Shown: piece after piece, positions 1-36,902 of the stretch | How positions within the stretch are numbered: the stretch's first letter is position 1 | Layout: every line of letters starts with the position of its first letter | Assembly: GCA_016181405.1 (NCBI GenBank) | Contig: JACOZJ010000002.1 | Location: forward strand, 202,608-239,509 | From: Candidatus Wildermuthbacteria bacterium | Lineage (GTDB): Bacteria > Patescibacteriota > Minisyncoccia > Minisyncoccales > UBA10102 | Length of the DNA stretch: 36,902 nucleotides | Direction of reading: 5' to 3' | Notes under the pieces: model-generated | The model's database searches: none | Told to the model about the DNA's origin: nothing | Seen by the model: only the letters and a program-made list of their open reading frames with translations | Made by a program: the position numbers and the translations under genes

Positions 1-1500
1 ATGCGTGTGTACCCGGCCGTTTTCGTCCGCAAGCCTGGGAAGTGGTTCTGCGTATGTCGTAAGCAGCTTCTGAATTTCACGGTATTTTAAAACTTCTGGC
101 ACCATGGGGTGAGCTCCTGCAAGTTTTTCCAGCTCAGGTGAGGCGGTAGAAACTACCCCTTTGGGCGTTTTCTTCAACCCCTTCACCGGAAGCGCGAAAT
201 CCTGGAATAATACCGCTGACAGCTGCTGAGTCGAGCTAACATTAAATTCTTTCCCCGCGTACGTATGGATTTTTTCTCGCAAGACATCCAGTGCTTTTCC
301 CATTTCATGAGAAAGCGCTTGAAAGTAAGGCCGGTCTATCTTTGTTCCAGTTTCTTCCATTTTGCGCAACACCGGAACAAGCTTCTTTTCCAACTCATAA
401 ATCTTCTTTGAGAATACTTCTTCACGGTACAGTTGCTCAATTTTTTCATAGATTTCTTGCCTGCCTGCCGGCAAGGCAAGCCCGCCTTGCTGTGAGGCAG
501 GGTCAGCCGTCTTTCTGTTGATTTCTCCAAACGAAATCTGCCCATGCTGGCGCGCATTGGACGAGGCAGAATTCTCCGCCTGACTCGCCTGGAACCCATT
601 CTCTTTCCCTAGTCTTTGCGCCAAAGCGTGGAATCCAAATCGCTCCAAAACTTTTTGTATTTTCGCAGCATCCTCCCGCCATGCCAAATCAGGCAGCCGA
701 AAGTCTATAGGAGCTGCCTTTTCTATGGTAGCCAATTGCTGACTTAAAAATGCCTGCTCTTTATAATCAGTAAGCAACTTTGCAACTCTTGGCTTTATCT
801 TTCCTTCTCCCTCTCCTGCCTCAAGAAGCGCGTAAAGATTCTCCAACGAGCCAAACTTATTCAGTAACTCGATCGCGATCTTTTCTCCTATGCCAGTAAC
901 CCCAGGAATATTATCTGAAGGATCTCCGCGTAGAGCCTTATAGTCGATAATCTGCGCTGGCTTCAATCCTCCAAACCTTTTTTCCACCGCCTTTTCGTCA
1001 TACAGCACCGTATCCTGAATGCCCTTGCGCATAGTGTACACCTTCGTTTTCTCATTGATAAGCTGAAACGCGTCTTGATCCCCAGACACGATTATTGTTT
1101 CCACGGGCGGGTGAATCTGCCGACGGGCGGCCAATGTCGCAACGGTGCCGATGTAGTCATCTGCCTCAAACCCCTGTTTCTCGTACACAGGTATTCCAAG
1201 TTCTCCGAGCGCTTCTTTAATGAGTGGGATTTGCGAGTACAATTCATCTGGCGCCTTCACTCTCTTTGCCTTATATGCAGAAAAAGTTTTTTGCCGCTTT
1301 GTGGGTCCGGGCGCGTCGAAAGCGGCGGCAATGTAATCTGGCTTGAATGCCTTGAGCACCTTAAAAAATACCAGGAAAAATCCATATACGGCATGCACGT
1401 CCTCACCCTTTGGCGTGGTCAAAGAAGGCAAGGCATGCCAAGCCCGATGGATAATTGAATTAGCATCTATAATAAGAAGCGTTTTCTTTTTTTCGGTCAT
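1..1500 (-). CDS. polA: DNA polymerase I (partial; C-terminus beyond window start)
   Basis: Reverse frame from ATG at 1500 is open to position 1: MTEKKKTLLIIDANSIIHRAWHALPSLTTPKGEDVHAVYGF... (5'-3' exonuclease), then ...VPEVLKYREIQKLLTTYAEPLPRLADENGRVHT (polymerase domain). Missing from ORF track because no stop lies in the window. Confidence 0.95.
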   Translation of the reverse strand, partial: MTEKKKTLLIIDANSIIHRAWHALPSLTTPKGEDVHAVYGFFLVFFKVLKAFKPDYIAAAFDAPGPTKRQKTFSAYKAKRVKAPDELYSQIPLIKEALGELGIPVYEKQGFEADDYIGTVATLAARRQIHPPVETIIVSGDQDAFQLINEKTKVYTMRKGIQDTVLYDEKAVEKRFGGLKPAQIIDYKALRGDPSDNIPGVTGIGEKIAIELLNKFGSLENLYALLEAGEGEGKIKPRVAKLLTDYKEQAFLSQQLATIEKAAPIDFRLPDLAWREDAAKIQKVLERFGFHALAQRLGKENGFQASQAENSASSNARQHGQISFGEINRKTADPASQQGGLALPAGRQEIYEKIEQLYREEVFSKKIYELEKKLVPVLRKMEETGTKIDRPYFQALSHEMGKALDVLREKIHTYAGKEFNVSSTQQLSAVLFQDFALPVKGLKKTPKGVVSTASPELEKLAGAHPMVPEVLKYREIQKLLTTYAEPLPRLADENGRVHTH

Positions 1501-1504
1501 ATCC

Positions 1505-1960
1505 CTAATGCACTAACGATATTGCTCTCTCATATTCTCCCTTTGCCTGAAACTCCAATAACAATATATCTTTGGGAAGGATATTTTGAATGCGCTCGGG
1601 CCACTCAATAAGTACGATATTCCTTGGGTCTGAAACAATTTCCTCCCAACCAAGCTCAAGGATATCTCTCACATCTTCAATCCGATAGCAGTCGATATGA
1701 TACAGTATATGGAACGAGGAACCCGAATCTGGAATTTTATATCTTTTGATAATAACAAATGTGGGGCTGAGGATTTTTTCTATAACACCCAGGCCTCGCG
1801 CGAATCCTTGCGCAAACGTAGTCTTCCCACTCCCCAAGGGGCCTTGTAATCCGACCACAAGTGCCCCTTCAGATCCTTCTTGGGGAACCGCAATATCGTG
1901 GGCGAATTGTTTTGCGAAATGCTGCGTTTTTCGTGTAGATGAGCTTACAAAAACCTTCAT
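1505..1960 (-). CDS. tsaE: tRNA threonylcarbamoyladenosine biosynthesis ATPase TsaE
   Basis: P-loop GPLGSGKTTFAQGFARGLG, SPTFVIIKRY, HIDCYRI; start trimmed to MKVFVSSSTRKTQHF at 1960, the Met placed by a -10 box (TATATT) 7 nt upstream. Confidence 0.9.
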   Translation of the reverse strand: MKVFVSSSTRKTQHFAKQFAHDIAVPQEGSEGALVVGLQGPLGSGKTTFAQGFARGLGVIEKILSPTFVIIKRYKIPDSGSSFHILYHIDCYRIEDVRDILELGWEEIVSDPRNIVLIEWPERIQNILPKDILLLEFQAKGEYERAISLVH

Positions 1961-2011
1961 AGACAAAAATATATCGTTGACTTTTCGCCGGGGATTCGCT
2001 ACGGTTAAACC

Positions 2012-2809
2012 ATGAATGTGGAACGACTTCTTGAAGAATCGAAAACTATCGCGGTCGTCCTCCCTCTCGAAGCTCCAGTAAACGACACGCAAGAAGCACT
2101 TCTGCTTGCGTGCGGCCTTAAGAAACTTGGCAAGCAGGTTTCCATTGAACACTCCCAGGCGCCTCTTGAAACGCCCTCTCCAAATGAAAGAACTTTTGTT
2201 GTTTCTCTCAAAGGGCTTGCCCCCCGCGTAGCAAGGTTGCGCTACGAAAAAGATGCCAAAGACCTTAAGCTTTATTTTACCCTAAGCCGAGGCGAACTTT
2301 TCCCGGAAGCTCTTTCTCTACAGCTTCAAAATCAAGCAGACCTTACCATCATTGTAGGAGACCAGCCCCTTGAACGCAACAATGGCCAGCTCCCCTCCGT
2401 GAGCATACTTTCGGCAGTAGAAGTGAAGCAATCTCTTCTTAATCTCTTGCGTGCGCAGGAGAACGCGCAAGCGCGGCTTCTGGGAATGGCATTATCCCAA
2501 CTCGAATATATCTCTCGTTTGGATCTTTATCTCATTGCCCTTCATGAGGAACACCTCCAAAGCATGCATTTGGAGTATAAAAATCTTCCTCTTTTAATCC
2601 CCGAACTCCGAGGAAGTTTTGGCGATCAATCTTCATACCTTTTCCTTTTCGACTCTCCTCTTGGTGCGCAGGGCGTGTTATGGAGTTCTTCACCACGCCT
2701 GCGCGCGAAGTTTCGCGATATGAGCGGAGGAGAACAGAAGGGATTCTGGGTCCTTTTGCACCCCACCCCCTTATCAAGCGAACAGCTTAAACATGCCTTC
2801 TTATCCTAA
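2012..2809 (+). CDS. hypothetical protein, possibly degenerate DHH-phosphoesterase-like
   Basis: 265-aa ORF overlapping gspE by 17 nt; N-terminus (VLPLEAPVNDTQEALLLACGLKKLGKQVSI) resembles the DHH fold start without DHH catalytic motifs. Confidence 0.75.
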   Translation: MNVERLLEESKTIAVVLPLEAPVNDTQEALLLACGLKKLGKQVSIEHSQAPLETPSPNERTFVVSLKGLAPRVARLRYEKDAKDLKLYFTLSRGELFPEALSLQLQNQADLTIIVGDQPLERNNGQLPSVSILSAVEVKQSLLNLLRAQENAQARLLGMALSQLEYISRLDLYLIALHEEHLQSMHLEYKNLPLLIPELRGSFGDQSSYLFLFDSPLGAQGVLWSSSPRLRAKFRDMSGGEQKGFWVLLHPTPLSSEQLKHAFLS

Positions 2810-4139
2810 CCCTCCTCAAGAGACATCCGAAGAAAAAACCCGGGCACAACTTACCGGACAAGTTCAAATTCCCCTCCCCCTTATTGAAGAGATTCGCACA
2901 AACGTGCAAACTCTTGCCCAACTAAAAGAGAGGCTTGCGGGGATAGGGCCAGATGGAGTAACAAATTTCCTCCATACCTTACTGGTAGCATCCTTACTTC
3001 TCGACGCCTCCGATGCGCATATAGAGCCTGAAAAAGAAGGGGTCCAGCTACGGCTCCGTATTGATGGACTCCTTCACGACTTAATTAAACTTTCTCTCCC
3101 TTTCTATAGAACACTACTCTCGCGCATTAAGCTTACAGCTCAAATAAAGCTTAATGTCCCAGATAAACCGCAAGACGGAAGATTTTCCTTTGTGCTTGGA
3201 GAAACGGTTGTGGAGGCGCGCGTTGCCACGCTTCCCGCAGAGTATGGAGAAGCAGTTGTGCTCCGCGTGCTTAACCCAAAGAATTTAATCGCGATAAGTG
3301 AGTTAGGGTTGCGCCCGGAAATTCTCCAAGTCCTGCGAGAAGAACTCAAAAAACCAAATGGCATGATCGTGGCAACCGGGCCGACAGGATCTGGAAAAAC
3401 CACAACACTCTATGCCTTTTTAAAAGAGATGCAGAAGCCGGAAATTAAAGTTATTACCATTGAAGACCCAATTGAATATCATCTGAAAGGGGTTTCTCAA
3501 ACCCAAGTTCATCCAGAGAAGGGATATGATTTTACCACGGGATTGCAGGCGATTGTGCGGCAGGACCCTGACGTTATCTTGGTAGGTGAAATTCGCGACA
3601 AGGCGACCGCCCAGATCGCGATTCAAGCCGCTCTTACCGGACACCTTGTGTTTTCTACCCTCCACACTAATGATGCTCCTGGCACCGTTTCCCGGCTTGT
3701 CAGCCTGGGGGCTCAACCCATAAACATCGGAGCTGCCTTAAACGTAATTATTGGGCAGCGCTTAGTGCGAAAAGTCTGCTCCCACTGCACCACCTTTACA
3801 AAGGCAACTGCTTCTGAACTTGCGCAAATCAAAAAAGCCCTCCAAGGGGTAAAGGCGCCAGAACTTTCTTCCCTTGCAACTTTGCAACTCGCAAGGGTCC
3901 ATGGCTGTAAACAATGCAACGAAACGGGCTACAAAGGGAGAATTGGATTATTTGAGGTTATGCTTGTAGATGGAGACGCAGAAGAGTTTATCCTCCAGAA
4001 ACCCGCAGTTTCTGCTCTTCGCAAATTTGCAATTGCAAAAGGGATGATAACCGTATATCAAGATGGGCTTTTGAAAATAATTCAGGGCCTTACCACTTTA
4101 GAGGAGGTGGTTCGAACAACGGGTAAAGAAAAATCATAA
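2793..4139 (+). CDS. GspE/PilB family type II secretion / type IV pilus assembly ATPase
   Basis: Walker A GPTGSGKTTTLYAF, EDPIEY, RQDPDVILVGEIRDKATAQIA, TGHLVFSTLHTNDAPG, two CxxC motifs. Confidence 0.95.
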   Translation: MPSYPNPPQETSEEKTRAQLTGQVQIPLPLIEEIRTNVQTLAQLKERLAGIGPDGVTNFLHTLLVASLLLDASDAHIEPEKEGVQLRLRIDGLLHDLIKLSLPFYRTLLSRIKLTAQIKLNVPDKPQDGRFSFVLGETVVEARVATLPAEYGEAVVLRVLNPKNLIAISELGLRPEILQVLREELKKPNGMIVATGPTGSGKTTTLYAFLKEMQKPEIKVITIEDPIEYHLKGVSQTQVHPEKGYDFTTGLQAIVRQDPDVILVGEIRDKATAQIAIQAALTGHLVFSTLHTNDAPGTVSRLVSLGAQPINIGAALNVIIGQRLVRKVCSHCTTFTKATASELAQIKKALQGVKAPELSSLATLQLARVHGCKQCNETGYKGRIGLFEVMLVDGDAEEFILQKPAVSALRKFAIAKGMITVYQDGLLKIIQGLTTLEEVVRTTGKEKS

Positions 4140-4263
4140 ACCCCTCAAAGCTGGGGACCATTTGGTGTTCGGAACGCAAATTTGGAGTTATCCTAAGGAA
4201 TAGTTCAGCATTACCCGTACTACCCTTCAAACGATAATTCCAGGTCCCCAGCTTTGAGGGGTT
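4139..4263. repeat. 125-bp element bounded by 21-bp perfect terminal inverted repeats (MITE-like)
   Basis: Left arm aacccctcaaagctggggacc (4139-4159), right arm ggtccccagctttgaggggtt (4243-4263), exact reverse complements. Confidence 0.75.
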
Positions 4264-4315
4264 ATTGGTAGAGATAGGACATGTCCTATTGTGTTCTATT
4301 ATAAAGCATAGTAAA

Positions 4316-5308
4316 ATGTTTGTCAAGGACCCAACAGAAGAAGTGCTAGAGAAGAATCTTCGTCCCAAGAGATGGGACGAGTACTTAGGACAAAAAAAGG
4401 TAAAAGATACCCTCAAGATTATCATTGAGGCAGCAAAAAAAAGAGCAGAACCTCTCGAGCATCTTCTTTTCTACGGAAGCCCAGGCCTTGGGAAAACAAC
4501 TCTTGCCCATGTTATTGCGAATGAGTTGGGAGCGAACATAAAAATCTGCACGGGTCCAACGCTCGAAAAAGCAGGAGACCTCGCTTCTATCCTAACCAAT
4601 CTCGAAGACGGCGACATTCTCTTTTTAGACGAGTGCCACCGCATGCAAAAATCGGTGATGGAAATGCTCTACTCGGCTCTTGAAGAATTCCAACTTCACC
4701 TTGTAATGGGAAGGGGACCCATGGCTCGCACCATGGACCTGGACCTCCCGCGCTTTACCCTTATTGGAGCTACCACACGCATGGCTCTCCTCCCTGCTCC
4801 CCTTCGAAATAGGTTTGGAGCAATCTTTCAGCTTCAGTTCTATACCCAGGAAGAAATCGAGCAAATTCTTCGCCGCTCCTCAGCGCTTTTGCATATAGCC
4901 GTCGATGAAGATGCTCTTCGCCTTATCTCCACTCGTTCGCGCTATACCCCCCGCATTGCAAACCGAATCTTAAAAAGAGTACGTGATTTTGCGACTATAG
5001 AAGGATCTGATACCGTTACAAAAGGAATTGCGGAAAAGGCTTTTTCTTTTTTGGAGATTGACGAGCTTGGTCTTGAACCCGCAGACAGGAAAGTTATAGA
5101 AGTACTTATACACAAATTCCTTGGGGGTCCGGTGGGAATTCAAGCATTGGCTTCAGCAGTATCAGAAGAAGAAGACACGATTCTGGACCTCTACGAGCCC
5201 TACCTACTCCAACTGGGGCTCTTGGAGCGAACTCCTCGCGGCAGGATTGCAACCACCTTGGCTTATCGTCACTTTCAAGCCCCTCCTCCCCAAACAGAAT
5301 TACTGTAA
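4316..5308 (+). CDS. ruvB: Holliday junction branch migration DNA helicase RuvB
   Basis: RPKRWDEYLGQ, LLFYGSPGLGKTTLAHVIANELG, DILFLDECHR, TLIGATTR, HKFLGGPVGI..LA; start trimmed to MFVKDPTEEV. Confidence 0.95.
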   Translation: MFVKDPTEEVLEKNLRPKRWDEYLGQKKVKDTLKIIIEAAKKRAEPLEHLLFYGSPGLGKTTLAHVIANELGANIKICTGPTLEKAGDLASILTNLEDGDILFLDECHRMQKSVMEMLYSALEEFQLHLVMGRGPMARTMDLDLPRFTLIGATTRMALLPAPLRNRFGAIFQLQFYTQEEIEQILRRSSALLHIAVDEDALRLISTRSRYTPRIANRILKRVRDFATIEGSDTVTKGIAEKAFSFLEIDELGLEPADRKVIEVLIHKFLGGPVGIQALASAVSEEEDTILDLYEPYLLQLGLLERTPRGRIATTLAYRHFQAPPPQTELL

Positions 5309-5312
5309 ACAT

Positions 5313-6032
5313 ATGAGTGGCCATTCACACGCAAAAAAAATAATGCACGAAAAGGGCGCTGCCGACTCCAAGCGGAGTAAGGTTTTTTCGAAGTTAGCAA
5401 AAGAACTCACGATAGCGGCGCGGGAGAGCGGAGGAAGCGATCCCATGACTAACCCAAGGCTTCGCACAGTTATGGAAAAAGCAAAAGCCGCAAATATGCC
5501 CGCAGACAACGTGGAGAGGGCTGTAAAAAAAGCTGCGGGAGGAGACGCAAGCCAACTCGAGGAAATATTTATCGAAGCATACGGACCAGAAGGGATTGCT
5601 CTTTTAATTTCCGCAATTGGCGACAATCGAAACCGCATCATAGGGGAAATTAAACAGGTGCTTCAAAAAAACCAAGGCAAAATGGTAGAAGGAGGGGCAG
5701 TGCGCTGGCTGTTTGAACGACGAGGAGTGATAACAATAGAAGCGCAAGGAGACATCCCCCTCCCTAAAGAGGAGCTAGAACTGCTCGCAATCGAGTTTGG
5801 CGCGGAAGATTTCTATTGGCACGACCATGCGCTTGATTTGTATGCCAATCCCTCAACACTCGCCTCCCTCAAAGACAAGCTGCAAGAGAAAGGATTTTCT
5901 GTCGTAAGTTCCCTAGACTGGGTTCCCAAGGAACGTATTCAAGTAACCCCGGAGGGCCGCGCGGCCGCAGAACGGCTGTTTGAAGCGTTGCGTGACCATG
6001 ATGACGTGCAGGACATCTATTCAAACTTATGA
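5313..6032 (+). CDS. yebC: YebC/PmpR family transcriptional regulator / translation factor
   Basis: MSGHSHAKKIMHEKGAADSKRSKVFSKLAKELTIAARESGGSDP...NMPADNVERAVKKAAG. Confidence 0.95.
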   Translation: MSGHSHAKKIMHEKGAADSKRSKVFSKLAKELTIAARESGGSDPMTNPRLRTVMEKAKAANMPADNVERAVKKAAGGDASQLEEIFIEAYGPEGIALLISAIGDNRNRIIGEIKQVLQKNQGKMVEGGAVRWLFERRGVITIEAQGDIPLPKEELELLAIEFGAEDFYWHDHALDLYANPSTLASLKDKLQEKGFSVVSSLDWVPKERIQVTPEGRAAAERLFEALRDHDDVQDIYSNL

Positions 6033-6505
6033 CCATTATTGGCATTGACCCTGGCTCTGAAAAAACAGGCTATGGTGTCATTAGAAAACTCCCTCGATCC
6101 AAGCTCGAATGCCTTACTTATGGCTGTATTACAACTCCTCGGACGCAAACAAGAGCAGAACGCCTCCTATCCCTGGAGAAAGAGCTATCTTCGCTTTTAT
6201 CCCGTATAAAACCAGACGTAGGGGCGGTTGAAAGCCTATTTTTTTTCAAAAACCTCAAAACCGTAATGCCGGTAAGCGAAGGGCGGGGAGTAGCCCTTCT
6301 TTCGTTGGCGCGGCGCAAAATCCCAGTCTATGAATTTTCCCCGCTCCAAGTGAAAATGGCTATTGCGGGTTATGGAAGAGCGGAAAAAAGGCAGGTGCAG
6401 TACATGGTTAGAGAGATCCTGCGCTTGGAAACTATTCCAAAGCCGGATGATGCGGCAGATGGCTTAGCTATAGCTATAGCCTGCTCTTTCAGTTTAAGGG
6501 GTTGA
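6029..6505 (+). CDS. ruvC: crossover junction endodeoxyribonuclease RuvC
   Basis: MTIIGIDPGSEKTGYGVI, VESLFFFKN, DDAADGLAIAIAC; ATGA overlap with yebC. Confidence 0.95.
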   Translation: MTIIGIDPGSEKTGYGVIRKLPRSKLECLTYGCITTPRTQTRAERLLSLEKELSSLLSRIKPDVGAVESLFFFKNLKTVMPVSEGRGVALLSLARRKIPVYEFSPLQVKMAIAGYGRAEKRQVQYMVREILRLETIPKPDDAADGLAIAIACSFSLRG

Positions 6506-6530
6506 CATATCCCCCTTATACCGATACAAT
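6502..6530 (+). promoter_or_regulatory. near-consensus sigma70 promoter (TTGACA-17-TACAAT)
   Basis: ttgaca 6502-6507, 17-nt spacer, tacaat 6525-6530; overlaps the ruvC stop codon. Confidence 0.75.
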
Positions 6531-6579
6531 GGAGCGCAGATTTCAAAAAAGGTCTACGGGTTAATTCGTTGAGAAAATT

Positions 6580-6759
6580 ATGATAGAAACAATCTTTTCT
6601 GTTGACGGCGAGGAAATAGAGCCGGGCACCGAAGAAGGAGGGGATGAAACAGCCGGAAATGAAGGAGAAACAGAAACTCCTTCTAGTGAGCCAGAAGGCC
6701 GCTTGGAAGATGGCGAAGAGGAAGAAGAAAAGAGCGAGGACGAAGGCGAAGCTGCATAA
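6580..6759 (+). CDS. 59-aa highly acidic small protein (below track size cutoff)
   Basis: MIETIFSVDGEEIEPGTEEGGDETAGNEGETETPSSEPEGRLEDGEEEEEKSEDEGEAA*; flanked by promoter 6502-6530 and terminator 6772-6806. Confidence 0.6.
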   Translation: MIETIFSVDGEEIEPGTEEGGDETAGNEGETETPSSEPEGRLEDGEEEEEKSEDEGEAA

Positions 6760-6771
6760 CCTAAGGTATTG

Positions 6772-6806
6772 AAGAGAAAAGCACCCTTTTGAGGTGCTTT
6801 TCTCTT
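6772..6806. terminator. bidirectional hairpin terminator
   Basis: aagagaaaagcacc-ctttttga-ggtgcttttctctt type stem between convergent acidic ORF (+) and tyrS (-). Confidence 0.8.
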
Positions 6807-6807
6807 A

Positions 6808-7971
6808 TTATACAACTTTCACGAACCTTCTTTTTCCTGCCTGAATAACCATTCCTTTTTTGAGCTGCACAAGCGTATTTGGGTTGTCTTCCACCCTCTT
6901 ATCAACTCTGATTCCTCCTTGCTTAATTAGCCGTCGGGCCGCTGATTTTGAGCTTGCGAACCCCGCCTCCAAAACAAGCTCGGTAAGAGTCAGGGATGCT
7001 CGTGTTGTCTGTATCTCCGGGATGCGTGAGGGATTCTTCTTCTCCCGAAACACCTGATTGAACTCCTGCGCTGCTTTCTCCGCTAAGGCCTTGCTATGGA
7101 AAAGAGTAACGATTTCCTTTGCGAGCCTTTCTTTCGCATCTCGCGGCGCAAGCCCTTCCATTTCTTGGGGTGATACCTCGCAGCACAATTCAAAATAGTG
7201 CGAAATAAGATCATCCCTCAAGCTCATGAGCTTCCCATACATCTCTTGGGCAGAATCGAGAATATTCACGGTATTTCCGTAACTTTTACTCATCTTCCTC
7301 CCATCTAAGCCCAAAAGGAGTGGCGTTGTAAGGACATACTTTTCTTTGTCATTGTAGAGCTTTTGAAGCCGTCTTCCTATAAGCATGTTAAACATCTGAT
7401 CCGTACCCCCCACTTCCAGATCAACATCCATCGCAACAGAATCATACCCTTGGAGCAAGGGATACAAAAGTTCATTTACCCATACCTCCGCGCCCTTTTT
7501 CATCCTGTTTTGAAACATATCGCGCTCTAAAAGCTGGGACGCGGTAAAGCAGGACGCTATTTTCAAAAATTCTTCTGGTTTAAGTTTGGAAAGCCAGTCT
7601 CCATTGCACTTTACCTTCGTTTTTGATAAGTCCAAAATCTTCCCTGCCTGCTTCTTGTATGCCGCCATATTCTTCCGTATCTGCGCCAAAGAAAGCGGTT
7701 CTCTTGCTTTATCTCTCCCCGATGGATCTCCAATCAGGCCCGTAAAAGTTCCAAACAACAGTATGACCTCATGCCCGAGTTCCTGAAACTGCCGAAGTTT
7801 TCGCAAGACAACCGCATGCCCTAAATGCAAATTTACCCCCGTAGGATCCACCCCAAGGTAAAGACGAATCTTCCTTTTTTTCATCAAAGACTCCAACCCT
7901 TCCCTGCTAGGCAAAATTTCCTCTACCTGCTTTGAGAGCGTGTCTCCAATGCTCACCGAAACCTTCTTCAT
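6808..7971 (-). CDS. tyrS: tyrosyl-tRNA synthetase
   Basis: YLGVDPTGVNLHLGHAVVLRKL, GDPSGR, VGGTDQMFNMLIGR, KMSKSYGN, C-terminal S4-like domain. Confidence 0.95.
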   Translation of the reverse strand: MKKVSVSIGDTLSKQVEEILPSREGLESLMKKRKIRLYLGVDPTGVNLHLGHAVVLRKLRQFQELGHEVILLFGTFTGLIGDPSGRDKAREPLSLAQIRKNMAAYKKQAGKILDLSKTKVKCNGDWLSKLKPEEFLKIASCFTASQLLERDMFQNRMKKGAEVWVNELLYPLLQGYDSVAMDVDLEVGGTDQMFNMLIGRRLQKLYNDKEKYVLTTPLLLGLDGRKMSKSYGNTVNILDSAQEMYGKLMSLRDDLISHYFELCCEVSPQEMEGLAPRDAKERLAKEIVTLFHSKALAEKAAQEFNQVFREKKNPSRIPEIQTTRASLTLTELVLEAGFASSKSAARRLIKQGGIRVDKRVEDNPNTLVQLKKGMVIQAGKRRFVKVV

Positions 7972-8043
7972 TCGTTTTATTCTATCACCGCTTTAAGGGA
8001 TTGAAAATAGAGAGAAAAAGTGTTAGACCTAATGTAAGACAAG

Positions 8044-9969
8044 ATGTCAAAATCACGCCACTACAAGAAAATCTATCAAAAAGATGGGCAGAAGAAAAGA
8101 TGGACATTCACCATTCTTCAAACAGCACTCCTTGTTGCGCTCATGATCCCGGTGCTCGCCTTTGGGAGTTTCGTCTACTTTGCCAAAGACCTTCCCCGTC
8201 CAGAACGGCTAACCGAAGTTACCCTTGCCCAACCCACGAAAATTTATGACCGCACCGGCAATGTTCTCCTCTACGAAGTATACGGAAATGAGAAACGCCA
8301 AGTGCTTCCCCTCTCTGATATTCCTCTTCATCTTCAACAAGCGGTTATCGCTACGGAGGATGCAGAATTTTACACTCATAAAGGGATAAGCCTTAAGGGC
8401 ATGGGGAGAGCTCTTTTAATAAACCTCGGCTTGCGCAAATCACAATTCCAGAAACCAGGGGGATCCACCATTACCCAGCAGCTCGCCCGCAACTCCTTTC
8501 TCACAAGCGAAAAAACAATCACTCGAAAAGCGCGGGAGCTCGTTCTCACGCTGGAACTCGAGCGGCGCTACTCTAAAGACGAAATTTTAGGCTTTTATCT
8601 TAACCAGATTCCTTTTGGTTCGACCGCCTACGGCGTAGGCACGGCAAGCGAATTATACTTTCAGAAAGCCCCTAAAGATCTTAGCCTCGCCGAATCTGCT
8701 GTTCTCGCGGCCCTTATTCAGGCGCCAACCTATTACTCCCCTTCCGGACCCAACAAAGATGTTCTTCTCACGCGCAAAGATTATGTGCTCTCGCGCATGA
8801 TAGAAACGGGCTTTATCACCGCAGAGGAAGCAGACCAAGCAAGGGCGGAGGAAATCGTCTTCCAGGACGTTTCCAATACGATCCGCGCCCCCCACTTTGT
8901 ACTTTATGTACTCGACAGCCTCATGAAAAAGTATGGGGAAGAGTTCGTGCGCGAACAAGGGTTACGCGTAGTGACTTCCCTAGATTGGGATCTCCAGCAA
9001 AAGGCGGAGCAGGTGGTGAAAGAGGTGGCGCAGCAAAATGTCGCGTCCGGAGCACACAATGCCTCGCTTGTGGCGCTCAACCCCCAGACAGGCGAAATTC
9101 TCGCTATGGTGGGTTCTAAAGACTGGTTTGCATCTTCTTCTTCGCCAGAAGGCTGCACGTCAGGCAAAAATTGCTTTTTCGACCCAAAGGTGAATGTGGC
9201 CACTGCCCAACCGGGACGCCAGCCGGGTTCTGCGTTTAAGCCCTTCGTGTACGCAGTCGCTTTCCAGAATGGCGCAAACGACAAAACAGTAGTTATGGAC
9301 GAACTCACAAACTTTGGGGTTTGGGGCGGAAAAGAGTACATCCCCCAGAACTATGATGGCAAGTTTCGCGGTGAGGTTACGTTGCGGCAGGCCCTTGCAC
9401 AATCACTAAACGTCCCTTCAGTAAAAGTGCTGGTAGATATGGCGGGAGTTGAGAGAAGTGTGCAGTTTGCCAAAAGTGTCGGGATTGGGACGCTGCGCGA
9501 CCCTTCTTTCTACGGACCAGCCCTCGTGTTAGGAGGCGGTGAAGTTCGTTTGCTAGATATGGTTTCGGCTTATGGCGTATTCGCCGCAGAAGGAGAGAAA
9601 TCTCCTCCCGTAGCTATTCTCTCTGTCGCCGATGCACGAGGAAATACTCTAGAAAAAAATCAAAACACTCCGATTCGAGTTTTTGCGCCAGAGATTGCGC
9701 ACCAAATTACAGATATTCTTTCAGACAACGAAGCCCGCGCTCCAGTATTTGGAGAGCACTCTCTTCTTTTTATCCCCTGGGCTTCTGTTGCTGTCAAAAC
9801 AGGGACAACTCAGGAATACCGGGACGGCTGGACTATTGGATATACCAAAGACATAGTTGTAGGTGTGTGGGCAGGAAACAATGATAACAGCCCGACGAAT
9901 CGAGAGCCGGGCGTAGCGTTAGCCGCCCCTATATGGAACCGAATCATGGCCTACGCGCTTACGCTTTAA
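8044..9969 (+). CDS. class A penicillin-binding protein (GT51 transglycosylase + transpeptidase)
   Basis: ATEDAEFYTHKGI, GGSTITQQLARN, QPGRQPGSAFKPFVYAVAF, VKTGTTQEYRDGWTIGYT; N-terminal TM. Confidence 0.93.
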   Translation: MSKSRHYKKIYQKDGQKKRWTFTILQTALLVALMIPVLAFGSFVYFAKDLPRPERLTEVTLAQPTKIYDRTGNVLLYEVYGNEKRQVLPLSDIPLHLQQAVIATEDAEFYTHKGISLKGMGRALLINLGLRKSQFQKPGGSTITQQLARNSFLTSEKTITRKARELVLTLELERRYSKDEILGFYLNQIPFGSTAYGVGTASELYFQKAPKDLSLAESAVLAALIQAPTYYSPSGPNKDVLLTRKDYVLSRMIETGFITAEEADQARAEEIVFQDVSNTIRAPHFVLYVLDSLMKKYGEEFVREQGLRVVTSLDWDLQQKAEQVVKEVAQQNVASGAHNASLVALNPQTGEILAMVGSKDWFASSSSPEGCTSGKNCFFDPKVNVATAQPGRQPGSAFKPFVYAVAFQNGANDKTVVMDELTNFGVWGGKEYIPQNYDGKFRGEVTLRQALAQSLNVPSVKVLVDMAGVERSVQFAKSVGIGTLRDPSFYGPALVLGGGEVRLLDMVSAYGVFAAEGEKSPPVAILSVADARGNTLEKNQNTPIRVFAPEIAHQITDILSDNEARAPVFGEHSLLFIPWASVAVKTGTTQEYRDGWTIGYTKDIVVGVWAGNNDNSPTNREPGVALAAPIWNRIMAYALTL

Positions 9970-11086
9970 TAGGCATCACAACATAGAGATACCCCCCTTG
10001 TTCTGCTGGCCGTAGAAGCGCAGGGCCATCTTCCCCGTTCAGCCCGAAATCTACACGTTCTCCGCGTATTTGCGCCAAACCTTCACTCAAAAACCGCCAA
10101 TTAAATGCAACTTCCACTGGCTCCCCGGATATCTCTCCCTTAAGCGTTGACTGGTGGCTCCCAGCTTCCGCACTTTCTGAAAGGAATGTGATTTCTTTCT
10201 TTTGTGGGTCGGCGCGGAAGCGCACCTCTTGTGTTTTCCCTGCGAAAATCCCCGCCGCCTTTAGGTGGTTAAGAAATTCGTTCTTCATTAGGGAAACCTG
10301 TGTTTTTTGAGTAGAAGGAATTATGTCTTCGTAATGCGGGTACTCCCCCTCAATAAGCCGAGATACGATTTGAATGCGCAAGCGCGAAGGGCTTTCCGCA
10401 GCTTCATACACAAACACGGCTTGCGTAGGAGAGAAGTAAATTGTTGTTTTACCTGGGCGCTCTCCTAGGACTGCGATGATCTCGCGAACAGTTTTTGCTG
10501 GAAGTATAAAACTTCCTTCCGCGTTTCCTTCTTTTTCAAATGTAAACCTGCGCTCGGCTAAGCGAAAACTGTCGGTTGCTGCTACGCGAGCCGCCTTCTT
10601 TTCAAACACAAAAAGAACGCCTGAAATCTCCGGCCTTACCTGACTTTGCCCCACCATCCCCACCACTTGGCTTAACCCACCACAAAATAAACTGTTTTCC
10701 ACCTCCACCGACGGTTCTGACCCCTCTTGAGAAGGAATAATAGGAAAATCTTCTTCACTAAGCGTTTTTAGTAGTACCCGATGATCTCCTGTAGCAACTG
10801 CCAGTTGTGATCCCTCGAGCTTAAGAGAAATTCTATCTCCCAGAGAAACTGCTAAAAGGGAGGAAAGAGGATGTCCAAGAAATACCACTTCCCCCTCTTT
10901 TGTGGTTGTCCCTAAAAACTGGTATGTAACGCCAATTTGAAGATCGGTTGCGGAAAGACGTACTCTTTCTTTTTTTGCGGATAGCAAAACATTGCTAAGA
11001 ATTGGGAGTGTTGGGGATTTTGTCGCGATGCGATCAGCAATCTCCAATCCCTCTTTGAGGTGAGTCTTTAGCACCACTGTCTCCAT
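9959..11086 (-). CDS. dnaN: DNA polymerase III beta sliding clamp
   Basis: METVVLKTHLKEGLEIADRIATKSPTLPILSNVLLSA...GVLFVFEKKAARVAATDSFRLAERR; C-term LLRPAEQGGYLYVVMPIKA. Start trimmed. Confidence 0.93.
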   Translation of the reverse strand: METVVLKTHLKEGLEIADRIATKSPTLPILSNVLLSAKKERVRLSATDLQIGVTYQFLGTTTKEGEVVFLGHPLSSLLAVSLGDRISLKLEGSQLAVATGDHRVLLKTLSEEDFPIIPSQEGSEPSVEVENSLFCGGLSQVVGMVGQSQVRPEISGVLFVFEKKAARVAATDSFRLAERRFTFEKEGNAEGSFILPAKTVREIIAVLGERPGKTTIYFSPTQAVFVYEAAESPSRLRIQIVSRLIEGEYPHYEDIIPSTQKTQVSLMKNEFLNHLKAAGIFAGKTQEVRFRADPQKKEITFLSESAEAGSHQSTLKGEISGEPVEVAFNWRFLSEGLAQIRGERVDFGLNGEDGPALLRPAEQGGYLYVVMPIKA

Positions 11087-11261
11087 AAAATGTAATAAGT
11101 AGTATATATTAACTTTACTGTTATTGGGATTGGGGATTTGTGGAAAAACAGTATTTCTGCCTTTTTTTGTGTACTTTTTGCCTTTGTTGATTGTGGATAA
11201 AAAGGGGATGCAGAGGAGGGCAAAAAAGAGGACGGTCACAGCCCCCTATCTCTCCCCTTCT
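11087..11261. other. candidate replication origin segment (dnaA-dnaN intergenic)
   Basis: Perfect DnaA box tgtggataa (11192-11200), variant tgtggaaaa (11139-11147), ttatccact (11262-11270), AT-rich stretch 11087-11127. Confidence 0.6.
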
Positions 11262-12617
11262 TTATCCACTATATATCCTCTGTTTTATTAGGTTGATTTC
11301 ATCTAGAAGAATTTCAGATTCTTGAAGTTCCTTCCCTATTTTTTCACAAGCATAGATAGCTGTGGTATGGTCTTTCCCCCCAAATCTTTTCCCAATCAAA
11401 GGGTAAGAGCTCTTTAGCTCTTCGCGCAGTAAATACATTGCGATTTGGCGAGGCCTTACCACTTCTTTTTTTCGAGAAAGAGCGCAGAGTTCTTTCTCTT
11501 TTAAGTCGTAAAACTCCGCAACCATTTGGATGATTTTTTTATGACTTACCACTTTGTTGGGGTTTTGGATGACGCTGTGCAAGAGCGTGCGAGCTTCTTG
11601 AAGCGCAGGCATTTTCTTATTAAGCCTATAAAAAGCAAAAAGTCGATTGAGGGCACCTTCTAATTCTCTGATGTTTCTTTGAATGTGTGCCGCAACATAC
11701 TCACATACATCATCTGGGAGTGTCATGCCATGTTCTGCAATTTTTGTTTTCAAAATGGCCAAGCGCGACTCAAAATCGGGGTTGCCAATGTCGGCAATCA
11801 TGCCTCCCTCAAAACGCGAGCGAAGGCGCTCTTCAAGAGCGGGGATTGATTTTGGGGGACGGTCAGAAGAAAAAATAATTTGTTTGCCGTGTTCGTATAA
11901 AACGTTAAACGTGTGGAAAAGCTCTTCTTGAGTTTTGTCCTTCCCTGCGAGAAATTGAATGTCGTCTATAATGAGGATATCGAGATCTCGGTATAGGGAG
12001 CGGAAGTTGTCCATTGTATGATTGCGAATTGCAGAAACCACGCCGGTGGTGAACCGTTCAGATGACATATAGCGAATGCGCTTTTCAGGAAAATCTTTGC
12101 CGATTTGCGTGCCTATTGCTTGCAAAAGGTGGGTTTTTCCAAGGCCTACCCCCCCATACACAAAAAAAGGATTATAAACGGAACCAGGATTCTTACAAAT
12201 AGCAAGGGAGGCGGCGTGGGCCAATTCGTTAAACGGCCCTACAACAAATACATCAAACGTATATTTTGAATTGAGGTTGGTTGATCGATCAACCCTAAGT
12301 TCTTCAAGCTCAAGCTGGGAATCAGTAGAAATACTAGGGGCTGGGCGTACAGGGGGTTGTTTGGGTTGTGCGGGCGCCCCGACCGTGTACTGAAGCTCCC
12401 GTATTTCACTGTCGATTCCGCGAATCAGGTGGAAAATGAGCTTATTATATTTATTCTCAAGCCACTCTTTTGAGAAATTATTTGGTACGGATATAAGAAG
12501 TTGCCCATCTCTTTTTGAAAGGATGTAGGTATTTTTGAGCCAAGTGGCAAAGTTTGCAGGCGAGATTTGAAATTGGAGTTGCGCAAGCACGGCTTGCCAA
12601 AGCTCTTCGTTACTCAT
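11262..12617 (-). CDS. dnaA: chromosomal replication initiator DnaA
   Basis: NPFFVYGGVGLGKTHLLQAIG, DILIIDDIQFLAGKDKTQEELFHTFN, C-terminal RQIAMYLLREELKSSYPLIGKRFGGKDHTTAIYAC. ATG at 12617 preferred over GTG at 12623 because an extended -10 (TGCTATAAT) lies 7 nt upstream. Confidence 0.96.
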   Translation of the reverse strand: MSNEELWQAVLAQLQFQISPANFATWLKNTYILSKRDGQLLISVPNNFSKEWLENKYNKLIFHLIRGIDSEIRELQYTVGAPAQPKQPPVRPAPSISTDSQLELEELRVDRSTNLNSKYTFDVFVVGPFNELAHAASLAICKNPGSVYNPFFVYGGVGLGKTHLLQAIGTQIGKDFPEKRIRYMSSERFTTGVVSAIRNHTMDNFRSLYRDLDILIIDDIQFLAGKDKTQEELFHTFNVLYEHGKQIIFSSDRPPKSIPALEERLRSRFEGGMIADIGNPDFESRLAILKTKIAEHGMTLPDDVCEYVAAHIQRNIRELEGALNRLFAFYRLNKKMPALQEARTLLHSVIQNPNKVVSHKKIIQMVAEFYDLKEKELCALSRKKEVVRPRQIAMYLLREELKSSYPLIGKRFGGKDHTTAIYACEKIGKELQESEILLDEINLIKQRIYSG

Positions 12618-12685
12618 AGGCACTATTATAGCATACCAACAAAAGTGAAGAAGTAAACCTAAAAAGAGTTCGTTTGTTGATAACT

Positions 12686-12694
12686 TGTGGATAA
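12686..12694 (-). promoter_or_regulatory. DnaA box (TTATCCACA on minus strand)
   Basis: Perfect tgtggataa in the divergent dnaA/rpmH intergenic region. Confidence 0.65.
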
Positions 12695-12706
12695 GATGGG
12701 GGTAAA

Positions 12707-12735
12707 TTGACCTTTTGCCTGTTTCCTATTATACT
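12707..12735 (+). promoter_or_regulatory. promoter for rpmH operon (TTGACC-17-TATACT)
   Basis: ttgacc 12707-12712, 17-nt spacer, tatact 12730-12735; rpmH ATG at 12750. Confidence 0.65.
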
Positions 12736-12749
12736 ACCTTTATAGAACT

Positions 12750-12884
12750 ATGAGTATCACATATCAACCAAAAAAGAAAAAACGCAGACGCATGCACGGT
12801 TTTTTGCGGCGAGCCAAGTCGAGAGCAGGGAAAAACGTAGTGGCGAGAAGGAGAAGTAAGGGCAGGAAGAGGCTTACCGTATAA
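12750..12884 (+). CDS. rpmH: 50S ribosomal protein bL34
   Basis: [44 protein letters not shown]; below ORF-track size cutoff. Confidence 0.95.
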
Positions 12885-13285
12885 TGAATCCCGTTAGAAG
12901 CCCCCATAATATGACGGGTTCTTCAAGCGGGAAACGGAAGAGAGTGTCAAGCTTAACTTCTAACGGGATGAAAACCAGGGATTTCCGCAGGGTGAGTTCG
13001 CAAAAACTAAGCAGTAGGGAGGGCGGACTTCTCTTGAAGGTTGGCTCCGGGCAGCCAGGAGCAGCCCCCCGATTGGGAATAGTGGTTAGCAAAAAGGTGG
13101 CGAAGCTTGCAGTGCGGCGGAACCGCATACGGAGGGTGCTTAGAGAAGCAGCAAGAAAAGAGCTGGAACTTATGGGAGAAGGGAAAGATTTTGTCTTGAT
13201 TGTGTTGCCGGGGTTTGAACCCCCGAAGATGAAGGAGGTTCAAGCGTTGCTTCACCGCCTCTTCAATAAAGTTTCTCTTCGATAA
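12884..13285 (+). CDS. rnpA: ribonuclease P protein component (true start may be ATG 12968)
   Basis: RLGIVVSKKVAKLAVRRNRIRRVLREA motif; rpmH-rnpA-yidC-jag synteny. First ~28 codons are encoded by an inverted-repeat element. Confidence 0.88.
   Translation: MNPVRSPHNMTGSSSGKRKRVSSLTSNGMKTRDFRRVSSQKLSSREGGLLLKVGSGQPGAAPRLGIVVSKKVAKLAVRRNRIRRVLREAARKELELMGEGKDFVLIVLPGFEPPKMKEVQALLHRLFNKVSLR
12888..12969 (+). repeat. 82-bp inverted-repeat element, copy 1
   Basis: 13-bp arms atcccgttagaag (12888-12900) / cttctaacgggat (12957-12969); homologous to copy 2 at 33862-33943. Confidence 0.75.
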
Positions 13286-13287
13286 CT

Positions 13288-14031
13288 ATGGATTTTTTTA
13301 TCAGTTTGTACCACATTTTTTTACAGCAGCCGATATTCAACGCTTTAGTTTTTTTATCGCAAACAATACCCGGGAAAGACTTTGGGGTGGCGGTTATTGT
13401 GCTTACACTGCTCGTGAGAGGCATTTCCTACCCCTTGGGAGCGCAGGGAGTGCGAGCGCAAAAGAAATTGGCCGAGCTCCAGCCTAAAATAAAAGAAATT
13501 CAGGAAAAATATAAAAATAAGCGGGAAGAGCAGAGCAAAGCAATGTTTGAGTTGTATAGGATGGCAAAGGTGAATCCCTTTGCGATGTTCTTACCTCTCC
13601 TTATTCAACTGCCGATTTTTATCGTTCTATATCAAACATTTTCCCACGGCATCCAGGCAGAGCAGCTTTCTGCGCTCTATCCCTTTGTGGCAATGCCTGA
13701 GAAAATTGATCCAACGCTTTTTAATCTCGTGGACCTAAACGAACGTTCCTATGTGCTCGCCTTTCTTGCGGGGGTGTTACAATTTTTGCAGTTTAAACAA
13801 TCCAGTGCCGCAAAACCAAAGAGAAAGAAGGGAGAAAAGCCCGATATGGCTTCATTGATGCAATCGCAGATGACGTATATTTTCCCGGTTGTGATCGTGT
13901 GGATTGCCGCGTCTATGCCCGCTGCCTTTGCCTTATACTGGGTCTCCAGTACTGCATTTACTTTGTGGCAGTACTGGTTTATTGCGAAACGAGAACGGTA
14001 TGTTGAACAAAGAGCAATTACAAACAATTGA
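13288..14031 (+). CDS. yidC: membrane protein insertase YidC/Oxa1
   Basis: GVAVIVLTLLVRGISYPLGAQGVRAQKKLAELQPKIKEIQEKYKNKREEQSKAMFELYRMAKVNPFAMFLPLLIQLPIFIVLYQTF. Confidence 0.95.
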   Translation: MDFFISLYHIFLQQPIFNALVFLSQTIPGKDFGVAVIVLTLLVRGISYPLGAQGVRAQKKLAELQPKIKEIQEKYKNKREEQSKAMFELYRMAKVNPFAMFLPLLIQLPIFIVLYQTFSHGIQAEQLSALYPFVAMPEKIDPTLFNLVDLNERSYVLAFLAGVLQFLQFKQSSAAKPKRKKGEKPDMASLMQSQMTYIFPVVIVWIAASMPAAFALYWVSSTAFTLWQYWFIAKRERYVEQRAITNN

Positions 14032-14479
14032 ACAAGAGGTTCACCAACTACTCGAGAAGCTTGGTACGCTGGGAGATATAAAGGTAGCGCAGACAGAGGG
14101 GGTAGAAGGATGCACGGTTGAAGTTACGATCCGGGTGGAGGAACCAAAAATGATAATCGGGGAAAGGGGGCAAACGTTGTTTGAGCTTCAGCACATCCTC
14201 AAGCTTATGCTGCGCAAAAAGATCGCAGATCCCTTTTACTTGGCACTCGACGTAAACGAATACAAAAAGAACAAAGAAGATTATCTCCGGGATTTGGCCA
14301 AAACTACGGCAGATGAGGTGGCTTTGCTCAAAAAACCAAAAGAACTTCCGTCGATGCCTGCTTCAGAGCGCCGCGTCATTCATATGGCGCTGTCTGGAAG
14401 AAGCGACGTGACTTCAGAAAGCATTGGCGAAGGAGTAGAGAGGAGAGTTGTCATTACTTTTCGCGGAGCATCAAAATAA
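14000..14479 (+). CDS. KhpB/Jag family RNA-binding protein (KH + R3H)
   Basis: MLNKEQLQTIEQEVHQLLEKLG...MIIGERGQTLFELQHILKLML (KH), SERRVIHMALSGRSDVTSESIGEGVERRVVI (R3H); follows yidC. Confidence 0.88.
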   Translation: MLNKEQLQTIEQEVHQLLEKLGTLGDIKVAQTEGVEGCTVEVTIRVEEPKMIIGERGQTLFELQHILKLMLRKKIADPFYLALDVNEYKKNKEDYLRDLAKTTADEVALLKKPKELPSMPASERRVIHMALSGRSDVTSESIGEGVERRVVITFRGASK

Positions 14480-14933
14480 CTCCTGCCAACCAGAAAGGAA
14501 TAAAATTTACTATCGGGATAGATTCTGCTGCGTAGAAAAAGAGCGCACGCTTTAGGAGGCGCTTAGATGCAGTTTTCCCCATGGCACTCGTTATTCTCTG
14601 TTGGGTTATTTGACGTCTAGGCTCAATTCCTGCTCTTCCCATGCGAGCGGTTTCAACTCCTTGCCGGTACATTTCTTTTGCTTCATCTATGCGCTTGCCT
14701 CGGTGCACCATCCAAGCAATGAGTATGCCGCCCAAAACAATATTAACTCCGGCGGCAATAATGCCAAGGTCCAAACCCATAAAGAGATAGCTCATGATAT
14801 CGAGGATGAATGCGAGCGGAAGAGCAAATATGAGAAAATCAGGGTCAAACGGGGAAACGCCTGCGTCAGATTCCGGCGGCGTCTCAACTTCCTCTTCTTC
14901 CCGATCAAGCTCTGCGACGTCTCCATCCGCCAT
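14454..14933 (-). CDS. hypothetical membrane protein downstream of VirB4
   Basis: 159-aa ORF, acidic N-terminus and several TM segments; same strand and 2-nt gap after virB4-like gene. Confidence 0.75.
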   Translation of the reverse strand: MADGDVAELDREEEEVETPPESDAGVSPFDPDFLIFALPLAFILDIMSYLFMGLDLGIIAAGVNIVLGGILIAWMVHRGKRIDEAKEMYRQGVETARMGRAGIEPRRQITQQRITSAMGKTASKRLLKRALFFYAAESIPIVNFIPFWLAGVILMLREK

Positions 14934-14935
14934 AA

Positions 14936-16807
14936 TTAAAGATTATCGGATTGATTATTGGGGGTTTGCGCAGATTCGTCGGTTTTCCGTACGCCAAATT
15001 CGGGCTCTCCTTGCTTGCGCTCGCGCGCCTGCCGACGCGCAATTTCTTCTGGAGCTGTCGTAATCATTTCGTGCTCCGCTGGGGAAGCCACCACTTTAAT
15101 TGCCACGTGTTTTTGCCCCGCGAAAAAGATGCCTTCTCCCACGTCGGTTTCAAGCAAAAGGTTTTTCTCTTCGGAGGTCAGGGCAAATGCTTTTTGCACC
15201 GTTTCAATGGATGCCGGCGACTGCTTCATTAAAAGTTGAAGCGATGAGTTGGTGATAATAGGTTTGCCGTATTCAGAGCGCATAAAGTCATCCACGTCCT
15301 GCGTAATGGTGGTTACGCCCAGCCAGTATTTACGCGCGCGCTTTACGATGCCAAACAAGAACGATGCTCCGTCTTCGGTCTGCATAATCCACCACGCTTC
15401 ATCCAGAACAAAGATGCGCTTTTTGAGTTCAGAACGCACCGTATTCCAAATATGGCGCATAACAATATAAATCGCCATGGGGCGTAAGCTGTCTTCCATT
15501 TCGCGAATGCCGAAAGAAACAATGTTTCGGTTCAACGAGATGTTGCTCGGCTGGTTAAAAAAGTTGGCGTAGGTGCCGGTCGTGAATTTTTGCAGGCGCC
15601 GCACCAGAGAATCGGTGCCTTCCATAGTCCGCAACACTGACTCTAAATCCTCCATGAGGGGGATTTTGTCTTTCCAGGTGGAAGGGTGGCTTGTAGGCGT
15701 AATATCTTTGGCGGCGTACGTTTCTGTAATAGCACGGTCCATGATGGCGTCTTCTTCCGGGGTTAGGCCGCCCAAAGCAATGCGCATCAACCCTACTAGA
15801 TTAATTACGTTGGAGCGCAGGATATCGTCAGTCCGTTCGTCTTCCCGTGGCTGGGGGAGGTCGAATGGATTGATATGATTGTCTGATCCCAGGGAAATAT
15901 CAAAAAAACTGCCGCCCGCGGTTTCAGCCAGCGTCTTATATTCGTTTTCCGGGTCAAGAACAATTACGTCTACCCCCCACATTAGATAGCGCAGGATTTC
16001 CAGTTTGACGGCGTACGATTTTCCAGATCCCGACGTTGCGAATATGGTGGAGTTCGCGTTCTCCAGAGAAAAGCGGTCGAATAAGATCAAAGAATTGTTG
16101 TGGCGGTTTATGCCGTACATAATTCCTTCGCTTGAACTCAAGTCAAACGATACAAAAGGAAATACCGAAGACAAGGGCTCGGTGTTCATGGAATTATGTA
16201 CCTGCAGAAGATCAAGCCCATAAGGAAGGCATGAGTGAAAGCCTTCTTTCTGCTGGTACAGGGCTGGCTTCACATACATTAAGCGCGATTCAAAGATGGA
16301 GCGAAGCGTCGTTTGAATTTCCCGCAACTCTTCTACAGTTTTTGCGTACACGGTGATATACAGGGCAAAGCGAAACATGCGCTCTTGCGCTGTCTGGAGC
16401 CGATCGCGGAGAGCTTCCATGTCCTGAAACGCGGTTTCCAGTTCTGGATTGCGGACGAGGCCTTTTGCCTCTTCGTCCATAATTTCAGACTGTACTTCGG
16501 TAACTCTCCTGCGCAGTTTTTTTAGAATGTAGCCAGTGTCGACAGGATGCATGAACAAAGAAATGTCCATGGCAATGTCGAGATTAATGGCGCTGGAAAG
16601 CCACGCGGTGCTCAAATAGCGGGGATATGAAAAAATGAAAAACGATTTTACCAATCTGTTCCCAAGCAGAATGTTTTCTTGTTTTACGCTAATGGAGGAG
16701 GGCGCGATAATATCTTTTTCCGTAATAGGCCGGGTTTCAAAAATCTGTTCCCGGGTCGGAATTTCCTCTCGCTTTGCTGTTTTAAGAAATGGTAAGGATA
16801 GTTTCAT
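14936..16807 (-). CDS. VirB4/TraC-like type IV secretion ATPase
   Basis: FATSGSGKSYAVKLEILRYL (Walker A), VIVLDPENEYKTLAE, RIFVLDEAWWIMQTEDGASFL (Walker B), TITQDVDDFM. Confidence 0.92.
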   Translation of the reverse strand: MKLSLPFLKTAKREEIPTREQIFETRPITEKDIIAPSSISVKQENILLGNRLVKSFFIFSYPRYLSTAWLSSAINLDIAMDISLFMHPVDTGYILKKLRRRVTEVQSEIMDEEAKGLVRNPELETAFQDMEALRDRLQTAQERMFRFALYITVYAKTVEELREIQTTLRSIFESRLMYVKPALYQQKEGFHSCLPYGLDLLQVHNSMNTEPLSSVFPFVSFDLSSSEGIMYGINRHNNSLILFDRFSLENANSTIFATSGSGKSYAVKLEILRYLMWGVDVIVLDPENEYKTLAETAGGSFFDISLGSDNHINPFDLPQPREDERTDDILRSNVINLVGLMRIALGGLTPEEDAIMDRAITETYAAKDITPTSHPSTWKDKIPLMEDLESVLRTMEGTDSLVRRLQKFTTGTYANFFNQPSNISLNRNIVSFGIREMEDSLRPMAIYIVMRHIWNTVRSELKKRIFVLDEAWWIMQTEDGASFLFGIVKRARKYWLGVTTITQDVDDFMRSEYGKPIITNSSLQLLMKQSPASIETVQKAFALTSEEKNLLLETDVGEGIFFAGQKHVAIKVVASPAEHEMITTAPEEIARRQARERKQGEPEFGVRKTDESAQTPNNQSDNL

Positions 16808-16820
16808 GAAATCGCTCGGT

Positions 16821-17492
16821 TTATAGTTCGGCCGTTTTCTTGGTTTGCTTCAAAAGCTCCGGAGGCACTTCAGGATAATATCCCACTTCTGCTTCCTCGG
16901 GATGATACCAAGTCCACAGCAATTCCACCAACTCCTCGGAACTCAAGGGTGCCACATGAAGGCCCATTCTGCGCAGGCCCAAAGCCACAAACTCCATTCT
17001 CTGCCAAAGCTGGGTTTTCATGCGGTCAAACTCCTCGTCGGTAAGCTTGCCGATTACTTTTGGTTTTGTCTTGAAAAGCTTTGGGCTTAGTTCTCCACCG
17101 GGGAGCGCTTCCAAAAGCGCGAACGGCACTACCACAAAAAAGTTTTTCGCCAGTATGGAGCCGCCCTCAATTAAGCTTTCCACAAACTTGCGATATTCCG
17201 CTGTTTGTATTTTAAGAAGTTCGTTGGTTTGTCCCTGCTCCAATTCCTTAAGCCGATCGATATAACCGGTAATGTTCAATTTTCGCGATTGTATAACTAC
17301 CTGCAAAGAAAAATCGAGCGAGTTTAAAAAGCTTTGAAATTGAAAGATAATAGCGTCCTGCTCTTCTTCGGATTTTAACGCAAAGTTCGCAGAAGAAACC
17401 AAAAGAAGGCCTCGGATGGAGCGGTTTTGCAACACAATGGTTCCCTCTCTAATTTCTTCAAATTCCAAAAAATCTTGCGTTGAGCTTGCCAT
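16821..17492 (-). CDS. TraC-like / VirB4-associated conserved protein
   Basis: FLEFEEIREGTIVLQNRSIRGLLLVSSANFALKSEEEQDAIIFQFQSFLNSLDFSLQVVIQSRKLNITGYI; between VirB4 and PrgI as in other CPR T4SS-like loci. Confidence 0.75.
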   Translation of the reverse strand: MASSTQDFLEFEEIREGTIVLQNRSIRGLLLVSSANFALKSEEEQDAIIFQFQSFLNSLDFSLQVVIQSRKLNITGYIDRLKELEQGQTNELLKIQTAEYRKFVESLIEGGSILAKNFFVVVPFALLEALPGGELSPKLFKTKPKVIGKLTDEEFDRMKTQLWQRMEFVALGLRRMGLHVAPLSSEELVELLWTWYHPEEAEVGYYPEVPPELLKQTKKTAEL

Positions 17493-17510
17493 ACCAACAT
17501 TGTAGCAGAT

Positions 17511-17930
17511 TTATTTCTTAGTTTGAACCTTTACAGCCAAATCGGCTACGCGGCTTTTCCGGACCAGCTCTGCTTTTTGCAGGCCTTCCCCGTTGGTGCG
17601 CGGATTTACATATTCCTCTTTCTTAAAATGCAATTTGGTATTCCCTCGCTCCCACACAAACATTTTTGGTTTTGCCATAAAAAACAGGACGTTCACAATG
17701 AGCTGGGGAAAGGTTCTTCCTTCCACTGTGCCAAAAGCGAGCATGATGCCCGCCCCCTCCAAAAGAATAGCTAGCAGGACAAATAAAATAAAATAGTCAG
17801 CCGCGATGGCAAACCAAAGCACGAAATTGATCATAAGCGGCACGCCAACATATGCCGCCCGCTTAAATGTAAGCGGACCGATTATTTTCGCTTCCCGCTC
17901 AATAAATTGTGGAGTTTGAAATTGTGCCAT
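17511..17930 (-). CDS. PrgI family protein
   Basis: MAQFQTPQFIEREAKIIGPLTFKRAAYVGVPLMINFVLW..., two TM segments, KPKMFVWERG. Confidence 0.8.
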   Translation of the reverse strand: MAQFQTPQFIEREAKIIGPLTFKRAAYVGVPLMINFVLWFAIAADYFILFVLLAILLEGAGIMLAFGTVEGRTFPQLIVNVLFFMAKPKMFVWERGNTKLHFKKEEYVNPRTNGEGLQKAELVRKSRVADLAVKVQTKK

Positions 17931-18460
17931 TATTCGGTCGGTTCCCTATACGTATCCGATCCCTTTTGCTCTTCTGTGAAAATCTCTTTTTTCTTTTTTC
18001 TTTTTTCTTTTTGCGCTTGGCTCGGCTCTTCTTCTACTATGTATCCGTTTGCGGTTTCCGGAGTTTCGCGGGCTGCCAGTTCGTCTGAATGCCTTGGCGT
18101 AGCTACCCCAACTTCTTGTGGAACCCCCGTTTCTCCTGGCTTCGCGTGAAGCTGTTCCAACTGCTGCTTTACCGGATAGAAGATAAATCTGTTTACTTCT
18201 TGGGTAATCCGTTGGGCAGTATCGGTGTCCAGCCCCATTTCTTTCATCAGCGCCGCCTCAAAGTTGCGCGGCAGCATTACGCCCATTAACACGAGCCCGA
18301 TAAGAGAGGCGACTTTGGGGCATTCGTTGATTCCGTACCTTTCGCAGATGGAAAAGGTATGGTCGGCGTTTTCAGCGGAAAATACCGCCTGCTTTAACTC
18401 TTCAGGCAGTTTTTCATATATCTTCCACATTTCTTCTTGGTCGTATTGGGGTGTGGGCAT
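17930..18460 (-). CDS. hypothetical protein of the T4SS-like locus
   Basis: 176-aa ORF overlapping PrgI by 1 nt, same strand. Confidence 0.7.
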   Translation of the reverse strand: MPTPQYDQEEMWKIYEKLPEELKQAVFSAENADHTFSICERYGINECPKVASLIGLVLMGVMLPRNFEAALMKEMGLDTDTAQRITQEVNRFIFYPVKQQLEQLHAKPGETGVPQEVGVATPRHSDELAARETPETANGYIVEEEPSQAQKEKRKKKKEIFTEEQKGSDTYREPTE

Positions 18461-18464
18461 AGGG

Positions 18465-18493
18465 TTGACAAATTTAAACTTATGATATATAAT
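18465..18493 (+). promoter_or_regulatory. perfect consensus sigma70 promoter TTGACA-17-TATAAT
   Basis: ttgaca 18465-18470, 17-nt spacer, tataat 18488-18493; hairpin agtgggc..tccagta-tacac-tactgga-gcccact and aggagg SD follow before ATG 18562. Confidence 0.9.
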
Positions 18494-18561
18494 ATAGCCA
18501 GCAAAGTGGGCTTACTTCCAGTATACACTACTGGAGCCCACTACTAAAATAGGAGGTTATC

Positions 18562-19410
18562 ATGGAGACCCAAGTGTCGCTTTGGACCGTTGCAGCAACG
18601 GCGTTGGTGGTGATCGCCATCGCGATAGGCGTGATGGCGATCAGGCCCTTCTTGAAGAGGAGGGGGGTCCCAACCGATACTGTGGAGCAGGTAGCCCCGC
18701 AAACGGCACTCGAGCGGATGGCGGCTGAGCGGCGTGCCGCCGCTGAAGATGAGGAGGTAGGAACGGCGAGAGCCCGACGTCTTGAGATGGAGGCTAGACG
18801 TCTAGAGCTGGCGGCGGAGAATCCGGTGGATGAGGATGCTCAAATAGAGGTTCTCGTCTCGCAACAATATCTCACCGCATCAGAGCGGAAGATAGAGGCC
18901 AGGACCAATAGTCTCATTACCCAGTTCAACTTGTCGGCGGCGGATAAGATGGCAGCATTGGTGACTCAAGCCCGCATCAAACGGGCGGAGGAGGCACACA
19001 AAGCGCTCGAAGACGCCATGAAGGTGGCAACTACGGCTACTACCCAGGGTACGACAGTGGCTGTTGGCGCGGTTGTTCAACAGCCGGGATATGCTCTGAC
19101 CATCAACGGCAACGTTGTTGGGCAGGGGCAGACGCAACTGACGATCCCGGGCGGAGGGGTTACGTTTAACCCCGCTCCTGGAGTTCAGGGTTATCCTGCG
19201 GGTACGCAGGTTGCCCTCACGGTGGCCCCCGTCGTCGCTGGGTCCACCGTAAATATCCAAGGTGCTGGACGGCGAGGCCAGACGTGGGTGGTTACGATGG
19301 ACCGCGACAGGAATGTCGTGGTAACCATCACAGGGCCCGCGCGTCCTGCAGGCGGCCCGGCGGCCGGTGGTGCTGGCGGAGGGGTCCCGGTACCCACGCC
19401 TACGCCGTAG
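18562..19410 (+). CDS. single-TM protein with coiled-coil and InlB B-repeat-like C-terminal domain
   Basis: N-terminal TM WTVAATALVVIAIAIGVMAI; Ala/Glu/Arg-rich helices; YALTINGNVVGQGQTQLTIPGGGVTFNPAPGVQGYPAGTQVALTVAPVVAGSTVNIQGAGRRGQTWVVTMDRDRNVVVTI; SD AGGAGG. Confidence 0.85.
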   Translation: METQVSLWTVAATALVVIAIAIGVMAIRPFLKRRGVPTDTVEQVAPQTALERMAAERRAAAEDEEVGTARARRLEMEARRLELAAENPVDEDAQIEVLVSQQYLTASERKIEARTNSLITQFNLSAADKMAALVTQARIKRAEEAHKALEDAMKVATTATTQGTTVAVGAVVQQPGYALTINGNVVGQGQTQLTIPGGGVTFNPAPGVQGYPAGTQVALTVAPVVAGSTVNIQGAGRRGQTWVVTMDRDRNVVVTITGPARPAGGPAAGGAGGGVPVPTPTP

Positions 19411-19448
19411 TAGCCAGTTCAGATTTGAGGAGAGGAAAGGAGGCAGAA

Positions 19449-19841
19449 ATGCCTACGGATCAAGAGTGGCGAGAGGGGCTCGCCAAGTGGGAGAAGGCCG
19501 TGGAGGACCGCGACACGCGCATCCGCGGTCTCAAGGACCAGGTTGCTCGCCAAAAGGGCGAGATAGACTATCGCGACGATAGAATCGGGATTCTCGAGTC
19601 TTTGGTGCAGTTGTGGCTACTCGAGCCGCATCTCCCCGGAGACAATAAGCAGTTGATCAAGAGGATCGCGGAGTCCCTGCCTTTCTTCCCCGAGGCGCTC
19701 GAGCGCCTCGCTAAGGAGGAGGGATTCCATTCGTCCGTCGACGTCATCATCCCTCTTCCTCCCGAAGCGGGGGAAGGGGTTAAGCCCCCCGTGGGCGATG
19801 CCGGGAACGGGAACGACAAGGGAGGGAAGCCGAAGGCCTAG
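19449..19841 (+). CDS. 130-aa predicted coiled-coil protein
   Basis: MPTDQEWREGLAKWEKAVEDRDTRIRGLKDQVARQKGEIDYRDDRIGILESL...; SD aaggaggcagaaATG; 38 nt after preceding gene. Confidence 0.8.
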   Translation: MPTDQEWREGLAKWEKAVEDRDTRIRGLKDQVARQKGEIDYRDDRIGILESLVQLWLLEPHLPGDNKQLIKRIAESLPFFPEALERLAKEEGFHSSVDVIIPLPPEAGEGVKPPVGDAGNGNDKGGKPKA

Positions 19842-19860
19842 GTCTTCGGCAGCCCGACAA

Positions 19861-19906
19861 GAGGGAGAAGCGAAAAAGCACTTCGGTGCTTAGTAGCTTC
19901 TCCCTC
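19861..19906 (+). terminator. nested hairpin terminator with UUCG tetraloop
   Basis: gagggagaagc (19861-19871) / gcttctccctc (19896-19906) with inner aagcac-ttcg-gtgctt. Confidence 0.75.
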
Positions 19907-19955
19907 GTTTCAATTTTCAGGGTGCTTTTTATTTCTGCTAACTTTCATTTCTTTT

Positions 19956-22427
19956 TCATGGCTTAGGTTTAAGCTTTGATTGGGCTTTCTCGGTTTCTTC
20001 CCATAGCTCGCGTATCTCTGGATCAGGATCAAGCATCATTTTATCCTTTAAGTTTCCTAGCATCTGATTAAATTGTGCCTGCATGGCTTGCAGAGCTGCT
20101 TGTTGGGTTGGAGTACGCGCAGATACCGGATAACTTTCTAGGTCCGCAACCTTTTGTTCTAGTGCCATAACTTTTTGTAGTTCTTGGTATGCGCCTGGGA
20201 CAGGAGCCTTTTTACCATACTGTCCTGCCCACAGATTCGCTATTCTGCTACGTTTGCTTACGTCATCTGTACTTTCCGCGCCTTCTTTCGGGGCTATCCC
20301 AAGGCCTTGCGCGCTCGAGCTTACTTCATAGCGAGCCATAGCTATGTTTCTGGGTTTGCCAGTTTCCTTGTCGATACCAAAATACCAATCACCCTTTTTC
20401 TTGTTTTGCTCCAGCGAATTAATGAATTCTCTGCCAAACTCTCTTGCGGCTTGATCTACCTGATTGCCCTTCCAGAATTTATGCGCAGCTTCCATAAGTT
20501 GTTTGTCTTTCCACCATCCTTTCTGAAGTTGCTTAATGTCTCCTGCGCTTGTGGCGTCAGTCACCACTTTTGCTCCATAATTCCCAGTAAGGCCGCGGCC
20601 TGTCCCTCCTGCGCGTACTGCCTGCACATCCGCCTTCAAATTATCAAATTCTTTTTTACTGATGAGCCCACGTTCCACATCTTCTTCACTGTAGCCGCCG
20701 TATGTTCTATCTTTAGGATCAATAGCATTTTGGCTTACGCGATCTTTGATATCAGCAAATCTATCAGACCACAACTCTTCGCGTTCCTCATAGTCGATGT
20801 CGCCAGTAGTGGGGTCTATTATGAGGTTGCCCTCATCATCTCTTTTGGCAGAGCGCACTTTTTTGCCGCTTCCTGTTTTTGCCGCCACAAAACCTCGGTC
20901 AATTGCGTCTTGCAAATCCGAATTTCCTCTTTCTTCTGCATAGAGGCGTGCTTTCATAATTTCATCTGGCTTCAGCACGTTTCCCTTCCCACCCATTGCG
21001 TCAGCATTCATCATGGTGCGAAGCTTCCCTTCCGCGGCAGCAACCGAAAGAATAGCTGCTCTGTCGGACTCGCTTCCCGCCTGCCGCAAGTCGTGCATAA
21101 GGCCAACAGCATCCTTGCCGCGCGCTTTCTGGCGGATTTTTTCTTCTCTTTCTTTCTCTTTTTCAACGACAACATTTTGTGCTACTCCATACGCCGTGCG
21201 TCTTCCGTACCCGGCTATGCCGCCAAATCCTCGAGCCACAGCCGATCCAAAGCCCTTGCTTTTCGCCCCAGTCGTCTTGTCATAACCCCATCGCGGACTT
21301 TCGGAAACAGCCCCTTTTTCTATAGTACTGCGAACTTTTTTGCTTTCAGCGGCGCGCATAATTGCCTGCGCGGCAAGAAAACCAGCGCCAATGGTGGCTG
21401 CCTTTTTCGCGAATCGGCCAATCGATCGCATCGGGCCGCCGAACGCGGTGAGAGTGAGCCCCGCAAACAACAGGAAAAGCGCCAGGAACGGGCTTATAAA
21501 CGCAACAATAGGATTTGATTCCACGCGGCTGAATGCGGGGTCAAATGCGCTGCCCGCGCTGTTTACAAGGGTAAACCCCGCAAGATAGAGAAAAAACCCA
21601 ATAGGAACCGGAATAAAAGCCCAATGCAGAAGGGTACTCAACCAACGATTCCAGTAGCTTCTTGTGGCCGGCAGAATGGATGCAGCGAATGCGAGAGGAG
21701 CAAGTATTGCCAGCGTCCACAAAACAAACGTGCGCGTAAACATAAGGGCAATGAACGCGAAGTATATGAATATGGCAATGATATAGTAGAGAAGAATGCC
21801 GAGGGAGCTTGCGACAATTTGTGCGAGGCCAGAACCAGTTATTCCGGAAGCGCCCGGCCACGGCACTGCCCACGAAACTTTGCTGACCGCGCCAAAGAAA
21901 AAATTCGCGATAATGTTTGCTATATCAACAACAAGACCAACCAAAATGCCGCTGAAGTTCACCAAAAGGGCTACGATAATAAGCCGGGGAAGGGTGCGTT
22001 GAATCTCGTATTCCCTGAAACGGAGAATCGTGGCAAGGCCGATGAATACGAGAATGAGAAGAAGTATTGCGTTCACAAAAGAACGGGATAGTTCCCAGCC
22101 CTCCGTAACTACCGGCGTAATGCCGGGTGCGCCCGGCGCAACAGGTATAGAGAGCATATTTCGCACCACCCACTGGAGAACAGAAGCAACCCCTCCGTAG
22201 ATAAATTCTGCTGCTTCGGCGAGAACGGTAGCAACAACTTTTACGATGCCTGCGGCAATGGCGATGCCCATGCACGCAAAATCAGTTGGAGAGCAGTCGG
22301 TAACGCCGCCGATAAGCGCTAGCACTACAGCAGAGCCTATGCCCAATCCGACAAGGACAAGTAAGGGAATGAGTCCGCTTTCGCTCGTGTGATATTCATG
22401 CGCTTTTGAAAAACAACCAGAATGCAT
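19956..22427 (-). CDS. VirB6/TrbL-like polytopic membrane protein
   Basis: Multiple TM helices, VNFSGILVGLVVDIANIIANFFF, LWTLAILAPLAFAASILPATRSYWNRWLSTLLHWAFIPVPIGFFLYLAG; long soluble C-terminus; start MHSGCFSKAHEYHTSESG with -10 TATAAT 6 nt upstream. Confidence 0.82.
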   Translation of the reverse strand: MHSGCFSKAHEYHTSESGLIPLLVLVGLGIGSAVVLALIGGVTDCSPTDFACMGIAIAAGIVKVVATVLAEAAEFIYGGVASVLQWVVRNMLSIPVAPGAPGITPVVTEGWELSRSFVNAILLLILVFIGLATILRFREYEIQRTLPRLIIVALLVNFSGILVGLVVDIANIIANFFFGAVSKVSWAVPWPGASGITGSGLAQIVASSLGILLYYIIAIFIYFAFIALMFTRTFVLWTLAILAPLAFAASILPATRSYWNRWLSTLLHWAFIPVPIGFFLYLAGFTLVNSAGSAFDPAFSRVESNPIVAFISPFLALFLLFAGLTLTAFGGPMRSIGRFAKKAATIGAGFLAAQAIMRAAESKKVRSTIEKGAVSESPRWGYDKTTGAKSKGFGSAVARGFGGIAGYGRRTAYGVAQNVVVEKEKEREEKIRQKARGKDAVGLMHDLRQAGSESDRAAILSVAAAEGKLRTMMNADAMGGKGNVLKPDEIMKARLYAEERGNSDLQDAIDRGFVAAKTGSGKKVRSAKRDDEGNLIIDPTTGDIDYEEREELWSDRFADIKDRVSQNAIDPKDRTYGGYSEEDVERGLISKKEFDNLKADVQAVRAGGTGRGLTGNYGAKVVTDATSAGDIKQLQKGWWKDKQLMEAAHKFWKGNQVDQAAREFGREFINSLEQNKKKGDWYFGIDKETGKPRNIAMARYEVSSSAQGLGIAPKEGAESTDDVSKRSRIANLWAGQYGKKAPVPGAYQELQKVMALEQKVADLESYPVSARTPTQQAALQAMQAQFNQMLGNLKDKMMLDPDPEIRELWEETEKAQSKLKPKP

Positions 22428-22490
22428 TATGATATTATAGTATAATGCTTTTAGGTTGTACAAATTTTTCCACAAGGATATAATAAAACA

Positions 22491-23618
22491 ATGCTCAAGA
22501 AAATTTTTCTTGCCCTACTCCTTGTCGCAATTGTTGTTCCAGTTTTCGCGTTTGCGCAAGTCAAACTGAATCTTAGCTATCCCAACTTTGGGCCGTTTAA
22601 CCCGGCAACCAACCAAAGCCTTGGCGCAATCATCGGCTATTTGTATTATTTGATTGTGGGCATTGCGGGCCTTGCCGCTTTTGTGATGCTGATATGGGGA
22701 GGGGTGCAGTGGTTGGTTTCCGGAGCTATACCGAGCCAGGCAAGCGAAGCAAGAGACAAGGTGCGCAACGCGATCATTGGTTTGCTGCTAGTGCTGGCCT
22801 CTTTTTTGATTGCGCAGACGATTAATCCAGCGCTCACCATTATAAACATGGATTTTTTGAGCCTTGGAGACCGCACTAGTTACGGCAGATGGCTTTTTGG
22901 CGGATCAAATACTCCCTATCGTTGCGAATATGTGAAGGGTGAAGATAAGTTTTATAAATGTGAAGGTACCCTCCCTAAGGGAAAGCCAGGTTCAAGCGGG
23001 TCAGGAGAACAGTGCGTTGAGATACCGGGCGCATATGATCCTGTTGGTCTCTGCACCGTAAGCTGCACCGCAGCTTTAGGATCTGACGGAGAAAAGGCAG
23101 AGGTGACTGTGGCCGGGAAAAAAACTATGTACTGTTGTTATGAGAAAAAGTTAGATACCTGTCGCTACGATGGGAAAGACTATCCTTTGGCTCAAACAAT
23201 CGATTCTCCTCCCATCTCTCTCAACTATGCGGTTATGAAAACACGGTTCGGGGTTTATGGATGTGATGATGACGGCTGCTTAAAAGCATGGAGATGGTTT
23301 TACTCCGACACTCCTGATGTAGAGAATAGCCCCATTATGGATTCTTCTCCCAAAGGAGATACGATCGAAGGACAAATAGGATCTCTTTGGATTAACGGGC
23401 CTTTCATTGCGGTCTTGTATGAGCATGAAAATTATGCTGGGAAGAGAATTTGTTTTGACGCGCGAAACCAAACTCTTTATCCTTCTCCTCCGGGGCTATT
23501 GATTAGTCGTCTCGATGATTATGATGGGTGGGGGAACGAAACTGATAGCATTAGAATCTTGCAAGATGGAAATTCGGAAATCGACACTGTGTGTCCATAC
23601 TTTCAGGTAACGCTCTAG
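22491..23618 (+). CDS. VirB2-like protein (signal peptide + 2 TM) with C-terminal Cys-rich and beta/gamma-crystallin-like domain
   Basis: MLKKIFLALLLVAIVVPVFAFAQ..., GYLYYLIVGIAGLAAFVMLIWGGVQWLVSG...DKVRNAIIGLLLVLASFLIAQTINP; C-term FIAVLYEHENYAGKRICFDARNQTLYPSPPGLLISRLDDYDGWGNETDSIRIL. Confidence 0.8.
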   Translation: MLKKIFLALLLVAIVVPVFAFAQVKLNLSYPNFGPFNPATNQSLGAIIGYLYYLIVGIAGLAAFVMLIWGGVQWLVSGAIPSQASEARDKVRNAIIGLLLVLASFLIAQTINPALTIINMDFLSLGDRTSYGRWLFGGSNTPYRCEYVKGEDKFYKCEGTLPKGKPGSSGSGEQCVEIPGAYDPVGLCTVSCTAALGSDGEKAEVTVAGKKTMYCCYEKKLDTCRYDGKDYPLAQTIDSPPISLNYAVMKTRFGVYGCDDDGCLKAWRWFYSDTPDVENSPIMDSSPKGDTIEGQIGSLWINGPFIAVLYEHENYAGKRICFDARNQTLYPSPPGLLISRLDDYDGWGNETDSIRILQDGNSEIDTVCPYFQVTL

Positions 23619-23648
23619 TAGTTAATAATAGCTTTCTCAAAAAGGAAA

Positions 23649-23674
23649 GAGGACCTATTTTTGGATAGGTCCTC
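23649..23674. terminator. hairpin terminator between convergent genes
   Basis: gaggacctat-ttttgg-ataggtcctc. Confidence 0.7.
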
Positions 23675-23703
23675 GAGTTGTTCTAAGAGATCGCTGTGAC
23701 GAT

Positions 23704-24450
23704 CTACTCTGTGTGGATTCCGACGATTCTCCACACAGAGTCTGTCTGCTTAAGAAGAAGGGAGGGATCGTGCAGAAGCTTGCTTTTGTTTGTCGTGTAT
23801 ATATCGCGCGCAATCCACAGACTCTCCGCGTCTGCGATCTGCGCTGGAGAGTGGGCAAGCCTTTCAACCGAGAGTCGCTTCCCTCGTGAGAAGTGAAAGG
23901 CTCCTTGTTCAAAAACGAGCCCGTCGACACCGCGCCATTCAGGAGCCATTCGCTCAAGCTCCTGTTGGATTCGCGCGGTTTCTACCACATCTGCTTCTAC
24001 GAGTTTCATTGCTTCATCGATACGACCTCGAGCTGCGAGAAGGATGAAGGAGGCAACGATTTGGCCGCCGTCTGTCATCTCCCCGGGCTTTCCTGGTTTG
24101 GTGTAAATGCCAAGGGTGATGCCATTGCCCGGAATAGGCGCTGCGCCAAATTGTGGGATGGGTGTTGGACCAGGTGTTACGATCACTACTGGCAGTGGTG
24201 CGGCTGCGTTTGCTGCCGGATTCTGTGCAATGATCGGGGTTGGTTCAGGTGCTTTCGCGGGCGGTACGTTGGCGCCTTTTGCGCCGAGCACGAAGCCGAG
24301 TGCAAGTGCAATTGCCACTGCCGCGATGAGGATCGCCGCTATGGCGATTGCCATCCATGGCAAGCGGCGCGGCTCTCCATGAGACACCGGAATCTGGGAT
24401 TCCTGATGCTGGGGTAGAGGTACTGGGGCTTGTAGGGATTTCTGTGTCAT
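23704..24450 (-). CDS. single-TM protein with Pro-rich linker and NTF2-like C-terminal domain
   Basis: TM PWMAIAIAAILIAAVAIALALGFVLG; VVIVTPGPTPIPQFGAAPIPGNGITLGIYTKPGKPGEMTDGGQIVASFILLAARGRIDEAMKL; terminal DSVWRIVGIHTE; SD AAGGAGG. Paralogous to 25109-26104. Confidence 0.8.
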   Translation of the reverse strand: MTQKSLQAPVPLPQHQESQIPVSHGEPRRLPWMAIAIAAILIAAVAIALALGFVLGAKGANVPPAKAPEPTPIIAQNPAANAAAPLPVVIVTPGPTPIPQFGAAPIPGNGITLGIYTKPGKPGEMTDGGQIVASFILLAARGRIDEAMKLVEADVVETARIQQELERMAPEWRGVDGLVFEQGAFHFSRGKRLSVERLAHSPAQIADAESLWIARDIYTTNKSKLLHDPSLLLKQTDSVWRIVGIHTE

Positions 24451-24486
24451 TTCTGGCCTCCTTCTTGCTGGCCGGCGGCATTCGTT

Positions 24487-24867
24487 TTAGTAGCCCAGTT
24501 TGCGTATAGCAGCCCGTGCCGCTGCGTAGTTCGGATAAAGCCCCGCATCTACGTAGATACAGGCTATCCAGGCGTATTGGTCGCCGTTGGTTGTTATAGT
24601 TCCTCTGACGGGCCACTGTTCAAAAGGTATTCCCGCCTTGCGGAAGCAGTTGGCGAGAATCGTATTCTGTACGTTCGCAGGCTTTGCCGCGAAGGTCTGC
24701 GCAGCTCTGTTGAGGGCTGCTTCGGAAACCCCCCTCTCGGGAAGCGAGATCGACGGCATGCTCCAGGCCCCGGTTGCGAACAAGGTTCCAAACGCGGTGG
24801 CAGCCATCGCCACCAAGATGATGGCAATCCAAAGTCCTGTGGGGAATCGGCTAACTCTTTGCTGCAT
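24487..24867 (-). CDS. 126-aa single-TM hypothetical protein
   Basis: MQQRVSRFPTGLWIAIILVAMAATAFGTLFATGAW..., SD ggaagg, upstream TTGACA-18-TAGAAT. Confidence 0.75.
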   Translation of the reverse strand: MQQRVSRFPTGLWIAIILVAMAATAFGTLFATGAWSMPSISLPERGVSEAALNRAAQTFAAKPANVQNTILANCFRKAGIPFEQWPVRGTITTNGDQYAWIACIYVDAGLYPNYAAARAAIRKLGY

Positions 24868-25065
24868 TTCTGGCCTTCCTTTCGTCTGTCAGTATCCAAA
24901 AAGTAGGTGCGAACGCCCAAACCTGGGCGCGTTAAAGCTATTTTAATTCTACTACTGTTTTTTGCAATTTGTCAATGTTTTCAAAGTAAAATCTCGTCTT
25001 TGGTTTGAAAACGAAAGTGAGAGCCCAGAATCAAATAGCAAGAATGTTTTTAATAAAGTTTCCTC

Positions 25066-25102
25066 AAAAAGAAAAGAGGAGTCGCGCTGTGCGCAACTCC
25101 TC
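25066..25102 (-). terminator. rho-independent terminator of the 25109-26104 gene
   Basis: Minus strand: gaggagt...actcctc stem followed by TTTTCTTTTT. Confidence 0.8.
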
Positions 25103-25108
25103 TCGCTC

Positions 25109-26104
25109 CTAACAGGGAGCGAGTTTTGTGATGTTTCCATCCGCCACTTCTACACACACGCGTGCAATCGCTGCGTTTAGTAGAAGGGATATATTGTAAA
25201 GGGCCTCCTTGGGTTCCTGTCTGGCCTCCATGATTGTGATGGCATCCCCACGAGAGAGGAGTCGTCCGGACTTTGTCTCGAAGTGTGCCCTCCACTTTTC
25301 TCGATCTGCGACGGGCGCAAATATAACAGCTTCGTCAATTCTTCCACTTGCCGCTAGGAAGTAGATCGCAGCGATTCTTTCCACCACCAGCTTGGGGTTT
25401 GTGGGTATGCTGTTAAAAGTGAGAAGGGTTCTCTCATCGTAACGGTAGCCGGAGAATGGAATGATCTTCGGCGGTTCGGGGTAGTAGATACGCCAGGGTT
25501 CAAGCCCTGATTTGGAGAGGCCGAATCCGTTTAGTGAGTCGTCTTCCGTGCGCCGGTCCACAAGGCGGACAGCGTTTCCGGTGTCCAGATCGTATACATC
25601 GTCGTAAAATACGGCGGACCCGGGGTACGGGCGCCGCGCTGCGCTGAAGCTTCTGATCTCTACGCCCTTCTTGAATGCGTTGGGGTAACGTTCTCGAAGC
25701 AGTTTTGCTTGCCGAACGAGCGTTTCAGAGGAGATAGTAAGCTTGAGCGCTTCGTCTATACGGCCGCTGCTGGCGAGAAGGATGAAGGAGGCGGCGATTT
25801 GACCGCCATCTGTCATTTCTTCCGGCTTCCCCGGCTTGGTGTAAATGCCGAGCGTAATTTCATTGCCCGGAATAGGCGCTGCGCCAAATTGAGGGACGGG
25901 TGTGGGCCCGGGTGTTACTATTACCACTGGCACCGGTGAGACTTGACCGGAAGTCTGCCCTTGGCTTGGGGTGGAAGGAAGCGAAGCCGGGGGTGCGCCG
26001 GGCTTGATGATTGCGATAGTCACCAGTACGGTTGCAACCACGATTGCCAAGACGGTAACTCCGCCTACCAAGAAGGCATTTCGAGTCGTTTTGTTCTGTA
26101 GCAT
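25109..26104 (-). CDS. single-TM protein with two putative NTF2-like domains (VirB8/TcpC-like by architecture)
   Basis: TM AFLVGGVTVLAIVVATVLVTIAII; VVIVTPGPTPVPQFGAAPIPGNEITLGIYTKPGKPEEMTDGGQIAASFILLASSGRIDEALKL; second unit ERIAAIYFLAASGRIDEAVIFAPV; start MLQNKTTRN with SD aaggaaggggg. Confidence 0.78.
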   Translation of the reverse strand: MLQNKTTRNAFLVGGVTVLAIVVATVLVTIAIIKPGAPPASLPSTPSQGQTSGQVSPVPVVIVTPGPTPVPQFGAAPIPGNEITLGIYTKPGKPEEMTDGGQIAASFILLASSGRIDEALKLTISSETLVRQAKLLRERYPNAFKKGVEIRSFSAARRPYPGSAVFYDDVYDLDTGNAVRLVDRRTEDDSLNGFGLSKSGLEPWRIYYPEPPKIIPFSGYRYDERTLLTFNSIPTNPKLVVERIAAIYFLAASGRIDEAVIFAPVADREKWRAHFETKSGRLLSRGDAITIMEARQEPKEALYNISLLLNAAIARVCVEVADGNITKLAPC

Positions 26105-26178
26105 CGGAGACCCCCTTCCTTTAATTCCGCATTCAGAGAGTGGGCGCAACGCAAATGTAGGTTCTGGGAACTATCGTG

Positions 26179-26207
26179 ATTCTGCCAGAGTTTTCTGAAA
26201 TTGTCAA
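26179..26207 (-). promoter_or_regulatory. promoter TTGACA-17-CAGAAT for 26104 gene
   Basis: Minus-strand ttgaca (26207-26202), 17-nt spacer, cagaat (26184-26179). Confidence 0.6.
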
Positions 26208-26254
26208 ATTGAAAACAAAGGTTTGTGCCTTAGGCGCCGCATAAGATGTTATCC

Positions 26255-26686
26255 TTAAAATTCGTACCAGCGGCCAAAAATGCTTATGTTAAATTCAAAA
26301 ATGCCCAGGAGAAAATTGAGAAACAGCCAGGAGAAAAGTAGAATGAGTACTCCCTTGATTACCGCTGCCCAGATGCTTCGTACTTTGGCGAGAACTTCCG
26401 GGCCGCCAAACTGAAAGAAAAAGATGGCTCCTGTGGCAACCACGAGTATAACAATAATGAGCGGTGTGAGCTTCCAGAGCACGAAGGTGAGTAGGGTTTG
26501 CAGGAGTAAGAAGAGATGTTGAGACCCGCATGGATTGGTTTCGTTCCAAGGGGTTTCGGGGTTATCCCGATCTACCCCACAAGGCACCAGGCCATAGGGC
26601 GTTTGGGCATCAGCTAAAGATGGTATTGCCGCGATAAGAAGAATTCCGACTGCAAAGAAAAGAAACAGAAGAGATAAACGAGTCAT
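26255..26686 (-). CDS. VirB2/TrbC-like small membrane protein
   Basis: Signal peptide LLFLFFAVGILLIAAIPSLADAQ, C..DRDNPETPWNETNPC, TM LTPLIIVILVVATGAIFFFQFGGPEVLAKVRSIWAAVIKGVLILLFSWLFLNFLLG. Confidence 0.75.
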   Translation of the reverse strand: MTRLSLLFLFFAVGILLIAAIPSLADAQTPYGLVPCGVDRDNPETPWNETNPCGSQHLFLLLQTLLTFVLWKLTPLIIVILVVATGAIFFFQFGGPEVLAKVRSIWAAVIKGVLILLFSWLFLNFLLGIFEFNISIFGRWYEF

Positions 26687-26693
26687 TGCTTTA

Positions 26694-27545
26694 TTATAGA
26701 GTGTTTGTGAGGTTTATCCAATCTTGGATTGAGAGAGTTTCTGCTCGCCGGGCAGGCTGCACGGTATTTTGTAAAAGCCATTGTTCTGCTTTTGCGCGGG
26801 GGAGGGCAAGTTCTTTTGACAAATTATTCACAAGTTGCTTTCTGGGCTGCTTAAATCCCGCTTTTACCACTGTGAAAAACTTGGGGAAATCTATGGAATA
26901 AGGCTGGGGGAAAGGTGTGATTTTCAGAATGGCAGCATCTACTTTTGGCTTGGGCCAGAATGCCGTTTTTTTGATATAGGAAATGATTTCTGGCGTTGCG
27001 TACACTTGTACTGATGCAGCAAGAATACTCATTTTTGGCGGTTTTGCGCAAATGCGCTGGGCTACTTCTTTCTGCACAATAAGCGTTAGCGATTCAGGCT
27101 GCTGGTCACTTTCCAGAAACTTCCTTATAGCCGGCGCGGTTATGTAGTAGGGTAGGTTGGCAACGACTTTGTATGCTTTTGGAATTTGAAACTTGGGATT
27201 TCCTTGAGTTTTGAGCCTTGAGTCTTGAATATTTGCTTTCAGGGCGTCCCCGTGGATTATCTCTATATTCTTGAATCCAGAGAGAGTTTCTCTGAGTATC
27301 TCTACCATTTTTTTGTCTTTTTCAACAGCGATAACTTTTCTTGCCGCCAGAGCGAGCTCTTGGGTTAAAGTGCCAATTCCGGGCCCAATTTCTAAAATGG
27401 TGTCGTTGGACTGGATAGCAGAGGTGGCCACAAGTTTCTTGACGGTCCCCCGGTTAATTAGAAAGTTCTGGCCGAACCCTTTGCTGGGCCGGATGCCGTG
27501 TTTTAAGAGTATTTCTTTAACAAGACGAAGAGAAGTAAGGTTCAT
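26694..27545 (-). CDS. rsmA: 16S rRNA (adenine1518/1519-N6)-dimethyltransferase
   Basis: SKGFGQNFLINRGTVKKLV, ILEIGPGIGTLTQELALAARKVIAVEKD, VVANLPYYITAPAIRKFLE. Confidence 0.95.
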   Translation of the reverse strand: MNLTSLRLVKEILLKHGIRPSKGFGQNFLINRGTVKKLVATSAIQSNDTILEIGPGIGTLTQELALAARKVIAVEKDKKMVEILRETLSGFKNIEIIHGDALKANIQDSRLKTQGNPKFQIPKAYKVVANLPYYITAPAIRKFLESDQQPESLTLIVQKEVAQRICAKPPKMSILAASVQVYATPEIISYIKKTAFWPKPKVDAAILKITPFPQPYSIDFPKFFTVVKAGFKQPRKQLVNNLSKELALPRAKAEQWLLQNTVQPARRAETLSIQDWINLTNTL

Positions 27546-27600
27546 AGGATTATTGTACGCCTTTTACGTGCGTGTGCCAGGCACAATTCTGCGCCTGGCT

Positions 27601-27630
27601 ACAAGGCGCCGTCTGGCGCCTTGTGGATAA
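27601..27630. promoter_or_regulatory. 24-bp perfect hairpin abutting a DnaA box
   Basis: acaaggcgcc-gtct-ggcgccttgt (27601-27624) overlapping tgtggataa (27622-27630). Confidence 0.5.
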
Positions 27631-27635
27631 CAACC

Positions 27636-27664
27636 TTGACCTGGAGGCAGAGAAGAGCTATAAA
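27636..27664 (+). promoter_or_regulatory. promoter TTGACC-17-TATAAA
   Basis: ttgacc 27636-27641, 17-nt spacer, tataaa 27659-27664; ATG at 27676. Confidence 0.65.
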
Positions 27665-27675
27665 AGATACAGTCT

Positions 27676-28734
27676 ATGAGGAAACGGGACGACGAAATCT
27701 CGAGTCAGCGTAGAGCACGAACACCTCTTTTGTACGTAGCTCTGGGAGCTATTTTTTTGTTGGCTGTAACTGGAATAAGCTTAAAAGCGCTAGCGAGTAC
27801 CCCTGGGGTTCAAGTAAATATGTTGCTTTTGGCACAGACTTCTCAGGGAGGAAACGGGCAGCTTCCCTTACAAGTTCGGCCGGCTTCTGTCGTAGCATTT
27901 GAAGCTCCAGAACTCGTTTTGCTCGACAAAACGAGCGTGAGGGCCATAACTCCTCCCCAGAACCTAAGCGCGAGTGTGCTGGGAGCTCTTATTGGCGACT
28001 CTTCGACCGATTCAGGAAGCAGCCGGGAGGTTCAACATTATGTGGTAGAAAAAGGCGATACAATTGCTTCTTTGGCAGAGCGCTTTGGCATTTCAGCCGA
28101 CACAATTATATGGGCAAACAATTTAAACTCCTCTTCCCAGCTCACTCCGGAAGAGGAGTTGCTCATCTTACCTACCTCGGGAGCCCTGCACTTGGTGCGG
28201 CCGGGTGATACTCTAAGCGAGATTGCTGTGTGGTATAAGGGCGATATAGATGAGATTCTGTACTTTAACGAAATAACTGACGCAAAAGATATTTTCGTGG
28301 GAGATCTTCTCATTATTCCGGGAGGAATCAAGCCTGCGCAACTTCCTGCGGGCCGGCTTACGCAATTGGCAGGAGGGTACTTTATGATGCCAGTGCCGCG
28401 CTCTTATAAGATTACGCAGGGATTGCATCCGTTTAACGCAATTGACTTTGCAAATGGTTCTTGTGGAGGACCGGCGTATGCGGCGGCTGGCGGACTTGTG
28501 CAGAGAGTGGGGTACGACGGCGTAGCCGGCAATTATGTGCGGATTATGCACGACAACGGCGTGGTTACGCTCTACGGCCATCTTTCAGGGCAAACCGTGA
28601 GCTCGGGAGAAAGAGTCGGACGAGGCCAGATTGTAGGTTACATTGGCTATTCAGGATATACGATCCCCTCGGGACCACGCGGCTGCCATCTTCACTTTGA
28701 AGTTCGTGGCGCAACCAACCCATTTCTAAAATAG
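27676..28734 (+). CDS. LysM-domain M23 family metallopeptidase
   Basis: HYVVEKGDTIASLAERFGISADTIIWANNL and HLVRPGDTLSEIAVWYKGDIDEILYFNEI (LysM), GNYVRIMHDNGVVTLYGHLS...GYIGYSGYTIPSGPRGCHLHFEVR (M23). Confidence 0.93.
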   Translation: MRKRDDEISSQRRARTPLLYVALGAIFLLAVTGISLKALASTPGVQVNMLLLAQTSQGGNGQLPLQVRPASVVAFEAPELVLLDKTSVRAITPPQNLSASVLGALIGDSSTDSGSSREVQHYVVEKGDTIASLAERFGISADTIIWANNLNSSSQLTPEEELLILPTSGALHLVRPGDTLSEIAVWYKGDIDEILYFNEITDAKDIFVGDLLIIPGGIKPAQLPAGRLTQLAGGYFMMPVPRSYKITQGLHPFNAIDFANGSCGGPAYAAAGGLVQRVGYDGVAGNYVRIMHDNGVVTLYGHLSGQTVSSGERVGRGQIVGYIGYSGYTIPSGPRGCHLHFEVRGATNPFLK

Positions 28735-28739
28735 AGAAA

Positions 28740-29111
28740 CTATTTGCACTTGCCACAGAGGCGGGCTTCTGGAGAGATTTCAAGACGCTCTGGAGCAATA
28801 GGGCTGCCGCAGTTCTCGCATATGCCATATTCCCCTTTTGCGATGCGCTCAAGCGCATCGTTTACGTCTTTTAACTGATTTTCAAAATTAAATTCCAGAT
28901 GAAGTTTCGTGGAATATTCTTCCACTTCATCTGCGGCTTCCTCCAGATTGCCCTCCGGCACGCGAGGATATTTAGTGTCCCAGTCACCCTTTACATTGGG
29001 ATCTTTCGTGGCAAACGAACTAAGTTGAGCCTCTAATTGCCCTTTCTTTTTCTGAAGTTGCGTTTTGTACTCCGCAAGGGTTTCCGGGGTGATTTTGTTG
29101 TTGTTTTGCAT
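28740..29111 (-). CDS. DksA/TraR C4-type zinc finger protein
   Basis: ALERIAKGEYGICENCGSPIAPERLEISPEARLCGKCK. Confidence 0.9.
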   Translation of the reverse strand: MQNNNKITPETLAEYKTQLQKKKGQLEAQLSSFATKDPNVKGDWDTKYPRVPEGNLEEAADEVEEYSTKLHLEFNFENQLKDVNDALERIAKGEYGICENCGSPIAPERLEISPEARLCGKCK

Positions 29112-29115
29112 ATAG

Positions 29116-31686
29116 TTATTTCTGGGTTAGGTGCTCAAAGGGAGTTTGGGGTTCGGGGAGGAAGAAAAACTCCTTTTTAAGTTGTAAAATTCTTGTTGCC
29201 GAATCCTCAATGTTTTTCTTCAAAGAGGAGTCCTGCTCCACGAGGCGAGATAGAGTTTTGTGCGCTTCTTTTGCGTAGGAGTCTTGCGAGAACATTATCA
29301 TATTTACTCCGGCCTTCAAAGGAGATACAGCTATGGTTTCCAGGCTGTAATTGTCGAGAAGCGATGGCTGGTTTAAATCATCAGTGAGAATAATCCCTTC
29401 AAAACCGAGGTCGGAACGAATAAGCCCTATCCCCTTTGGAGAAAACGAAAATGGGCGCTCAGAATCTAAACTTGCGTAGATTACGTTGGACAGCAAGAGA
29501 AATTCCGGTTCGGCGGGCAGAGCGAATACGAAAGGGGAAATATCGGGGAAATCCTGTACAGCAGCGAGTTTGAGTTCTGGGTTAAAAGCAATGGTTCCAT
29601 ATCCCGGGAAGTGTTTCACGGTGGAAAGAATGCCGCCTTCCTTCTGGCCTTGAAGGAGAGCTTTGGCAAGTTGGCCTGCTTCAAGCCTGCCTGATTGGAA
29701 CGTGCGGGCAAAAAGAAAATCGTGAGGTTCTGTGCTGTCGAGCACGGGGGAAAGGTTTACGTTGACTCCAAGGGATTTCAGCTCCTCTGCGCGCAATTGT
29801 CCCACCTCATATGCTTGTTTCTGGTCTTGAATTGTGGACTGGGCAGTTTTCTCTTTTCCAAACGCGATGCGAGAAATAGCGCCGCCCTCTTGGTCTACCG
29901 CAATAAACAGAGGCAGAGAAGAATATTCGAGTGAGAGACGCTGAAGGTCGGAAACGAGTTGCTGCAGCTGCTCTATACTCTGAATATTCTTAGATAAAAG
30001 GAGAACGCCCCCTGGCTGGAGACGTCTCATGGTATCTTCAAGTTCCCGGGTCAAGGTTGCGTCTGGGAATCCTATCATGAAGATTTGTCCCAAAGCCTGT
30101 TCGAGAGAAAGAGGAGGGGAAGGATTGAGAAGATCAGAATCTTGGAGAGCCGCGAGCGTTCTTGATTCGAATGTACTCGGAGAAATGGTTTGGAGCGCTT
30201 CGATGGCAGCTGCTGTCGCTTCAAACGAGGACGCAAAGATGACGTACTTGTCCACAAGAGCATATACGATTCCGTGATCCTGGAGAGAAAAGGTCTGGAA
30301 GCGGATGTCTACTCCATGCCGGGCTCTTGTGCGCCACAAGGTTGTGTATGCTGGACCCTTGGCGTCCCAGAAAGACATGACAGGAGCCAAATCTTGTTCC
30401 ATTCGGTTTTCCCATTGCGCAAGTGCCGTTTGGGCTTCTTGCGGTGAGGAAGTTTCCATAATCATCCCAAAACGATTCCCCCGCTCATACGAATAAAGGA
30501 AGAAGAATGTGTTTGCAGAAAAGTGAGAGGCAACGTTTTCTGGCGGGGTAACGCCGAACAGGTTGAAGAATGTCTTGCTAGTGGTTACAAGTTCGTTGCT
30601 TTCTCGTTGACGGAAAAGGATTTGGGTAAATGCGGGTTGCTGTTCTGTCTGCAAAAATTGTGCAAGAAGAGCCGCGAGGTCACTACCTTCAGTAAATTGC
30701 AGAGTTGCAGTATGTGCAGGGTTAATTGCATCTTGTATTTGATTCGCAGGGGTTTGGGGCGAGGGTTCAGGCTCCGGTGTTGGCGTAGAAAGTGTGGGTT
30801 CGGGTGATGCTGTGGGAGTAGAGGTAGGAGGAGCAGGAGGAGGTGTCGGCTCCTGGCGAAGGAATTGAGAAATGAATGGGATTTCAGGAAATTGGAAAGA
30901 ATCTGCCGGGCCGCGGAAAAAGAAAAACCAGGAAGCGAAAAATACTACGTTTAGAGCAACGAACGCAAAGAAAATCACGACGAGCAGGCGTATAAATACT
31001 TTCTTTCCTGAAGAAGGAGGCGAGGGAAGGTTACGAATACGCTGTTCTTCGCCGGGAGGGAGAATAGAGTCGCGAATATTTTCAAACTCTTTTTTCCTTT
31101 GTGCTTCTTCTTGTTGTCTAGTTGTGAGAGCGGCAGTTCGGATTTTCCGGATTGCTTCTTGCTCCTTTTCTGTTTCTTTGTTTGTTTTGAGCGCTGAAAT
31201 GCGCTGCTGTTCTAGTTTTGCCTCTTCTTCTCTGACCCGAGCTATATCTTTCTCCATGCCGCGGACTTCCCCGCGCTCCAGATACACGCGTTTCTGCTCT
31301 GGACGGAAAGGTTGAGATTGCTGCCTACCTACCGGTCTGTCTGCCGATGGGGGAGACTCATTGTTTTCTTGCTGCGGAGGTCCGCCAGCCCGTTCCGCCT
31401 GCGGGGAAACAGGAGGCTGCGGGGGTCTATCCAGACTTTCGCCTCGATTCAGAGGAGTGGGCGGCTGGACGGGCTGAGGAGGTATGCGTAATGGCTGTGC
31501 AGATTCGTTGATTGGATTAGGCCTGCTTATGGGTGAGGCAGGCTCGTCTCGGCCGATGGAAGACGAAACAGGTTCAGAGGGAATATTGGGGGGAGGAGTT
31601 CCTCCTCGGCCAGCTTCGATGTGGGGTGAGTTTGGTGGAATAGGTCCGTCTAGCGGCGAGGCAGGTTGTTTACGAGGTTCATCCAT
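29116..31686 (-). CDS. TM-anchored protein: Pro-rich/coiled-coil N-terminus, TM, DUF3352-like middle, GH3 (NagZ-like) C-terminus
   Basis: TM VFIRLLVVIFFAFVALNVVFFASWFFFF; GH3 motifs GQIFMIGFPD, LPLFIAVDQEGGAISRI, STVKHFPGYGT, EGIILTDDLNQ, AGVNMIMFSQD. Confidence 0.85.
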   Translation of the reverse strand: MDEPRKQPASPLDGPIPPNSPHIEAGRGGTPPPNIPSEPVSSSIGRDEPASPISRPNPINESAQPLRIPPQPVQPPTPLNRGESLDRPPQPPVSPQAERAGGPPQQENNESPPSADRPVGRQQSQPFRPEQKRVYLERGEVRGMEKDIARVREEEAKLEQQRISALKTNKETEKEQEAIRKIRTAALTTRQQEEAQRKKEFENIRDSILPPGEEQRIRNLPSPPSSGKKVFIRLLVVIFFAFVALNVVFFASWFFFFRGPADSFQFPEIPFISQFLRQEPTPPPAPPTSTPTASPEPTLSTPTPEPEPSPQTPANQIQDAINPAHTATLQFTEGSDLAALLAQFLQTEQQPAFTQILFRQRESNELVTTSKTFFNLFGVTPPENVASHFSANTFFFLYSYERGNRFGMIMETSSPQEAQTALAQWENRMEQDLAPVMSFWDAKGPAYTTLWRTRARHGVDIRFQTFSLQDHGIVYALVDKYVIFASSFEATAAAIEALQTISPSTFESRTLAALQDSDLLNPSPPLSLEQALGQIFMIGFPDATLTRELEDTMRRLQPGGVLLLSKNIQSIEQLQQLVSDLQRLSLEYSSLPLFIAVDQEGGAISRIAFGKEKTAQSTIQDQKQAYEVGQLRAEELKSLGVNVNLSPVLDSTEPHDFLFARTFQSGRLEAGQLAKALLQGQKEGGILSTVKHFPGYGTIAFNPELKLAAVQDFPDISPFVFALPAEPEFLLLSNVIYASLDSERPFSFSPKGIGLIRSDLGFEGIILTDDLNQPSLLDNYSLETIAVSPLKAGVNMIMFSQDSYAKEAHKTLSRLVEQDSSLKKNIEDSATRILQLKKEFFFLPEPQTPFEHLTQK

Positions 31687-31751
31687 TCCTCTATATTCTC
31701 ACTTCTTGAAAATATTTGCTAGCCTCGCAAGAGCTTCATCCTGTGGAAAAC

Positions 31752-33863
31752 TTACTTGGTGACGTTTTGAGCGTCTTTGAGTGAGAGATTAATTCTCCCG
31801 AGTTCGTCTATCTCAATAACTTTCACAGGAATTGTTTCTCCAAGCTTTACTACATCTTGCACTTTGTTCACACGGTGGGGAGCGAGTTGTGAAATATGTA
31901 CAAGGCCTTCTTGGCCGCCTGGAATTTCAACAAAAGCGCCAAACTCCATAATGCGTTTTACTTTCCCCTGGAAAATCTCGCCAACCTGCACCTCTTTTGT
32001 AAGATTCCGCACGAACTCTACTGCCTTGTTGAGCTGCGTTACGTCTTCGCTGGTTATAAACACCTGTCCGGTTTCTTCAATATCAATCTGTACGTTGTAT
32101 TCGTCGGAAATTCGGTTGATGGTTTTCCCGCCAGGACCGATAAGCAAGCCGATTTTTTCGGGATTAATATAAAATGTGGAAATTTTGGGCGCCCATTGGG
32201 AAAGCTGCGCCCGAGTCTCAGGTAAAACTTTCGCAATTATCTCATCTAAAATGTGAACGCGCGCTTTTTTCGCGCCTGCCAGTGCTTCTTTGAATATGCT
32301 TTCGGAAATACCGTTTACTTTGACGTCCAGCTGAATGGCGCAAATCCCCTGTTTGGTGCCGGCAACCTTAAAGTCCATGTCGCCATGTTTATCTTCCGGA
32401 CCCTGAATATCGGTTAAGAGTTTGTAGCTGCCTTTTTCATCCATCATGAGTCCCATGGAAATACCCGCAACCGGCCGCTTAATGGGTACGCCGGCATCTA
32501 ATAAAGCCAAGGTAGAAGAACAGACTGACGCCATGGATGTGGAGCCGTTTGAAGAAACCACTTCGGTTACGATGCGTATGGTATAGGGAAATTCATCGCT
32601 CGTGGGTATCACGGGGAGGAGTGATTTTTCCGCCAATATCCCGTGACCGATTTCTCTTCTTCCTGGACCGCGCAAGGGCTTTGTTTCTCCCGGAGCGTAC
32701 GGAGGAAAGTTGTAGTGATGCATGAAGCGCTTTTTCCCAATGAATTCCATGCCTTCCATAAGCCGTTGGTCGCCGGGAGCACCCAAGGTTAGTATAGAGA
32801 GGGTGCGCGTTTGGCCTCGTTCGAACATCCCGGAACCGTGAGTTCTGGGGAGAAGGCCGGCTGACCCTGCAAGAGGGCGGAGCTCATTTAATCCTCGGTC
32901 ATCCACGCGCTGGTTTCTTTCCAGAGCCCCCTTATGGACGATACGGTCGGTTTCTTCTTCAAAGAAAAAGCCGGCGCGCTTTTGCGTATTTGCGTCTTCG
33001 TGTTTTTCCCGCACCAGAGCCTCAAATTCTTTTTTGACCGCTTCAACCTGTGCCATCCTCGCTCGTTTATCGCCCTGGAAGAGGGCCTGTTCAAGTTTTG
33101 GCTCCAACCAAATTCTGAATTCTTTCTCTAACTCTGCAAAAGCCGCAGGTTGCTCTTCAGGGAAACTTTTCTGCCTGCCTTCCTCCGCAATAATCTGTTC
33201 TTGGAATTCAACAAGCTGAACAAGGAAGGGTTTAGCGAACGCAAGAGCTTGTTCGTAAACTTCTTCTGTAGCCTCATCGCTCTCTGCCTCAATCATATTG
33301 AACAAAAATTCTTCTCCCCGTTTTACGCCGGCAAGCACAAAATCAAGATCGCTTTCTAAACGTTCTTGGTAGGTGGGGTTGAGGACAAAGTTTCCCTGTA
33401 CCCTCCCTATTCTTACTGCCGCAAGCGGCCCCTTCCATGGAATGTCGGAAAGCGAAAGCGCCAGGGAAGCGCCGAGCAGTCCCGACATGTCGGGATCGTT
33501 TTGCGTGTCCCACGAAAGACAGGTGCAAATTATCTGCACTTCGCGGAGAAAGTTTTTGGGAAAGAGAGGCCGAATGGCGCGGTCTATAAGGCGAGCCGTG
33601 ATAATGGCTTCGTCTGAAGGCCTTCCCTCTCTGCGTATGAATCGTGATCCCAAAATCTTTCCCGCCGCGTAGAACTTTTCCTCATAGTCCACTGTAAGCG
33701 GGAAAAACCCTTGGTTGGAGAGTTCTTCGCGTGCCATTACGGCAGTTACAAGTGTAACGGTTTCCCCTATTCTCACGAGCACATTTCCGTTTGCCTGTTC
33801 GGCCCAATTTGTCAGTTCAAAGCTTACGCTCCTATCTGCAAGTTTGCATGTAAAGTTTTTCAT
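31752..33863 (-). CDS. pnp: polyribonucleotide nucleotidyltransferase
   Basis: Two RNase PH domains, KH (IGLLIGPGGKTINRISDEYNVQIDIEETG), S1 (GEIFQGKVKRIMEFGAFVEIPGGQEGLVHISQLA). Confidence 0.96.
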   Translation of the reverse strand: MKNFTCKLADRSVSFELTNWAEQANGNVLVRIGETVTLVTAVMAREELSNQGFFPLTVDYEEKFYAAGKILGSRFIRREGRPSDEAIITARLIDRAIRPLFPKNFLREVQIICTCLSWDTQNDPDMSGLLGASLALSLSDIPWKGPLAAVRIGRVQGNFVLNPTYQERLESDLDFVLAGVKRGEEFLFNMIEAESDEATEEVYEQALAFAKPFLVQLVEFQEQIIAEEGRQKSFPEEQPAAFAELEKEFRIWLEPKLEQALFQGDKRARMAQVEAVKKEFEALVREKHEDANTQKRAGFFFEEETDRIVHKGALERNQRVDDRGLNELRPLAGSAGLLPRTHGSGMFERGQTRTLSILTLGAPGDQRLMEGMEFIGKKRFMHHYNFPPYAPGETKPLRGPGRREIGHGILAEKSLLPVIPTSDEFPYTIRIVTEVVSSNGSTSMASVCSSTLALLDAGVPIKRPVAGISMGLMMDEKGSYKLLTDIQGPEDKHGDMDFKVAGTKQGICAIQLDVKVNGISESIFKEALAGAKKARVHILDEIIAKVLPETRAQLSQWAPKISTFYINPEKIGLLIGPGGKTINRISDEYNVQIDIEETGQVFITSEDVTQLNKAVEFVRNLTKEVQVGEIFQGKVKRIMEFGAFVEIPGGQEGLVHISQLAPHRVNKVQDVVKLGETIPVKVIEIDELGRINLSLKDAQNVTK

Positions 33864-33943
33864 CCCGTACGAAATTTATTTTGTGAATCGCATCTGTTTA
33901 CCCGAAAGAAATACCCCTATCCTGTGGGGATTTCGTACGGGAT
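33862..33943 (-). repeat. 82-bp inverted-repeat element, copy 2
   Basis: 14-bp arms atcccgtacgaaat (33862-33875) / atttcgtacgggat (33930-33943); same length and terminal motifs as copy 1; 3' arm contains the pnp ATG. Confidence 0.8.
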
Positions 33944-34474
33944 TCATCTCGGCATTCTAAGGGGCCAACGGGATTTTTTTAGAAGGTATTTCCCGTCTTC
34001 TGCCTCAAGGTCAGTGAAGTCGTCTGCAGCCTCTCTAAGCCGCGATGAGGTGGATTTGCCGAACGCCATTACCTCAACTCTTTTTCCATGATTTTTTAGA
34101 TAGTCTACGAGGGGCACGTAATCGCCGTCTCCTGATACGAGTACTACGGCATCAACTGAGTCTGAAGTTTTGATCGCATCTACGGCAATGCCCACATCCC
34201 AATCTGCTTTTTTGAGTCCGCCGTAATACTCCTGGAGGTCTTTTACTCTTGTTTCGATCCCAAGATTGGTGAGCGCGTCAAAGAACGGTTTTTCCTCACC
34301 AGTCTTCGTGCGTACCACATAGGCAAATGCCCGAATAAGTTTTCTACCCGAGACTGCTGTTTTTACGATCTCGCGAAAATTTACGCGGGCTTGATGGAGA
34401 TTCTTGGCAGAGTAGTAGAGATTTTGAACGTCGATGAATACGGTAACCCTTTGATCTTTATTCTTCAAACTCAT
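33944..34474 (-). CDS. NYN domain (LabA/DUF88-like) putative ribonuclease
   Basis: VTVFIDVQNLYYSAKNL, DWDVGIAVDAIKTSDSVDAVVLVSGDGDYVPLVDYLKNHGKRVEVMAF. Confidence 0.88.
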   Translation of the reverse strand: MSLKNKDQRVTVFIDVQNLYYSAKNLHQARVNFREIVKTAVSGRKLIRAFAYVVRTKTGEEKPFFDALTNLGIETRVKDLQEYYGGLKKADWDVGIAVDAIKTSDSVDAVVLVSGDGDYVPLVDYLKNHGKRVEVMAFGKSTSSRLREAADDFTDLEAEDGKYLLKKSRWPLRMPR

Positions 34475-34482
34475 AGAAAAGA

Positions 34483-34755
34483 CTATGCTTTGCTCTTGAG
34501 GCCGATCTTCTTGAGTAAGTTTCTATATCGTTTTTCGTTCTCTTGTTTGAGGTAGCTCAAGAGGGTGCGGCGTTTTGCCACCATGCGCAGCAATCCGCGC
34601 TTGGAATGGAAGTCTTTAACATGTTTCTTCAAGTGCAAGAGAAGTTTAGCGATTTCTTCAGAAAGGAGGGCAACTTGGACTTCGGGCGAGCCAGTATCGT
34701 CCTTGTGCGTCTTAACTTCTTCTATAATCTTTCCTTTTTCTTTTGTGGTCAGCAT
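34483..34755 (-). CDS. rpsO: 30S ribosomal protein uS15
   Basis: MLTTKEKGKIIEEVKTHKDDTGSPEVQVALLSEEIAKLLLHLKKHVKDFHSKRGLLRMVAKRRTLLSYLKQ. Confidence 0.96.
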   Translation of the reverse strand: MLTTKEKGKIIEEVKTHKDDTGSPEVQVALLSEEIAKLLLHLKKHVKDFHSKRGLLRMVAKRRTLLSYLKQENEKRYRNLLKKIGLKSKA

Positions 34756-34763
34756 ATGTCTTG

Positions 34764-34792
34764 AGTATACCTCAAAAACCCTAAATATGCAA
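34764..34792 (-). promoter_or_regulatory. rpsO promoter TTGCAT-17-TATACT
   Basis: Minus-strand -35 at 34792-34787, -10 at 34769-34764, 8 nt before the rpsO ATG. Confidence 0.65.
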
Positions 34793-34806
34793 GTAATAGG
34801 TTGCAA

Positions 34807-34881
34807 TGTGCCCCTGGAAGGAATCGAACCCTCGTGAACGGATTAAGAGTCCGCAGCTTTACCACTAAGCTACAGGGGCAC
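34807..34881 (-). tRNA. tRNA-Lys (CTT)
   Basis: Minus: GTGCCCC acceptor, anticodon loop CTCTTAA, GGTTCGATTCC T-arm, GGGGCAC; no encoded CCA. Confidence 0.92.
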
Positions 34882-34974
34882 GAGTCAAAGTATTGACTCG
34901 TGCGGGCGTTTTAGGAAAATTTGCAATTTTCCGTTAAGTAAGAAACGCCCCGGGATTATACATTGACTAGCATG

Positions 34975-35048
34975 TGCGCCTGCCAGGATTCGAACCCGGA
35001 ACCTCCACGTCCGAAGCGTGGCGCTCTATCCAATTGAGCTACAAGCGC
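34975..35048 (-). tRNA. tRNA-Arg (TCG)
   Basis: Minus: GCGCTTG acceptor, CCACG-CTTCGGA-CGTGG anticodon arm, GGGTTCGAATCC, CAGGCGC. Confidence 0.93.
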
Positions 35049-35078
35049 AATCTGTGCAAATAAATCCTACCACAAAAA

Positions 35079-35107
35079 TTGAAAAATTCAAGGATTTAAG
35101 ATAGATT
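35079..35107 (+). promoter_or_regulatory. cca promoter TTGAAA-17-TAGATT
   Basis: ttgaaa 35079-35084, 17-nt spacer, tagatt 35102-35107, 6 nt before ATG 35114. Confidence 0.6.
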
Positions 35108-35113
35108 AATGCT

Positions 35114-36595
35114 ATGGTTTCAGGAATTCCACGGGAGGTTTTAGAGGTTGTGGGCAAGCTCGAAAAAGCTGGGTTTGAAGCGTATGTGGTGGGCGGGTGC
35201 GTGCGCGATTTGCTGTTAGGCAGAGAGCCTGAAGATTGGGATGTAACCACAAGCGCTAAGCCCGAAGAAATCCAGAAGATCTTTCCCGAAAACTTTTATG
35301 AAAACAAGTTTTTCACTGTAACGGTTCTTACTTCCAGCGAAAACCCTAAGCTCAAGGGAATTGAGGTTACCACGTACCGTTCTGACCACAAATATACGGA
35401 TCGAAGACGGCCAGAAGAGGTGAAGTACGCAAAAACAATCGTTGAAGATTTGTCACGTCGCGATTTCACCGTAAACGCGATCGCCCTTCGACTCGCTCCG
35501 CTCGCTCAGGGTAAACCCTCCAGTCAGGAGATTATAGATCCGTTTGAGGGACAGGCCGATTTGAGCGGAAGGATTATTCGTGCAGTGGGAAATCCCGAAG
35601 AGCGTTTTGCTGAAGACGCGCTGCGTATGATGCGCGCTGCTCGGCTCGCCACGGTTCTGAATTTTACAATCGAAGAGAAAACCAGGAAAGCCATTCAGGA
35701 GAAATCGGTTCTTCTCAAAGAAATTTCAAAAGAGCGCGTGCGGGATGAGTTGGTGAAAATCATTATAGCAGCTCGCGCGCGGGAAGGCATCGAGTTGCTT
35801 TACGAACTCAAGCTTTTACAGTATAGTATGCCAGAACTCGAGGAGGGCTATGGAGTGCAGCAAAACAAGCACCACAAATATACGGTTTGGGAACATAATT
35901 TGTTCTCGCTCGAGTACGCCGCCAAGCAAGAATGGAATTTTGCCGTGCGTGTAGCCGCGCTTTTGCATGATGTGGCGAAACCCCGGGTTAAAGAGGGAGA
36001 GGGGTCAGACTCCACTTTTTACAATCATGAAGTCGTGGGTGCCAGTATGGCAAGACAGATTCTCACGCGCCTGAAGTTCTCGGGCAAAGATATTGAGAAA
36101 ATTACCAAACTCATCCGCTATCATATGTTTTACTACAATGTGGATGAGGTGACCGAATCTTCGGTACGCCGTTTGGTTCGAAAGATAGGCGCAGAGAATA
36201 TCGAAAACTTGCTCCAACTGCGTATGGCAGATCGCATTGGCTCGGGTGTTCCTAAGGCACAGCCCTATAAGCTTAGGCATTGGCAGTATATGATAGAAAG
36301 GGTTTCCCGAGATCCCCTTTCGGTAACGATGCTTACCATCAAGGGCGACGATATTCTGAAATTGCTTGGTGTATCTCCGGGTCCAAGGGTCGGATGGTTT
36401 CTTCACATTCTTTTTGGCGAAGTGTTGGATGATCCTAAGAAAAACGATAAGGCGTATTTGGAAAGCCGTCTCAAGGAACTGCATAAACTTCCAGATGACG
36501 AACTGCAGAACTTTGCGAAAAAAGCAAAAGAAGAAATGGAGCGCGTGGAAGCTGCGGCAGATGAAAGCGTTAAACAAAAATATTTCGTGAAATAA
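35114..36595 (+). CDS. cca: CCA tRNA nucleotidyltransferase with HD domain
   Basis: GFEAYVVGGCVRDLLLGREPEDWDVTTSA, RRDFTVNAIAL, AEDALRMMRAARLA, HD motif VAALLHDVAKP. Confidence 0.93.
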   Translation: MVSGIPREVLEVVGKLEKAGFEAYVVGGCVRDLLLGREPEDWDVTTSAKPEEIQKIFPENFYENKFFTVTVLTSSENPKLKGIEVTTYRSDHKYTDRRRPEEVKYAKTIVEDLSRRDFTVNAIALRLAPLAQGKPSSQEIIDPFEGQADLSGRIIRAVGNPEERFAEDALRMMRAARLATVLNFTIEEKTRKAIQEKSVLLKEISKERVRDELVKIIIAARAREGIELLYELKLLQYSMPELEEGYGVQQNKHHKYTVWEHNLFSLEYAAKQEWNFAVRVAALLHDVAKPRVKEGEGSDSTFYNHEVVGASMARQILTRLKFSGKDIEKITKLIRYHMFYYNVDEVTESSVRRLVRKIGAENIENLLQLRMADRIGSGVPKAQPYKLRHWQYMIERVSRDPLSVTMLTIKGDDILKLLGVSPGPRVGWFLHILFGEVLDDPKKNDKAYLESRLKELHKLPDDELQNFAKKAKEEMERVEAAADESVKQKYFVK

Positions 36596-36619
36596 CAGTA
36601 ATTTTCAAAAGAAGGGGAA

Positions 36620-36690
36620 CGGGGTGTAGTATACCGGCAGTACGCACGCTTCGGGTGCGTGAAGACGGAGTTCAATTCTCCGCACCCCGA
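36620..36690 (+). tRNA. tRNA-Pro (CGG)
   Basis: CGGGGTG acceptor, CACGC-TTCGGGT-GCGTG anticodon arm (CGG with G37), CGGAG-TTCAATT-CTCCG, CACCCCG; no encoded CCA. Confidence 0.88.
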
Positions 36691-36735
36691 CAGAGAGGAT
36701 GAGCGAGGATTCGCCAGCTGGAGGAGACGAATGAC

Positions 36736-36806
36736 GGGCCTATAGTAAAGTGGTATTACGCGGCATTCGCATTGCCGAGGCGGGAGTTCGATTCTCCCTA
36801 GGTCCA
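36736..36806 (+). tRNA. tRNA-Ala (CGC)
   Basis: GGGCCTA/TAGGTCC acceptor with G3:U70, CGGCA-TTCGCAT-TGCCG anticodon arm, GGGAG-TTCGATT-CTCCC. Confidence 0.92.
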
Positions 36807-36902
36807 CAATTCCGAATTTGAAGAAAGATTGACCTCGCCCGCGCCAAAGGCGCGGGTTCGGACTGGTATTTTCGCCAAGTCCCGCCAAGGCATTTTGAAT
36901 TC

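Follow-up and report, generated by a model that had tools for sequence, protein, structure and literature searches.

A T4SS pilin with a C-terminal beta/gamma-crystallin domain in Candidatus Wildermuthbacteria

The VirB2-like pilins described for the Patescibacteria, which are recognised by the Pfam model PF18895 and treated as small, have a signal peptide and two transmembrane helices and are located near virB4 and dnaA. The T4SS genes of this phylum often lie near dnaA and ksgA, most of the clusters are devoid of a relaxase, and a PrgB-type adhesin was not found in the T4SS of Patescibacteria (PMC12102498). The same paper cites an essential VirB2-like pilin array in Ca. S. epibionticum, and its main text contains neither the word "crystallin" nor a mention of a crystallin-type exodomain. 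In one Saccharibacterium, the sole species tested, the T4SS was essential for epibiotic growth (PMC12857230, PMC11665869). Microbial beta/gamma-crystallins such as protein S, clostrillin and spherulin 3a (PF00030/PF03995) are double Greek keys with an SxxI motif, and the crystallin domain of the Vibrio cholerae adhesin RbmC binds mucin (PMC10903470). No publication on crystallin-tailed T4SS pilins was found in the open-licence literature on crystallins, Patescibacteria/CPR/Parcubacteria, secretion systems and pilins.

The window analysed here, a stretch of 36,902 nucleotides from a Candidatus Wildermuthbacteria genome, contains a gene that encodes a T4SS pilin with a C-terminal beta/gamma-crystallin domain. 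Its product resembles the described pilins in the signal peptide, the two transmembrane helices, the location by virB4 and dnaA and the matching Pfam model; in contrast to those small proteins, it has an exodomain of 265 C-terminal residues that includes a crystallin fold, and such genes often stand in tandem. The gene and its parts are as follows:

22491..23618, plus strand: crystallin-tailed T4SS pilin gene, 375 aa (open reading frame and PF18895; same architecture in the nearest relative, L002)
22491..22556, plus strand: Sec-type signal peptide, residues 1-22, with KK, a hydrophobic core and AFA before Q (sequence read by eye)
22611..22820, plus strand: T4SS_pilin domain PF18895, residues 41-110, two transmembrane helices with the polar loop GAIPSQASEARDKVRN between them (E=6e-11)
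22902..23231, plus strand: Cys-rich linker, residues 138-247, 8 Cys (comparison with the congener)
23247..23402, plus strand: Greek key 1, residues 253-304, FGVYGCDDDGC...GSLWINGP (profile and model)
23403..23564, plus strand: Greek key 2, residues 305-358, AVLYEHENYAGKRICF...DSIRILQ (profile, model and Foldseek)

This anatomy, a T4SS pilin fused to a crystallin tail, is in itself very nearly certain. The open reading frame at 22491-23618 and the tail sequence quoted in the original prediction were both present as described, and the VirB2-like N-terminus assigned there was borne out by the signal peptide, the two transmembrane helices and a PF18895 match of 42.7 bits, above the curated cut-off of 26.6. 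A full-length AlphaFold model calculated from a mixed alignment was poor (pLDDT 46); it placed a helix at the signal peptide (2-21) and the two pilin helices at 44-79 and 81-111, and the fold of the tail was judged from a model of the tail alone. Twelve cysteines are located C-terminal of the pilin part and the source genome encodes two VKOR proteins, which is consistent with disulfide bonding of an outer tail without establishing it.

Since a profile search with PF00030 gave no significant match anywhere in the source genome, including the window protein, the tail is a divergent crystallin, and its assignment required independent proof. The peptidase inhibitor family I36 (PF03995) did not match the window tail, and a phmmer search of the PDB with the tail alone returned no match, so that a profile was needed. 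A five-domain profile of relatives, from which the window and congener proteins had been left out, found the tail at 1e-10, with every other of the 250 window ORFs at E>1, and this rules out a chance resemblance. At 7e-7, the tail was also retrieved by a profile of three domains, taken from L033 (one) and L032 (two), proteins that PF00030 itself had picked out. The 203-aa relative L033 combines in one chain matches to PF00030 (29.4 bits, cut-off 25), I36 (39.4 bits, cut-off 21.1) and T4SS_pilin (48.2 bits, cut-off 26.6), and the VirB6/TrbL protein L032 matches I36 above the cut-off (30.7 bits) and PF00030 just below it (24.7 bits). When searched against the PDB, the profile A5, built from 30 related crystallin domains without pilin residues, met protein S at 1e-14, followed by clostrillin, spherulin 3a and vertebrate gamma-crystallins.

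The double Greek-key fold that had been expected of the tail was obtained by structure prediction: AlphaFold modelled residues 248-375 with the A5 alignment of relatives at a pLDDT of 84.7 and a pTM of 0.81, and all 19 Foldseek matches of this model in the PDB at E<=0.001 were beta/gamma-crystallins. The stretch originally quoted corresponds to Greek key 2, and the extent had to be redrawn, as the domain is a complete double Greek key at about residues 253-358, with FGVYGCDDDGC...IGSLWI as Greek key 1. Both the YxG and the SxxI positions are present in the tail, the YxG being degenerate in Greek key 1, and residues S298, G317 and S353 fall on the nearly invariant A5 columns S51, G70 and S106. 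Fold and profile match are thus shared with the microbial crystallins, from which the window tail differs by its fusion to a pilin, a long insert before the first SxxI and a score below the PF00030 cut-off, the Ca2+ motif being mostly lost. The canonical motif [ND][ND]xx[ST]S occurs in 12 of 55 related crystallin domains and is missing from the window protein, where GNETDS comes nearest to it. Judging from the sequence, the Ca2+ binding originally suggested is not supported, and the window protein gives no grounds for claiming it.

Conservation of the fusion, a further expectation, was found in a second genome of the genus and across the order. The nearest relative, likewise named Ca. Wildermuthbacteria in GenBank, encodes the same fusion with 68% identity and no internal stop. 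Residues 1-137 of the pilin part are 92% identical in the two congeners (97% in the transmembrane region) and the crystallin part is 74% identical, as against only about 25% for the linker at residues 138-247. Because dN is about 0.17 and dS about 0.78 in the crystallin part, the tail is under purifying selection, and between the two congeners the linker that joins the domains changes very fast. With the uninterrupted congener copy and the selection on the tail, a fusion created by misassembly is therefore ruled out. The linker (22902-23231), evolving faster than both flanking domains, is a possible site of partner-specific change.

The pilin gene lies in a T4SS region with the following features:

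11259..12623, minus strand: dnaA, a landmark adjoining the T4SS cluster (also in 14 of 20 related regions)
14936..16807, minus strand: VirB4-type ATPase with TraG P-loop (in at least 14 of 20 related regions)
16821..17492, minus strand: conserved 223-aa T4SS-cluster gene adjoining virB4 (no significant Pfam match; syntenic with virB4 in relatives)
17511..17930, minus strand: PrgI/VirB3-like gene, weak (PF12666 at E 0.06 only; syntenic in relatives)
17930..18460, minus strand: conserved 176-aa T4SS-cluster gene (no Pfam match; several relatives have it close to virB4 or virB6)
19956..22475, minus strand: polytopic protein of the VirB6/TrbL type, oriented divergently to the adjoining pilin gene, with an uncertain start codon (weak PF04610)
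26255..26686, minus strand: second, untailed pilin-like protein (PF18895 at E 3.6 only)
26694-27545: KsgA-like gene (by eye)
27676..28734, plus strand: protein with LysM and peptidase M23 domains, a candidate for a wall hydrolase of the VirB1 type (Pfam)

A virB6 profile, the seed of which includes the window virB6, retrieved VirB6 proteins beside pilins in relatives, and homologues of the second pilin-like protein were found in the genomes G006 and G015, some of them inside long open frames. In 20 larger regions of 14-20 kb from the order, VirB4 or VirB6 was present in 19, the remaining region being at a contig end; the linkage became apparent in such larger regions, as VirB6 was seen in only 7 of 47 loci with short flanks. 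The layout of the window and the counts from the 20 regions fit the published pattern of T4SS clusters linked to dnaA and ksgA (PMC12102498).

Across the order, the A5 profile detected the crystallin domain in 118 of 247 genomes, in 72 of 148 genera and in 87 of 178 good-quality genomes; the nine-domain profile A2 found it in 32 of the 247, and PF00030 alone gave nine weak matches only, some in loci without such a protein (L036, L039, L040). One hit region each from 40 further genomes yielded 67 crystallin ORFs, of which 58 had a pilin domain and the other nine were truncated where the contig or locus ended. Among the 1313 ORFs of the 20 larger regions, 31 were crystallin-positive and no reversed decoy passed 1e-3; 29 of these were pilins, one was a VirB6 and one was cut. 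Thus every complete crystallin ORF examined in the order was fused to a T4SS pilin, with the exception of one VirB6. The pilin domain may be N- or C-terminal relative to the crystallin, and in many clusters tailed pilins stand in tandem as pairs or triplets, accompanied by another pilin whose long tail does not register as crystallin (frames of 424-1315 aa). The pilin subfamily profile A6 matched in 211 of 243 genomes sampled, most of the matches listed lying in open frames of more than 200 aa.

Within the family, 24 of 25 genomes had a pilin match. Crystallin-type tails were found at L001, L002, L013, L016, L018 and L020, tails without a convincing Pfam match at L003, L010 and L014, and untailed pilins at L004, L005, L008, L009, L011, L012, L015 and L017, and one T4SS pilin bears a peptidase M23 tail (L006:985-1911, minus strand, 7e-24), that is, a pilin carrying a wall hydrolase. 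The exceptional VirB6 (L032, the same as L196:7474-10626, minus strand) has a signal peptide and two N-terminal crystallin domains, and the pilin of its genome is untailed. In two genomes of the class outside the order (L076, L077), large secreted proteins of a third kind bear crystallin domains and are encoded immediately upstream of virB6, so that the crystallin module has three attachment points in one machine: the pilin, VirB6 and a neighbour of VirB6. One other family of the class, designated f75, does have crystallin proteins outside the T4SS (L079, L081, L097, L100), and the exclusive association with pilins is therefore limited to the order and does not extend to all relatives. No relatives turned up in viral contigs or phage records.

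The explanation that we favour, mechanism included and with a slight lean rather than strong conviction, is that of a contact-making T4SS subunit with an outward crystallin tail. In VirB2 pilins both ends are outside and the loop is inside; therefore, the tail should be exposed. A Sec-exported VirB2-like pilin would span the membrane or pilus with two helices and keep its short loop inside, and the C-terminal 265 residues, first the fast-changing Cys-rich linker and then the double Greek key, would face outward. The pilin part would anchor or assemble the subunit at the VirB4/VirB6 machine, and the crystallin module on the surface of the apparatus would make or stabilise the contact with the envelope of a partner cell, a job that belongs to the VirB5 pilus-tip protein or the PrgB adhesin in other T4SSs, the likeness being one of analogy only. 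We infer this topology and exposure, the assembly into a pilus or its tip and the binding of a host ligand, perhaps a glycan. Since it is questionable whether every subunit of a pilus could bear so bulky a tail, the tailed pilin might be a minor component, sit at the tip or have no place in a pilus at all.

Our preference for a contact-making subunit follows from the precedent of RbmC, the essentiality of the T4SS in the species tested and the failure to find PrgB-type adhesins in the phylum. RbmC, too, is located at the surface and employs a crystallin domain in adhesion; it differs in that it belongs to the biofilm matrix, contains beta-propeller and beta-prism domains and is not part of a T4SS. 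Counting against this preference, crystallin domains have further roles, those of stable spacer, protease inhibitor and Ca2+ protein. In addition, no crystallin domain was detectable in 18 of the 25 genomes of the family and in about half of the order, and the tail is therefore not indispensable. Considering location, conservation and precedent, host attachment by the tailed pilin is plausible, and the protein is a good candidate for the host-touching part in these tiny, probably host-dependent bacteria. A tailed pilin with a recognised soluble fold is a concrete protein for asking what the T4SS of the Patescibacteria touches, and where pilins are surveyed by their small domain only, most of the mass of the tailed proteins escapes notice.

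A broader reading, which we put forward tentatively and as possible rather than probable, is that the T4SS pilin of the order is a display scaffold whose exchangeable outer modules choose the host that is contacted or breached. The modules found on the conserved two-helix pilin include crystallin Greek keys, peptidase M23 and other domains, and the crystallin also occurs on VirB6. If this holds, the scaffold would be the missing recognition layer in the T4SS of obligate epibionts.

The diversity of the tails could also mean that the pilin domain is a reused two-helix membrane anchor and that the proteins bearing tails are surface proteins of an ordinary kind, not necessarily T4SS parts. An array beside gyrA in the same genome, on a contig other than that of virB4, indeed contains pilin-domain proteins whose long exodomains are N- or C-terminal. 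We consider this unlikely in view of the tight linkage to virB4/virB6 in 19 of 20 regions, the strong conservation of the pilin, with 97% in the transmembrane region versus 25% in the linker, and the presence of the same crystallin module on VirB6 itself. A role of the tail as a protective or structural cap, a stable spacer or protease inhibitor and not a ligand binder, would agree with the missing canonical Ca2+ motif and with the Pfam scores of L033 and L032, where PF03995, itself a crystallin-type fold, is the strongest of the crystallin-type matches (39 and 31 bits, respectively). The window tail, however, is not matched by I36, and a fast linker and swapped tails accord more with recognition of a partner than with an unvarying cap, which renders this role improbable. 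That the tail aids the T4SS in cis, by nucleating assembly or sealing the channel like VirB5 on VirB6 and with no host contact, is very doubtful, as some pilins of the same family are untailed and a tail is thus not needed for assembly in general, although VirB6 and proteins encoded beside it do bear crystallin modules, and in the R388 system VirB6 is where VirB5 docks (PMC12857230).

Two neighbouring membrane-anchored proteins in the T4SS region of the window (23704-24450 and 25109-26149, minus strand) belong to no Pfam family and represent a partial duplication; they share the near-identical stretch VVIVTPGPTPxPQFGAAPIPGN...LGIYTKPGKPxEMTDGGQIxASFILLAxxGRIDEAxKL, and their remainders differ. 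Elsewhere in the source genome (L176, contig C1, 48500-56500), five pilin-domain proteins are arrayed beside gyrA, two of which, in frames of 799 and 348 aa, have a long outer portion at the N-terminus, and the larger of these contains repeated Ig/PKD-like stretches as seen by eye. At L177:778-2613 (minus strand), a 612-aa frame of the same genome consists of a pilin domain, an Ig-like stretch and a further domain.
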